Position numbers and translations under genes: made by a program
NCBI GenBank assembly: GCA_944325945.1
Contig: CALVBW010000007.1
Span: 1 to 57,363, forward strand
DNA: 57,363 bases
Origin: Candidatus Gastranaerophilales bacterium
GTDB lineage: Bacteria; Cyanobacteriota; Vampirovibrionia; Gastranaerophilales; Gastranaerophilaceae
Direction: 5' to 3'
Part shown: piece after piece, positions 1 to 57,363 of the stretch
How the letters are laid out: each line of letters opens with the position of its first letter
How positions within the stretch are numbered: position 1 is the first letter of the stretch
The notes under the pieces: model-generated
The model's input: the letters and a program-made list of their open reading frames with translations, nothing else
Databases searched by the model: none
What the model was told of the DNA's origin: nothing

Positions 1-340
1 ATGACAAATTTATGCAAAACCTAAAATGTTATCGTGCCTGTGGCACTTCAGGGTGACATGAGCGAGTTTACACGCCTCTATGTTGAGGCGTACAAGTTAT
101 TAGTGAACGCAGCGTGCGGTGGTTTTGTGCAACTTTTGACATCAAAAGTTGCCGCCGTGCGCGCAGCACCCGCCGGAGGCACTGGAAAAATAAATAAAAA
201 TAACTTCCGCTAATAGTTTTATATAAAAATGTAGGTCGGATTTACTAATCCGACAGTAAATTAGATCCCGCAATAAATGCGGGATGACGTATAAGGATTG
301 TTCAAGGTTAAGTGTGTTGTCCTGCCTCAGGCAGTTTTTA
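1..340. repeat. Array of small perfect hairpins (intergenic repeats)
   Basis: No convincing gene is visible here. The stretch holds a series of short inverted repeats: CGCCTC/GAGGCG at 73-90, AACTTTTGA/TCAAAAGTT at 131-150, GTCGGATT/AATCCGAC at 235-254, and ATCCCGCA/TGCGGGAT inside 264-289. The last unit recurs exactly, in opposite orientation, at 47505-47530. The unit around 312-336 (tgtgttgt, then cctgcctcaggcag) recurs at 3831-3856 in the pilin leader. These are therefore dispersed palindromic repeats. An open frame on the minus strand (142-393) crosses them but has no homology I recognise. Confidence 0.7.
264..289. repeat. 26-bp palindromic repeat, copy A
   Basis: The palindrome ATCCCGCA-ATAA-TGCGGGAT is followed by GACG. 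Its reverse complement occurs without a mismatch at 47505-47530, more than 47 kb away. This is the style of dispersed 'conserved hairpin' repeat seen in many bacterial genomes. A transcript of either strand would form a stable stem-loop. Confidence 0.8.
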
Positions 341-350
341 TGTAAAAAGA

Positions 351-377
351 AGCGCCCCCTTTCGGGAGCGCTTTTTG
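351..377 (-). terminator. Rho-independent terminator of hppA
   Basis: A stem AGCGC-x-CCC / GGG-x-GCGCT at 351-372, with one mismatch and a TTTC loop, lies just beyond the hppA stop codon. T-rich sequence flanks both sides, so it may work in both directions. Confidence 0.8.
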
Positions 378-393
378 AATTTTGGACTATCAA

Positions 394-2817
394 TTATTGT
401 TTTGTAGTCGGAATTCTCATTCCGTAGAATGAACGAATTACGAAAATCAAAGCAATTACCAACAAAATCCAGCCTGCAACAGGTGCAATAGCTTTGAAAG
501 ATTCGCTGATAGCGATTTCCATAGCCAGAAGACCGAATAATGTAGTAAATTTGATAATCGGGTTCATTGCAACTGAAGAAGTATCTTTGAACGGGTCACC
601 TACAGTGTCGCCGACAACTGTTGCTTCGTGAAGCGGGGTGCCTTTTTCTTTCATATCAACTTCAACAATTTTCTTTGCGTTATCCCAGCATCCGCCGGCA
701 TTTGCCATAAATACTGCCTGGAACAAACCGAATACGGCAATTGCAATCAGGTAGCTTACGAAAAATGCTACAGGGTGTGAGTTTTCACCTGCAGGTGCTG
801 ATAAACATGCAAGTGCTAACGCAAATGCAAACAATGAAATGAATATATTTACCATACCTTTTTGAGCATATTGCGTACAAATTTTTACAACTTCTTTAGA
901 GTTTTGAACATTTGCACTCTTGCAATTTGCGTCATCAAGCTTGATATTGTCTTTGATATATTCAGTTGCTCGGTAAGCACCGGTTGTAACAGCCTGCATA
1001 GAAGCGCCGCTGAACCAGTAAATTACCGCACCGCCTGTCAAAAGACCAAGCAATGTGTACGGATTCAACATATTCAGAATCATTTCAGGCTGGATGCCGA
1101 GTGTATTTTGGATTACCAGAATCAATGAGAAAATCATTGTAGTGGCACCAACTACAGCTGTACCGATCAAAACAGGTTTTGAAGTTGCTTTGAAGGTATT
1201 TCCTGCGCCGTCATTTTCTTCCAAATATTGTTTTGCGTTTTCAAAATCAGGTTTGAAGCCGTAATCACGTTCGATTTCATCAGCTACGCCTTCTCTTTCT
1301 TCAATCAAAGACAATTCGTAAACAGATTGAGCGTTGTCGGTTACAGGACCGTAGCTGTCAACAGCGATTGTAACAGGTCCCATACCCAAAAAGCCGAATG
1401 CTACCAAACCAAAAGCAAATACTGATGAATAAACCATAATATCTGCCGGTATAAATGTGCTTGCAAAATATGCAAGACCCATTAAAAGTACGATTACCAT
1501 ACCGATCCAGAAAGCGGAGAAGTTACCTGATACAATACCTGAAAGGATTGTAAGAGATGCGCCGCCTTCTTTTGAAGCAGTAACAACTTCTTCGGTGTGT
1601 TTTGCTTTAGGAGAAGTAAAGATTTTTGTAAATTCAGGAATTAAAGCAGCACCTAAAGTTCCGCAAGAAATAATGCCTGAAAGTACAAGCCATAAGCTTC
1701 CGCCTAAAGGAGCCAATAACCAGTGGCTTACGCCGAAAGTCATTGCGATTGATAAAATTGAAGTCAGCCATACAAGGTTTGTCAAAGGCTGTTCAAAGTC
1801 GAATTTTGAAGCTTTAGCAGCGTAAAATCTGTCAACAATATTGTTAATCCAATAAGCAACAACAGAAGTTACTATCATCAAAAATCTCATTGTGAATATC
1901 CAGGTCAAAAGTTGAACCTGATATTCGGGCATAACACCCAGAAGAATGAATGAAACAAGCGCAACACCTGTTACACCATATGTTTCAAAACCGTCAGCAG
2001 TCGGTCCGATTGAATCGCCTGCGTTGTCACCGGTACAGTCAGCGATAACACCGGGGTTTCTCGGGTCATCTTCTTTAATACCGAATTGAATTTTCATCAA
2101 GTCTGAACCGATATCGGCGATTTTTGTAAAGATACCGCCTGCAACACGAAGTGCTGATGCGCCTAATGATTCACCGATTGCAAAACCGATAAAGCAAGCG
2201 CCTGCAAGGTGTCCCGGAACAAACAATAAAATTGTAAGCATCAGGATTAACTCAACTGATACCAACAATACACCGATACTCATACCGGCTCTCAAAGGAA
2301 TGTTCAAAATGTTTAACGGGTTTCCTTTAAGTGATGCAAATGCTGTTCTTGCGTTTGCTAAAGTGTTCATTCTGATACCGAACCATGCAACGCCGTAAGA
2401 ACCTAAAATACCGATTACTGACCATGCCAAAATCGTCAATACACCGGATAACCCCATTTGCTGCAAGTAACCGAAGTAAAACGCTATACACAAACCGATT
2501 AATACTTCCAAAACTAACAAAAACTTACCCTGTTGAATCAAGTAAGTTTTGCATGTTTCAAAAATTGTGTTGCCGATTTCTGCCATAGCAGTGTGCACTT
2601 GCAATTTTTTAATTCTCAAAAATTCGATAAATCCGAAAATACATCCGATTAAAGAAATCACCATACCTATTAACAATAAGTTAAAGCTGTCAGGTGATAA
2701 CTGGTGGATATTCGGAACTACCAAATCAGCTTCTCCCGCAAGTGTGGGAGCTACGCCAAGCAATAATGCGCCAAACAATGCCATCATTGCTTTTGGACTG
2801 AATAACTTTTTAATCAT
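394..2817 (-). CDS. hppA: Membrane-bound ion-translocating pyrophosphatase
   Basis: Hydrolyses pyrophosphate and uses the energy to pump H+ (or Na+) across the membrane. About 807 residues, nearly all hydrophobic segments with short loops. The pyrophosphate-binding motif DDPRNPGVIADCTGDNAGD and the late DTVGDPFKDTS motif are both intact. Residue 543 in GNTFKAT is Lys at the site that separates K+-independent (Lys) from K+-dependent (Ala) enzymes, so this copy is probably K+-independent; H+ versus Na+ specificity is not decided. The first ~27 residues (MIKKLF... to LAG) look like a signal peptide, unusual but known in some members. I chose ATG 2817 because GGAGG lies 5 nt upstream; the in-frame GTG at 2829 overlaps that Shine-Dalgarno. 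Monocistronic, ending at a clear terminator. Confidence 0.97.
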   Translation of the reverse strand: MIKKLFSPKAMMALFGALLLGVAPTLAGEADLVVPNIHQLSPDSFNLLLIGMVISLIGCIFGFIEFLRIKKLQVHTAMAEIGNTIFETCKTYLIQQGKFLLVLEVLIGLCIAFYFGYLQQMGLSGVLTILAWSVIGILGSYGVAWFGIRMNTLANARTAFASLKGNPLNILNIPLRAGMSIGVLLVSVELILMLTILLFVPGHLAGACFIGFAIGESLGASALRVAGGIFTKIADIGSDLMKIQFGIKEDDPRNPGVIADCTGDNAGDSIGPTADGFETYGVTGVALVSFILLGVMPEYQVQLLTWIFTMRFLMIVTSVVAYWINNIVDRFYAAKASKFDFEQPLTNLVWLTSILSIAMTFGVSHWLLAPLGGSLWLVLSGIISCGTLGAALIPEFTKIFTSPKAKHTEEVVTASKEGGASLTILSGIVSGNFSAFWIGMVIVLLMGLAYFASTFIPADIMVYSSVFAFGLVAFGFLGMGPVTIAVDSYGPVTDNAQSVYELSLIEEREGVADEIERDYGFKPDFENAKQYLEENDGAGNTFKATSKPVLIGTAVVGATTMIFSLILVIQNTLGIQPEMILNMLNPYTLLGLLTGGAVIYWFSGASMQAVTTGAYRATEYIKDNIKLDDANCKSANVQNSKEVVKICTQYAQKGMVNIFISLFAFALALACLSAPAGENSHPVAFFVSYLIAIAVFGLFQAVFMANAGGCWDNAKKIVEVDMKEKGTPLHEATVVGDTVGDPFKDTSSVAMNPIIKFTTLFGLLAMEIAISESFKAIAPVAGWILLVIALIFVIRSFYGMRIPTTKQ

Positions 2818-2896
2818 AATATCCTCCACTAAAAGTTACAATTTCCAGCCTAATTATAATCCAAATATTTTATTTGACAAGTTTGTTACGAAATTT

Positions 2897-3796
2897 TTAA
2901 ATCCACGGATAATCATCCGAAATTTTCCAGCCGTCACGACGTATTTTTTCGGCACAACACTGCCCACTACCGGTAAGTGAACAATCCGCATTGACTTCTT
3001 CATTTGAAGAGTTAGCACATTCCAGCTTCATCACACCATTTGCAAAATCGGATTGAAAAACAAATACATCTTTTCCTAATATATTAGGTCCCTCTGTTCC
3101 ATTTATATCCACTACCCCATGAGGAGATGACGTATACAGTGCATCTTTATACTCGTTTCCTTCTGAATCACTATATCGATTCCAATACATTATACTAAAA
3201 TAGTAGGCAATACCGTCATTTGTCGTAAAATATACTCTGCCCGCATCATATTTCGTAAAAACGGATGTATCCATCACCCTTCCATTTAAATATTTAAAAG
3301 CATAACACCATTCTGCTGAGTCACTATATGGACATATATTATCCTGAGATAATTCCGGCGCCCTGAAATAATTCAATACATATAGATTAAAAAACTGTTC
3401 AGTTTTCTCTGCTGACACAGCACCAGATAAAGCACTATAACTATTATCGGCATATAACAACTTTGTCATGTTACTTAATATTGAATATGCTTTTTGTAAT
3501 TTTGCAACAGTCTGCTTTTTCTGGTAATTTGTTACCAGCGTCGGGATTGTCATTGCTGCTACTATTCCGATTATGCCGAGGGTGATTAAAACCTCAGCGA
3601 GGGTAAACGCGGCTTTCTTAGAAGATACTAAGTTACTAAGACAGTAAGGCACTAAGCAAGTATTTTGGTCATTCTGAGCACCGGCGAAGAATCTCTTGAG
3701 TAATGAGATCCTTCGGGCTTCGCCCTCAGGATGACATGATACTTCCGTCATCCCGGACTCGTTCCGGGATCTTATTTTATTGAGATCCTGAAACAA
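2897..3796 (-). CDS. Type IV pilin-like protein (copy 1), start uncertain
   Basis: A pilin or pseudopilin. The type III signal KKAA/FTLAEVLITLGII gives cleavage before Phe with Glu at +5, then a hydrophobic helix ending AAMTIPTL. The body is a Cys-containing globular domain with the DINGTEGPNILGKD motif typical of pseudopilins. The C-terminus (QCCAEKIRRDGWKI...) is complete. The start is the problem. The open frame can be read from a TTG at 3796, which would put 63 residues before the cleavage site. A GTG at 3652 would give an ordinary 15-residue leader but has no Shine-Dalgarno. The only good promoter, Shine-Dalgarno and ATG lie at 4041, one base out of frame across a G9 run (see 3797-4041). 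Expression may therefore depend on slippage. If this is an inactive copy, it is broken only at that point. Confidence 0.8.
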   Translation of the reverse strand: MFQDLNKIRSRNESGMTEVSCHPEGEARRISLLKRFFAGAQNDQNTCLVPYCLSNLVSSKKAAFTLAEVLITLGIIGIVAAMTIPTLVTNYQKKQTVAKLQKAYSILSNMTKLLYADNSYSALSGAVSAEKTEQFFNLYVLNYFRAPELSQDNICPYSDSAEWCYAFKYLNGRVMDTSVFTKYDAGRVYFTTNDGIAYYFSIMYWNRYSDSEGNEYKDALYTSSPHGVVDINGTEGPNILGKDVFVFQSDFANGVMKLECANSSNEEVNADCSLTGSGQCCAEKIRRDGWKISDDYPWI

Positions 3797-3955
3797 GTTC
3801 AGGATGACATGGTAAATCCCACCAATGTTCAGTGTGTTGTCCTGCCTCAGGCAGTTCAGGATGACAGGTTCCCTGCGTACGCAACTATATTGGTCCGCCT
3901 TACTATGACTAATGTTTATTCTTAGTGCCTTAGTATCATAGTATCTTAGTAACTT
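3621..3955. mobile_element. MITE-like element inside pilin leader, copy 1
   Basis: The ends are imperfect inverted repeats of about 36 bp built from ACTAAG-type heptamers (3621-3656 and 3921-3955). Between them are palindromes of the gtcatcctgaac / gttcaggatgac type. A closely related element sits at the same place in the second pilin gene (12623-12900). This copy is longer by one extra palindromic unit around 3807-3865. The size, terminal repeats and lack of a transposase suggest a miniature inverted-repeat element. It is open in the pilin reading frame along its whole length. Confidence 0.6.
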
Positions 3956-4041
3956 TACATAACCAATACCGCCAAAACTCTTGTCCTGTCTATCTAGGAG
4001 AGTCGCCCCCCCCCGACATTTTCAAACTCTTTATTTCTCAT
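3797..4041 (-). other. Out-of-frame pilin leader with G9 slippery tract, copy 1
   Basis: On the minus strand, AAGGAGG (4054-4048) precedes ATG 4041-4039, and nine codons later comes a run of nine G (4014-4006). As written, the frame ends at TAG four codons after the run. With 10 G (or 7) there is no stop for 82 codons and the frame joins the pilin at 3796, giving a 381-residue product with a 145-residue pre-cleavage leader. The second pilin locus has exactly the same layout. Candidate phase-variation or transcriptional-slippage site; an assembly error in the homopolymer is the main alternative. Confidence 0.65.
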
Positions 4042-4065
4042 GGCTTTCCTCCTTATTTTGGAATT

Positions 4066-4094
4066 ATTATAACAAAAATTATAATTTTGTACAA
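4066..4094 (-). promoter_or_regulatory. Promoter of pilin copy 1
   Basis: TTGTAC (4094-4089) and a perfect TATAAT (4071-4066) are 17 nt apart on the minus strand, followed by AAGGAGG and ATG 4041. The -35 box overlaps the -35 of the divergent symporter promoter in a TTGTACAA palindrome. Confidence 0.7.
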
Positions 4095-4114
4095 TAATTT
4101 GTTTATTGTATAAT
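4087..4114 (+). promoter_or_regulatory. Promoter of the alanine symporter, nearly leaderless
   Basis: TTGTAC (4087-4092), a 16-nt spacer, then TATAAT (4109-4114). The expected transcription start falls at about 4121, which is the ATG of the symporter. No Shine-Dalgarno is present, so the message may be leaderless. Confidence 0.6.
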
Positions 4115-4120
4115 GAAGAA

Positions 4121-5635
4121 ATGAATCTAGATAGTGCAATTGATAGTCTGCTATCGCCAATAGCCGATAGAATTTCAGGAATTATATTTTACTCCGTAAC
4201 AATTAATGGTGTTGAAGTACAATTACTTGTCGCACTTTTAATGTTCGCTGCACTTTATTTTACATTCAGAATGCGATTCATCGGAATTTGGGGATTCAAA
4301 CACGGGCTTAAACTTATCTTAAACAAATATAAACATGATGATTTAATTAAACGTAAGAAAAAGGGGGAAGTATCCTCTTTTCAAGCCCTGACAGCAACGA
4401 TTTCCGCATCCGCAGGAATAGGTAATGTTGCGGGTTCAGCAGCTGCAGTATCTGTAGGAGGCCCGGGAGTAATATTCTGGATGGTCATTGCCGGATTTTT
4501 CTCTATGGCGCTTAAATTTGCTGAAGTACTCCTCGGAGTTAAATTCCGAAAAGTCAATAAAGACGGCACGGTTTCAGGCGGTCCGATGTATTATATTTTA
4601 GGAGGATTAAAAGCTCCGTGGATAAAACCTTTTACGCCATATTTATCTAAAATTTATGCACTATGCTGTATTTTTGCAATGATTGGCGGCTGGAATTTAT
4701 TTCAAATAAATGCGATGACTGCTCAAATTACAGAAGTTACGGGTGGAGATAAAAGTTTTTTTGCCGGTCAGAGCTGGCTTTTAGGACTTATCGTTGCAAT
4801 AATTACGTTTGTTACAATAATTGGCGGGATTAAGGCTATTGGCAAGTTTACATCGAAAGTTACACCTATAATGTGTAGTCTTTATGTATTTTCAGCATTC
4901 ATAATATGTCTTATCCATATTGGACATATCCCGCACACCGTTTATTTAATAATAAAAGAAGCTTTTAAACCGCAGGCTATAACCGGCGGAATGTTTGCGT
5001 GTATGCTATGGGGATTCAGACGTGCAATGTTCGCGAATGAAGCAGGACTTGGTACAGCGCCAATAGCTTTTTCGGCAGTTAAGACGAGCAAACCAGTTGC
5101 ACAGGCCTTTATAGCAATGCTGCAGCCATTTGTGGATACAATAATTGTCGGTTCTGCAACAGCCTTTATAATTGTAGTATCAGGTGTTTACCAGCACTCT
5201 GCAGGACTTGCGGGAATTGAACTTACTTCAAAAGCCTTTGGCAGTGTTTGTCCGTTTTTCCCGATACTTTTAACAATTATGGCAAGCTGTTTTGTTTTAT
5301 CTACCATGCTTTGTGGTTCTTATTACGGTATAAAAAGCTGGAATTTTCTCTTTGGAGATTCTAAATTGACAACGAGAACTTTTCAGGTTATATATTGTTT
5401 ATTCATAATTATAGGTTCTGCTATGAACTTTAAAAGTATAATCAACCTTTCGGATGCATTTACTCTGTTTTTAGCCGTACCTAACCTCATAGCAGTATTT
5501 TTACTGTCGAATGTAATTATGAAGGAATTGAAACGATATTGCCAAAAATATAATATTGGGTTAGTATTTAACAATAACAAGGAGAGAGATGAACATGATG
5601 ATGAAAAAAGAATGCCTGAAAATTGTGGAATCTAA
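4121..5635 (+). CDS. Sodium:alanine symporter family (AGCS) transporter
   Basis: Na+-coupled uptake of alanine or glycine across the inner membrane. About 504 residues with roughly ten hydrophobic segments. The family signature ATISASAGIGNVAG near residue 90 and GGPMYYILGG further on are clear. The family motif MLWGFRRAMFANEAGLG and the TAPIAFSA that follows are intact. I chose ATG 4121 (MNLDSAID...) because it matches the family's usual N-terminus; the TTG 15 bases upstream lies inside the -10 box. The last 47 bases overlap the next gene, so the two are probably co-transcribed. Substrate within the AGCS family cannot be told from sequence alone. Confidence 0.95.
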   Translation: MNLDSAIDSLLSPIADRISGIIFYSVTINGVEVQLLVALLMFAALYFTFRMRFIGIWGFKHGLKLILNKYKHDDLIKRKKKGEVSSFQALTATISASAGIGNVAGSAAAVSVGGPGVIFWMVIAGFFSMALKFAEVLLGVKFRKVNKDGTVSGGPMYYILGGLKAPWIKPFTPYLSKIYALCCIFAMIGGWNLFQINAMTAQITEVTGGDKSFFAGQSWLLGLIVAIITFVTIIGGIKAIGKFTSKVTPIMCSLYVFSAFIICLIHIGHIPHTVYLIIKEAFKPQAITGGMFACMLWGFRRAMFANEAGLGTAPIAFSAVKTSKPVAQAFIAMLQPFVDTIIVGSATAFIIVVSGVYQHSAGLAGIELTSKAFGSVCPFFPILLTIMASCFVLSTMLCGSYYGIKSWNFLFGDSKLTTRTFQVIYCLFIIIGSAMNFKSIINLSDAFTLFLAVPNLIAVFLLSNVIMKELKRYCQKYNIGLVFNNNKERDEHDDEKRMPENCGI

Positions 5636-6230
5636 ATGCAGAGCCTGCAAAGCCTGTGCATTAGCAAAAACCCGCCACAACGTAGTATTTTCAGACGGCA
5701 ACCCCGAAACTGCAAGCATAGTATTAATCGGTGAAGCACCCGGGGAATTAGAAGATATGGAAGGTAAACCGTTTGTCGGCAGAGCCGGACAATTGCTTGA
5801 TGATTTTTTAACAGAAGCAGGAATTTCAAGAGAAGATGATCTGTATATTATCAATACTGTAAAATGCAGACCTCCTGAAAATAGAATTCCGACTGATGAA
5901 GAAAAAGCTTCCTGCGAAAAATTTCTTCACGCGCAAATTGATATTATGAACCCTAAAGCTATTGTATTTTGCGGAGCTACAGCTTTGAAATCTTTCTGGG
6001 CAGATCCGAAAGTTCAGATTTCTAAAATCCGCGGAAACTGGTTTACTGTAAATATTAACAATAAAGATTACAAAGCAATGGCTATTTTCCATCCGTCTTA
6101 TCTGTTGAGAAACCACTCTATGCAGGAAGGTTCTCCAAGAAGATTGATGCAAAAAGATCTTGCTGAAATTAGAAATACTATTCTGGCTGACAAAATTGCT
6201 GAAAATTCAAATGAGTTAGCTCTGGTATAA
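5589..6230 (+). CDS. Family 4 uracil-DNA glycosylase (4Fe-4S)
   Basis: Removes uracil from DNA as the first step of base-excision repair. 213 residues, normal for the family. Motif A GEAPGELEDMEGKPFVGRAG and the C-terminal HPSYLLRN motif are present. Four Cys that would hold the 4Fe-4S cluster are in the expected pairs: CRAC near residue 17, then the Cys in VKCRPPENR and the Cys sixteen residues later. AAGGAG lies just upstream of ATG 5589. The gene begins inside the symporter and ends at a strong hairpin terminator. Confidence 0.95.
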   Translation: MNMMMKKECLKIVESKCRACKACALAKTRHNVVFSDGNPETASIVLIGEAPGELEDMEGKPFVGRAGQLLDDFLTEAGISREDDLYIINTVKCRPPENRIPTDEEKASCEKFLHAQIDIMNPKAIVFCGATALKSFWADPKVQISKIRGNWFTVNINNKDYKAMAIFHPSYLLRNHSMQEGSPRRLMQKDLAEIRNTILADKIAENSNELALV

Positions 6231-6258
6231 AAAAAGGGGAATTAATTCCCCTTTTTTT
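6230..6258. terminator. Bidirectional terminator
   Basis: AAAAAAGGGGAATT / AATTCCCCTTTTTT forms a long stem with A and T runs on either side, between the convergent glycosylase and phosphatase-like genes. It should stop transcription from both. Confidence 0.9.
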
Positions 6259-7093
6259 ATGAATTTTCGTACTTAATTCCTAATTTTTTACAAAGAGCCT
6301 GTTCAAATTCCTGCGTAAAACCTAAATCGCGTTTGTCACGTATTGACAAGCTGTTATAGAAATTTTTAAATTTTTCAAGTTGTTCCGGAGTTGCCTTTAA
6401 TGACGTATCACCGTCCCATTTCGGATTAAAATACTGATTAAGCAGTAATGCTGCATCCGTTCTGATTTTGCCATGATTGCAACAGATATAAAAGTTACCT
6501 TTATTTATCACGGATACAAGTTTTTTAAAGTTGTCTATAAAATATCTTGCCTCATTATCATAAGCAAATTCTTCGCTGTCATCCGGCAAATGAGTATTAG
6601 GTATTTTATGAGTTTTCAAATATTCTTTTCTGGTTATAAACGGCGGTTTATCCAAATAATTATTAAATAACGGGAATGTATAATACTTAAATTTCTTTAA
6701 ATCACATAAAATATCATAGTCCGGAATATTAGCGAGATCAATTACTGTATCAACACCTTTGCGTCTCAAAGGTGCAAGACGATTAGGAGTATACAAAAGT
6801 GCTTCGCCTCTGTAACAGTTTATCTTTACAGGCTCAATTGGGGTCGGCAGATGTGTACGCCTATATGTTTCAAACATATCAATGCATTCAAAATCCTTAT
6901 TTCTTATCTTCTTTATAAGCTTGGGATCATTATATGCCACGCGAATATAATCACTTGCAGATTGATAATTACGAGGAGAACTTACGTCATCATTTAAAAG
7001 TTCCTCAACTGTAATTCTGTGTTCGTAATTATTTTCATTTGCCTTGAATGAGACTCTATTAAAATTGTATATATTTACCTGACTGATACGCAT
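6257..7093 (-). CDS. Putative tyrosine/dual-specificity phosphatase-like protein
   Basis: 278 residues. The region from about residue 90 (YRGEALLYTPNRLAPL, then GVDTVIDL) to CCNHGKIRTDAALLLN near 205 follows the layout of bacterial protein tyrosine phosphatases of the Y_phosphatase3/DSP kind. The CX5R P-loop is present, but the usual His before the catalytic Cys is replaced by Cys. The general-acid Asp cannot be assigned with certainty. The N-terminus (MRISQVNIYNFNRVSFKANE) carries a short S-F-K-A motif shared with other hypothetical genes in this window. No signal peptide or membrane segment is visible. Function is inferred from the motif only. Confidence 0.65.
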   Translation of the reverse strand: MRISQVNIYNFNRVSFKANENNYEHRITVEELLNDDVSSPRNYQSASDYIRVAYNDPKLIKKIRNKDFECIDMFETYRRTHLPTPIEPVKINCYRGEALLYTPNRLAPLRRKGVDTVIDLANIPDYDILCDLKKFKYYTFPLFNNYLDKPPFITRKEYLKTHKIPNTHLPDDSEEFAYDNEARYFIDNFKKLVSVINKGNFYICCNHGKIRTDAALLLNQYFNPKWDGDTSLKATPEQLEKFKNFYNSLSIRDKRDLGFTQEFEQALCKKLGIKYENS

Positions 7094-7125
7094 ATCTGAA
7101 TTAAACCATGTAAAAATTTTTTTTG

Positions 7126-8490
7126 CTAGTCATTTTCATTTTTTTCTGAAGAATCTATAAGACCCGGTTCCAATTTAGATCCGGTAAACCATTCTCTGAA
7201 TAAAAACTGTGCTTTAGGCAGGCAGTATGCCAACAAGAAACTGCTTAATCCTATATTTGCAAGAATAGTCAACGAACGCAGCCTGAGAGATTTATTTGCA
7301 AATTTAATTATATCAGCATTTTGTCCGGCCTTTTTCAATGTTTTAAATTTCACACCGTTTTCACCGGCACTTTTAACAAATTTTTCAATACTGTTCTTAA
7401 ACTTGGCGAGTTCCTCAATATCAACATAAGCACGCGGATCTCTAACTCCGTTTTTAAGCAGTTTTACTTTATCATTTTCCCCTGCCAATTTTGTAAACAG
7501 AGCATTAGGGTTGTTGTCTATAAAATCAAGCAAATCTTTTGCGTTGTCAGATTTGGGGAGTTCAAGTGTATTATTTTTTACACTTGCAAGAAATCTTTTA
7601 TTGACAAACATTTTCGGATCGAGATTAACATCTGTAATTTTATTAAAAGCTTTTTCAATCCAATGCGGAGCTACAAAATTTAAAAACATCATGCCTGACA
7701 TTTTAAAAGCCAAGTCAATTGCTTCATTTTTTTTACGTGCCGTCACAATTCTTCCGACTGCGTATCCGCCGTCGGTAACAGCCATTTTTTGAACAGTTGT
7801 AAAATTCGTAATTACAGAGGTCAACGCACCTTGAAAAGTTGTCATTTTTTCTCTGCCTCTGATAAATTGGTCAAAATCTTTTCCGCCAAAAGTTAGATTT
7901 GCAACATTTGAATCAGGATGTTCTTTTTTATACTTTTCCATTTTTTTAGCTGTTGAGGCAAATACAAGTTTTGGAATTACAAACCCCATTAATGCGATAG
8001 GAACTGCTATTGATGCCAAAAATTTAGCATTCATCAAACTTTCAAACAATTTTTTATTGTTTTTAACGTTAATTAAATCTTTAACTGCCTCTTTTGCCTC
8101 CGGCTTATCTGCAAATTTTTTGATATTATATTCAAATCCCTGACAGATTTCATCAACTTTTTTACCGGATTTCAACCTTCTTTTGTATTTTTCTTCATCA
8201 CTTATAAGCTTTAAATTCACGTCGGAATTTAAACCGAGTTTTTTAACACTCTTTATAATTTTTTTGCCTGCAAAATCTATCAAAGGAATTCCGCCGAGCC
8301 AGACCGCAGACACGGAATATTCATCAATAAAACGTTCTCTGGCACCAAGCCAGGCAATCCTTTTATCTTCTTTGTTCTGATTATATGTCATGGCAATCTT
8401 AGTCGGAACTTCTATACCGCAGTCCCTGACTATTAAAGGATAAATGCTGCTGTTATTGCCAATGGCAGAAATTATATTTACTAATGACAT
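7126..8490 (-). CDS. Hypothetical membrane protein, lineage-type
   Basis: 454 residues, no family recognised. At least two clear hydrophobic stretches are visible (around residues 155-175, and near the C-terminus at LTILANIGLSSFLLAYCLP). Weaker ones lie around TDGGYAVGRIV and MSGMMFLNFVAP. The middle is Lys-rich. A good Shine-Dalgarno (GGAGG) precedes ATG 8490. The pattern (charged N-part, paired helices, lysine-rich linker, late membrane helix) resembles the two proteins at 36.1-37.9 kb, though I cannot show homology by eye. A structured element lies upstream at 8537-8608. Confidence 0.75.
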   Translation of the reverse strand: MSLVNIISAIGNNSSIYPLIVRDCGIEVPTKIAMTYNQNKEDKRIAWLGARERFIDEYSVSAVWLGGIPLIDFAGKKIIKSVKKLGLNSDVNLKLISDEEKYKRRLKSGKKVDEICQGFEYNIKKFADKPEAKEAVKDLINVKNNKKLFESLMNAKFLASIAVPIALMGFVIPKLVFASTAKKMEKYKKEHPDSNVANLTFGGKDFDQFIRGREKMTTFQGALTSVITNFTTVQKMAVTDGGYAVGRIVTARKKNEAIDLAFKMSGMMFLNFVAPHWIEKAFNKITDVNLDPKMFVNKRFLASVKNNTLELPKSDNAKDLLDFIDNNPNALFTKLAGENDKVKLLKNGVRDPRAYVDIEELAKFKNSIEKFVKSAGENGVKFKTLKKAGQNADIIKFANKSLRLRSLTILANIGLSSFLLAYCLPKAQFLFREWFTGSKLEPGLIDSSEKNEND

Positions 8491-8536
8491 ATTTTTTAAA
8501 CCTCCAATTCCGTAAAAAAATAACTTCTCGTTTTAT

Positions 8537-8608
8537 CCCCGGGAAGCTATCTTACAGAATTGAATAAAGCGTCACATCAATTCAATAGCTACCCGAGGGT
8601 GCTATGTG
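8537..8608 (-). ncRNA. Possible structured leader upstream of the 454-residue gene
   Basis: CCCCGGG-x-AGCTAT (8537-8550) pairs with ATAGCT-x-CCCG-x-GGG (8585-8599), with a second nested stem ATTGAAT/ATTCAAT (8559-8565 / 8580-8586). It lies in the 186-nt gap between two minus-strand genes, upstream of the 454-residue gene. I do not recognise a known riboswitch class. It could equally be a dispersed repeat. Confidence 0.35.
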
Positions 8609-8676
8609 AATGATGATGCAATTTTATAAACGCTTTTTTCATTTATTTTTCCTTTTGTTGTTATATACTAACACAA

Positions 8677-9273
8677 TCAGTTTACTTTTTCAATACCCGG
8701 AATTATATCCAAAAATTTATCATCCGGTTTATAATCTTTTAACCCGAATCTGTATTCAATTAGTTCATTTTCCGTTAAATTTTCAATTGCCGCAGCAAGC
8801 TTTTCATCTGACGGATTTACCTCACCGGTCAACTCCTTTATGTATTTAGGGGTTTGAACAATTTTTAAAATAGCTTCTGTTTTATTCTTATTAACAGAAT
8901 CAACAATATTTTTTTCAGCGGTAATAATATTTTTCTCCTTTAAAGACAAAAATTGTTTTAACAAACTATCTTTAGCATTTACGCCCAAAGAGCCGCCATA
9001 ACAACTTGATAAATGATAATTTTCAACAGAAAGAGATTCAGTACCCTTTTCCAAGTCATAGGCTGTACTTATAAATGATTTAGAGCTTCCCCAGCGGGAA
9101 ACATTTTTTACCTGCTTAATGAATTTATCCAAAAGACCTGCTTCTTTTGCTTCGCGAATAAGTGTTTCATTTAATTTTGGCATTATATTTGCTTGAAAAC
9201 TGGGTTTATTGCACTTTTGCCGACCATAATTCATATTAGAACTGCCTGATAAATAGTTAGCTGCAATTTTCAT
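8677..9273 (-). CDS. Hypothetical protein with N-terminal S-F-Q-A motif
   Basis: 198 residues, no family recognised. Predicted soluble and mostly helical, with no signal peptide. The N-terminus runs MKIAANYLSG, a polar stretch, then KPSFQANIMPKLN. The PSFQA block matches the [S/P]-x-F-x-[A/G] pattern in several other hypothetical genes here. ATG 9273 has a good Shine-Dalgarno (AAAAGGAG). It reads in the same direction as the DUF167 gene upstream and the membrane protein downstream. Confidence 0.75.
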   Translation of the reverse strand: MKIAANYLSGSSNMNYGRQKCNKPSFQANIMPKLNETLIREAKEAGLLDKFIKQVKNVSRWGSSKSFISTAYDLEKGTESLSVENYHLSSCYGGSLGVNAKDSLLKQFLSLKEKNIITAEKNIVDSVNKNKTEAILKIVQTPKYIKELTGEVNPSDEKLAAAIENLTENELIEYRFGLKDYKPDDKFLDIIPGIEKVN

Positions 9274-9320
9274 TTATATTACTCCTTTTTTAAGTTTAAC
9301 GTCCGTCAAAATATTTTTTG

Positions 9321-9605
9321 CTATAAAGAAAATTTTTCTTTAATAAACTTAACTTTTTCTTCGTCAAAAACTTTAAATAACAAAGTTTTTTCCTTATTCG
9401 TGTTTCCTTTTACCACATCAATTGAAGTTTTTGGGATTTTTAATTCTTTTGATAAAAATTCAACTAATGCTTTATTTGCTTTACCGTCCACCGGCTGCGC
9501 CGTTATTCTCACCTTAACCCCGTCATCCGTTAAGACAATTTCATTTTTAGAGGCATTCGGCGATACTTTCAAATTCAATAAAATTCCGTTTTTGGTTTGT
9601 TTCAT
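9321..9605 (-). CDS. DUF167 / UPF0235 (YggU-like) family protein
   Basis: 94 residues, the usual length for this small conserved family. The hallmark block VSPNASKNEI, KVRITAQPVDGKANKALVEFLSK and the later VVKGNTNKEKTL strand are all present. The biochemical role of the family is not established. The gene is divergent from the RelA/SpoT homologue, whose promoter begins about 35 bases from its ATG. Confidence 0.93.
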   Translation of the reverse strand: MKQTKNGILLNLKVSPNASKNEIVLTDDGVKVRITAQPVDGKANKALVEFLSKELKIPKTSIDVVKGNTNKEKTLLFKVFDEEKVKFIKEKFSL

Positions 9606-9639
9606 ATTAATCTTTCTGAATGATATTATTCAATTTTAC

Positions 9640-9668
9640 TTGAAAAAAATACAAAAAATTTGTATCAT
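9640..9668 (+). promoter_or_regulatory. Promoter of the (p)ppGpp synthetase gene
   Basis: TTGAAA (9640-9645), a 17-nt spacer and TATCAT (9663-9668) lie only 9 nt before the ATG at 9678. No Shine-Dalgarno is present, so the 5' leader would be only a few nucleotides. Confidence 0.5.
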
Positions 9669-9677
9669 TATTATACC

Positions 9678-11891
9678 ATGTCCGATGTAGAACTTTTTCA
9701 GGAAATTAAACAAAAATTAATTGAACAAAATCGAAGCGAAGAAGATATTGCATTGGTTGAAAAAGCATACCATTATGCAAAAAGACTTCATGAAGGTCAA
9801 TACAGGATTTCGGAAGAACCATATATAATACATCCTGTAGAAGTCGCCAAAATTCTTGTTGACTTAAAAGTCGACACACATACACTGATTGCGGCATTTC
9901 TGCATGATATACTGGAAGATACCGACACACAACCTGAAGAAATACGGCAGCTTTTTGGTGAGGATGTTCTGACCCTTGTACAGGGAGTTACAAAACTCAG
10001 TAAACTGAAATTTAAGTCAAAAGAAGAACGTCAGGCTGAAAATTTCCGCCGATTGTTCATTGCAATGGCAAACGATATAAGAATTATTTTTCTAAAACTT
10101 GCTGATCGCCTACATAATATGCGCACATTAAATTTTATGGCAGTGAACAAGCAGAAAAAAATTGCGCAGGAAACTCTTGATATTTTTGCTCCGCTCGCAA
10201 ACCGTTTAGGTATGGGGAAAATCAAAGCCGAACTTGAAGATTTATCATTGAGATATTTGGAACCGGATAAATATTTTGAAATTGCCCAGCTCGTTTCTCA
10301 AAAAAAAGCCGAACGCGAACAAACAGTTCAGCTTTTAATAGATAAAATTTCAAAAGATGTAAAAGCTGCAGGAATTAACGCACAAATTACAGGCCGTGCA
10401 AAACACTATTACAGCATTTATTGCAAAATGAAACGCCAGAATGTAGCATTTCATGATTTATATGACATAACGGCAGTCCGTGTAATCGTTGACACTGAAA
10501 AAGAATGCTATGAAGTATTAGGACTTATCCATTCACAATTCAAACCTATTCCGGGACGTTTTAAAGATTATATTGCAATGCCAAAGGGGAATTTGTATCA
10601 ATCACTGCACACATCTGTAATCGGTCCGAGATCAAAACCTCTTGAAGTTCAGATAAGAACATGGGAAATGCACGAGGTAGCAGAATACGGTGTTGCCGCA
10701 CACTGGAGATATAAAGAAAAAGGTTCCGAAAAAGCAAACCATGCGTCAGACTTGCAATTTTCATGGATGAGAAAACTTGTTGAATACGATGAAGAAATGA
10801 AAAACGCAAAAGATTACGTAAATTCCGTTAAACTTGACCTGTTTTCTGATCAGGTTTTCGCATTCACACCTGGCGGAGATGTTTTGGATTTACCAAAAGA
10901 CGCCACTCCCGTTGATTTTGCTTATCGTATCCATAGTGATGTCGGACACAGAACAATCGGTGCCAAAATTAACGGAAGGATTACGCCATTAGATACAAAA
11001 ATTGTAAACGGCGATATTGTTGAAATTTTAACCTCAAAAACACCGGCACCGAGGCTTGACTGGCTCAATTTCGTCGTAACAAAACAGGCATCTTCCAAAA
11101 TTAAGCAGTGGTTTAAAAAGAATAACCGTGAGGAGCACATTGACCTTGGCAGATCACATCTTGAACATGAACTTACAAAAGCAGCTTTTGACGAATATCT
11201 TAAACAGGGAGAATTCGATAAAATTGCAAAACAAATGAATTATCTCTCTGCAGAAGATTTGTTTGCAGCTCTCGGATACGGAGAGACCACATTAAACAAA
11301 ATTGTTAATAAACTTCAAAAACCAAAAGAAAAAAATATTGAAGATAAATTCCATACATCAAACAGAAAAAAATCCGAAAAAGATATTATAGGTCTTGAAG
11401 GTCTGATGTACTCATTTGCACGCTGTTGTTCTCCTATACCCGGTGAACCGATAGTCGGCGTTGTAACCCGCTCAAAAGGCGTTACGGTTCACAGAATTGA
11501 CTGCAAAACTCTTGAATACATTGAACCTGAAAGATTACTGGATATCAAATGGGCAGGCACAAATACAAATAAAACCTACACAACCACAATTCGTATAGAA
11601 ACCGCCGATAAATTAGGAATGCTCAAAGACATTATCGCAGCAGTTTCAGATAACAATACCAATATTATTACGGCAAATGTCAAATCCCGCAACAATATCG
11701 GCATAATTGAAATAGGTTTGGAACTTGACAACATAGAAACTCTAAAAAAAGTAATCAATTGCCTGCAGGCTTTGCCGGATGTTTTCAGTGTGAAACGTAT
11801 TCAAACATCCGCACAAACCGCTGCACCAAAACGTCCGAATAACGGTAAACAACGCCCGCAAAAGAAAAAAAATAAAAACAATAAACAATAA
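9678..11891 (+). CDS. spoT: Bifunctional (p)ppGpp synthetase/hydrolase (RelA/SpoT)
   Basis: Makes and degrades the stringent-response alarmone (p)ppGpp. About 737 residues, the full-length 'Rel' architecture. The HD hydrolase domain has H76-D77 with E80-D81 (HDILEDTD). The synthetase domain has GRAKHYYSIYCKM, then RFKDYIAMPKG with R294-D297 in the RxKD form typical of bifunctional enzymes, and EVQIRT. A TGS domain follows near residues 385-450 (TPVDFAYRIHSDVGHRTIGAKI), then a CC/zinc-finger region (YSFARCCSPIPGE) and a C-terminal ACT domain. Both catalytic halves look intact. ATG 9678 was chosen over a TTG 18 bases upstream that overlaps the promoter. As the only copy in view it is probably the main enzyme; the symbol could also be rel or relA. 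Confidence 0.95.
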   Translation: MSDVELFQEIKQKLIEQNRSEEDIALVEKAYHYAKRLHEGQYRISEEPYIIHPVEVAKILVDLKVDTHTLIAAFLHDILEDTDTQPEEIRQLFGEDVLTLVQGVTKLSKLKFKSKEERQAENFRRLFIAMANDIRIIFLKLADRLHNMRTLNFMAVNKQKKIAQETLDIFAPLANRLGMGKIKAELEDLSLRYLEPDKYFEIAQLVSQKKAEREQTVQLLIDKISKDVKAAGINAQITGRAKHYYSIYCKMKRQNVAFHDLYDITAVRVIVDTEKECYEVLGLIHSQFKPIPGRFKDYIAMPKGNLYQSLHTSVIGPRSKPLEVQIRTWEMHEVAEYGVAAHWRYKEKGSEKANHASDLQFSWMRKLVEYDEEMKNAKDYVNSVKLDLFSDQVFAFTPGGDVLDLPKDATPVDFAYRIHSDVGHRTIGAKINGRITPLDTKIVNGDIVEILTSKTPAPRLDWLNFVVTKQASSKIKQWFKKNNREEHIDLGRSHLEHELTKAAFDEYLKQGEFDKIAKQMNYLSAEDLFAALGYGETTLNKIVNKLQKPKEKNIEDKFHTSNRKKSEKDIIGLEGLMYSFARCCSPIPGEPIVGVVTRSKGVTVHRIDCKTLEYIEPERLLDIKWAGTNTNKTYTTTIRIETADKLGMLKDIIAAVSDNNTNIITANVKSRNNIGIIEIGLELDNIETLKKVINCLQALPDVFSVKRIQTSAQTAAPKRPNNGKQRPQKKKNKNNKQ

Positions 11892-11895
11892 AATA

Positions 11896-12798
11896 TCAAA
11901 TTTGATTTTTTATAATTTTGTCAATCATAGTATGAGTATACTGACCGCCTTCTTCAATCTGCATACATCCGCCGCCATAATATTTAAAGCGTTGCCCGTC
12001 TGATCTTATAAGAAACGAAAACAAATCATGCCCCCATTTATTTGGTCCTTTTTTTCCGTTTACATCAACGGCAATTAACCTGATACCTGCACAAAGTCCA
12101 CTGATAGTACAGGAATCATAAGGAATAATTATTGTACCGTCAGCCAGCACGTACACAGTTCTACTGGTTAAAATAGCATTTTTCCTGAAATTAATGCATC
12201 CTTTTGAGATATATTCCCCGTAATCTTCATATCCGTCAGGCACTTCCGCATCAGGGTTATTAGCATTTGCCACAGTATCCATACCCTCATACTCAGGAAT
12301 ACATCCATCCGCAAAGGCATTACCTTCACACTTTTTTGCAATCTTCAGTAACGAAATAAACTTTTCAGATACATCTAAACAATCTGTTGCCACCTGAATA
12401 TCTGCATTGGAAACACTGTAATAACACTTTGGTAAATAACCGGCATACTGTGCCTGAACATTTGCTAACCCTTGATTAATCAATGCGTATGCTCTTTTAA
12501 ATTGCGTATTTAACGTTTTTTCCTGATAATTACTAATCAATGTCGGAATTGTCATCGCAGCTACTATTCCGATTATGCCGAGGGTGATTAAAACCTCCGC
12601 GAGGGTAAACGCGGCTTTTTTAGAAGATACTAAGTTACTAAGACAGTAAGGCACTAAGAAAGTATTTTTGTCATTCTGTGCACCGGCGAAGAATCTCTTG
12701 AGTAATGAGATCCTTAGGGCTTCGCCCTCAGGATGACATGATACTTCCGTCATCCCGGACTTGTTCCGGGATCTTATTTTATTGAGATCCTGAAACAA
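11896..12798 (-). CDS. Type IV pilin-like protein (copy 2), start uncertain
   Basis: A second pilin or pseudopilin with the same signal as copy 1 (KKAA/FTLAEV, Glu at +5, AAMTIPTL). The body differs from copy 1 beyond the first ~90 residues but keeps the pseudopilin motif DVNGKKGPNKWGHD near the C-terminus. Several Cys may form disulphides. As in copy 1, the open frame reaches back to a TTG (12798) inside repeat DNA. The real promoter, Shine-Dalgarno and ATG (13040) are one base out of frame across a G9 run. A GTG at 12654 would give a normal-length leader but has no Shine-Dalgarno. The 3' end converges on the RelA/SpoT homologue with 4 bases between stop codons. Confidence 0.8.
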   Translation of the reverse strand: MFQDLNKIRSRNKSGMTEVSCHPEGEALRISLLKRFFAGAQNDKNTFLVPYCLSNLVSSKKAAFTLAEVLITLGIIGIVAAMTIPTLISNYQEKTLNTQFKRAYALINQGLANVQAQYAGYLPKCYYSVSNADIQVATDCLDVSEKFISLLKIAKKCEGNAFADGCIPEYEGMDTVANANNPDAEVPDGYEDYGEYISKGCINFRKNAILTSRTVYVLADGTIIIPYDSCTISGLCAGIRLIAVDVNGKKGPNKWGHDLFSFLIRSDGQRFKYYGGGCMQIEEGGQYTHTMIDKIIKNQI

Positions 12799-12900
12799 GT
12801 TCAGGATGACAGGTTCCCTGCGTACACAACTATATTGCTCGGGTTTACTATGACGAATGTTACTTCTTACTGCCTTAGTATCATAGTATCTTAGTATCTT
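12623..12900. mobile_element. MITE-like element inside pilin leader, copy 2
   Basis: The ends are ~36-bp imperfect inverted repeats of the ACTAAG type (12623-12658 and 12866-12900), with gtcatcctgaac-type palindromes between. Most of the length is nearly identical to the element at 3621-3955, though this copy is about 57 bp shorter. It is open in the pilin frame throughout. Confidence 0.6.
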
Positions 12901-13040
12901 TTTCCAACGTATACCGCCAGAACCCTTGCTAATTTCATGCCCCGATATATTTTCTCCAACTTCCTGTTCGGCGGGCCCAGCGGCACGCTGGCTTAGAGGA
13001 GTCGCCCCCCCCCGACATTTTTAAACTCTTTATTTCTCAT
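12799..13040 (-). other. Out-of-frame pilin leader with G9 slippery tract, copy 2
   Basis: The layout is identical to copy 1. AAGGAGG precedes ATG 13040-13038, and nine codons later a run of nine G (13013-13005) is followed, in the ATG frame, by TAA four codons on. Adding one G (or removing two) opens the frame for 81 codons into the pilin at 12798, giving a 381-residue product. The part of this leader between the G run and the repeat differs in sequence from copy 1 yet is also stop-free in that frame. Confidence 0.65.
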
Positions 13041-13064
13041 GGCTTTCCTCCTTATTTTGGAATT

Positions 13065-13093
13065 ATTATAACAATTTCATTCCGGAAATGCAA
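13065..13093 (-). promoter_or_regulatory. Promoter of pilin copy 2
   Basis: TTGCAT (13093-13088), a 17-nt spacer and TATAAT (13070-13065) on the minus strand are followed by the same AAGGAGG and ATG as in copy 1. Confidence 0.65.
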
Positions 13094-13148
13094 GCATTAA
13101 CAAAAGTTACTTATTTGCAAAAAATTAAAACCCTGATAACATAATATT

Positions 13149-14858
13149 ATGGGGAAGATTTTATTTGTATCAAACAGATTGGAAAAAATTCAACAATATG
13201 CCGGAATATTCGGCAAAAAGCCGTATGAATTTTTCACGTCTTCAGACGAAAATTCAGCTCTTGAAATTGTTGAAATAAATGTTCCTGATATAATAATTTT
13301 TGACGCCGAATTCAACGGCTTAAAACAATTAATAAAAAAAATCAAATCAATTACAAACACAACTTCATTCGTACTTCTGGCACAAAATGACAAATTAAAA
13401 GCCGACACGACTCAATATATCAACATTTTTTTGACGGATGAAATGTCTGACAACATGATTTTATCTGCAATTATGGCAAATCTTAAAACAAAACATTCGC
13501 TTGAACAATTATCAGACACAAACAAAAATCTTGCAGACAGTCTGTACCGGCTAAATGTTTTATACAGTACAAGCTCGCAATTTGCGGGTTCACTCGATAA
13601 AGAGAAACTCGTTGATTATATGATTGAAGGGCTGGATAAATCTTTAAGCTTTGATTTAACCTGTACACTTGCTTTTTGTACTGAAGATCAGCCTGTTCTG
13701 CACTTAAATTCGCTTTATGAAATTTCCGATGAACTTTTAAGCGCACTGAAACTGCGAACTGTTTTAAATTACAAATCACTTTTTGAAGATAAAAATCCGC
13801 CGTTTGATATCAATATTGACACACTAAAGGTTGTCAAAACAATAAAATATCCTGCAAACAGATTTACTTTTACACTCTTCCAGTATGATAATATGTTTGC
13901 ACCGATAAGCCTTGGTGATAACTTTTTCGGCTGCATAGAAATTTTTAAAGAAACGCCGTTTACATCAGATGATGCAACATGTTTTCAAACAATTGCCCAG
14001 CAGGTTTCTCTGCCTTTAAAAAGCGCAACCCTATATCAAGAAATAAAAGCGACCAATTTGAAACTTGAAAAACTTGAAAGATTAAAATCCGAATTTATTT
14101 CAATTGTATCACATGAATTAAGAACACCTTTAACCGCAATAAAAAATTCACTGGATATCTTATCCGGAGGGAGATGCGGAGATATAAATGAAGCAGGACA
14201 AAAATTTTTATCAATGGCTCAAAGGAATGTTCAAAGACTCACAGGTATTATAAACGATTTGCTTGACCTTTCAAAAATTGAAGCAGGCAAAATGGATTAC
14301 CATTTCACAAATATGGATATCCATTCTGTTATTGATTATGTAAAATTGTCACTGTCTGTTATGGCGAAAGAAAAGGGACTAAATTTAATATCCGAAGAAA
14401 CACCTGATTTACCTGAGATTTATGCAGATTCTCAAAGATTAGAACAGGTTTTAACAAATCTTGTGTCTAATGCCATAAAATTCACGCCTGAAGGCAAAAC
14501 TATTACAATCCGATCCCATCTTGCAGATGCATCTCAGCTTAACACTCCCGATTGTTTCAAAGAAGAAATTAAAAAATTGGACGGCAAATACATTGTTGTA
14601 TGCGTGGAAGATCAGGGAATCGGGATAGCTGAAAAGGATTTATTGAGGGCATTTGATAAATTCGCACAGATTGAAAATTCTCTGTCCCGTAAAGTCGGAG
14701 GTTCAGGTCTCGGACTGCCTATTGCAAAACAACTTCTACAGGCGCATAACGGTGCTATATGGTGTGACAGTGAAGTAAATAAAGGTTCCCGATTCTATTT
14801 TGCGATTCCTGTCAGTACTGTCAATGCCGGATCTGAGAAAAATCTTGTTTTAAATTAA
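13149..14858 (+). CDS. Hybrid sensor histidine kinase (receiver-like, GAF, HisKA, HATPase)
   Basis: 569 residues, cytoplasmic (no membrane segment or signal peptide). Residues 1-115 resemble a receiver domain, but the acidic pocket is weak (IIFDAEF in place of a clear phospho-acceptor block). Residues ~150-295 look like a GAF-type sensory domain. The kinase core follows: H-box FISIVSHELRTPL with phospho-accepting H322, N-box LVSNAIKFTPEG, G1 DQGIGI, G2 GGSGLGLPIAKQL. It would autophosphorylate in response to an unknown signal and pass the phosphate to the response regulator that follows. It starts at ATG 13149 with no Shine-Dalgarno. Confidence 0.93.
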   Translation: MGKILFVSNRLEKIQQYAGIFGKKPYEFFTSSDENSALEIVEINVPDIIIFDAEFNGLKQLIKKIKSITNTTSFVLLAQNDKLKADTTQYINIFLTDEMSDNMILSAIMANLKTKHSLEQLSDTNKNLADSLYRLNVLYSTSSQFAGSLDKEKLVDYMIEGLDKSLSFDLTCTLAFCTEDQPVLHLNSLYEISDELLSALKLRTVLNYKSLFEDKNPPFDINIDTLKVVKTIKYPANRFTFTLFQYDNMFAPISLGDNFFGCIEIFKETPFTSDDATCFQTIAQQVSLPLKSATLYQEIKATNLKLEKLERLKSEFISIVSHELRTPLTAIKNSLDILSGGRCGDINEAGQKFLSMAQRNVQRLTGIINDLLDLSKIEAGKMDYHFTNMDIHSVIDYVKLSLSVMAKEKGLNLISEETPDLPEIYADSQRLEQVLTNLVSNAIKFTPEGKTITIRSHLADASQLNTPDCFKEEIKKLDGKYIVVCVEDQGIGIAEKDLLRAFDKFAQIENSLSRKVGGSGLGLPIAKQLLQAHNGAIWCDSEVNKGSRFYFAIPVSTVNAGSEKNLVLN

Positions 14859-14886
14859 AAAAATTTTACGAAATGTAAAAATATCC

Positions 14887-14912
14887 TTGTCAGTAGCTTA
14901 ATATGCTATAAT
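14887..14912 (+). promoter_or_regulatory. Extended -10 promoter of the response regulator
   Basis: TGCTATAAT (14904-14912) is a perfect extended -10. TTGTCA at 14887-14892 is only 14 nt away, so the TG extension probably matters more than the -35. It sits in the 75-nt gap after the kinase, letting the regulator be expressed on its own. Confidence 0.5.
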
Positions 14913-14933
14913 AATGTTATTAGGGGAAAAGGT

Positions 14934-15296
14934 ATGAAAAAAATCTTAATAGTTGATGATGAACAAGATATTGTTGAAAGTCTAAAATTTGTGCTTGAAG
15001 CTGCGGATTTTATATGCTACTGCGCATATAACGGCGAGGACGGTTTAAAACTTGCAAAAGATATCATGCCGGATTTGATTATCCTTGACGTTATGATGCC
15101 GAAAATTAACGGCTACAAAATCAGCAGACTTTTAAAATATGACAACAAATATAAGGACATTCCTATTTTAATGATAACCGCGCGTTCACAGGAAGAGGAC
15201 AAACTCATCGGCGAAGAAACAGGCGCGGACGAATATATTACAAAACCTTTTGATTTGGAAGAAGTTGTTAAGACTGTCAAAAAATATTTGGGATAA
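14934..15296 (+). CDS. Single-domain response regulator (CheY-like)
   Basis: 120 residues, just a receiver domain. The acidic pair DDE is at 9-11, the phosphorylation site is D52 in LIILDVMMPK, the conserved Thr is in MITA and the Lys is in YITKPFD. With no output domain, it should signal by protein-protein contact. The gene lies after the kinase and 2 bases before the PilB-like gene, which suggests that protein as partner (inference). Shine-Dalgarno AGGGGAAAAGG precedes the ATG. Confidence 0.93.
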   Translation: MKKILIVDDEQDIVESLKFVLEAADFICYCAYNGEDGLKLAKDIMPDLIILDVMMPKINGYKISRLLKYDNKYKDIPILMITARSQEEDKLIGEETGADEYITKPFDLEEVVKTVKKYLG

Positions 15297-15298
15297 TA

Positions 15299-16681
15299 AT
15301 GGAAACTGTAACTAACAAGACACTGGAAAAACTTAAATACGATCTGGTAAGGGCAGGACTTGTACAATATGAAGTTATTGAACAAGCTGATGAAATATCC
15401 AATGCCCAAAATATTAACATAGGTCAGGCGCTAATAAATTCAGGCGTCATAACAGAAGAAACTCTTTTAAAGTTTTTAGAATCCAGACTCCACATTCCGT
15501 ATGTAAACCTTGAAGATTATTCTCTTGACCCGAATTGTCTCAAATATGTCAGCTTTTCCGATGCCAAAAGATACCGGATTATTCCGCTTTTCAAAATTGA
15601 GGATACTCTCACCGTTGCAATGGCTGACCCGCTTGATTTGTTTGCTATAGACAAAATTATTGAAAGCGCTGAATGCTCAATTGAGCCTGTAATTTCATCC
15701 GAAAGCGCTATCATGAAAAAAATTGAAGAATACTACAAAACAGACAGTACTGTCGGAGAAATATTTACAGATGCCAATTCCGATTATGATTGGCGTGATG
15801 AGCTTCATAGCGAAGATTTAAGCGATAACCATATCCAAAAAATTATCCGCGCAATCCTAAAACAGGCTATTATGGAAGGAGTGCACGAAGTAACGTTTCA
15901 AGGCGAAGATTCAGGTTTTGGAGTAAACTTCAAAAAAAATGGCGAAATAATAAATAAAGGGACAATTCCGTCTGTTTTGACCTCCTCTTTTACTGCAAGA
16001 CTCAAAACACTGGCAGAGCTTGATCCTTCAGTATCAGAAGTTCCGCAGCTCGGCAAATTAAATTTTAAAGTCGACGATATGCAGGTAGTTACAAGTATTT
16101 CTACATTCCCGACGATTATGGGTGAAAGAATCTTCCTCAAAATCTATAAACCGCCAAAAGCTTTGAATAAAATAATCACATCGGATAAACAACTAAAACT
16201 TGTAAGAAAATCACTCAAAGAACCCGGTATAATCCTTGTCTGCGGATCACCTTTGAGCGGCAAAACTCATATTATCTATTCGCTGTTGCTGGAAGCTGCA
16301 AAACAGGGAATCAAAAACATCATGACTCTTGAAAGCATCGCAAAATACACCCTCAAAGGTGTCAACCAGTGTGAACTGAATGAAAATATCGGGTTTAATA
16401 TGGATAAAGCCTCAAGATTTATTGAGTTTCAATCGCCTGACATAATCTATCTTGAAGGTATAAAAACAAAAGAATCATTTGACTATTTTGCAGGACTTGT
16501 TTTTGACGGAAAAACTATTATTATGGAATTTCTGGCAAATAATATGGAAGATTTACGCAATAAAATGGCGTTTTCCGACTTTGAAACACTTAAATCGCTT
16601 ATCAGCTGCATGATTTTTATCCATTCAAAAGACAGCATTGAAGTCTTTGACAAGGAAACTATCCAAAAATATCTGGCATAA
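15299..16681 (+). CDS. Degenerate GspE/PilB-type secretion ATPase-like protein
   Basis: 460 residues. The N-terminal ~150 residues match the GspE/MshE N-domain (AEQ-like ISNAQNINIGQALINSGVITEETLLKFLESRL). The C-terminal part follows the PilB/GspE ATPase fold but is shortened. Walker A is intact (GSPLSGKT, K322). The Walker B region reads SPDIIYLEGIKT rather than PDxxxxGEIRD. The His box, usually HTN, reads MEFLANN, and the four-Cys zinc module is missing. It may bind ATP without acting as a full motor. Its link to a kinase and receiver suggests a signal-controlled role in pilus function (inference). An alternative is a decayed pilB. Confidence 0.8.
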   Translation: METVTNKTLEKLKYDLVRAGLVQYEVIEQADEISNAQNINIGQALINSGVITEETLLKFLESRLHIPYVNLEDYSLDPNCLKYVSFSDAKRYRIIPLFKIEDTLTVAMADPLDLFAIDKIIESAECSIEPVISSESAIMKKIEEYYKTDSTVGEIFTDANSDYDWRDELHSEDLSDNHIQKIIRAILKQAIMEGVHEVTFQGEDSGFGVNFKKNGEIINKGTIPSVLTSSFTARLKTLAELDPSVSEVPQLGKLNFKVDDMQVVTSISTFPTIMGERIFLKIYKPPKALNKIITSDKQLKLVRKSLKEPGIILVCGSPLSGKTHIIYSLLLEAAKQGIKNIMTLESIAKYTLKGVNQCELNENIGFNMDKASRFIEFQSPDIIYLEGIKTKESFDYFAGLVFDGKTIIMEFLANNMEDLRNKMAFSDFETLKSLISCMIFIHSKDSIEVFDKETIQKYLA

Positions 16682-16683
16682 TT

Positions 16684-17421
16684 TTATTTAGCAATATAAA
16701 ATACCAGATTAACCAGAAAATCTGCGATAAGCATATAAAGCGTAGACAGGATTGCCGCCTGAGTGGTAGAAATACCGACCTCTTTTGCGCCGCCTTTTGT
16801 CTGATACCCTTGTGTTGCGCAGACAAGTGCTATCAATCCGCCGAAGATTGACGCTTTTAAAAGACTTATATAAATATCGCGGGTAGAAAGCCATGCCCAG
16901 ACGGAATTCATATAGCGCGCGGGATGCAGGTCAATTGTAGCTGAGCAGACAAGCATTCCGCCCAAAACCCCGATAACTTCCGCAATCAATACGACCATAG
17001 GCACGGTAATCATTGCCGCAATTATTCTCGGGGTAAAATAATACCCGACAGGGTCGACTTTTAAAGTTTTCATTGCATCCACCTGACTTGTAACCTGCAT
17101 ATTTGCAATCTCCGCAGAAATTGCCGTACCGGCTCTGGCGCCGATTGCAAGCGCAACAAATCCCGGCGCAATTTCTCTTATCATAACTATTGCAATTGTG
17201 CCGCCGATATATGTTTCTGCTCCGGTCATCAAAAATTGTTTTGCCACCTGAACTGCAATTACAGCCGCTGCAATAAACGCTATGGACAGCGAAATTATCA
17301 AAGAATCATAACTAATGGATGCTGCCTGCGAAATTATGCTCGAAAATTTTACCTGCCTTTGCAGTAAATATTTCAGGCTTTTAAAAAAATTTATAACACA
17401 CAGACCGAAAAATTCTATCAT
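16684..17421 (-). CDS. mlaE: MlaE/YrbE-family lipid ABC transporter permease
   Basis: 245 residues with about five membrane helices, the normal size for the family. The conserved core IAIVMIREIAPGFVALAIGARAGTA and the EIANMQVTSQVDAMKTL segment are intact. These permeases move phospholipid between inner and outer membranes with an ATPase (MlaF) and an MCE protein (MlaD); neither partner is in this window. In cyanobacteria and plastids the equivalent is the TGD1-type permease. It lies 22 bases after the protease gene on the same strand and converges on the PilB-like gene. Confidence 0.94.
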   Translation of the reverse strand: MIEFFGLCVINFFKSLKYLLQRQVKFSSIISQAASISYDSLIISLSIAFIAAAVIAVQVAKQFLMTGAETYIGGTIAIVMIREIAPGFVALAIGARAGTAISAEIANMQVTSQVDAMKTLKVDPVGYYFTPRIIAAMITVPMVVLIAEVIGVLGGMLVCSATIDLHPARYMNSVWAWLSTRDIYISLLKASIFGGLIALVCATQGYQTKGGAKEVGISTTQAAILSTLYMLIADFLVNLVFYIAK

Positions 17422-17443
17422 ATAAAAAATATATCACGAACAG

Positions 17444-18109
17444 CTAATTTTTGGCAAGGTTTGCACTTTTTATAAATTGTTTTGCGTCGTTTATAGGGAT
17501 TGCAAAGCCTATTCCGATATTTGAAATATTATTATCAGGGTTATAAATCGACTGGTTAATCCCGATAACTTCTCCCGAGGAATTTAAAAGCGGTCCGCCT
17601 GAGCATCCGGGGTTAATAGCGGCATCAGTTTGAATTCTGTTTTTTGTGTAGTCAATTCTTGATACAATTCCTTGAGTTAAAGTTCCGTAAAATCCGAAAG
17701 GATTACCGATAGCAAGAACTTTTTGTCCTACTTTTATTTCTTCTGAATCTCCGAATGATACCGTTTGCAATTGATTTTTTGGGTCGATTTTTAAAAGAGC
17801 CAGATCCTTGTTTTTCCCCATTTTAGCAAGAATTTTCGCTTTATAAACAATTCCGTTATACATTGTAACATCAATATCCTTGCAGTCTTCCACAACGTGC
17901 GAGCCTGTCAGGATTACGCCGTCTTTTGAAATTACACACCCTGTACCAGCAGATACCCCGTCATCCAGCTGCGCATCAATCGCTACAATTGCGGGATTAA
18001 TTTTTTCATAAACCGCAATGTTGATTCTCTCATCAGGTTCATAATTAACCGCAAAGGCCGGTAAAAATCCAAGTATGAAAACTGTAATAACAGAAAAAAA
18101 TTTTTGCAT
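17444..18109 (-). CDS. Exported trypsin-like serine protease (HtrA-type, no PDZ)
   Basis: 221 residues: signal peptide 1-20 (ends LPAFA), then a DegP/HtrA-type protease domain. The catalytic triad is visible as His in LTGSHVVE, Asp in NKDLALLKI and Ser in [11 protein letters not shown]. The residue before the Ser is Cys where the family usually has Asn. No PDZ domain follows, so this is a short form; binding or oligomer control by PDZ is lost. It is probably periplasmic and active in protein quality control or processing. The ATG follows AAAGAGGAATTGTT. Confidence 0.92.
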
Positions 18110-18188
18110 AACAATTCCTCTTTCTCCATATTATGTATAATTTTGCCGTCTAAAATATTACCGGAAATTATTAATTTTCGGTTGGTTC

Positions 18189-18217
18189 TTGAAATTATTA
18201 TAATTTTAATGTATAAT
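18189..18217 (+). promoter_or_regulatory. Promoter of the Ycf23-like gene
   Basis: TTGAAA (18189-18194), a 17-nt spacer and a perfect TATAAT (18212-18217), followed by AAGGAG (18226-18231) and ATG 18241. This is one of the cleanest sigma-70-type promoters in the window. Confidence 0.8.
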
Positions 18218-18240
18218 TCACAAAGAAGGAGAATTTGATT

Positions 18241-18999
18241 ATGGCAAGAATTGATTTATTCAAACAACACTTACAGGAAAAGAAAGCAGTTAAAGTTATT
18301 GCAGGTATTGACAATTTTGATATCGTAAATATCAAAAAAGTTGTTTCATCTGCTGAAAATTCAGGCGCAAGCGCTGTTGACATCTGCGCTAAAGAAGAAA
18401 TCGTAAAAGAAATCCGTTCTATGACGGAATTACCTTTATTTGTTTCTTCAATAGTACCGGAAGAACTCGTAAAAGCGGTTGATCTGGGTGCTGACGCAAT
18501 TGAACTCGGAAACTTTGACGTTTTGTATAAAAAAGGCATTTCATTCACCGCTCAAGATGTTTTGAGATTAACAAAAGAAACTATCGCACTTTTGGGTGAC
18601 AGAGAAACTTTCTTCTCAGTAACAATTCCGGGTGAAATTTCAATTACCGAACAGATTTCACTTGCAAGAGAATTGGAAACTATGGGTATTGACTTGATCC
18701 AGACAGAAGGTCATTTTGCAAAATCCTCACAGGCTGACGGTGTCAGAGGGCTTATGGAAAGAGCAGAACTCACAATTTCCAACACAATTGAACTTGCAAG
18801 AAATATTGAAATGCCGATTATGACAGCAACCGGCATCAATCCGACAACCGCACCGTTTGCATTTGCAGCAGGCGCATCAGCAATCGGAGTTGGCTCTTGC
18901 ATTAATAAAATGGATTCAACGCTTTCTATGATGGCTACCATCAGAAATCTCGTTGAAATAGCTGAAAAGAATGCAGTAAAAACTATGGAATTGGTTTAA
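18241..18999 (+). CDS. DUF561 / Ycf23 family protein
   Basis: 252 residues, a predicted TIM-barrel protein. The N-terminal KVIAGIDNFDIVNIKKVV, GASAVDICAKEEIV and late ATGINPTTAPFAFAAGASAIGVGS blocks match the Ycf23/DUF561 family that is widespread in cyanobacteria and algal plastids. The family has no settled function; the barrel and phosphate-binding GxGS-like end suggest an aldolase or synthase-like enzyme. Its presence in a lineage without photosynthesis shows that the role is not photosynthetic. The ATG is set by AAGGAG 9 nt upstream. Ends at a good terminator. Confidence 0.93.
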   Translation: MARIDLFKQHLQEKKAVKVIAGIDNFDIVNIKKVVSSAENSGASAVDICAKEEIVKEIRSMTELPLFVSSIVPEELVKAVDLGADAIELGNFDVLYKKGISFTAQDVLRLTKETIALLGDRETFFSVTIPGEISITEQISLARELETMGIDLIQTEGHFAKSSQADGVRGLMERAELTISNTIELARNIEMPIMTATGINPTTAPFAFAAGASAIGVGSCINKMDSTLSMMATIRNLVEIAEKNAVKTMELV

Positions 19000-19023
19000 A
19001 ATCTTAATTGAATAAATAATTTT

Positions 19024-19053
19024 AAGGCGGGCATTATTTGTCCGCCTTTTTTT
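19024..19053 (+). terminator. Terminator of the Ycf23-like gene
   Basis: GGCGG / CCGCC stem with a loop of about 11 nt, followed by a run of T. Confidence 0.88.
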
Positions 19054-19146
19054 ATTTATTTTACAGGATATACTCATAACATTTATTTACATGTAATGGA
19101 AATTTTTTATGGTTTTAACTAAAATGTTTATCAGGAAGGAATAGAT

Positions 19147-20703
19147 ATGGAATACATTTTAGATTTATTATACATATATATTGCAATTTATTCAGTATAT
19201 TTTCTGGTACTTGCGCTCAGAAATTTGAAAGATAAGCCGTTTAAAATAGAAAAACGATATGCGCAATATGAAGAAAAAGACCACCTTGCGGTTGTGATTT
19301 ATTCACACAACAACAAATCAACCCTTGAAAGCCTTATAAATCAATTAAAACTTCAGGATTATCCGATTGATTGTTTTAAAGTTTTTGCGATATTGGACAA
19401 TTGCAATGACGGTTCTGAAACAATTTTCACTACAAACAGATTTGTTAATGTTATCAATTTTAAAGACAATGGCACACTTGGGAAAGATCAGGCTGTTTCG
19501 TTGTTGATAGAACAGTTAGCACAGGATCAGTGGATTGATTCTTACATTTTCATTGATGCAAACCGCGGAATATCAACTGACTTTTTGTCTACCGTTAATT
19601 CCGCACTTGTCAAAAATTCCGTTCTTAGCGGTGAAACTCTAATGCTGACGGATAATCTTGATATAATAGACACTATTAAAGCCGTTTACTTAAAATATCA
19701 CATGAACTTTATCCGTAAAGCCAGAACTCTATTGGGTCTGGCTGTTCAGGCAGATTCAGGTCTGTTCATAATAAAAAAAGAAATCGTTGACAGAATTGGC
19801 GAAGTTGACTTTAAAAATATTGACAGCGAATTAAAATACAGCATTTTATTATCTAAAATAGGATACAGATGCGCATATAATCCTAATATTCAAACATTTG
19901 TAAATGCTGAAGGGTATATCTTCAGACGTCCCAGACTTTCGCAACGATTAAAACTCTTCAAAAACTGTTTTAAAAGCATTTTTACAAAAAATTTCGTATT
20001 TACGGAACACGTCTTATCATTAATTGCACCTAATTTCTGGCTGCTTGTAATTGCCTATCTGGGATTGATGAAACATTCTTACAAATATTACTTCTTTGTT
20101 GATTTCAAAGTAGTATTGTTCTCTTTTATAATATTAATTGCAGGTTTTGCAATAAGCTTGATTAACGCTAAGTTAAATTTGAAAGAAATAATTTTATTAT
20201 GTTTCTATCCTTTATATTCAATATGCCATATTATAAAAAATCTTCCGCCTATTCGCGGTATTTTTGCTAAAATTGCAAACGGCATGGTAACAAATGAAAA
20301 AGATAAACTTTCAATTGATGTTGTGGTATCAACCGGCAAAAGCGATCTTCCATGTAAATTGGAATTTATATCAGACAAAGGAATTTCAAAAGTAAGATTT
20401 ATCTTTAAAAACAAAAAATACACAACCGGCGGTCATTTAAGAATGATTGATGCGCTGCAGGAATTGAAGTCCAAGCTTGATGATTACGGATTTATTCTAA
20501 AAATCTGCAACTGCTGCTCTCACTTTACGTCAAATGTTGACGGTTCAACAAATATGTTGAAAGGCACCTGCAGCTGCGATTATCCTAGTCCTTCATTAAA
20601 AGAACCAAAACCGACATTGATTTGGAATTCCTGTTCAAAATTTTCACCGGCAAGATTAAACAGCCTTATTGAAGAAATGGTTTCAAAAGGACAGGAAAAA
20701 TAA
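19147..20703 (+). CDS. Membrane glycosyltransferase (GT2-like) with Cys-rich C-terminal module
   Basis: 518 residues. A hydrophobic helix at 5-25 is followed by a GT2-type domain: VVIYSHNN, AILDNCNDGSE, then FIDANRG where active enzymes have DxD (here D-A-N), and SELKYSILLSKIGYR in place of the ED block. A weak QxxRW-like SQRLKLFK follows. Three hydrophobic helices (about residues 295-365) come next. The last ~130 residues are a separate soluble module with CNCC, CSC and a final Cys, perhaps a metal or disulphide site. It may make a surface polysaccharide; the changed DxD means catalysis is uncertain. SD AGGAAGG precedes the ATG at 19147. Confidence 0.82.
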   Translation: MEYILDLLYIYIAIYSVYFLVLALRNLKDKPFKIEKRYAQYEEKDHLAVVIYSHNNKSTLESLINQLKLQDYPIDCFKVFAILDNCNDGSETIFTTNRFVNVINFKDNGTLGKDQAVSLLIEQLAQDQWIDSYIFIDANRGISTDFLSTVNSALVKNSVLSGETLMLTDNLDIIDTIKAVYLKYHMNFIRKARTLLGLAVQADSGLFIIKKEIVDRIGEVDFKNIDSELKYSILLSKIGYRCAYNPNIQTFVNAEGYIFRRPRLSQRLKLFKNCFKSIFTKNFVFTEHVLSLIAPNFWLLVIAYLGLMKHSYKYYFFVDFKVVLFSFIILIAGFAISLINAKLNLKEIILLCFYPLYSICHIIKNLPPIRGIFAKIANGMVTNEKDKLSIDVVVSTGKSDLPCKLEFISDKGISKVRFIFKNKKYTTGGHLRMIDALQELKSKLDDYGFILKICNCCSHFTSNVDGSTNMLKGTCSCDYPSPSLKEPKPTLIWNSCSKFSPARLNSLIEEMVSKGQEK

Positions 20704-21855
20704 TCAAAGTTTTGAAACAAGTTCTTTTATCATATAAAAAGAACCGCATACAATAGTCAATTTGCCGTCAGTATAATCAAATTTTTGTGCTGCAAATTCT
20801 TTTGACTCATACGGACAAACTGCCTGAAGTTCATCAATTTCAGCGGAATTCGGATAATCAAAATGATAAAAATAGATTTCATCCTCCGGCTTAAATAATT
20901 CAGAAATCATTGTATTGAAATCTTTATTTTTAAGACAGCCGAATATAAAACGTTTTTTGACAGAAGGATAATAAAAATCCAGACTTTGACGCAGAGCTTT
21001 AATGCCGTTCGGGTTATGCGCGGCGTCAATTATCATATTTTTATCCGGAATATATTGAAACCTGCATGGATGCTGAACCTTTTTTAAGGCTTTTTGAATT
21101 GTGTCTTCAGAAATTTTTTTAAAAAGATAACGGACTGCCGTTAGTGCAAGAGATAAATTTTCCTGCTGGTAAAGTCCTTTCAATGAAAGATTTGACGTAT
21201 CTTCAAAGGGCGATACCATAATCATAAGGGAATTTTTCTTATCAGCGGTGTCTTTTATTATTTCAAAGCCTTCGGCAGTAATAACGGGACAATTTTCTTT
21301 AATAATCCCTGATTTTTCGAAAGCGATTTGTTCTAAAGTTTTGCCGAGTCTTTCCGTGTGGTCAAAATCAATGTGAGTAATAATTGAGCATAAATTTGAT
21401 TTTATAACGTTTGTTGCGTCAAATCGTCCGCCGAGTCCTGTCTCCAGAACTACTACATCAACTTCATTATCCGCAAAGTATTTAAACATAACGGCCGTCA
21501 GAATTTCAAATTCCGTAAGATGAATATTATTTTCATCAGCAAGAGCACATATTTTTTCGACATAATTTGCAAAATCAACTTCCGAAATCTCTTTTCCCGA
21601 AATTTTAATTCTTTCTGTATATTTAAAGATATGCGGACTTGTGTACAGACCTACTTTCATCCCTGCTTCTTTTAAAACTGTTGCAATAATCGCACAGACA
21701 GAACCTTTGCCGTTAGTTCCCGAGACATGAATACATTTTAATTTATCTTGAGGATTACCTAAAATATCAAGAATACTTAAAATTCTCTCCAGCCCAAGTT
21801 CAATATAAAATCTCCCCTGACCTGTTAAAAGCTTTACTGCATCTTCGTAATCCAT
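20704..21855 (-). CDS. folC: Dihydrofolate synthase / folylpolyglutamate synthase
   Basis: Adds glutamate to dihydropteroate and to folates. About 383 residues, within the family's usual range. The N-terminal P-loop VSGTNGKGSVCA, the LETGLGGRFDATN block, the IDFDHTERLG metal/ATP motif and the C-terminal-domain DAAHNPNGIKAL motif are all present. Start ATG 21855 is preferred, since TTG 21861 overlaps the nadE stop. It is the last gene of the murC-murB-ddl-ftsQ-nadE-folC operon. Confidence 0.95.
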   Translation of the reverse strand: MDYEDAVKLLTGQGRFYIELGLERILSILDILGNPQDKLKCIHVSGTNGKGSVCAIIATVLKEAGMKVGLYTSPHIFKYTERIKISGKEISEVDFANYVEKICALADENNIHLTEFEILTAVMFKYFADNEVDVVVLETGLGGRFDATNVIKSNLCSIITHIDFDHTERLGKTLEQIAFEKSGIIKENCPVITAEGFEIIKDTADKKNSLMIMVSPFEDTSNLSLKGLYQQENLSLALTAVRYLFKKISEDTIQKALKKVQHPCRFQYIPDKNMIIDAAHNPNGIKALRQSLDFYYPSVKKRFIFGCLKNKDFNTMISELFKPEDEIYFYHFDYPNSAEIDELQAVCPYESKEFAAQKFDYTDGKLTIVCGSFYMIKELVSKL

Positions 21856-21857
21856 AA

Positions 21858-23270
21858 TCAATAAAACCTCTGTATAATCGGGAGATTAACCCCTCTGCAG
21901 AACGAGCGTTCCGTAAGTCTTATGCCAAGACAGCATTGTTTACGTTTAAATTGTGCTCTGTATATTTTTTTAATAGTATCAAGTACAAGTTCCGTTCCGT
22001 ATTTTGAACAAATTTCTTCTACAGGTTTATTTTGTTCAATATACATTTCAATAATATCATCGAGAATTGCATATTCAGGAAGTCTGTCCTGATCCTTTTG
22101 ACCAGGATGAAGCTCTGCAGAAGGTGCTTTTTCAATAATTGCCTGCGGAATTCTTTCTTCATTACTGTTAATATACGCACAAAGTTTATAGATATTTGTT
22201 TTGGTTAAATCACAGATTAAATTCAATCCTCCTGCAAGGTCGCCATAAAGCGTTCCAAAGCCCATTGCTGCTTCTGATTTGTTACTTGTTGAGAGCAAAA
22301 GCCTGTTGTCACGGTTTGAGAAAAACATTAAAATAAGTGCCCTCAAACGCGCCTGTAAATTTTCTTCAGCCAAATCCTGTTTTGATTCATGGGCAATTTT
22401 TTCCATAAAATTGTCAAATAACGGCGTAATCGAATGCTTTTCCGTTTTAATCCCCAAATTTTGCGCCAGAGCAATTGAATCCGTAACACTACCTTCTGAT
22501 GAATACATACTCGGCATCAAAACACCGAGGACATTTTCAGCGCCCGCAGCATCAGCTGCAAGAACAGCCGTTAATGCACTGTCAATTCCTCCGGATAGTC
22601 CCAGAATAATCTTTTTAAAACCGGTATTTTCGCAATATTCTTTTAATGCAAAAGTCAAAACTTTATAAATAATTTCTTCAATTTGAGGCTCTTCATATTG
22701 AATTACTCTTTTGAAATCCACTATCTCGCATGTTGTTTCACAAACAGGTAAGTGCATAACCAGTTCATTTTCTCTATTTTTTGCAAAGCTTCCGCCTGCA
22801 AAAATATTTTCATCAGACATTCCAACTGCATTAACATAAATAAAATCATTTCTTGTGTTAATACTTTCGATAAATTCATTGTATTTATCCATTACAAAAT
22901 ATTTATTTTTGGCAAGTATATACAAATCGCAAATTACATCATCCCTGTATATCTCGTCAACGTAAACATTTTGACCAAATATTATATAAAATCCATCCTC
23001 TGAAACTCCGACAACACCGTCCTGTATCAGAACATCTCCGAGCAAAACAGCTTTATCGTAATTTTTTTCGGCGATTTTTTCATAAAATTTCATCTCGGCA
23101 TTTTGTGCCCTGTCGTCAAACGCAAGATCCTTTGCTCCTGTGTCTTCCATATCGTATTGCGGGAAAATTATCAAATCACAATCGGTTTTTTCAATTGTAT
23201 CCGTTATTTGCTTAAAATTAAAATCAAAATCCGCAGTTTTAAATCTTGTCTGTGCCAGTGCAATTCTCAT
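21858..23270 (-). CDS. nadE: NAD+ synthetase with a vestigial glutaminase domain
   Basis: Last step of NAD+ synthesis (deamido-NAD + NH3 + ATP). 470 residues. The C-terminal synthetase domain is intact: LGLSGGIDSALTAVLA P-loop, then STSNKSEAAMGFGTLYGDLAG and the K-D-Q-D-R-L-P motif. The N-terminal nitrilase-type domain is shortened to ~200 residues. The usual FPE is FPQ, and the stretches carrying the catalytic Lys (KxxLPNYxVFDE) and Cys (ICED) are gone. The domain end (YVNAVGMSDENIFAGGSF) is kept. The enzyme therefore probably uses free ammonia or another protein's glutaminase. With nadB-nadC at 33.5 kb, the window covers most of de novo NAD synthesis. Confidence 0.93.
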   Translation of the reverse strand: MRIALAQTRFKTADFDFNFKQITDTIEKTDCDLIIFPQYDMEDTGAKDLAFDDRAQNAEMKFYEKIAEKNYDKAVLLGDVLIQDGVVGVSEDGFYIIFGQNVYVDEIYRDDVICDLYILAKNKYFVMDKYNEFIESINTRNDFIYVNAVGMSDENIFAGGSFAKNRENELVMHLPVCETTCEIVDFKRVIQYEEPQIEEIIYKVLTFALKEYCENTGFKKIILGLSGGIDSALTAVLAADAAGAENVLGVLMPSMYSSEGSVTDSIALAQNLGIKTEKHSITPLFDNFMEKIAHESKQDLAEENLQARLRALILMFFSNRDNRLLLSTSNKSEAAMGFGTLYGDLAGGLNLICDLTKTNIYKLCAYINSNEERIPQAIIEKAPSAELHPGQKDQDRLPEYAILDDIIEMYIEQNKPVEEICSKYGTELVLDTIKKIYRAQFKRKQCCLGIRLTERSFCRGVNLPIIQRFY

Positions 23271-23280
23271 TATTACTCCT

Positions 23281-24132
23281 TTATTCCAATTTCAAATAAT
23301 TGACTTTTTCCCAGCTTAAATCAATATATTTAACCTTACCTTTAACCTTTTCAACCTGAGGAAGAATCGACGGTATCCGCTTGATTCTTTCGTATATATT
23401 ATCATCCGGCGACCCTAACCTTACTGGAACACTGGTGATTTTAACATAAATATCATCAGGATTACGCATATCTATATACTCAACCTTTTCGCGTGAAAAA
23501 GTTTCAACATATTTTGCAATTCTTTGAATCTGCCGAATTTTATTCACATCCCATTTACGGTAATCATCCCCCTTATTACCATAAGATAAAACCTTAACGG
23601 TTTTATATTCTTCCGGCAACGGCAGATAATCAGGACCTATTATCAACCTGCCTTCCCGTGTAAATGCGGCAACAGGTTTAACTTTTTCGTCGGGAGCAAC
23701 TGTTATAACCGGTATTGCTTCACGAATTATAATTAAAATTCTTGCAGGAAAAGCATACCGCCTGATGTACACATCCTCAACAGGAGCAAGAGACATAAGC
23801 TTATATTTTAATTCTTTCAAATTTGCCATATAAATAGGTAAAACAGGAACTTCAATCTGTTTCATAACACTTTTAATTTTTTCCGTTTTAACTATTTTAT
23901 TATCAACGATTTGAACTAAAGCAGGGTCGAACGTTAAGAATATATCCTTAGGAAGATACCATCCCGGCATTATGGAAAATAAATAGACACCGGCCACAAT
24001 TGCACAGCCGGTAAAAAATCTGAGCAAATGTTTCAGAAAACTCTGTTTTTTCTTTCCTTTTCTGAGTTTTCTTTCTCTTTGCTTGGCTTTTAAAAGCTTT
24101 TCAGGATTCTCAAACTCTTGATACTCAGTCAT
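23281..24132 (-). CDS. ftsQ: Cell-division protein FtsQ/DivIB
   Basis: 283 residues with FtsQ topology: a basic cytoplasmic N-terminus (about 1-35, rich in K and R), one membrane helix (~36-53), then a POTRA domain with VPVLPIYMANLKEL, APVEDVYIRRYAFPARILIIIRE, and a beta domain. It would link FtsA/FtsW-side proteins to the septal wall machinery. Similarity is by topology and POTRA pattern; FtsQ is poorly conserved, but its place after murC-murB-ddl is exactly that of ftsQ. Start ATG overlaps the ddl stop by one base. ftsA and ftsZ do not follow. Confidence 0.88.
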   Translation of the reverse strand: MTEYQEFENPEKLLKAKQRERKLRKGKKKQSFLKHLLRFFTGCAIVAGVYLFSIMPGWYLPKDIFLTFDPALVQIVDNKIVKTEKIKSVMKQIEVPVLPIYMANLKELKYKLMSLAPVEDVYIRRYAFPARILIIIREAIPVITVAPDEKVKPVAAFTREGRLIIGPDYLPLPEEYKTVKVLSYGNKGDDYRKWDVNKIRQIQRIAKYVETFSREKVEYIDMRNPDDIYVKITSVPVRLGSPDDNIYERIKRIPSILPQVEKVKGKVKYIDLSWEKVNYLKLE

Positions 24133-25082
24133 TATTTATTCAATCTCGCACTATTTAAAATTAACAATACCAAATTATCATAATCAATACCCATAGCAAG
24201 AGCCTGCGCCGGTAAATCACTTGTAGCAGTCATTCCCGGGCTTGTATTGATTTCCAACAAATACGGAATATCGTCCTTCATCATAAAATCAATTCTGGAG
24301 ACCCCGCTGCATCCGGCAGTTTCAAAGGCTTTAACAGCAAGTTCTTTCACATATTCCGTAACTTCCGGTGACAAATTTGCCGGACATATAAAATCTGACA
24401 TACCTTGCGTATATTTTGCTTCAAAATCATACCACTCTGTTTTAGGTCTTATTTCAAGTATTTCGGTCGCAAAAGAGTTACCGCAGGACTCTAATACACC
24501 CACTGTAACAAAGAAACCGTCTATAAATTCTTCTACCAGAACATCATCATTATATTTTATTGCCGCCTCATAAGCAGCCTGTAAATCCTCTTTTTTATCA
24601 ACTTTTGTCATGCCAAAACTTGAACCTTCGCTTACAGGTTTTACAAACAGAGGATATTCCAAATCCGCAGTTTTTTCAAAAATATCTTCGCCTTTTTTAA
24701 TAAACGCAGATCTTGCCATTATAATATCAGGATTGGTTGAAAGAATTCTTTTGGTAAATTCTTTATTCATACAAACAGAACTTGCCATAACTCCGCATCC
24801 TGTATAAGGAATTCGTAAAATTTCCAAAATTCCTTGTATACACCCGTCTTCGCCATATTTTCCATGCAAAGCATTAAAAGCATAATCATATTCGCCTTCT
24901 TTAAGTTTTAAAGCGATATCTTTATCCACGACAACCAATTCGGCATTATCAAATCCAAGTCTTTTGAGGGCGTCAAAACACCCTTTGCCTGAGCGCATGG
25001 ATACCTCAGCTTCTGATGACATACCCCCGCATAAAACCGCTATTTTTGATTTTTTATCAATTCTATTTGTAATTTCTTGCAT
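24132..25082 (-). CDS. ddl: D-alanine--D-alanine ligase
   Basis: Joins two D-Ala for the peptidoglycan stem peptide. 316 residues. The N-terminal VLCGGMSSEAEVSMRSG, FNALHGKYGEDGCIQGILE, PVSEGSSFGM loop and C-terminal LLEINTSPGMTATSDLP ATP-grasp motifs are all intact. ATG follows AGAGG. It overlaps the end of murB by 43 bases and shares one base with ftsQ: a tightly coupled wall operon. Confidence 0.97.
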   Translation of the reverse strand: MQEITNRIDKKSKIAVLCGGMSSEAEVSMRSGKGCFDALKRLGFDNAELVVVDKDIALKLKEGEYDYAFNALHGKYGEDGCIQGILEILRIPYTGCGVMASSVCMNKEFTKRILSTNPDIIMARSAFIKKGEDIFEKTADLEYPLFVKPVSEGSSFGMTKVDKKEDLQAAYEAAIKYNDDVLVEEFIDGFFVTVGVLESCGNSFATEILEIRPKTEWYDFEAKYTQGMSDFICPANLSPEVTEYVKELAVKAFETAGCSGVSRIDFMMKDDIPYLLEINTSPGMTATSDLPAQALAMGIDYDNLVLLILNSARLNK

Positions 25083-25954
25083 AATTTTACCTCTTCTTCA
25101 TCTTTTCCGCCCAAATATCTAACCTCAGGCACTAATTTTATACCAAATTTGTTTTCAACAGCCGAAGACATTTTATCCATTAACGTTAAAACGTCCAGGG
25201 ATGTTGCAGAATTTTCATTAATAATAAAATTTGCGTGATTTTCAAAAACTCTTGCTCCGCCGACTCTAAAGTCTTTTGCGCCTATGGATTCCAAAAGCCG
25301 TCCGGCAGAATCATTTTTCGGATTTTTAAATACACTTCCGCAGTTCGGCAATGTCAAGGACGGCTGCTTGTCCTGTCTGAAACTCAAATTTTTATTCATT
25401 CTTTCCTGAATATTTTCAGAATTATCCGGCACCAATTCAAATGTCGCATCTAAAACAATATAAGGCTTCTTCTGACATATTGAAGTTCTGTAGCCAAACT
25501 CCATATCTTTATTAGAAAGCTCAATCATTCCGTTTTCATAAGAATAAATTTTTGCGGATTTTAAAACATCTGCAATACATTGTCCGTGAGCGCCCGCATT
25601 CATATAAACCTCTCCGCCGACAGATCCCGGAAATGCTATCATAAATTCCAAGCCGCTTAAACTTTTCGCTGCAGCCTGTTTTGATAATTTAGTTCCTCTG
25701 ACCCCTGCACTTGCCGTAACGGTATATCCGTCAAATTTAATTTCATCCATTCGTTTTGTACAAATTAAGGCACCGTCATAACCTTTTGATGAAACCAGAA
25801 CGTTCGACAAATTCCCAACAACTACAGCATCAGGTTGGGAGTTTAATACCTCTATAAACTCATCAACAGTCTCCGGAAAATATATTTTTTTAACTTTTCC
25901 GCCGATCTTAAAAGATGTAAATTTGGAGATATCAAAATCATTTTCCGCAAGCAT
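25040..25954 (-). CDS. murB: UDP-N-acetylenolpyruvoylglucosamine reductase
   Basis: Reduces UDP-GlcNAc-enolpyruvate to UDP-MurNAc using NADPH and FAD. 304 residues. FAD-binding features VVVGNLSNVLVSSKGY and FMIAFPGSVGGEVYMNAGAHG are clear. The catalytic proton donor Ser lies in NCGSVFKNP and the Glu in VPEVRYLG, and FGYRTS carries the Tyr-Arg pair. Overlaps murC by 17 bases upstream and ddl downstream. Confidence 0.97.
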   Translation of the reverse strand: MLAENDFDISKFTSFKIGGKVKKIYFPETVDEFIEVLNSQPDAVVVGNLSNVLVSSKGYDGALICTKRMDEIKFDGYTVTASAGVRGTKLSKQAAAKSLSGLEFMIAFPGSVGGEVYMNAGAHGQCIADVLKSAKIYSYENGMIELSNKDMEFGYRTSICQKKPYIVLDATFELVPDNSENIQERMNKNLSFRQDKQPSLTLPNCGSVFKNPKNDSAGRLLESIGAKDFRVGGARVFENHANFIINENSATSLDVLTLMDKMSSAVENKFGIKLVPEVRYLGGKDEEEVKLCKKLQIELIKNQK

Positions 25955-27311
25955 TCAAACTCTCCTCACGACATGCCAGAAGTTCTTTTCCAAGATTGGT
26001 AATAGTGCCCGCACCCAACCCGATTACAATATCACCGGACTTCAGTTTAGGAAATAATTTTTCAGCAACTTCTTTAATACTGCCGGAAATATATTCAGCA
26101 GAATGTTTTTCTGCCAATTCTTTTGTGAACCTTTCAGAATTAATCCCTTCAATAGGTGCTTCAGATGCTGCATAAACATCCGTAACCACAACATGATTAA
26201 CTTCATCAAAAGCATTCAAGAAATCATGCCATAAATTACTTAATCTGGTATATCTGTGCGGCTGAAAAACAGCAATTACATTCCGCCCCTTAAAAGATTT
26301 AGCGGAAGAAAGCGTTGCCTTGATTTCTGTCGGATGATGCGCATAATCATCATAAACACTTATTCCGTCAAATTCACATACCTTTTGAAATCTTCTGCCC
26401 ATACCGGTAAAATTCGCAAAATACGGTTTTACTAAAGCTGTGTCAACTCCTGACTCTCTTAATGCCGCAAAAACAGCAAGAGAATTATATACATTATGCA
26501 AACCTTTAAGACAAATTTTCATATCTGATAAAAATTCACCTTTATAATAAATATCAAAAGTCGTAAAATCTTCATTATACTCAATATTTTTAGCCGCATA
26601 ATCAGCATTATTAAGCCCGTATGTGATAAATTTTCTGCCGGATAATTGCGTTGCACCTTTGCAATCATTATTTATAAGAACTTTTGCTTCCGGTTTAAGA
26701 TTTGAAATAAATTTATCAAAAGTTTCTATGATAGAAGTCAAACCGTTTTTATAAAAGTCAAGATGATCAGCTTCCAGATTGTTTACGACAACAACATCCG
26801 GAGAATATTTGACAATAGTACCGTCGCTTTCATCCAATTCCGCACAGAAAAATTTACCTTCCTGAGAATGTGCATTTGTCCCTATATCAGGCAGCATGCC
26901 GCCAACAACATATGAAGGTTTCAAACCCGCCTTTTCCAGAACATACGAACAAAGCCCGCTGGTTGTGGTTTTTCCGTGAGTGCCTGAAAATCCTATAAAA
27001 AATTTACCCATTTTGGACAATTTTGCAAGAACATCAGATCTGTGCATAATAGTAAGTCCGAGCCGTCTTGCCTTTTGCATCTCCGGATTATTTTCTTTAA
27101 TTGCAGTACTTGCAACGACTATACAATCTTCCGGCAAATTATCCTCATTATGTCCTATATATACTTTTGCGCCCAGAGCACGCAATTTGTCAATATATTT
27201 ACTGTCATTAATGTCTGAGCCGGATACCTCATAACCGTTTTCCAAAAGATATTTGGCCAGACCGCTCATTCCTATTCCGCCTATTGCAATAAAATAATAC
27301 TTCTCTCTCAA
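25938..27311 (-). CDS. murC: UDP-N-acetylmuramate--L-alanine ligase
   Basis: Adds the first amino acid of the peptidoglycan stem. 457 residues. N-terminal GIGGIGMSGLAKYLLENG nucleotide-binding loop, the ATP P-loop GFSGTHGKTTTSG, the ELDESDGT block, EADHLDFY and YDDYAHHPTEIKATL motifs are all intact. First gene of the minus-strand operon murC-murB-ddl-ftsQ-nadE-folC. Confidence 0.97.
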   Translation of the reverse strand: MREKYYFIAIGGIGMSGLAKYLLENGYEVSGSDINDSKYIDKLRALGAKVYIGHNEDNLPEDCIVVASTAIKENNPEMQKARRLGLTIMHRSDVLAKLSKMGKFFIGFSGTHGKTTTSGLCSYVLEKAGLKPSYVVGGMLPDIGTNAHSQEGKFFCAELDESDGTIVKYSPDVVVVNNLEADHLDFYKNGLTSIIETFDKFISNLKPEAKVLINNDCKGATQLSGRKFITYGLNNADYAAKNIEYNEDFTTFDIYYKGEFLSDMKICLKGLHNVYNSLAVFAALRESGVDTALVKPYFANFTGMGRRFQKVCEFDGISVYDDYAHHPTEIKATLSSAKSFKGRNVIAVFQPHRYTRLSNLWHDFLNAFDEVNHVVVTDVYAASEAPIEGINSERFTKELAEKHSAEYISGSIKEVAEKLFPKLKSGDIVIGLGAGTITNLGKELLACREESLNACGK

Positions 27312-27461
27312 TTTTTTATTCCTTTTTGCTATTTACTTTTACTATTATAATACCAAAAAACTCTCTTGGGCTGAATGTTATTATTTTTTAATATTTAAAT
27401 TATAAAACGTTAGCTATAAACTTTTCTTATTTGTTTTATTAATTTGTAGTAAAATAAAAAT

Positions 27462-28436
27462 ATGCTGAAAACAGGTGAGAAATTCGGAGCATTTATTGTA
27501 CCCACAGGTATCGGAGCTTCAATCGGAGGCTATGCAGGAGATGCCAGTGTTTGGGCAAGAAAATTTGCTGATATCTCAAGGCTTATTGTTAATCCAAATG
27601 TTGTAAATGCCGGCGGGTTTTCAGGAATTACCGATAATATGTTTTATGTTGAAGGTTATACTCTTAACAGCTTTTTTAAAGGGGAAATTAATTTAAAACC
27701 TTCCAAAAACAATAAAATAGGTATTGTCTTTGACAAAAGTATACCTGAAGATGTTTTAAATGTTCATATAAACACTATAAATGCCGTGAAAACCGTATAT
27801 GGTGTCGAGGTAACAGGTTATGAGATTACGGATAAAGATGTCGGGGTAGAATTTTTTATGACGGATTTTGGTACTTCTGTCGGGAAAGTCAAAAATATCG
27901 AAACTCTTAAAAAATCCGCTCAAAAACTTTTAGCGCACGGTGCTGATACAATAGCACTGGTTTGTATGTTTGAAGATCCTGAAAATGATAATCCCGATTA
28001 TGCCAACGGTTCGGGCGCGGATCCCGTTGGCGGAGTTGAGGCTATTTTATCGCACTATATTTCAAAAGAGTTAAAAGTCCCTTGTGCGCATTCACCTGCT
28101 TTCAAAGATTACTCAATATCATCTGATATTGTAAACCCTAAAGCCGCTTCCGAATATATCACGCCAACCTTTTTGCCGTGTATTTTACTCGGGCTTTCAA
28201 ATGCACCTTTAATCGGCGGTGATGTTAATATAGAACAATTAGATTATCTGGTTATGCCGTTTGATTCTCTGGGCTCTGTACCTGTTTATGAAGCAATAAA
28301 ACGAAATATACCTGTTTATGCGATAAAAGAAAATACAACTGTTCTGGATATAACAAATGACAATCTGCACAAATCCGATAATATTAAAGTGGTTGATACA
28401 TATTCAGAATGTCTTGAATTAATCAAAAACAATTAA
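27462..28436 (+). CDS. DUF3326 family protein
   Basis: 324 residues. The block FIVPTGIGASIGGYAGDASVW at the N-terminus and the later SGADPVGGVEAILSH and PFDSLGSVPVYEA blocks match DUF3326, a conserved family of cyanobacteria and plants without a known function. No signal peptide or membrane segment. No Shine-Dalgarno precedes ATG 27462. The 3' end overlaps the convergent murI by 18 bases. Confidence 0.9.
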   Translation: MLKTGEKFGAFIVPTGIGASIGGYAGDASVWARKFADISRLIVNPNVVNAGGFSGITDNMFYVEGYTLNSFFKGEINLKPSKNNKIGIVFDKSIPEDVLNVHINTINAVKTVYGVEVTGYEITDKDVGVEFFMTDFGTSVGKVKNIETLKKSAQKLLAHGADTIALVCMFEDPENDNPDYANGSGADPVGGVEAILSHYISKELKVPCAHSPAFKDYSISSDIVNPKAASEYITPTFLPCILLGLSNAPLIGGDVNIEQLDYLVMPFDSLGSVPVYEAIKRNIPVYAIKENTTVLDITNDNLHKSDNIKVVDTYSECLELIKNN

Positions 28437-29213
28437 GTCCGGAGTTTTTTGCAATTTATAAAACATTTTTGCAGACTGTTTAAATGATTCAGGGTTGGCA
28501 CTTACGTAAATTTCTTCAGAACCGCAGGACACGGCTGTTAAATCATTTTTTATCAAATCATCTTTTATAAATTCTGCAAAATATATTGACGGGTCAATAA
28601 ACATGTTTGCCGGCGCGAATTTCTGCAATATATCAAGCAAATACGGATAATGCGTGCAGCCTAAGATAATTTTATCAGGGTTAAATTGAAACATTTCATC
28701 AAGTTTTTCTTTTACCTGAACAATACTTTGCGGCTGATTTAGTTTATTTTCTTCAACTATACGAACCCATTCAGGACAGGCAATCTGAAAAACTTCTATT
28801 TTTTGATTGTATTTTTCTATTTCTTTTTTATAAGCATTGGAACTGATAGTTGCAGGAGTAGCAAATACCCCGATTTTTTTGACAGGTAATTGTGCAATAA
28901 CACCCGCTACAGATTGAATTATCGGATAAATTTTTATATCATATTTATCCCTTATTATGTCATAAACAACGGAAGACATTGTATTACAAGCAATTACAAC
29001 AGCTTTGGCACCCTTTTTTATAAAAAAATCAAAGATTTGATCTGCATATTCAAGTAATTCTTCTTTTGTTTTTTCGCCATAAGGCATGTGTTTTGTATCG
29101 CCGAAATAGATATAGTTTTCTAATGGCAGAAGTTTTTTGAGCTTTGAATATACAGTTAAGCCGCCGACTCCTGAATCGAAAAAGGCTATTGGATTATTTA
29201 TTCTCTTTGAAAT
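28419..29213 (-). CDS. murI: Glutamate racemase with probable ATT start
   Basis: Makes D-glutamate for peptidoglycan. The first ATG (29087) would remove the family's N-terminal block, including the catalytic-loop DSGVGGLTV. Read further upstream, the same frame gives INNPIAFFDSGVGGLTVYSK, then YIYFGDTKHMPYG, with no stop. No ATG, GTG or TTG is available there. An ATT at 29213-29211 lies 9 nt after AAGGAG and yields 264 residues, the normal length. The other catalytic motifs, ACNTMSS and LGCTHYPYL, are present. The start overlaps the end of the amidase gene by 20 bases. Rare start or a sequence error are the two options; the gene itself looks functional. Confidence 0.88.
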   Translation of the reverse strand: MSKRINNPIAFFDSGVGGLTVYSKLKKLLPLENYIYFGDTKHMPYGEKTKEELLEYADQIFDFFIKKGAKAVVIACNTMSSVVYDIIRDKYDIKIYPIIQSVAGVIAQLPVKKIGVFATPATISSNAYKKEIEKYNQKIEVFQIACPEWVRIVEENKLNQPQSIVQVKEKLDEMFQFNPDKIILGCTHYPYLLDILQKFAPANMFIDPSIYFAEFIKDDLIKNDLTAVSCGSEEIYVSANPESFKQSAKMFYKLQKTPDLIVFD

Positions 29214-31026
29214 AATTTTCTACTCCTTCCGCAATTGCTTTTGCGGTTGCCTGTTTACGTTTATCACTTACCAGCTCTGCTCTTTCTTCAGCATTTGAAA
29301 TAAATCCTATTTCGACCAGTATTGCAGGTGCTGTAGTATGATTTATAACATAAAATTTAGATTTAAACAAGCCGCGATTTTTACTTTTTATATTACTTGC
29401 AAGTGACGCATGAACTGTTTGAGCAAGTGACATACTCTCCTGACGGTAATAGTGAGTTTCAATACCTGTAATTTCAGGCTTTTCGCTTGAATTTACGTGA
29501 ATACTTACAAAAATATCAGGATGTCTTTCTTCACTAAATGCAACTCTGTCTTGTAGTGAAACGGTTTTATCAGTATCCCGTGTCATTTCAACTTTATAAC
29601 CTTTTTTCTCTAATATATTTTGAACACGTTTTGAAACATCCAGAGTAATAGCTTTTTCGGTTATATCACCTCTTATCGCACCAACATCAGATCCGCCATG
29701 ACCGGGGTCTAACACTATTTTTTGGATTCCGGAATTTTGAACCGGAGGTTTTGTCTTTTTAGGTGCCGTAACCTGTATTTTTAAAGTTTTACTATCAGCT
29801 CCCAGATAAGTATTAACAAACGTATCCGGTTCCGTAGGAATAGTAAGTTTCATACCTATTCCCGGAAGTAATGTTATGTTGCTGTTTGCAAAAAATGTAT
29901 TTTTAAATTCTTCGTTAAAGGCATCCTCATTATATCGGGATAGATTATACAGATAAACAATTAACCTTGCATTAGTGCGGTCTATTCCATGAACTATCGG
30001 ATGATTAAATGATAGAACCATTGAACTGGTTTGTGAATTTATTTTTTCGCTGTTATATGAAATTATGTCACTTGTATTGGAAAATAATGATTTGTGATCC
30101 AATTTATCCAGATTAGCAATTAACAATGACTGATTATCAGTTGAATAAACCGGAATATATTTTGTCACATTCGGAGTCGTAATAACAATACGTGCTTTAT
30201 TAACCTCAAATTGTCCGATTTTGACGGAATCTGTTTCATTAAGCTGATATTCTGAATTTCTTATCTCGCGGTTTACGAGAGTATTTGGAATATCATATAC
30301 AATCCTCAAAGGATTTTGTAAAACCATTGGCTTTTCAATTGTTACAGAGCCGAAACCGCTTAATAAAACTCCATTTGGTCTTGGCGTAATTTGACTTATA
30401 TAATATTTTGTATTTAATTTCAAATCTTTTTTAATTAAATTCGGGGTATCCATTTTTGGAGTTTGTTGAGTTGTTGTATTAAACGCCTGTTGAATTTGTT
30501 CGGTAAGAGTTTCTTTAGGCGTATTGTCCGGAACTTCAACAGTTAAATATTCATAAAAATCACTGGCGGAAGAATGCTCGTCACGGTAAGTTCTATGGAA
30601 ATACTCATCTTCCCACGCAGGACTTTTTAATTTTATGATGATGTTATTTTTTATTCTTAAAAATTTAAGATTTGCAGGATTAAAATCATCATCGTAATAT
30701 ACAACAACACGTACAGTATTCGGATTTGTGCTAAACTGGTTTATTTTAACTTCCGTAATACCTTTTGCGTTAAACTTCCAGTCTTGTTTCGGAATAGTAA
30801 GAATAGAGTTAGGAATATCAAAATATGCTCTGGAGGGATTTTCCATGCACACAACCTTGAGCTCATTTGCTACCGGCTGTGTTGACTGATCAGGAATGTT
30901 CAGAACAATCATTGAGTTTGACGTATCAAAATTTGCACCATTTATCTTGAATACATCCTGGGCAAATACATTTTGATTAAATATTGATAGTAATAATATT
31001 ATTAAAGTTATAAGTATTTTTTTCAT
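29194..31026 (-). CDS. N-acetylmuramoyl-L-alanine amidase (AMIN plus Amidase_3)
   Basis: Cleaves the amide bond between MurNAc and the stem peptide, for cell separation and wall turnover. 610 residues: signal peptide 1-22 (ends VFA), AMIN-like beta domains over about 25-420 in at least two copies, a Pro-rich link (KTKPPVQNSG), then the zinc amidase from about 435. The Zn ligands and catalytic Glu are visible: LDPGHGGSD, TEKAITL, SIHVNSS, and LVEIGFISN. It resembles AmiC-type periplasmic amidases. murI overlaps its 3' end, so the two are probably co-transcribed. Confidence 0.95.
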   Translation of the reverse strand: MKKILITLIILLLSIFNQNVFAQDVFKINGANFDTSNSMIVLNIPDQSTQPVANELKVVCMENPSRAYFDIPNSILTIPKQDWKFNAKGITEVKINQFSTNPNTVRVVVYYDDDFNPANLKFLRIKNNIIIKLKSPAWEDEYFHRTYRDEHSSASDFYEYLTVEVPDNTPKETLTEQIQQAFNTTTQQTPKMDTPNLIKKDLKLNTKYYISQITPRPNGVLLSGFGSVTIEKPMVLQNPLRIVYDIPNTLVNREIRNSEYQLNETDSVKIGQFEVNKARIVITTPNVTKYIPVYSTDNQSLLIANLDKLDHKSLFSNTSDIISYNSEKINSQTSSMVLSFNHPIVHGIDRTNARLIVYLYNLSRYNEDAFNEEFKNTFFANSNITLLPGIGMKLTIPTEPDTFVNTYLGADSKTLKIQVTAPKKTKPPVQNSGIQKIVLDPGHGGSDVGAIRGDITEKAITLDVSKRVQNILEKKGYKVEMTRDTDKTVSLQDRVAFSEERHPDIFVSIHVNSSEKPEITGIETHYYRQESMSLAQTVHASLASNIKSKNRGLFKSKFYVINHTTAPAILVEIGFISNAEERAELVSDKRKQATAKAIAEGVENYFKENK

Positions 31027-31075
31027 TATCTATTATTATAACTTTATTTATCAACACAATCAAATTGTAAATTTT

Positions 31076-31270
31076 TTAAAATAAATTATATTTTCCTGCC
31101 CAAAATGTAGCTTCACTCCTGCTACATGAATGTAATTTTTTTATAATCGCGCAAACATGGGCTTTGGCAGTATGTCTGCTTATGCCGAGTTTGTGTCCGA
31201 TTTCAGTATTGTTCATTCCTTTTGTCATTAATTCAAAAATTTCTTTTTCTCGTTCTGTTAATTTAAACAT
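31076..31270 (-). CDS. Stand-alone LuxR-type helix-turn-helix protein
   Basis: 64 residues, just a GerE/LuxR DNA-binding domain (LTEREKEIFELMTKGMNNTEIG, then the recognition helix ISRHTAKAHV). It is close in sequence to the C-terminal domain of the NarL-type regulator at 32.6 kb (shared HTAKAHVC). It has no receiver domain, so it may bind the same sites without phosphorylation control. Shine-Dalgarno AAAGGAG precedes the ATG. Confidence 0.88.
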   Translation of the reverse strand: MFKLTEREKEIFELMTKGMNNTEIGHKLGISRHTAKAHVCAIIKKLHSCSRSEATFWAGKYNLF

Positions 31271-31401
31271 TTATTTTACTCCTTTCAAATAAAGTTTAAC
31301 ATATCGACAGAAAAACAAATTCATAATATCTCCTATTTTTAAATTTTCAAATAAAACTTGAAAAAAAAGTTTTTTTGAGTTAGAATTTTTGTAACCGAAA
31401 A

Positions 31402-31475
<74 letters not shown>

Positions 31476-31495
31476 TTTTTTTGTAAAATTTTGTT

Positions 31496-31520
31496 AAGAA
31501 CCGGAAGGTTCTTTTATTTT
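31496..31520 (+). terminator. Terminator after tRNA-Arg
   Basis: AAGAACC-GGAA-GGTTCTT forms a 7-bp stem, followed by a T-rich tail. Confidence 0.8.
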
Positions 31521-31542
31521 TTGTTAATTTTTATCTATAAAA

Positions 31543-32547
31543 CTATAGCTGTTTATTATTTGTGTTGTATAAATTTTCTATTAAATTCCTATCATAGATA
31601 TTTTTCTTTTCGTACGGAATATTTTCAAATATTTTATTTATAATATCCGCAGGCAGAGATTTTTTTTTCGCAAGATAACGAGCATAATACGGATGACAGA
31701 AGTTTTTTGCGGAATAATAATTTTCAATTGAATATCCCCAGAATTCCTTACTACGAATTAGATTTATAATGTTATCCGCCAAATTGCGAACTGTATTAAT
31801 ATTATAACCGCCATTTAGATACTGCATAATCTCCTGCGTAGAAAGGTTTCCGCCGCCTCTGCCGATACCTGAAATACTGCAATCTAATACAACAGGTCTT
31901 TTTGTAACTGCGGATATCAATATTTTTGCGTTATCCAAAGATAAATTTAAATTGTTATGAGAATGAAATCCCATACAAATTTCTTCATCCAAATATTTAT
32001 CGGCAAGATTGAATATTTCAGCAGAAGCTTTTTCGTCCAATCCCCCGGTAGAATCCACAATTGTAAATCCTTCAGGTCTAATTTCATTAATCTGACCAAT
32101 TAAAGCAATTAATTCATCGTTAGTATACTGATTAATAAATGTCGGATTGATAAAAAGTTTGTAGCCTTTATTTTTTATCAGCCGGCACAATTTTAAGGCG
32201 TCCTTCAGGTTTTGCTTTTTAAATATAAATCTGATGCCTGAAATTAAATTCTCGGAATATTCAGGCAAATTATTTACATCGAATTTTCCGTATGAAATCA
32301 TTGCAAAAAATTGATTTTTGTTGGTATTTTGAGGCAAAATTGAGTTTATTTCATCAATTTTGTTGAATAATGATTGATTTTTTGTAATTTTTTTATCGGT
32401 CAAAAATCCTGTTTCAATATAATCAACACAAGCATTTTGAAGCTCTTTGACAATATTTTTTATATTATCAAAGCCAAAATTCCAATTATTCACATATCCG
32501 CCGTCACGAAGTGTACAGTCCAGAATTTTTATTCGCTTATTATTCAT
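31543..32547 (-). CDS. HMGL-like aldolase (pyruvate carboxyltransferase domain)
   Basis: 334 residues, a TIM-barrel enzyme of the HMGL/4-hydroxy-2-oxovalerate aldolase superfamily. The opening ILDCTLRDGGYVNNW, the metal-binding HSHNN and the later SISGIGRGGGN blocks are clear. Members form or break C-C bonds next to a keto acid. Versions of this short type often sit in surface-sugar or amino-acid gene clusters, but no partner gene is nearby here, so the substrate is unknown. It is too short for 2-isopropylmalate synthase and lacks that enzyme's regulatory domain. Confidence 0.85.
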   Translation of the reverse strand: MNNKRIKILDCTLRDGGYVNNWNFGFDNIKNIVKELQNACVDYIETGFLTDKKITKNQSLFNKIDEINSILPQNTNKNQFFAMISYGKFDVNNLPEYSENLISGIRFIFKKQNLKDALKLCRLIKNKGYKLFINPTFINQYTNDELIALIGQINEIRPEGFTIVDSTGGLDEKASAEIFNLADKYLDEEICMGFHSHNNLNLSLDNAKILISAVTKRPVVLDCSISGIGRGGGNLSTQEIMQYLNGGYNINTVRNLADNIINLIRSKEFWGYSIENYYSAKNFCHPYYARYLAKKKSLPADIINKIFENIPYEKKNIYDRNLIENLYNTNNKQL

Positions 32548-32590
32548 TAATTATAATAATACGAAAAATATACTCCTGAGACAAGCGAAA

Positions 32591-33259
32591 TTACACCAAC
32601 CCTTCTTTAAGAGCTTTGACTGCGGCCTGCGTCCTGTCATCGACCACAAGTTTCTGGATAATATTACAAACATGTGCCTTTGCAGTATGCTCGGAAATGG
32701 TTAATTCTTTTGCGATTTCGTTATTGGATTTACCGTCAACGACCAGTTTAAGAACTTCGTATTCACGCTGGGTAAGATTTGCGTGCTGTTCTTTAAACAT
32801 GGCGCGGGACATTTGACGCGGCGGAATGACTCCGCAATTTTTATCGCGTAAAATGGGTACAGCCTGCGGATCTAACCACATCGCACCTTCTTTTACCGTT
32901 TTTATAATCATTTTTAAAATTTCTATATTTATATCCTTCATAACATAAGCACACGCCCCTGCATGAAGTGAATCTATAACTTCCTGTTCGCTGATATGAG
33001 AAGTAAGCATAATTACTTTTGCAAGACTGTTATGTTCAAGTATTCGTTTTGTTGCTTCTATTCCGGAAATATCAGGAAGACCGATATCCATTAAAATTAT
33101 ATCCGGATGTGAAATTTTATATTTTTCAACTGCTTCTTTTCCGGATTGGGCTTCCGATATTACTTCAAGCCCTTCCAATTCTTCAAAAAGTGACTTTAAG
33201 CCTACGCGCATTAATTTATGATCCTCTACTAATAATATTTTTATCGGCGGGTTATTCAT
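32591..33259 (-). CDS. NarL/FixJ-type response regulator
   Basis: 222 residues: receiver domain (VEDHK acidic pocket, phospho-acceptor Asp in DIILMDIGLPD, MLTS, YVMKD), a short link, then a LuxR-type HTH (LTQREYEVLKLVVDGKSNNEIA). It would bind DNA when phosphorylated; no cognate kinase lies next to it. I chose ATG 33259 because AGGAGG lies just upstream; an ATG at 33274 would place that Shine-Dalgarno inside the coding sequence. The HTH is closely related to the lone HTH at 31076-31270. Confidence 0.94.
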   Translation of the reverse strand: MNNPPIKILLVEDHKLMRVGLKSLFEELEGLEVISEAQSGKEAVEKYKISHPDIILMDIGLPDISGIEATKRILEHNSLAKVIMLTSHISEQEVIDSLHAGACAYVMKDINIEILKMIIKTVKEGAMWLDPQAVPILRDKNCGVIPPRQMSRAMFKEQHANLTQREYEVLKLVVDGKSNNEIAKELTISEHTAKAHVCNIIQKLVVDDRTQAAVKALKEGLV

Positions 33260-33495
33260 ATTTTTCCTCCTCATATATATTTATATGTCTTATATTTACA
33301 TCATTTAACCCCTGATTTCCAAACCTTAAAGACTATATTGCATACTTTTATTTATGAAACCTCATTTGTATTTAAAATAGGAGTTAAATTTAGGCATACA
33401 TTTTAAATAAATTCTTAATAAAAACTTAAACATTGCGGGGTAGAAATTTCATTCTTTTTGATTTACAATGTTGTAGATAAGAAAAAGGATGAGAA

Positions 33496-35112
33496 ATGAA
33501 ATACTCCAAATACTCAGTAGTAATAATAGGCAGCGGAATCGCGGGTTTGTATGCGGCATTAAAAATTGAACAGCAGACAAATCTTGACGACGGAATATTA
33601 TTAATCACAAAATCAAAACTGGGAGAAAGTAACTCCAGATATGCCCAGGGCGGTATGGTGGCTGTAATGAAAGATAATAAGACAGATTCCACCGAATCTC
33701 ATATTACCGATACTCTAAAGGCAGGAGCAGGTTTAAGCGAATTCAATGCTGTTAAATTTATTTCAGAACATTCTGACGCGGTTGTCAGAGATTTATTAAA
33801 GTTCGGAGTTGAATTTGACAGAGATGAAAATAACAATTTTTGTTTTACAAAAGAAGCGGCACACAGTGTAAGAAGAATTTTACACTCAGGCGGTGATGCG
33901 ACAGGTAAAATGATTGAAAAAGCCCTGACAAAAGATGTTCGGGAAAACGAAAATATCGACGTTTATGAACAAACTGAGGCTGTAGAACTTCTCGTCAGTT
34001 CAAACAATGACTGCAAAGGTGTAATTGTATTTAATGACTTGACCCATGAATATGAAACTATTTATTCATCCGCTGTAATTCTTGCTACCGGAGGTCTGGG
34101 GCAGCTTTATAAATACACAACAAATCCTGCGGTTGCAACGGGCGACGGTCTTGCACTTGCATATAATGCAGGTGCCATTTTGCAGGATTTGGAGTTTATC
34201 CAGTTCCATCCGACTGCCCTTGCTATTGACGGCGATGAAAACAGATTTTTAATTTCTGAAGCTGTCAGGGGAGAAGGCGCAAAACTCGTTGATGCTGACG
34301 GTATTGAATTTATGCATAAATACCATGAAAAACGTGAGCTTGCTCCGCGCGATATAGTTACACGCGCGAATTATAACGAAATGCTTGAAAAACACGCTGA
34401 TCATGTTTATCTTAATGCAACCTGCATTGATAAAGAAAAACTCGCTGAAAGATTTCCGAATATTTCAAGAATTTGTTTGGAAAACGGCATTGATATTACC
34501 CGTGATTTCATACCTGTTGCACCTGCCGCACATTATTCAATGGGAGGGATTAAAACAGATATGGAAGGCAGAACTTCCGTTCAAGGGCTTTATGCTATAG
34601 GAGAAGCGGCTTCAACAGGTTTACACGGAGGAAACAGACTGGCAAGCAATTCAATTCTTGAATGTGTTGTTTGTGCTTATCAAGTCGCTGATTATTTAAA
34701 AAATAAAGAATTAAAAACACCTAAACAAATTGATGAAGATTTAAAAACGACTATAGATAAATACTCCAGAGATTTGTTAATGGAAGAAATTGATGTTGAG
34801 GTGCTAAAACATGAACTTCAGAATATTATGTGGCGCGGCGCCGGGATTTTAAGAAGTGAAAACACCTTAACTAAAGCACTTGACGAAATTAAAGAATTGT
34901 CTAAAAAATTCCCCCGCAGTATAAAATGTTTAAGCAAAGAAGAATATGAATTCAAAAATATGCTTCTTGTTTCGCGACTAATTATCAATGCAGCTCTTCA
35001 AAGAAAAGAATCCCGCGGAGCACACTTTAGATTGGATTATCCGAATACGGATGAGGTCGGCAAACACAGTTTAATCACAAAAAATGAAGGAGAATTGAGT
35101 TTTGTTAAATAG
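33496..35112 (+). CDS. nadB: L-aspartate oxidase
   Basis: First step of de novo NAD synthesis: oxidises L-aspartate to iminoaspartate with FAD. 538 residues. FAD-binding VVIIGSGIAGLYAALK at the N-terminus, the SRYAQGGMVAV motif, LHSGGDATG, EFIQFHPTAL and YSMGGIKTD blocks are all present, as is the ANSILECVV-like end of the flavin domain (LASNSILECVVCA). A good Shine-Dalgarno (AAAAAGGATG) precedes the ATG. nadC follows with an 11-base overlap; nadA (quinolinate synthase) is not in this window. Confidence 0.96.
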   Translation: MKYSKYSVVIIGSGIAGLYAALKIEQQTNLDDGILLITKSKLGESNSRYAQGGMVAVMKDNKTDSTESHITDTLKAGAGLSEFNAVKFISEHSDAVVRDLLKFGVEFDRDENNNFCFTKEAAHSVRRILHSGGDATGKMIEKALTKDVRENENIDVYEQTEAVELLVSSNNDCKGVIVFNDLTHEYETIYSSAVILATGGLGQLYKYTTNPAVATGDGLALAYNAGAILQDLEFIQFHPTALAIDGDENRFLISEAVRGEGAKLVDADGIEFMHKYHEKRELAPRDIVTRANYNEMLEKHADHVYLNATCIDKEKLAERFPNISRICLENGIDITRDFIPVAPAAHYSMGGIKTDMEGRTSVQGLYAIGEAASTGLHGGNRLASNSILECVVCAYQVADYLKNKELKTPKQIDEDLKTTIDKYSRDLLMEEIDVEVLKHELQNIMWRGAGILRSENTLTKALDEIKELSKKFPRSIKCLSKEEYEFKNMLLVSRLIINAALQRKESRGAHFRLDYPNTDEVGKHSLITKNEGELSFVK

Positions 35113-35932
35113 TTTGTATGTAAAAGATCATGTAAAAGAGGCTCTAAAAGAAGATATTGGATTTGGCGATATTACAACCGAAAATCTAGCAACGGAAAAT
35201 GATTACTTAAAAGGTCAGCTTAATACGAGAAGTAACGGCATTTTATGCGGAGCTGACGTGTTCAAAACAGTCTATGAAACTCTTTCAAAAGATATAAAAA
35301 TAAAATTTCATTTCAAAGACGGTGATTTAATAAAAAAAGGTGATAAAATTGCTGATATTGAAGGTCCCGCAAAAGAACTTTTAATGGGGGAACGGGTTGC
35401 GCTCAATTATATACAAAGAATGTCAGGTATTGCAACTGAAACTAAAAAATATCAGGATGCAATCGGGAATTATCCGGCAAAAATTGTTGATACCAGAAAA
35501 ACTACACCCAATTTTCGTATTTTTGAAAAATATGCAGTAAAAACCGGAGGCGGAGCCTTACATCGCTTCAATTTGTCCGATTGCGCAATGATTAAGGATA
35601 ACCATATAAGACTTGCAGGCTCAATTACTAATGCCGTAAAAAAATTAAAAGAAAATCTTTCCCATGCCCATAAAATTGAAGTTGAATGTGATACCCTTGA
35701 TCAGGTAAAAGAAGCTATTGCGGCTAATGTAGATATAATCATGCTTGATAATATGGATATTGAAACCATGAAATCAGCGTGCCAATTGATTAATCATAAA
35801 GCTATTGTTGAAGCAAGCGGCAATGTTAATCTTTCAACGGTTGGTGCGATTGCGTCTACAGGTGTTGACATCATATCTTCCAGCGCTATTGTTGCCAAAG
35901 CTCCGACGCTGGATATTGCACTTGATATGTGA
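35102..35932 (+). CDS. nadC: Nicotinate-nucleotide pyrophosphorylase (carboxylating)
   Basis: Converts quinolinate and PRPP to nicotinate mononucleotide. 276 residues, the usual length. LKEDIGFGDITTENL, ERVALNYIQRMSGIAT, VDTRKTTPNFRIFEKYAVKTGGG, HRFNLSD and the C-terminal IMLDNMD / VEASGNV blocks are intact. It starts with TTG 35102, set by AAGGAG 9 nt upstream, and overlaps nadB by 11 bases. Confidence 0.96.
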   Translation: MLNSLYVKDHVKEALKEDIGFGDITTENLATENDYLKGQLNTRSNGILCGADVFKTVYETLSKDIKIKFHFKDGDLIKKGDKIADIEGPAKELLMGERVALNYIQRMSGIATETKKYQDAIGNYPAKIVDTRKTTPNFRIFEKYAVKTGGGALHRFNLSDCAMIKDNHIRLAGSITNAVKKLKENLSHAHKIEVECDTLDQVKEAIAANVDIIMLDNMDIETMKSACQLINHKAIVEASGNVNLSTVGAIASTGVDIISSSAIVAKAPTLDIALDM

Positions 35933-35977
35933 AATTTTTCACAAATAGTGTTATTTTTACACTAATTGTTAAGCTCT

Positions 35978-36024
35978 ATTTTTCAATAGAGTATTGGTTT
36001 GTATACCAATTTAAAAAAATAATT
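35978..36024 (+). terminator. Two tandem hairpins after nadC
   Basis: CTCTAT/ATAGAG and ATTGGT/ACCAAT stems in a row just after nadC. The T-tract is weak, so this may be a poor terminator or an mRNA-stabilising structure. Confidence 0.4.
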
Positions 36025-36102
36025 GTAAACTTTTTTTGCAGGCAAGGCAAATTTTATTTTGCTTTGATTTAGAATAAATGTATAGATAATAAAAGGTGGA
36101 AG

Positions 36103-36912
36103 ATGAAAATTCATTCGATACATTATGATACAAAGCAAGGATACCATTCGGACCATCCTATGAGTCTTGAGAAAGGGTATAATGCGGGTTTACGTGAGAA
36201 AAATTCAAATAGAGGATATAGTGTAGCATTTAGCGGCAGCGGAGCGAGTAAAAAAACGAGCGAAGCTGCCGCTAAAGTTTTAAATAACTTGGGGCAAACC
36301 TGGTATGATAAAACCTTCAGATCTAAAAAATTCCATAGACTGGTAGAAATTTTTGAAGAAAAAACCGTAGTAGCACAGGCACTTGTTGCATTGGTTGTAG
36401 CCGGTGTATTAAGACCTGCAACCAATATGGCAATGGCCGGCAAAGACGACAGAGAAGACAGTATGTATGCAGCAGCACACGCTATATCATCTGCAGTGAT
36501 AGGTTTTATTGTTTCTTCAATTGTTATGGCACCGTTTGATAAAGCCTTTAAAAAGATAAAAGACAATCCTAAAGCATATCTCGGAGAAAGAACTGTTGAA
36601 GGGAAAAACGGCAAACCCGGAAAAGTTTTGGAAAGCTTAGCTGACAGATTTGACGTGAAAGAAATCGGAATGAGAAAACTTGAAAAATCTCAGCCGTATA
36701 AAAATATAAGAAAAGTAACTCAGATGATTCCGGATTCAATTGTCCTCGGTATTCCAAAAGCAATGCTTACAATTGCGTTGATACCGCCGATTTTAAAATA
36801 CGTATTCGGATTGGAAAAGAAAAAAGCGCCGGCTCAAAATAAAACAGAAGCAGGATTTATGGATAAATATATGCCGGTATCAATATCAAAATTTGTGGGA
36901 GGTGACAAATAA
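36103..36912 (+). CDS. Hypothetical membrane protein, lineage-type, pair member 1
   Basis: 269 residues, no family recognised. N-terminal ~45 residues are polar and end in AFSGSGASKK, the S/T-F-x-G/A motif also seen in other hypothetical genes here. Two hydrophobic stretches follow (around 88-108, VVAQALVALVVAGVL, and 125-147, AISSAVIGFIVSSIVMAPFD), plus a third near 222-238. The core, with R-S-x-x-F, K-T, A-L, D and A-x-x-x-A/G-I-S spacing, can be lined up with the protein that follows, so the two look like diverged paralogues. Shine-Dalgarno AAAAGGTGG precedes the ATG. Confidence 0.8.
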   Translation: MKIHSIHYDTKQGYHSDHPMSLEKGYNAGLREKNSNRGYSVAFSGSGASKKTSEAAAKVLNNLGQTWYDKTFRSKKFHRLVEIFEEKTVVAQALVALVVAGVLRPATNMAMAGKDDREDSMYAAAHAISSAVIGFIVSSIVMAPFDKAFKKIKDNPKAYLGERTVEGKNGKPGKVLESLADRFDVKEIGMRKLEKSQPYKNIRKVTQMIPDSIVLGIPKAMLTIALIPPILKYVFGLEKKKAPAQNKTEAGFMDKYMPVSISKFVGGDK

Positions 36913-37907
36913 TGCAGGTAAATTTTCAAACAGTTAATGTCAATAACCACAAAAATTATTACAAAAATAATACGCCGTCATTCACCGGCGCACCACACGT
37001 TGAATCAAAATTATTTGCTCCTGTAACAAAAAAATATGATGACCTTGCGGAATTTATAGCAAGAAATTATTACGAAAAATTTTATAGAAGCAATTTCGGA
37101 AAATGGTTTATTGACAAGACCAAAAATGTAAAAAATATGACGACACATATGTCTGCATTAGGTGCGACATTAATTTCAGGAATGTATACAATCAGGACTT
37201 TGCAGAATGATAAACTTGACCCTGAAAAACGTAAAACCCTTGCATTAAATGATGTAATGACATGGGGAATATCCACAGCCGGTTCATATTTCCTTGACCA
37301 TAGACTCGGAAAATGGTGCGATGGGGTTACAACAAGATTTGTTGCAAATTATGTTGATACCAAACCCGAAGCTAAAAATAAAGAATTATTCGGAGACTGG
37401 GATCCGAAAAAAATATACCAGTTTATCGAAGAAGCACCTCAAAGAGCTTATGATAAAATTACCGAAATGAAAGCTAAATTAAGCCCTGAAGAATTTGAAG
37501 CATGGCTTAAAAAAGCTCGACTGAATAAAGATGACATTACGGATATTTCTGATCAATTATTATACAAAGAATACTCCAAAATTAAAAAAATGTGTAAAGA
37601 CAACAAGACACCTGAAGTATTAAAAAAATGGCTTAAAGATTCCGGAACAACCGAAGAAGCTCTGGGCAAAATAAGTAAGACAGTTACAAAATCCGTATTG
37701 GACTTGAACTTAGACTTTTTAAGAGATAAACGACTTACAACACTAATTGACGGCATAGGTATTTTAAAATCCTTGTTCGTATTCGGTATGGTCTACAGAT
37801 ATATCGTTCCTGTACTGGTTATGAAACCTGCAAACAAAATCGGGGCATATCTGCATAAGAAAAATGCCGAAAAAAATCAGGATCAAAATGTAAATAAAGC
37901 AGCATAA
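36912..37907 (+). CDS. Hypothetical membrane protein, lineage-type, pair member 2
   Basis: 331 residues, no family recognised. The N-terminal NTPSFTGAPHVESK carries the same S-F-x-G pattern as its neighbours. The central region (YYEKFYRSNFGKWFIDKTK, then a helix and NDVMTWGISTAGSYFLD) follows the layout of the previous protein. A Lys/Glu-rich helical stretch (about 165-260) follows, then a hydrophobic helix near 287-310 (LFVFGMVYRYIVPVLV). The start shares one base with the stop of the previous gene (TAATG), so the pair is translationally coupled. Confidence 0.8.
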   Translation: MQVNFQTVNVNNHKNYYKNNTPSFTGAPHVESKLFAPVTKKYDDLAEFIARNYYEKFYRSNFGKWFIDKTKNVKNMTTHMSALGATLISGMYTIRTLQNDKLDPEKRKTLALNDVMTWGISTAGSYFLDHRLGKWCDGVTTRFVANYVDTKPEAKNKELFGDWDPKKIYQFIEEAPQRAYDKITEMKAKLSPEEFEAWLKKARLNKDDITDISDQLLYKEYSKIKKMCKDNKTPEVLKKWLKDSGTTEEALGKISKTVTKSVLDLNLDFLRDKRLTTLIDGIGILKSLFVFGMVYRYIVPVLVMKPANKIGAYLHKKNAEKNQDQNVNKAA

Positions 37908-37928
37908 ATTTTCTGCATCTTAATATAA

Positions 37929-37954
37929 AAAAGAACTCCAATTTTGGGGTTCTT
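37929..37954. terminator. Bidirectional terminator between the membrane-protein pair and purL
   Basis: AAGAAC-x-CCAA / TTGG-x-GTTCTT forms a long stem with A and T runs on either side. It starts directly after the purL stop codon. Confidence 0.85.
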
Positions 37955-39457
37955 TTACCTGACGCCAATCATAGTAAATGTCGGCATATTAATGATTTTT
38001 GAATTAGAACTTTCATTATAAAAAGAGACATTACCGGAGCAGACAGGGATAGAAATTTCATCGCATGCCTTCTTAATAGCTTGAATTACTTCTTTAAATT
38101 CATACATCGTCGGCGGGATTTCAGGATTTGCAAAATTGAGGCAGTTTGTAATTCCAACAGGTTTAAAACCTTTTGATTTAAAAAAGTTTGCCGCATCAAG
38201 TAAAGCGGAATATGTATTTTTAACTGTTGAAGAAAATGTATAAACCCCGAGTTCACAATTTTCTTCCCATATTCTGAGGATATTAAACTGCGGGTTATCC
38301 TCTGGTGGCAACACTGTCCTGCATCCGACAGTATGGTCATACCGTTCAAAAATTGATTTATTATTTATAGAAATTATTTTACTTTCCGGTGATTTTTCAA
38401 CTGAATAATCAAGAGACACATCCGGCGGGGTCACCAGAACATCAACAGGAATGTTTGCAAGGGTTTTGTTCCCCTGTTTTACTATGTAATTTTTTTCTTT
38501 AATGACATCCCCTATTACGGAATATTCAAGCTCAAATTTTTTAAGAATTTCGGAAATTGCGACAACAGCCGTATTTTCCACAACAAACAACATTCTTTCC
38601 TGAGTTTCCGAAAGCATAATCTCAAAATCTTTTATTGAATTATCGCCGATATGAATTTTTTCAAGGTCAATTTCAACTCCTGCATTACTTTTAAATGCAA
38701 CCTCGGATGTTGACGAAAGTATTCCGGCAGCACCGCAATCCTGACAGGATACAACAAGTTTTTTACTAAATATCTCAAGACAAGCTTCAATAAGCTTTTT
38801 TTTCATAAAAGGATTAGCAATCTGGATGGATAATTTGTCTTCTTTTTTTTCATCACCGAGTTTTTTAGATGCAAAACTTGCACCGCCCATACCGTCTTTC
38901 ATTGTGGCAGAACCTACAAGCATAAGTCTTAAACCCGGACGGGCTTTGTTTGATGTTAAAATATCCGAATATTCTGCAATTCCTATACATGTAACATTCA
39001 CCAGCGGATTTTCAGTAAATGCTTTATTATATAATACTTCTGTCGAAATTGTAGGCACCCCGATAGAATTGCCGTAATTTGAAATCCCCTCTACTACACC
39101 TTCAATAATTCTTTTATCATCCCCGAATTTTAATGAATTACAAAGCGCAATAGGTCTTGCATTCATAGCAAGAACATCTCTTACAATTCCGCCTATTCCT
39201 GTTGCAGCTCCGTTAAAAGGTTCTACGGCACACGGATGATTGTGAGATTCCATTTTAAAAAGGATTGCGTGCTCACCAATTTTTATACCGCCGGCGTTTT
39301 CGTTATAATAAATTGCATTTTTACGCGGTAACTTTTGTAATAATTTACGTGAATGCAAATATCCGCAATGTTCCGAATATGTTGCACTGAAAAGATGCAT
39401 TTCAAATTCATTTGGAACTCTGTTTAATTTTTCCGTAATGTATTTTTTATATTTCAT
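37955..39457 (-). CDS. purL: Phosphoribosylformylglycinamidine synthase II, lacking last domain
   Basis: Converts FGAR to FGAM in purine synthesis, with PurS and PurQ. About 500 residues against roughly 600-740 in the family. Linker, first AIRS N-domain (FSATYSEHCGYLHSR, MESHNHPCAVEPFNGAATGIGG), first AIRS C-domain (LVGSATMKDGMGGASFAS, LSETQERMLFVV) and second N-domain (SGNVSFYNES) are present. The protein ends at FTMIGVR, where the second C-domain should begin. A terminator follows directly, so the shortening is not a local frameshift. That final domain belongs to the structural, non-catalytic half in known PurL. The ATG at 39457 overlaps purQ by 11 bases; an upstream ATG at 39517 adds residues with no family match. 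Confidence 0.93.
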   Translation of the reverse strand: MKYKKYITEKLNRVPNEFEMHLFSATYSEHCGYLHSRKLLQKLPRKNAIYYNENAGGIKIGEHAILFKMESHNHPCAVEPFNGAATGIGGIVRDVLAMNARPIALCNSLKFGDDKRIIEGVVEGISNYGNSIGVPTISTEVLYNKAFTENPLVNVTCIGIAEYSDILTSNKARPGLRLMLVGSATMKDGMGGASFASKKLGDEKKEDKLSIQIANPFMKKKLIEACLEIFSKKLVVSCQDCGAAGILSSTSEVAFKSNAGVEIDLEKIHIGDNSIKDFEIMLSETQERMLFVVENTAVVAISEILKKFELEYSVIGDVIKEKNYIVKQGNKTLANIPVDVLVTPPDVSLDYSVEKSPESKIISINNKSIFERYDHTVGCRTVLPPEDNPQFNILRIWEENCELGVYTFSSTVKNTYSALLDAANFFKSKGFKPVGITNCLNFANPEIPPTMYEFKEVIQAIKKACDEISIPVCSGNVSFYNESSNSKIINMPTFTMIGVR

Positions 39458-40037
39458 TTTGAATAAATTCAAACACCTTTCTTCCGTCAACCAAACCCAA
39501 TTCTTCAAATACCGCACGTTCCGGATGCGGCATCATACCGATTATTCTTTTTTGTCTATCATAAATTCCCGCAATTCTGTCATCGGAACCGTTTACATTG
39601 TTTTTATAACGCATAATCACTTCTTCACCGTTTTTACCGGTGTAATTTCCCTGATGATGCGCTATAGGGAGCCGGATTATTTCATTTTGAAATTCTAATT
39701 CCGTAACCTTTGAAACGAAATGAAGATTTTCGTTATAAGTTAAAGCTCCTGATAGAAGCTTTGCTTCTGTCAAAATTTGAAAGCCGTTGCAAATTCCGAC
39801 TATTAAAGATTTTCCTACCGGCAAAGATTTGACAGCTGGCATAAGTTTGGCAATTCTACCGGATGAGATATGATCACCAAAGGAAAAACCTCCTGGAAGA
39901 AAAATTACATCATAATATTTTTCGATTTTATCATTTTGCCATATATATTCAACATCCCAGCCTAAATATTCTAAAGCCTGTTTTGTATCACGTTCGCAAT
40001 TCGTTCCTAAAAATGTTATTATTCCGGCTTTTACCAT
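39447..40037 (-). CDS. purQ: Phosphoribosylformylglycinamidine synthase, glutaminase subunit
   Basis: Class I glutamine amidotransferase that releases ammonia for PurL. 196 residues, slightly short of the usual ~220-230. GTNCERDTKQAL near the N-terminus, LPGGFSFGDHISSG, the nucleophile Cys in VGICNGFQIL and the C-terminal MPHPERAVF with His-Glu are all intact. Overlaps purS by 7 bases and purL by 11. Confidence 0.95.
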   Translation of the reverse strand: MVKAGIITFLGTNCERDTKQALEYLGWDVEYIWQNDKIEKYYDVIFLPGGFSFGDHISSGRIAKLMPAVKSLPVGKSLIVGICNGFQILTEAKLLSGALTYNENLHFVSKVTELEFQNEIIRLPIAHHQGNYTGKNGEEVIMRYKNNVNGSDDRIAGIYDRQKRIIGMMPHPERAVFEELGLVDGRKVFEFIQNEI

Positions 40038-40276
40038 AGTATTTCGTATTCTTCTATAACGCTGTTTGAAAGAATTTCATCGGCAATTGTTCGTACAATC
40101 TTTTCAGCTTCTTTCTTATCATTAGCATCAAACTCAATTAAATATCTTGTGCCGACTCTGCACTTGATATTTTTAATAGGCATAAGCTGGTGAATTGCCT
40201 GTTCAAGAGTTTGAGCCTTAACGTCTTTTATTGTATCTTTGAGTTTTACATTTACAACAGCTTTAAATTTTTCCAT
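40031..40276 (-). CDS. purS: Phosphoribosylformylglycinamidine synthase, PurS subunit
   Basis: 81 residues, the normal size. VVNVKLKDTIKDVKAQTLEQAIHQL... matches the family's opening strand and helix, then KCRVGTRYLIEF. It bridges PurL and PurQ. First gene of purS-purQ-purL. Confidence 0.93.
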   Translation of the reverse strand: MEKFKAVVNVKLKDTIKDVKAQTLEQAIHQLMPIKNIKCRVGTRYLIEFDANDKKEAEKIVRTIADEILSNSVIEEYEILW

Positions 40277-40363
40277 ACATAAATTTTAACACGAAAATCA
40301 CTGATAATAATTGATTGCCATAAATTCATTTTTATTGTATATTTATCTTTAGATAGGAAGATT

Positions 40364-41293
40364 ATGTTAGATTTCGACGCAATTGCAAAAAAATGTAATT
40401 TGTTTGATGAAACTGACGTTGAGGCGGTCATTAACAGCATTGCCGCTCTGGATGAAGAATATTCAAAAGAAGATTTGGTCGAAATTTATAACTATATATT
40501 ATCTGTTTCAAAAAATCCTGATATTTTGTCTAATGTTATAAAATTTGCCGACAGATTCAGATTTAAATCAACACTTAATGTGTTAATTGATTTGTTATTG
40601 TCTAAAAATGAAACAAACGATCCTTCTGTTAATGAAAAATTCGTTAATTTACGCGCCTTATGTGCAAAAGCAATATCAAACTTTAAAGATACAAGTACTG
40701 TAACACCTCTTTTATACTGTCTTAATAATAAGGATGAACATTACAGAATCCGTCTGGCATGCGCCGATGCTCTGGGTAAAATCGGTGACAGATATGCGGT
40801 TGCACCATTAATTGATGTTGTCAAAGATGAAAATGAAAAATCGGTCTATTTAAGAGAATCTGCAGCATCTGCACTGGGGCTTCTGGGAGATATGAGGGCA
40901 ATAGACCCGCTTGTAAGCATTCTTGAGACAAAACAGGGGCTGATGAACAAATTTACATTTTTAAAAGAAAGAGTAATTGAGGCACTGACCAAACTCAGAC
41001 TTGACGGAAATGACAGAGTATTCCATGCATTAAAAGCTTCATTGGATGATGAATCAGCACAGGTAAGGATTAATGCAATTGAGGCACTGATGGAAAGTTC
41101 CCATCCTAAAGCTGTCGAGGCTATAAGAACATGTCTTGAAGACAATGATGAGGAAGTCAGAAAAAATGCTTTGATTGCGCTCTATAATCTTCAGGGACGA
41201 GATATATTAGATGAAGTAATAAGTCTTCCGACATATGTTCAAAGCCTGAAAGATGAGGCTAAGTATATGATTGAGGAATATGAAGATGACTAA
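40364..41293 (+). CDS. HEAT-repeat (PBS-lyase-like) protein
   Basis: 309 residues made mostly of helical HEAT/ARM-type repeats: for example TVTPLLYCLNNKDEHYRIRLACADALGKIG, RYAVAPLIDVV...LRESAASALGLLG and the later VRINAIEALMESS units. In cyanobacteria, repeats of this kind occur in phycobilin lyases, but they also serve as general protein-binding scaffolds; with no phycobilisome here, scaffold is the likelier role. Shine-Dalgarno AGGAAG precedes the ATG. It leads the HEAT-queC-DUF366-SPOR operon. Confidence 0.9.
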   Translation: MLDFDAIAKKCNLFDETDVEAVINSIAALDEEYSKEDLVEIYNYILSVSKNPDILSNVIKFADRFRFKSTLNVLIDLLLSKNETNDPSVNEKFVNLRALCAKAISNFKDTSTVTPLLYCLNNKDEHYRIRLACADALGKIGDRYAVAPLIDVVKDENEKSVYLRESAASALGLLGDMRAIDPLVSILETKQGLMNKFTFLKERVIEALTKLRLDGNDRVFHALKASLDDESAQVRINAIEALMESSHPKAVEAIRTCLEDNDEEVRKNALIALYNLQGRDILDEVISLPTYVQSLKDEAKYMIEEYEDD

Positions 41294-41945
41294 ATCCATT
41301 ATACTTCTGTCCGGTGGTTTGGATTCCGTCGTCAGTCTTGCTTTATGTAAAGAAAAATACAATATAGAACTGGCTTTGACTTTTGATTACGGACAAAAAT
41401 CAGCTGAAAAAGAGATTAATGCCTGCAAAAAAATTTGTGAACACTATAAGATGCAGATTAAGGTCATAAAACTGGACTGGCTGAAAGAAATTACCCGTAC
41501 AGCTCTTGTAGATAACAAAATACTTCCCTCCGGTATACAAAAAACTTCAAATTCCGTCTGGGTTCCGAATCGTAACGGATTATTTCTTAATATTGCAGGA
41601 TGCTTTGCTGACAGTGAAGATTTTGATTATATTCTAATAGGTGCGAACAAAGAAGAGGGCGAAACTTTTCCTGATAATACACAAACCTTTATTGAAAGAA
41701 TTAATGCTGAATTTGAATATTCAACAAAAAAACATCCTAAAATTATTGCTCCCTTGATAAATTTTGATAAAAATGATATAGTTAAACAAGCAATTGAGTA
41801 TTCAGTGCCGTTGGAGATGATTTGGAGCTGCTATGACGGAACGGATAAGCATTGCGGCAAGTGCGAATCCTGTACAAGATTAAAAAATGCTCTTATTGCT
41901 AATAATGATACAAAATATTTAAAAATACTTTTTGAAAAATTATGA
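41280..41945 (+). CDS. queC: 7-cyano-7-deazaguanine synthase
   Basis: Converts 7-carboxy-7-deazaguanine to preQ0 for queuosine. About 221 residues. The PP-loop LLSGGLDSVVSLAL, VPNRNGLFLNIA, GANKEEGETFPDN and the zinc-binding C-terminal block CYDGTDKHCGKCESC are intact. The start is a choice between ATG 41280 and 41286; both overlap the HEAT gene's end. The other queuosine genes are not in view. Confidence 0.96.
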   Translation: MKMTKSIILLSGGLDSVVSLALCKEKYNIELALTFDYGQKSAEKEINACKKICEHYKMQIKVIKLDWLKEITRTALVDNKILPSGIQKTSNSVWVPNRNGLFLNIAGCFADSEDFDYILIGANKEEGETFPDNTQTFIERINAEFEYSTKKHPKIIAPLINFDKNDIVKQAIEYSVPLEMIWSCYDGTDKHCGKCESCTRLKNALIANNDTKYLKILFEKL

Positions 41946-42496
41946 AAACTTTATTTATAGATGACCAAATTAAATATGAAGGCTGGCAGCTGTCACCGCA
42001 CTGGATTTATAAAAATTTTAAACTCCAGGGTGATGCCATTGTTGCGTTCACGGGAGAATGTGAAGTTAAACTCGGCGAAATGGTTGATATAGAAGACGTT
42101 ATAAATAACGAACCCATTTACAGTAAAAACATGCTCAGCTTTATTACCGAACAATTTAATGTAAACCTTGTTGAGGGCGTTTTGAGACAAAGATTATTGA
42201 TTTGTATAATAAAAGAGGTTCTTGAGAAACGCGGAGTAAAGGTTGAGCGTTTCGGTGACGATTTGTATGTAAATTGCAAAAAACTTACGGTTTCAATTGC
42301 AACTAAATCTTTGACATCAGTATTAATCCATACAGGAATAAATATAAATCCTGCAGGCGCACCTATCAAAGCTGCAGGACTTGAAACCGATTTAGGCATA
42401 ACAGACGTAAAAGAATTTGCAAAAGAAATTATGCAAAAATATTCCGCGGAAATTGATGATATAATATTAGCATCAACCAAGGTAAGAGGAGTGTAA
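41942..42496 (+). CDS. DUF366 family protein
   Basis: 184 residues, the usual size for DUF366. The opening YEGWQLSPHWIYKNFKLQGDAIVAF and the C-terminal TGININPAGAPIKAAGL block match the family as I know it. Function unknown; its place right after queC (4-base overlap) is suggestive of a link but no more. Confidence 0.85.
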   Translation: MKTLFIDDQIKYEGWQLSPHWIYKNFKLQGDAIVAFTGECEVKLGEMVDIEDVINNEPIYSKNMLSFITEQFNVNLVEGVLRQRLLICIIKEVLEKRGVKVERFGDDLYVNCKKLTVSIATKSLTSVLIHTGININPAGAPIKAAGLETDLGITDVKEFAKEIMQKYSAEIDDIILASTKVRGV

Positions 42497-42498
42497 AT

Positions 42499-43188
42499 AT
42501 GATCTACGAAGATGAAGAAAAATTTGAAAAACCTTCTCATGTAAGTTATAAAGAATATAAAAGAAAATTGGAAACCAATCCGAATGAGGGTATAATTCTT
42601 TTTGTTTCAGCATTTTTTGTATTGCTTTTAATATTTCTGGGCGTTGCAAAACAATTATCACCCGATGTTGATGTATCTATCGGAGATAATTACGATAACA
42701 CTGCAAATGAAGAAGTATCAAAAGGCAGTGTTGACGACAGATTAAGACTTATACAGATGGAAGACAATTCATACACATCTGACGAAACTTTTTCTCCCGA
42801 ACTTGAAGAAAAAGTTGTCTTGCCGGAACACAAACATCAAGCAACTGAAGAACAAGAGGAAGAACCTATCATTCTGGAACCTCACAAACCTGTCGAACAT
42901 ACAACTGAAGCCGTACAGCCTGTAACGCAGCCGGCTGCTCAGTCTGCTAAACCGGCGGTACCGGAAGTTAATGCGAAAGTTATTGTAGGATATTATGCTA
43001 CTGCAGAACAGGCAGAAGTCGCAAAAGGTATTATTCAAGAAGCAGGACTTAATGTCCAGCCTTTTGTAAAAAATATAGGTGCTGCTTATACTTTGCAGGT
43101 AGGATCTTTTTCTTCACGAGAAAAAGCACAAAGTGTTGCAAATGACCTCTTGAAAAATAACTTTCCTGCAAGGGTTATTATTGAATAA
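42499..43188 (+). CDS. Membrane-anchored SPOR-domain protein
   Basis: 229 residues: cytoplasmic N-terminus (1-30), one membrane helix (about 31-50, IILFVSAFFVLLLIFLG), a long acidic/Pro-rich linker (Glu repeats, PVTQPAAQSAKPA) and a SPOR domain from about 155 (KVIVGYYATAEQAEVA, YTLQVGSFSSREKAQSVA). SPOR domains bind denuded glycan at the septum, so this is probably a division-associated wall protein like FtsN or DedD. It starts 2 bases after the DUF366 stop, with AAGAGGAG as Shine-Dalgarno. Confidence 0.93.
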   Translation: MIYEDEEKFEKPSHVSYKEYKRKLETNPNEGIILFVSAFFVLLLIFLGVAKQLSPDVDVSIGDNYDNTANEEVSKGSVDDRLRLIQMEDNSYTSDETFSPELEEKVVLPEHKHQATEEQEEEPIILEPHKPVEHTTEAVQPVTQPAAQSAKPAVPEVNAKVIVGYYATAEQAEVAKGIIQEAGLNVQPFVKNIGAAYTLQVGSFSSREKAQSVANDLLKNNFPARVIIE

Positions 43189-43211
43189 ACGAAATTTATT
43201 TGTTTACAGTC

Positions 43212-43272
43212 AAAATAGTTTCTTGACGACGCTCTCACCTAATTTGCTACTATTGTCGAGAAACTATTTTTA
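43212..43272. terminator. Long terminator hairpin between SPOR gene and surE
   Basis: AAAATAGTTTCT-x-GAC (43212-) pairs with GTC-x-AGAAACTATTTT (-43270), with a loop of about 25 nt. A and T runs on both sides suit the two convergent genes. Confidence 0.8.
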
Positions 43273-43285
43273 TATGCATAAAAAT

Positions 43286-44080
43286 TTAAATCCAATCGCA
43301 GCTGTCGCCCTGACACAAAATACCCTCAAGATCGGACATTGTTTCTTTTCTTGTCATTTCAAATGTAACAGGCGTAATTGAGATTTTGTTGTTTCTGACT
43401 GCCGCAATATCTGTATTTGCCGTTGACGGTTCACTTATGAGTTCACCTGCCATCCAGTAGTAAACTTTACCGCGCGGGTCAATTCTCTTTTCGTAATTAT
43501 CCGTAAACATTTTTCTGCCAAGCTCTGTTATTGCAACGCCTAAAATATCGTCATCATCAATAGACGGAACATTTACATTTAAAAGCATTTTGGGCGGAAA
43601 TTTAAAATCTTTTAATTTTTTCAAAAGTGATACAACAAATTTTGCAGTATATTTAAAATCTTCATATTCAGAATGCATACTTGCCAGAGATACTGCAATA
43701 CTCGGAACTCCAAGCATTGCCCCTTCCATAGCACAGCTTACCGTCCCTGAATACAAAATATCGGAACCTAAATTCGGACCGTGGTTAATCCCTGAGATTA
43801 CAAAGTCAGGCTGTTCTTCCGGTGCCAAAATAGCGTTGATACCTAATTTTACACAGTCACCCGGGGTTCCGTTTGTTACCCAGGTACGTTTTGCTCCTGA
43901 TTTCATTTCTTCCAATTCTTCAACCCTCAAAGGCGTGTGTAAAGTTAAAGAATGACCTGCAGCACTTCTTTCTCTATCAGGTGCTACTACATATACATCG
44001 TGATATTTTGATAATTCTTCTGTTAATGCTCTTATACCATTAGCTGCAATTCCGTCATCGTTTGAAATTAATATGTTCAT
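43286..44080 (-). CDS. surE: 5'-nucleotidase SurE
   Basis: Removes phosphate from nucleoside 5'- (and 3'-) monophosphates. 264 residues. N-terminal ILISNDDGIAANGIRAL with the metal Asp-Asp pair, VAPDRERSAAGHSLTL, NGTPGDCVKLGI and ISGINHGPNLGSDILYSGTVSCAMEG are intact. Shine-Dalgarno AAGAGGAG before the ATG. Confidence 0.97.
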   Translation of the reverse strand: MNILISNDDGIAANGIRALTEELSKYHDVYVVAPDRERSAAGHSLTLHTPLRVEELEEMKSGAKRTWVTNGTPGDCVKLGINAILAPEEQPDFVISGINHGPNLGSDILYSGTVSCAMEGAMLGVPSIAVSLASMHSEYEDFKYTAKFVVSLLKKLKDFKFPPKMLLNVNVPSIDDDDILGVAITELGRKMFTDNYEKRIDPRGKVYYWMAGELISEPSTANTDIAAVRNNKISITPVTFEMTRKETMSDLEGILCQGDSCDWI

Positions 44081-44199
44081 AGTTTCTCCTCTTTACTTTA
44101 TAATACCCGTTTTTATACCAAAAACAAAGTGGTTTTATGAGTTTTATTAATTTTTGTAACAAAGAAGAACATGTATATTAAAAATATAGCAATAATATA

Positions 44200-44351
44200 T
44201 ACTAAATTTTTTTTATATATATGTAAACACGAGGTACGCTTAAAATTGAGGAATCACAGAGAATTTTAAGCACACACACTACACTTCACACTATTTACGA
44301 GGAATGATGAAAGTTATTCCAAAGGGTCTTAATTTTAAGGCTCTTTTTTTT
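44200..44351 (+). ncRNA. Possible small RNA with terminator
   Basis: The 467-bp gap between surE and pilin 3 holds a perfect 10-bp stem GCTTAAAATT/AATTTTAAGC (44238-44271) and a good intrinsic terminator, GTCTTAA/TTAAGGC with an 8-T tail (44321-44351). A 21-codon ORF with a weak Shine-Dalgarno (44304-44366) overlaps the terminator and may be chance. The 5' end is not certain. The rest of the gap, to 44547, has a short repeat fragment and no gene I can support. Confidence 0.4.
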
Positions 44352-44547
44352 GTGCTACGCACATAGGCATGTTTGGTAGTTTTGATGAAAGCCATGTATG
44401 TCATTGTAAAGTGCCAAAGTCACAACAATTAACTGTCATCCTGAACTCGTTTGACTACTTTTTCAAAAATCTTTAATTTTGTGAAAAATGTCCGGTTTCC
44501 CGCAGAATCTCAAGTTGAGCAAGTATGCTCAATCTACTAACTACAGA

Positions 44548-45315
44548 CTATTTTGCCTCTTTACAGCTATGTGCCCCATCCCATGATAATTTTTCGCGAC
44601 AGTGCATATAGTCAAGATTTTTGTTATACAGAACCCATGCAGCGCATCCTCTGCCAATAGTAGATAAGGTTCCGGAACTTTCAGGATCACATTTGTCAAA
44701 AGTATGTATTTCCGGGTAGCCATTTGCTTTCCCTTCTGGTACAAATTTGTCATTGTTAAATACAAAATAAAAAGTATTTTTGCCATGTATTACGTCATTG
44801 CCGGTCGGGACGGTTACCATTATGCTTCCTTGATTATTTGAAAACCAGCCAAACTCAATGTATGTTCCGTCTTGTAAAAACATTCTGGCGTCAGGTGAGG
44901 CACTTACACCAGGTTCTTCTGTTGCAACTTGATTTTCTTCACTAAGTTTTACTCCGGCTAGATTGTAATGTGCTCCGGGATAACAAACTTTTCCTATTTC
45001 ACATACTTTTGATACCTTTAGGTATTTTTGAAAGCGCTCGGATAATAGTTTATTTGCACTGTAATCATATATTATATGGCCGTTTTCGTCAGTTTCACCT
45101 GTATTTGTGGCTTTTAAACCCCATGAACTAAGGTCTCCATATTCGGCTTTAACCATTGTGTAGGCATTTGAAAGTACGGCATAAGCTTTTGTTAATTGTG
45201 AAACAATCTGCCGTTCTTGATATTTGGCAATCAATGTCGGAATAGTCATCGCCGCCACAACGCCGATTATGCCAAGAGTAATTAAAACCTCCGCAAGTGT
45301 AAAAGCTTTTTTCAT
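44548..45315 (-). CDS. Type IV pilin-like protein (copy 3), normal short leader
   Basis: 255 residues with a four-residue leader, MKKA, then FTLAEVLITLGIIGVV with Glu at +5. The body has several Cys (KVCEIGKVCYP, KCDPES, GCAAW) and ends ...GAHSCKEAK. AAGGAG precedes the ATG by the normal distance. Unlike pilins 1 and 2 it has no G run and no inserted element, so it shows what an ordinary start for this family looks like in this genome. Confidence 0.93.
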   Translation of the reverse strand: MKKAFTLAEVLITLGIIGVVAAMTIPTLIAKYQERQIVSQLTKAYAVLSNAYTMVKAEYGDLSSWGLKATNTGETDENGHIIYDYSANKLLSERFQKYLKVSKVCEIGKVCYPGAHYNLAGVKLSEENQVATEEPGVSASPDARMFLQDGTYIEFGWFSNNQGSIMVTVPTGNDVIHGKNTFYFVFNNDKFVPEGKANGYPEIHTFDKCDPESSGTLSTIGRGCAAWVLYNKNLDYMHCREKLSWDGAHSCKEAK

Positions 45316-45409
45316 ATAGTCTCCTTAATCAATATTAAATTATATATTTAATTTTAAATTATTATTTTAAAAAGTCAATATATTTTACAAATTAGTATAA
45401 ACTTTACCT

Positions 45410-45622
45410 ATGGACATAAGTAAAGAAATTAAAAAAATATTGATAGATACAGATGTAACTTTAACACAGCTTGCGCAAAAAATCTCACAGTCTAAAAACA
45501 AGCATTACACAATCCAAAATTTATCTCAAAAGCTCAAAAACGGCACGATAAACGCAAAGGAAATTGAAATTATCCTTGATTGCATCGGATATACTGTATA
45601 TTTTATCCCTAAAACAAAATAA
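45410..45622 (+). CDS. Small helix-turn-helix protein
   Basis: 70 residues, an XRE-like HTH: VTLTQLAQKISQSKNKHYTIQNLSQKLKNG has the turn-helix spacing of phage-repressor-type domains. No other domain. TATAAA at 45396 sits close to the ATG and there is no Shine-Dalgarno. It is convergent, with no spacing, with a 47-residue ORF on the other strand. Confidence 0.75.
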   Translation: MDISKEIKKILIDTDVTLTQLAQKISQSKNKHYTIQNLSQKLKNGTINAKEIEIILDCIGYTVYFIPKTK

Positions 45623-45766
45623 TTATTTATTAACCGTTAAAATGATTTCCGCAAGGCGACCGCCTTTTTTAGAGTTGAAACGGATTTCTTTTTTAGTTGT
45701 TTCTTCCGGTTTAAAATCGTTTTTCTGGTAATTAATCAAATATCTCATAAATTCAGGGCTAAACAT
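45623..45766 (-). CDS. Small hypothetical protein, 47 residues
   Basis: ATG 45766 with AAGGAG 7 nt upstream opens a frame MFSPEFMRYLINYQKNDF... ending ...AEIILTVNK. It is basic and charged, with no membrane helix, and has no family I recognise. The Shine-Dalgarno, codon use and end-to-end packing against the HTH gene argue that it is real. Confidence 0.6.
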   Translation of the reverse strand: MFSPEFMRYLINYQKNDFKPEETTKKEIRFNSKKGGRLAEIILTVNK

Positions 45767-45902
45767 AATACTCCTTGCACACAAAAAAATAAACTACACA
45801 TATATATAAAAACATAATTTATTAAAAAATTGCCGAATTTTAATAAAACCTTTACATTTTTTATTAATAAATTTTAATGATATAATAATTTTGGAGATAA
45901 TT

Positions 45903-46571
45903 ATGAAACAGACATCAATTTTCGATATAATATCGCCGATTATGATCGGACCTTCAAGCTCACACACAGCCGGCGCTGTAAGATTGGGACTTTTAGCACG
46001 CAATATTTACGGTGAAACGCCTAAAAAAGTTACCTTCAAACTTTTTAATTCATACGCACAGACAGGAAAAGGGCATGGAACAGAAAAAGGCTTGCTTGCC
46101 GGTGTTTTGGGTCTATCAGTTGATGACAGGCGTATAAAAAATATTTTTGATGATGAAATTTCCCGAAATATTGAATATAAATTTGAATATTATGAGGATT
46201 TCAAAAAACATCCGAATTCTGTTGATTTTGTATTTGAAAACGGCAGGACAATGGATATTTACGGGGAATCTGTCGGAGCCGGTGAGGTTGTTGTAAGAAC
46301 AATTGACGGATTTTCGGTCAAACTCAGCGGAAAGTACAATACTTTAATGATTGTCTATGACGATATCCCGGGCATGATTTCGAAAGTTACGTCGTTAATT
46401 CAGGCTAAAAATATTAATATTGCCTCACTTCACTGTGACAGATATGCAAAAGGCGAAGAAGCTTCAATGTGCATTTGTATAGACGGGGATTTGGACAATG
46501 ATGTTATAGAAGCTGTCAAAAAAATAGACAGAATACATTTTGTAAGTTACATAAAGAAATTGGAAGATTAA
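45903..46571 (+). CDS. sdaAB: L-serine dehydratase, iron-sulfur-dependent, beta subunit
   Basis: Part of the two-subunit enzyme that turns L-serine into pyruvate and ammonia. About 222 residues. The opening SIFDIISPIMIGPSSSHTAGAVRLG is the family signature. The last ~75 residues form an ACT domain (TLMIVYDDIPGMISKVTSLIQAKNINIASLHC). ATG 45903 follows GGAG 7-10 nt upstream; a TTG four codons earlier is less likely. The alpha-subunit gene starts directly after the stop. Confidence 0.95.
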   Translation: MKQTSIFDIISPIMIGPSSSHTAGAVRLGLLARNIYGETPKKVTFKLFNSYAQTGKGHGTEKGLLAGVLGLSVDDRRIKNIFDDEISRNIEYKFEYYEDFKKHPNSVDFVFENGRTMDIYGESVGAGEVVVRTIDGFSVKLSGKYNTLMIVYDDIPGMISKVTSLIQAKNINIASLHCDRYAKGEEASMCICIDGDLDNDVIEAVKKIDRIHFVSYIKKLED

Positions 46572-47453
46572 ATGGAAACAAAAGGTATAAATACATTTGA
46601 ACAGTTATTGGAAGCCTGCAATGCCAGAGGTAAACGTATATGGCAGATTGCACAGGCATATGAGTCCGAGTGGTGCGAAGTTCCTGTAAACAAAGTCAGG
46701 AAATGTGCTATGGAAAGCCTTCAGGCAATGAAAGAGGCAATCAGAACAGGGCTTCAATCAACCGAATTATCAATGAGCGGCATGTGCGGGAATGATTGCG
46801 CTAAATTGCAAAAGCGTTTTGCGGAGCGGCCCGCTGTTTTCGGTAAAACATTTGAAAAAATTCTTACTTATGCGCTAGCAACAAGTGAAGAAAATATAAG
46901 AATGGGAAAAATTGTTGCCTGTCCGACAGCCGGCTCCTGCGGAATTGTTCCGGCTGTGATTATAGCGATTGCCGAAGATTTTAATATATCAGAAGAAAGA
47001 CAGGTTAATGCGCTTATAACAGCCGGTGAAATCGGAAGAATAATTTCCGCAAAAGTGTCACTTGCGGGTGCCGTAGCAGGCTGTCAGGCAGAATGCGGAG
47101 CTGCCGCCGCGATGGCTGCAGGAGCTGTAACACAATTATTGGGAAGTCCGCCGAAACAGGTTTTGAATGCTGTAGCTCTGGCTTTGAAAAATATTTTAGG
47201 CTTAACCTGCGATCCTGTATGCGGACTAGTCGAGGTTCCTTGTGTTAAAAGGAATCCTTTTATGGCGATTCTTGCGATGACAGCGTGTGAAATGGCAATT
47301 TCAGGTATAGAATCAAAAATTCCGGTTGACGAAGTTGTAGACGCAATGGATCAGACAGGACAATTGATGTCACCTGCATTAAAAGAAAGCTCTTTAGGCG
47401 GGCTTGCGCGTACTAAAACCGCGCTTGAGCTGCAGAAAAGACTGTTCGGGTAA
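46572..47453 (+). CDS. sdaAA: L-serine dehydratase, iron-sulfur-dependent, alpha subunit
   Basis: 293 residues. Catalytic subunit with a 4Fe-4S cluster: Cys residues in the CPTAGSCGIVPAV loop, and in TCDPVCGLVEVPC further on, fit the family. SAKVSLAGAVAGCQAECGAA is also typical. Together with the beta subunit it would feed serine into pyruvate for fermentation. No intergenic space between the two. Confidence 0.96.
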   Translation: METKGINTFEQLLEACNARGKRIWQIAQAYESEWCEVPVNKVRKCAMESLQAMKEAIRTGLQSTELSMSGMCGNDCAKLQKRFAERPAVFGKTFEKILTYALATSEENIRMGKIVACPTAGSCGIVPAVIIAIAEDFNISEERQVNALITAGEIGRIISAKVSLAGAVAGCQAECGAAAAMAAGAVTQLLGSPPKQVLNAVALALKNILGLTCDPVCGLVEVPCVKRNPFMAILAMTACEMAISGIESKIPVDEVVDAMDQTGQLMSPALKESSLGGLARTKTALELQKRLFG

Positions 47454-47504
47454 ATTAAACTGCCAAAGGCAGGACAAGACTTTTGATTTTGGTCGAACGC
47501 AATT

Positions 47505-47530
47505 CGTCATCCCGCATTTATTGCGGGATC
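47505..47530. repeat. 26-bp palindromic repeat, copy B
   Basis: Exact reverse complement of 264-289. Confidence 0.8.
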
Positions 47531-47797
47531 CAAATTACATTTACCGCTCAGACAATACACGCCTATGAAGTTTGTTTCGGCTACAGTTATTATTCGCTAT
47601 CGCGGTATTTGTGCTGCGTAGCAGCTCCGCGCCGTGATTATAGGCGCGGTAAAAGATTGCAGGATTTTAGCCCCTCTCCTGTCCTTAGGACACTCTCTCC
47701 CCAAAGGGGCGAGGGATAAAATACTGCAACGGCACGGAGTGCGCCCGTTAGGGCTTGTGCAATCCGTAGGATTGCAAATAAATAGCGTGTTTTTCTT

Positions 47798-47851
47798 TTT
47801 CGGTTCACTTTTTCTTTTTACATCGCAATAAAAAGAAAAAGTGAACCGAAA
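47798..47851. repeat. 23-bp perfect inverted repeat
   Basis: TTTCGGTTCACTTTTTC... (47798-47820) is matched perfectly by ...GAAAAAGTGAACCGAAA (47829-47851), with an 8-base loop. A 23-bp perfect stem is far longer than a normal terminator. Confidence 0.85.
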
Positions 47852-47874
47852 GCTTCCTATAATGTTTATTATGT

Positions 47875-47991
47875 GAATATTTCCGGTTTTGCCTGTTTAT
47901 TTGATTTGGCGCGGGTTTTGCGCCATAGCCTAAAACCCGCGCCGCGTGATATATACACTTTATGCCTTGACAGGCAAACCCTGATATATTC
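47875..47991. mobile_element. 117-bp MITE-like palindromic element
   Basis: The outer 21 bases match as inverted repeats at 18 positions (GAATATTTCCGG... and ...CTGATATATTC). Inside is a perfect 12-bp stem GGCGCGGGTTTT/AAAACCCGCGCC (47908-47943). The whole can fold back on itself. It codes for nothing. It resembles small non-autonomous repeats; other copies in the genome would settle this. Confidence 0.5.
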
Positions 47992-48061
47992 AAACTTTCA
48001 GCCCTTTAAAAAATATTGTAACAAAAATTTAACAAATTCAAAAAAAAGAGCTTAAAATTTC

Positions 48062-48089
48062 TTGACTAAATATATTGATGTAATATGAT
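48062..48089 (+). promoter_or_regulatory. Promoter of rpoB-rpoC1-rpoC2
   Basis: TTGACT (48062-48067), a 16-nt spacer and TATGAT (48084-48089). The leader to the rpoB ATG is about 155 nt and contains a TTGCC/GGCAA hairpin at 48161-48179. Confidence 0.65.
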
Positions 48090-48251
48090 GAAGTAACATG
48101 AAAAAGTAAAGTGGGGGCGATTTGTGCCTATACACAAAAAACCCTGAAAAATATATTTATTTGCCGGTTTCAGGCAAAAGGTTAACAGCCTCAAGTTAGA
48201 AAAATTTTTTAAAAATATTAGTACGTACCATTAATAGAATGAGGTAATTTA

Positions 48252-51200
48252 ATGTCTAAGACAAAATACGCAGAAAGAGTAACTCCGATGGGTATTCCCC
48301 ATACTCGATTGGATGATTTACCGGACCTTATTGAAGTGCAGAAAAAATCTTTTGAATGGTTTTTAAAAGAAGGTTTGAAGGAAGAATTACTTTCTTTCAG
48401 CCCGATTAAAGACTACACCGGAAGATTAGAATTGCATTTCTTACCGAATTATACTTTCGACAACGCAAAGTATACAGTAGAAGAAGCAAGAATTCATGAC
48501 GCGACATACGCAAAACAGTTACGCGTAATGATAAGACTTGTAAACCGTGACAGCGGTGAAATCAAAGAGCAGGAAGTCTACATAGGCGACATTCCGACAA
48601 TGACCGACAAAGGTACATTTATCGTAAACGGTGCGGAACGTGTAATCGTTTCTCAAATCGTAAGATCACCGGGTGTATATTTCAAACGCGAAGTATCACC
48701 TGCAGGAAAACGTTTATACAACGCAACAATGATTCCGAACCGCGGAGCATGGTTAAAAATTGAAACAGACAGCAATGATTTAATCTACGTTAAAATAGAC
48801 AAAAACAGAAAAATCCTTGCTACAACATTATTAAAAGCAATGGGCATCACAGTTTCAGAAATGGAAACTTTATTCACCCACTTTGAATTTTTGAAAAAGA
48901 CACTGGATAAAGACACCACAGAAACAACGGATGACGCTTTAATAGAAGTATATAAAAAATTACGACCCGGCGATCCTGCATCTCCTCAAGGCGGCCGTTC
49001 AATTTTGGAAGCACGTTTCTTTGACGAGAAAAAATACGACATTGGCAGAGTCGGTCGTTACAAATTAAACAAAAAATTAAACTTAAATATTCCTAAAAAT
49101 CAGAGAACATTGACGGTTCAAGATATCGTTGCGTCAATCGAATACTTAATCAACTTAACATATGATGAAGGAACATTAGACGATATCGACCATTTAGGAA
49201 ACAGAAGAATCCGCTCAGTCGGCGAACTTTTACAGAACCAGTTCAGAGTAGGTCTTTCAAGAATTGAAAGAATTGTAAAAGAAAGAATGACTTTACAGGA
49301 TTCAGAAACATTAACCCCGTTGAACCTGTTGAATACAAAACCGTTAGTTGCTTCATTGAAGGAATTTTTCGGAAGTTCACAGTTATCACAGTTTATGGAC
49401 CAGACAAACCCGCTTGCTGAATTAACTCACAAAAGACGTATTTCAGCATTAGGACCGGGCGGTTTGATGAGAGAACGTGCAGGATTTGCGGTTCGTGACA
49501 TCCACCCGTCACACTACGGACGTATTTGTCCGGTAGAAACTCCGGAAGGTCCGAACGCAGGTTTGATAGGTTCACTTGCAACACACGCAAAAGTCAACGA
49601 CTACGGGTTCATCGAATCACCGTTCTTTGTAGTAAAAGACGGCGTTGTAACAGATGAAGTTCACTATCTGACAGCGGACGAAGACGAAAACTTCCGCTGC
49701 GCTCCTGCTGACGTTCAATTGAACAAAGACAGAAGCTTCAAAGATGAATACGTACCTGTACGTTATCATTCCGAATTCACAATGGGAGATTCCAAAAAAG
49801 TTGACTACGTAGGTGTTTGCCCGATTCAGATTATCTCGGTTGCAACCTCAATGATTCCGTTCATTGAACACGACGACGCAAACCGTGCATTGATGGGTTC
49901 AAACATGCAGCGTCAGGCAGTACCTTTATTTATTACCCAGAGACCGGTAGTAGGTACAGGTTTGGAAGCAAGAGCCGCAAAAGACTCAGGTATGGTAATC
50001 GTATCCGATGTCGACGGTGTTGTTGAAAGAGTTGTGGGTGAAGAAATCGTAATCCGCGACAAACAAAACAATCCTCACGTATATCAATTAATGAAATACG
50101 TAAGAAGCAACCAGGATACCTGCATTAACCAGCGTCCTATCGTAAACGAAGGCGACAAGGTTAAAGCGGGCGACGTAATCGCAGACGGTGCGTCAACCTG
50201 CGGCGGCGAACTTTCTCTCGGTAAAAACGTAATCGTTGCGTATATGCCGTGGGAAGGCTATAACTTCGAAGATGCTATCCTGTTATCCGAAAGATGCGTA
50301 CACGATGACATTTTCACATCAATCCACATTGAAAAATTAGAAATAGATGCAAGACAAACAAAACTCGGACCGGAAGAAATTACCCGTGAAATTCCGAATG
50401 TTTCAGAAGATGCTCTGAGACATCTGGATGAACGCGGTATTGTACGTATCGGTGCGAGAGTTTATGCAGACGATATATTGGTAGGTAAAGTAACTCCGAA
50501 AGGCGAATCCGAACATCCGCCGGAAGAAAAACTCTTGAGAGCAATCTTTGCGGAAAAAGCAAGAGATGTAAAAGATAATTCATTGAGAGTTCCTCACGGC
50601 GAAGGCGGACGCGTAATCGACGTTAAGGTATTTGACAGAGAAAAAGGCGACGAATTGCCGCCGGGAGCAAATACGGTAATCAGAGTTTACATCGCACAAA
50701 AACGTAAAGTTTCAGTCGGTGATAAACTTTCAGGACGTCACGGTAACAAAGGTATTGTATCAAGAATATTACCGAAAGAAGATATGCCGTTTATGCCTGA
50801 CGGAACCCCTGTTGATATCGTGTTGAACCCGCTGGGTGTACCTTCACGTATGAACGTTGGTCAAACTTATGAATTATTGTTAGGTTTGGCTGCATATTTG
50901 ACAGGAAACTACTACGAAGCACCGTCATTCGACGAAATGTACGGCGAAGCTCAATCAGAAATCGCAACAAAATACGAATTGTTAAAAGGTATTAAAGAAA
51001 GCGGATGCGATTGGGTAACCGAAGACGGTAAAGTAAGACTAATCGACGGCAGAACGGGTGAACCGTTTGACGAACCTGTTGCAGTCGGTCTTTCATACAT
51101 CCTTAAACTTGTCCACCTCGTTGACGACAAAATTCACGCACGTTCAACAGGTCCTTACTCACTTGTAACACAACAGCCGTTAGGCGGTAAGGCACAATTC

Positions 51201-51569
51201 GGCGGACAAAGATTCGGTGAAATGGAAGTTTGGGCTTTGGAAGCTTATGGTGCAGCTTATACATTACAGGAAATGCTTACAATCAAATCCGATGATGTAA
51301 ACGGCCGTAACAGAGCCTACGAAGCAATAGTTAAAGGCGACAACATTCCGAGACCGGGTATTCCGGAATCATTCAAGGTACTTGTAAGAGAATTGCAAAG
51401 TATCGGTTTGGATATAACAGTAGCCAAAAAAGACGGTGAAGAAGTCGACTTGATGAGCGATATGGATGATTTAAGAAAATCAGCTCCGAAACGCACATTA
51501 TCCGACATAGATTCAGAGTTGTTGAACATCAACTTCTTTGAAACACCGACCACATTTGGCGATCTGTAG
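48252..51569 (+). CDS. rpoB: RNA polymerase beta subunit
   Basis: 1105 residues, close to cyanobacterial lengths (about 1100). The core opens [20 protein letters not shown], then [13 protein letters not shown] (the rifampicin-pocket region) and [41 protein letters not shown] and the C-terminal [19 protein letters not shown] are intact. GAGGT lies upstream of the ATG. The ribosomal genes rplJ-rplL that precede rpoB in most bacteria are absent; as in cyanobacteria, the polymerase genes stand apart from them. Confidence 0.99.
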
Positions 51570-51578
51570 AAATTAATT

Positions 51579-51605
51579 TAAGCGGGGAAAAATTTCCCCG
51601 CCCCA
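51579..51605 (+). promoter_or_regulatory. Hairpin between rpoB and rpoC1
   Basis: AGCGGGGAAA / TTTCCCCGC forms a stable stem in the 57-nt gap, followed by C and A rather than a T run. It is not a terminator as such. It could be a processing or stability element that adjusts the ratio of the subunits. The rpoC1 Shine-Dalgarno (AAAGGAG) comes just after. Confidence 0.5.
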
Positions 51606-51626
51606 AAAAAAGGAGAAATAACAAAA

Positions 51627-53339
51627 ATGTCAACAAGCATAGATTACTTTGACTATATACGAATAAGTATAGCTTCCCCGGAGAGGATTTTGAAATGGTC
51701 CCACGGAGAGGTAACAAAACCGGAAACAATAAATTACCGTACCTTAAAACCGGAACGCGACGGTCTTTTCTGCGAAAGAATTTTCGGACCGACAAAGGAC
51801 TGGGAATGCTATTGCGGTAAATATAAAAGAGTAAGACATAAAGGTATCATCTGCGAACGCTGCGGTGTTGAAGTTACAGATTCAAAAGTCCGCCGTCACA
51901 GAATGGGACACATTAAACTTGCTGCCCCTGTTTCTCATATCTGGTTTTTAAAAGGTATTCCGTCATATTTAGGTTTACTTTTGGATATGACCCTGAAAGA
52001 TTTGGAACAGGTAATTTACTTCAACAACTATGTAGTAATTGAGCCGGGTGAAAGTCCGTTCAAAAAATTACAATTGTTAGGCGAAGAAGAATACGAAGAC
52101 TATATTGCCGAAAACGAAGAAACTACTTTAAAAGTAGGTATCGGCGCAGAAGCAATAAAAGAACTTTTGTCAGAAATTAATATAAAAGATCTGGCAGAAG
52201 AAATAAGAAGTGAGCTTGCAGGTAACGTAACCTCAGTTCAAAGAAAAAGCAAACTTATCAAACGTTTAAGATTACTTGATGCATTAATTTCATCCGAAAC
52301 AGATCCGACCTGGATGATTATGGATGTACTTCCCGTAACTCCTCCGGATTTAAGACCTATGGTACAATTGGACGGCGGACGTTTTGCAACATCAGACTTA
52401 AACGATTTATACAGACGCGTAATCAACAGAAACAACCGTTTACAAAGACTTTTGGAAATGGGTGCACCTGAAATCATCGTAAGAAACGAAAAACGTATGC
52501 TTCAGGAAGCTGTTGACGCACTTATAGATAACGGCAGACGCGGAAGAACAGTCGTAGGTCCGAATAACCGCGCGCTTAAATCATTATCAAACATCATTGA
52601 AGGTAAACAAGGTCGTTTCAGACAGAACTTGCTGGGTAAACGTGTTGACTACTCCGGCCGTTCAGTTATCGTTGTAGGTCCGCAATTGAGCTTGAATCAG
52701 TGCGGCTTGCCGAAAGAAATGGCAATTGAATTGTTTAAACCGTTTGTAGTAAACAAACTTATTGAAAGAGGATACGTCCAAAATATTAAATCAGCCAAAA
52801 AGAAAATTGAACGCTCCGAAGCAATAGTTTGGGATATATTGGAAGAAGTAATTGACGGACACCCGGTATTATTGAACCGTGCCCCAACCCTTCACAGATT
52901 AGGTATTCAGGCATTTGAACCGAAACTTGTAGAAGGCCGCGCAATTCAATTGCACCCGCTTGTATGTACGGCATTCAACGCTGACTTCGACGGTGACCAG
53001 ATGGCTGTTCACGTACCGTTGTCAATTGAAGCACAGACAGAAGCAAGAATGCTGATGCTTGCAACTAATAACATTTTGGCACCGGCAAACGGCAAACCGA
53101 TTATTACACCTTCTCAGGATATGGTTCTTGGTATGTATTACCTGACTATTTTGAAAAATCCTCAAGAGGAGCCGAAAGGTTACTTCTACAACTTCCAGGA
53201 TGCAATATCCGCTCTGGAGGTCGGCGTAATCGACTTGCACGATAAAATCGTTGTAAGAAACGAAAAAGGTGAAAGAATGGAAACTACTGTCGGAAGAATT
53301 ATTTTTAACGAAACAGTTAAAAATGCTCTTGCAGATTAA
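51627..53339 (+). CDS. rpoC1: RNA polymerase subunit gamma (split beta', N-terminal part)
   Basis: 570 residues covering the N-terminal part of a normal beta'. The zinc site [20 protein letters not shown] is near the start. The catalytic loop NADFDGDQM has D453, D455 and D457. The protein ends shortly after the [13 protein letters not shown] region. The split from rpoC2 is real, not a frameshift: there is a stop, a 19-bp gap and a new start with purine-rich leader, and the split point is where Cyanobacteria divide beta'. It assembles with RpoB, RpoC2, alpha and omega. Confidence 0.98.
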
Positions 53340-53358
53340 TTAAAAAAGGGAATATATA

Positions 53359-56300
53359 ATGGAAACAACATACATTCATGAAAAAAAGACACCCGAATAC
53401 ATAAACAAACAAATGGACAAAAAAGGACTTAACAACCTTTTGGCACAAATGTATTTGGAATACGGCGGAGCAAAAACCGCAGAACTTGCAAACGCATTGA
53501 AAAACCTCGGTTACAAATATGCAACCAAATCAGGTACAACAATTTCAATTGCTGACCTTCAGGTACCTCCTGCTAAAAAAGAACTTTTGCAGGAAGCTGA
53601 AAAAGAAATCGAACAATCAACAAACAGATACTTAAAAGGTGAAATTACAGAGGTAGAAAGATACACAAAAGTTATCGACACCTGGTCTGAAACAACGGCA
53701 AAATTAACCGAACAGGTTGTTGAAAACTTTGACAAATTAAACCCTGTATATATGATGGCATTCTCCGGTGCGAGAGGTAACTTATCACAGGTATCCCAAT
53801 TAGTCGGTATGCGTGGTTTGATGGCAGACGCACAGGGGCAGATTATCGACTTGCCGATTAAATCAAACTTTAAAGAAGGCTTGTCAGTAACCGAATACAT
53901 CATCTCATCATACGGTGCGCGTAAAGGTCTTGTAGATACCGCGTTAAAAACAGCTGACTCAGGATATTTGACAAGACGTCTTGTAGACGTAGCACAGGAT
54001 GTAATTATCAGAGCTGATGACTGCCATACAACAAAATCAATTAACATGAAACCGATTGTAGACGGCGATACTATCATTGTACCGTTAATCGACAGATTAC
54101 TCGGCAGAACAATCGCGGAAGACATCGTTGATACAGACGGCACAGTTCTTGTTAAATCAGGAACAACAATGAGTCGTGAAGATATCAAAAAAGTTGCACA
54201 CCTGAATTTACAGCACTTAAAAGTACGTTCAGGCTTGACCTGCGGACTTGAATACGGTATCTGCCAGAAATGCTACGGCTGGGCAATGACAACCCAAAAA
54301 CTCGTAGATGTTGGCGAAGCAATCGGTATCATTGCGGCACAATCAATCGGCGAACCAGGTACACAGCTTACAATGAGAACATTCCACACAGGCGGTGTAT
54401 TCAAAGGTTCAGGTGCTATGAAACACATCGACGCAAAATCAGCCGGTGAAGTTATCTCTAACGTTAAAACAAGAGAATTGAGAACACGTCACGGTGATAT
54501 CGTAAACGTTGCAAACTACGAAGCGGATATTGAAGTTAAAGGTGCTAAAAGAACCGAAAAATACCACATTCCTGCAGGATCAACAGTATTCTTTACAAAC
54601 GGAATGAAGATAGATAAAGGCTTTACACTTGCAACTTATGAGCCCGCATCACAAGGCGACGGCTCACGTTTAACGGAAAAAGCAACAAAAGATATCAACG
54701 CTGATTTAAGCGGTGAAGTTATCTATGAAGACTTTGTAGCTGATGAAAAGAAAGACAGACAGGGTAACATTTCAAGAACAACAAACAAACAAGGCGTTAT
54801 CTGGGTTCTTGGCGGCGATGTCTATAACCTTCCAGGCGGCTCAAAAGTTATCGTAAAAGACGGACAAAAAATCAAAGCCGGTGAAAAATTAGCTGAAACA
54901 TTAACTATTTCAGAACACGGCGGCGAAGTTCGTTTCGGCGAAGACCTTGTTATAGAAGATGTAAACTTTGAAGGCAAAAAAATTAAGAAAATCGTACAGG
55001 GTAAAGAAATTACCATTGTAATCGCATCTTTGATGCCTGAAAACGCAACATTTGAACAAACTAAAAAAGAACAAATCTGGACAGTTAAAAAGACAGGCGA
55101 AAAATACATTGTAAAAGCACCTGTTGATACAACGGTTGAAAACGGTATGATTATCGCGGAACTTCTTGACGAAGAATGCACAGTTACAAGCTCCGGCGAA
55201 ATCAGATACGTAGACGTTGAAGTTGATGAAAACCAGATTATCACAAAACCAGGTACGGTTGTATTTATTCCGGAAGAAATCCACCAGATTTCAAAAGACA
55301 GCACATTAAAAATGGTTGAAAACGGAACATACGTAACAGCAGGTACCGAAGTTGTAAAAGACGTATACTGCCACATTGACGGTATCGTTGAATTCAAAGA
55401 ATACAACGACATTATCCACGAAATTACCGTACGTCCGGGCGAAATCCATACTTTGTCCAGCGTTTCAGAATTAAAAGTCGACGAAGGCGAAGTAGTTAAA
55501 AAAGGTACGGTAATCGCAGACGGCATCAAGGCAAAAGAAACATCAATCGTAACAATTATGGATTCATCAATGGATGAAATTGAAATTGACGATCTGGATG
55601 AAGATCTTGACGCGGGTCTGTCACTTGATGAAGACAATATTTCTAACCAGCCTATCCAAATTCTTGTAAGACCGGTTCAGGTATTGGATGTTCAACAAAA
55701 AGACGTATCCATTAAATTCAATACAACAGATGAATTGATTGATATTGTTCCTGTAACTCAATTACAATACAAAGACGGCGCAAGAGTAAGAAATCTTGAC
55801 GGATCAACAATCACAAGAACAAGCCTTGTTCTTCAAATGCAGGGATACCTTTCACACCTGAAAGGTATGGTTGAATTGGATGACAAAGGCAACTTGAGAA
55901 TAGTTGTTCTTGAAAACTTAATCGTACGTCGTGAATTTGAAGGCAATTCAAAACTTTTATCAGCACTTCAAACAGAATTGCTGGTAAAAGACGGTGAAAC
56001 AATTGAACCTAAAACACCGATTGCAAAAACACAGGTTCTTGCAATAAATGACGGTGTAGCATCAATTAACGAAAACAAAACTGATAACAGACGTCTTCTT
56101 TTAACAAGCAGCAATTACGAAGAAACTGTAAAAATCAAATCATCAGCAAGCGTTAAGAAAGGTGATTTTGTAAAAACCGACTCAATAATTTCATCAAGCG
56201 GCGAAACATCTCCTGTATCAGGTCTTGTAGTTGCCGTAAACAAAGGCGAAATCACAATCAGAACAGGCAGACCGTACTTGATCAGCCCTGGTACAATGCT

Positions 56301-57219
56301 TCAGGTAGAATCAGGTGCACTGGTACTCCGTGGTGATATGATTGCAACCTTAGTATTTGAAAGACAAAAAACAGGCGACATCGTACAAGGTTTGCCGAGG
56401 GTTGAAGAACTTCTTGAAGGCCGCAAACCGAAAGACTGTGCAATTCTGGCAGAAGAAGACGGCGTTGCTGAAATCGAAACCGATGAAGATTTGCCGAGAT
56501 TGTATCTTGTAAACGAAAACGGCAGAGTTGAAATCAAATATGCAATTGACGCAAATATTATCGTTCACGATAAACAAAAAATCACAAAAGGTCAGCCGTT
56601 GACCAGCGGTCCTTTGAACCCGCACGACGTTATCAGACTTTGCGGAGTTGAGGCAGCTCAGCAGTATCTGGTTGACGAAGTACAACGCGTTTACCGCTCA
56701 CAAGGTGTAGAAATCGCCGACAAACACATTGAAATCATCGTACGACAAATGACGAAGAAAGTAAAAGTTATTGAAGCCGGTGATACAAACCTTTTACCGG
56801 GTGAACTGGTTGAACTTCAAACTTTTGAAGAAGCTAACAAAAAAGCCGAAGAAGAAGGAAAAGTACCTGCAACTTGCGAATACATGCTGTTAGGTATTAC
56901 AAAAGCTTCTTTGAATACAGAAAGCTTCATTTCAGCAGCATCCTTCCAGGAAACAACAAGAATCCTGACAGAAGCTGCCGTTGACGGTAAGAAAGATATG
57001 CTCAGAGGCTTGAAAGAAAACGTAATTATCGGACGTTTAATACCTGCAGGTACAGGCTTCCACCATCTTTCAAACGCCAACGAAGAAAAAGAACGCGAAG
57101 CACGCAGACGTGCTGTAGCGCAAAGAAATCAGGCAAGAAAACCGTCAGCAATTTTGGAAGAAATTGAAGGCATGTTCGGTGCTCCTGATTTCAATCTTGA
57201 CGAAAATGAAGATGAATAA
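53359..57219 (+). CDS. rpoC2: RNA polymerase beta' subunit (split beta', C-terminal part)
   Basis: 1286 residues, the normal cyanobacterial length. It begins with the region after the split, then FSGARGNLSQVSQLVGMRGLM (bridge helix side), a zinc site CGLEYGICQKC and the first half of the trigger loop, GEPGTQLTMRTFHTGG (about residue 330). An insertion of roughly 650 residues follows (SI3), rich in repeated beta modules (GxxVxxGxxIA patterns). The trigger-loop partner and later core resume at GLPRVEELLEGRKP (about 1006). The end carries YRSQGVEIADKHIEIIVRQM. The gene is followed by a strong terminator. Confidence 0.98.
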   Translation: METTYIHEKKTPEYINKQMDKKGLNNLLAQMYLEYGGAKTAELANALKNLGYKYATKSGTTISIADLQVPPAKKELLQEAEKEIEQSTNRYLKGEITEVERYTKVIDTWSETTAKLTEQVVENFDKLNPVYMMAFSGARGNLSQVSQLVGMRGLMADAQGQIIDLPIKSNFKEGLSVTEYIISSYGARKGLVDTALKTADSGYLTRRLVDVAQDVIIRADDCHTTKSINMKPIVDGDTIIVPLIDRLLGRTIAEDIVDTDGTVLVKSGTTMSREDIKKVAHLNLQHLKVRSGLTCGLEYGICQKCYGWAMTTQKLVDVGEAIGIIAAQSIGEPGTQLTMRTFHTGGVFKGSGAMKHIDAKSAGEVISNVKTRELRTRHGDIVNVANYEADIEVKGAKRTEKYHIPAGSTVFFTNGMKIDKGFTLATYEPASQGDGSRLTEKATKDINADLSGEVIYEDFVADEKKDRQGNISRTTNKQGVIWVLGGDVYNLPGGSKVIVKDGQKIKAGEKLAETLTISEHGGEVRFGEDLVIEDVNFEGKKIKKIVQGKEITIVIASLMPENATFEQTKKEQIWTVKKTGEKYIVKAPVDTTVENGMIIAELLDEECTVTSSGEIRYVDVEVDENQIITKPGTVVFIPEEIHQISKDSTLKMVENGTYVTAGTEVVKDVYCHIDGIVEFKEYNDIIHEITVRPGEIHTLSSVSELKVDEGEVVKKGTVIADGIKAKETSIVTIMDSSMDEIEIDDLDEDLDAGLSLDEDNISNQPIQILVRPVQVLDVQQKDVSIKFNTTDELIDIVPVTQLQYKDGARVRNLDGSTITRTSLVLQMQGYLSHLKGMVELDDKGNLRIVVLENLIVRREFEGNSKLLSALQTELLVKDGETIEPKTPIAKTQVLAINDGVASINENKTDNRRLLLTSSNYEETVKIKSSASVKKGDFVKTDSIISSSGETSPVSGLVVAVNKGEITIRTGRPYLISPGTMLQVESGALVLRGDMIATLVFERQKTGDIVQGLPRVEELLEGRKPKDCAILAEEDGVAEIETDEDLPRLYLVNENGRVEIKYAIDANIIVHDKQKITKGQPLTSGPLNPHDVIRLCGVEAAQQYLVDEVQRVYRSQGVEIADKHIEIIVRQMTKKVKVIEAGDTNLLPGELVELQTFEEANKKAEEEGKVPATCEYMLLGITKASLNTESFISAASFQETTRILTEAAVDGKKDMLRGLKENVIIGRLIPAGTGFHHLSNANEEKEREARRRAVAQRNQARKPSAILEEIEGMFGAPDFNLDENEDE

Positions 57220-57240
57220 TCATACTTCAAAATAAGAAAA

Positions 57241-57266
57241 AAGCCTCCAAATCCGGAGGCTTTTTT
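57241..57266 (+). terminator. Terminator of the rpoBC1C2 operon
   Basis: GCCTCC/GGAGGC stem followed by TTTTTT. Confidence 0.92.
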
Positions 57267-57316
57267 CATTTATTTACATTATATACAAAAAACAAAAATC
57301 TTATATAATATAGTAT

Positions 57317-57363
57317 ATGAAAGAAAAAACTATAGACGATTACAGACGCGAATTTTATCAGGT
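57317..57363 (+). CDS. Start of an unidentified gene (cut by window edge)
   Basis: ATG 57317 opens MKEKTIDDYRREFYQ, cut off at the window end. A TATAAT at 57304-57309 lies 7 nt before the ATG and no Shine-Dalgarno is present. Too short to name. Confidence 0.5.
   Translation, partial: MKEKTIDDYRREFYQ

Follow-up and report, generated by a model that had tools for sequence, protein, structure and literature searches.

The window analysed here is the whole stretch of 57,363 nt from contig CALVBW010000007.1 of a Candidatus Gastranaerophilales bacterium (assembly GCA_944325945.1). On its minus strand lies a predicted pilin gene (pilin 1) whose reading frame is separated from its start codon by a run of nine G residues. 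The features of this locus are as follows.

4066–4093, minus strand: sigma-70-like promoter of pilin 1 (TGTACA at 4093–4088, 16 nt, TATAAT at 4071–4066), assigned by consensus match only
4048–4054, minus strand: Shine–Dalgarno sequence AAGGAGG of the pilin 1 leader, read from the sequence; the module recurs at pilin 2 and at other loci
3994–4041, minus strand: short zero-frame open reading frame (ORF) of pilin 1, MRNKEFENVGGGRLS followed by a stop, from the ATG at 4041–4039 and ending three codons past the run
4006–4014, minus strand: G9 tract, class A (C-G9-CGACTC), one base short of an open frame
2897–4006, minus strand: pilin 1 frame from the tract, with a long dispersed-repeat leader, AFTLAEVLITLGIIG (from 3610) and the pilin body

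The arrangement proposed in the initial annotation, with a promoter, AAGGAGG and ATG 4041 placed 5′ of G9 at 4014–4006, was confirmed on the minus strand. Direct reading of the codons from this ATG (ATG AGA AAT AAA GAG TTT GAA AAT GTC GGG GGG GGG CGA CTC TCC TAG) verified that the start frame closes at a TAG four codons past the run. Across the tract lengths tried, one additional G or two fewer opened the frame, as had been claimed, and translation then passes AFTLAEV and reaches the pilin's end; the native G9, G8 and G11 each led to a stop codon. The 82 stop-free codons originally reported for the shifted frame (4041–3797) were correct but too short a measure, because the open frame continues much further, for 368 codons past the run. 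In the pilin frame a TGA is located at 4024–4022, just 5′ of the G9 run, and no start 5′ of the run can therefore serve this frame.

The window contains a second gene of the same layout (pilin 2), in which the position of the G9 run relative to the gene is identical to that in pilin 1, and an ordinary pilin that served as the comparison gene.

13047–13053, minus strand: Shine–Dalgarno sequence AAGGAGG of the pilin 2 leader
12993–13040, minus strand: short zero-frame ORF of pilin 2, ending in TAA
13005–13013, minus strand: second G9 tract, class A, off by one like that of pilin 1
11896–13005, minus strand: pilin 2 frame from the tract
44548–45315, minus strand: ordinary pilin without a tract (MKKAFTLAEVLITLG)

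A search of the window for runs of at least eight G residues returned four overlapping matches, all from the two G9 runs, against 0.14 expected; the occurrence of these runs is not due to chance. Pilins 1 and 2 both matched PF07963 (N_methyl) and TIGR02532 above the curated cut-offs. Besides N_methyl, neither had any other Pfam match, and neither is an LPXTG sortase-type pilin of the kind found in Bifidobacterium. The genome also encodes a prepilin peptidase (PF01478 match over the cut-off).

The initial annotation had proposed a switch for a single pilin; the same reading holds, but on a far larger scale. The host genome (1.63 Mb in 32 contigs) carries 60 tract loci of three classes (41 class A, 11 class B and 8 class C), a count from which seven apparent class A entries that are the antisense of class C were removed by hand. 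Class A is defined by C-G9-CGACTC, with the variant 3′ flanks CGTCTC, CTACTC or CGACCC in some copies; class B by ATGGGCGCAAATACGCATCACGACTACTTTTCACTCA-G11-CAGTAGC, in which the run is G11 or G10; and class C by AAAGCGGTTCAGATAGTCG-C9-GAAATTAGC. Copies were gathered by pattern searches and from fetched stretches, so that those with other flanks may be missed, and start sites for frame scoring were set by a strict Shine–Dalgarno spacing rule. At pilin 1, pilin 2 and the family loci, the reading frame of the pilin is set by the length of the homopolymer tract. Only 4 of the 59 host loci with a scorable start are in frame, yet the pilin bodies are for the most part intact. A degenerate nucleotide pattern for FTLAEVLIT matched 75 places in the same genome. 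Several host contigs end shortly 3′ of a tract, within pilin loci (L044, L046, L059, L092, L093, L097 and L103); the assembly thus breaks at this repeat family, and more copies may exist than were counted.

Leaders of type IV-like prepilins are short, about 5–30 residues. The leaders at the tract loci range from about 22 to more than 200 residues, and the shortest alone fall within that range; they are very unlike in length and content, yet open. The pilin frame is closed by a stop a few codons 5′ of the run, so that no in-frame start precedes the run. At the loci with the shortest leaders (L096, L104 and L124), the pilin frame has no ATG, GTG or TTG anywhere from the upstream stop to the pilin motif. 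Because no start lies between run and motif at these three loci, the ATG 5′ of the run is the only visible start site.

Run lengths were compared across related genomes, a check that the initial annotation had suggested. Ten genomes of the genus yielded 140 class A copies, 137 of them with an assigned start. Exactly one additional base is needed in 117 of the 137 scorable copies (111 of these are G9), 13 are in frame (10 of them G10, and one, L133 with a GTG start, doubtful), and the remaining 7 need +2 or −1. Two copies are brought into frame not by a longer run but by one extra A 5′ of G9 (L049) or by a spacing of 34 between start and run (L142). Class C resembles class A in needing +1, with C9 in 32 of 36 copies, and class B, mostly G11 or an equivalent of equal total length, needs −1 or +2. 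The class A frame is open into the pilin motif in 114 of 140 copies and to the contig end in 15 more; in the other 11 it closes ahead of any pilin motif and within the contig. Decay of the pilin body behind a fixed closed length, which had been named as the pattern that would speak against a switch, is not what we observed, as most pilin bodies are intact. The segment between start and run occurs as 122 distinct sequences among 135 copies, showing that the class A copies did not arise by recent copying of a single module; they do, though, have a common ancestry and do not count as independent. Among 191 genomes of the family, the class A pattern is almost entirely limited to this genus. Matches to the motif elsewhere in the GTDB collection, with unrelated phyla among the matches listed, were judged to be mostly chance and were set aside.

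Closely related alleles allow tract length to be compared with its surroundings. L140 (genome G002; G10, in frame) and L148 (genome G010; G9, out of frame) belong to different species and are near identical over about 1.2 kb, differing inside the gene by one substitution besides G10 versus G9. Between L104 and L110 the only change is one of two bases in the tract, with full identity otherwise over more than 700 nt on the downstream side. In these near-identical alleles, which with their ON and OFF states amount to a few pairs only, the tract thus changes faster than what surrounds it. Other close pairs keep equal tract length, and in two orthologous pairs both species carry G10. Two class A copies (G10A) require a shift unlike that of their G9 twins. 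The flanks of L140 and L148 are clearly more diverged than the 1.2-kb block, and the two allele pairs show a similarity suggesting recent exchange of pilin genes between species.

We propose that the G/C runs are slipped-strand phase-variation switches of a default-OFF pilin repertoire, with the tract placed in the prepilin leader, and assign this reading a probability of roughly 60%. Translation would begin at the strong ATG with its strong ribosome site 5′ of the run. With G9 it would terminate three codons past the run (OFF); with G10 it would run on across the leader and the prepilin cleavage site into the pilin (ON), and the prepilin peptidase would remove the leader together with the tract, so that changes in the tract would not alter the mature pilin. 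Since nearly all loci are one base off in the consensus genome, each would be OFF in most cells and one slip from ON. We infer that switching takes place within a clone, that the leader is removed and that a small number of pilins is expressed per cell. For pilin 1 itself, the tract-length ON/OFF switch proposed at the outset stands as the best reading, given the near-identical gene with G9 and G10 and the 13 of 137 copies in frame, but the uniform closed length fits programmed frameshifting too. The occurrence of both poly-G and poly-C, with differing needed shifts, is fitted better by DNA slippage than by one directional ribosomal event.

A precedent of the same anatomy supports, by analogy, switching at the DNA level. 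The sortase-dependent pili of Bifidobacterium breve UCC2003 (bbr_0113 and bbr_1889) are controlled by an experimentally established G-tract ON/OFF switch; the strain as annotated has no visible pili, and placing the ORFs in frame yields them (PMC9187656). As in that gut commensal, a short upstream ORF with a ribosome site is followed by a G tract and an out-of-frame pilin ORF. B. breve differs in having two LPXTG pilus clusters with G11 and G10, whereas here about 60 type IV-like prepilins are found in one genome, the tracts fall into three classes including poly-C, and the tract lies inside a leader that is predicted to be cleaved. The many G/C tracts per genome with frame-dependent ON/OFF control of surface functions also recall the poly-G contingency loci of the Campylobacter phasome (PMC6321876 and PMC8355987); there, tracts reportedly lie in varied genes, whereas here they are concentrated in one pilin family and have a nearly uniform closed length. 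We found no earlier report of such a pilin switch in Gastranaerophilales or Melainabacteria in the open-licence literature. In Neisseria, where pilin and pilC variation diversifies the surface pilus and G tracts are used, silent pilS cassettes recombine into one pilE; unlike in that system, the present family consists of dozens of complete genes, each with its own tract.

Several observations weigh against phase variation. Tract lengths are very uniform, and free switching would be expected to spread them more, unless OFF is favoured; an intact MutS1 should lower slippage rates; and the two orthologous pairs carry G10 in both species. A broken mutS, suspected because of stops inside the gene, was rejected, as the MutS1 ORF is intact over 864 codons.

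The uniformity of the tracts could also reflect programmed recoding, in which G9 would be a fixed site for a −1 ribosomal slip on GGG GGG GGG CGA (−2 in class B) that yields a set minority output of pilin from each G9 gene without any change in the DNA. Although we consider it unlikely, several features of the site argue for it. Besides the uniform length, the phase of the run is the same in most copies of classes A and C, with the same +1 shift in 117 of 137 scorable class A copies, though alleles vary, and the start-to-run distance is mostly a multiple of three (usually 27, otherwise 18–48). The codons GGG and CGA at the site are rare. The wobble base just 5′ of the class A run is near invariant (C in 133 of 135 copies), and the amino acid encoded by this codon varies (N, V, L, I, F, H and others). 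Among the 111 class A copies with G9 in the one-base-off state, 94 have a zero-frame stop in one and the same place right after the run. This stop is created by a Leu codon, which is CTA or TTA in 94 of 94; CTA makes up 2.6% of the Leu codons in the genes of the window. Phase variation alone does not account for the near-invariant C or for the CTA/TTA stop pattern. Shared ancestry may explain part of these regularities, the uniform closed length included. A tail gene of phage Mu uses a programmed −2 frameshift on a G run. Like the programmed G-run frameshifts of Mu and of a recoding survey (PMC3711429), the class A sites present a G run, then C and a nearby zero-frame stop; Mu, however, needs −2 and class A −1, and here tract length differs between alleles. 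The direction of the shift is moreover inconsistent between classes (+1 in A and C, −1 or +2 in B), the two G10A copies need a shift other than that of their G9 twins, and near-identical alleles differ in tract length, all of which argues against a ribosomal site. Downstream RNA structure, which is common at such sites but not obligatory, was not found between +5 and +60 in 40 copies (mean z 0.04).

Transcriptional slippage, in which RNA polymerase adds or drops a base and the resulting mixed mRNA pool gives low expression of all pilins at once, would escape the problem of direction, since either is possible and all three classes fit; the G10A copies, being one base off too, are likewise compatible with it. 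The run length is near that of the RNA:DNA hybrid, which counts in its favour. We nevertheless regard this mechanism as improbable, and the polymerase slippage that the initial annotation offered as an alternative is weakened: in E. coli and Buchnera, lineages other than that of the host, transcriptional insertions at homopolymers were all in A/T runs and none in G/C (PMC5574713). Programmed frameshifting of the two kinds taken together, ribosomal plus transcriptional, keeps a substantial minority chance of being correct. On balance we doubt its specific form of a genus-wide, programmed and non-mutational frameshift (ribosomal or transcriptional), in which the poly-G and poly-C tracts would be versions of one recoding device holding dozens of pilins at low co-expression.

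It is very unlikely that the repertoire is dead, in the sense that only in-frame copies would count and the majority would be pseudogenes or donors silenced for good. The 4 in-frame loci among the 59 in the host and the 11 of 140 class A copies that lose the frame before the motif are in line with this idea, as is the apparent exchange of pilin genes between species, through which silent copies could act as donors; most copies, however, stay open from the tract through very unlike leaders into intact pilin bodies, whereas decay would have closed many frames. An assembly error, with a true G10 from which consensus calling dropped a base, is barely credible, for although homopolymers are error-prone and the same-genus genomes include metagenome or uncultured-bacterium assemblies, G9 recurs in ten genomes and on both strands, and G8, G10, G11 and G12 are reported at similar tracts in the same genomes.

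If phase variation is the correct reading, an uncultured gut lineage would possess a large, single-family phase-variable repertoire whose switch sits in a leader that the mature protein no longer carries. This would account for the closed state of nearly all these pilins in the consensus genome and for the wrong starts that a gene finder relying on the consensus would assign to them, and would offer a testable case of many surface pilins kept silent, one step from expression.

Further observations concern the DNA around the tracts. The antisense of class C (L246–L256) reads C-G9-CGACT, which is the class A sense core, a likeness that may come from a single DNA element used in either orientation or from coincidence over some six bases. 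At L246 and L259 a second AFTLAE occurs inside the leader (KAFTLAEAVGRLYQ... and KKAAFTLAEGATHVDM..., respectively), as if the pilin start had been duplicated or split by an insert. The leaders of pilins 1 and 2 (window positions 3600–3960 and 12592–12910) consist of dispersed repeats, with about 220 nt common to both at 97% identity, and the leader segment CTTAGTGCCTTACTGTCTTAGTAACTTAGTATCTT is roughly inverted and complementary to a stretch lying farther upstream. These repeats have the look of palindromic or MITE-like elements that entered immediately ahead of the prepilin cleavage site without disturbing the frame.
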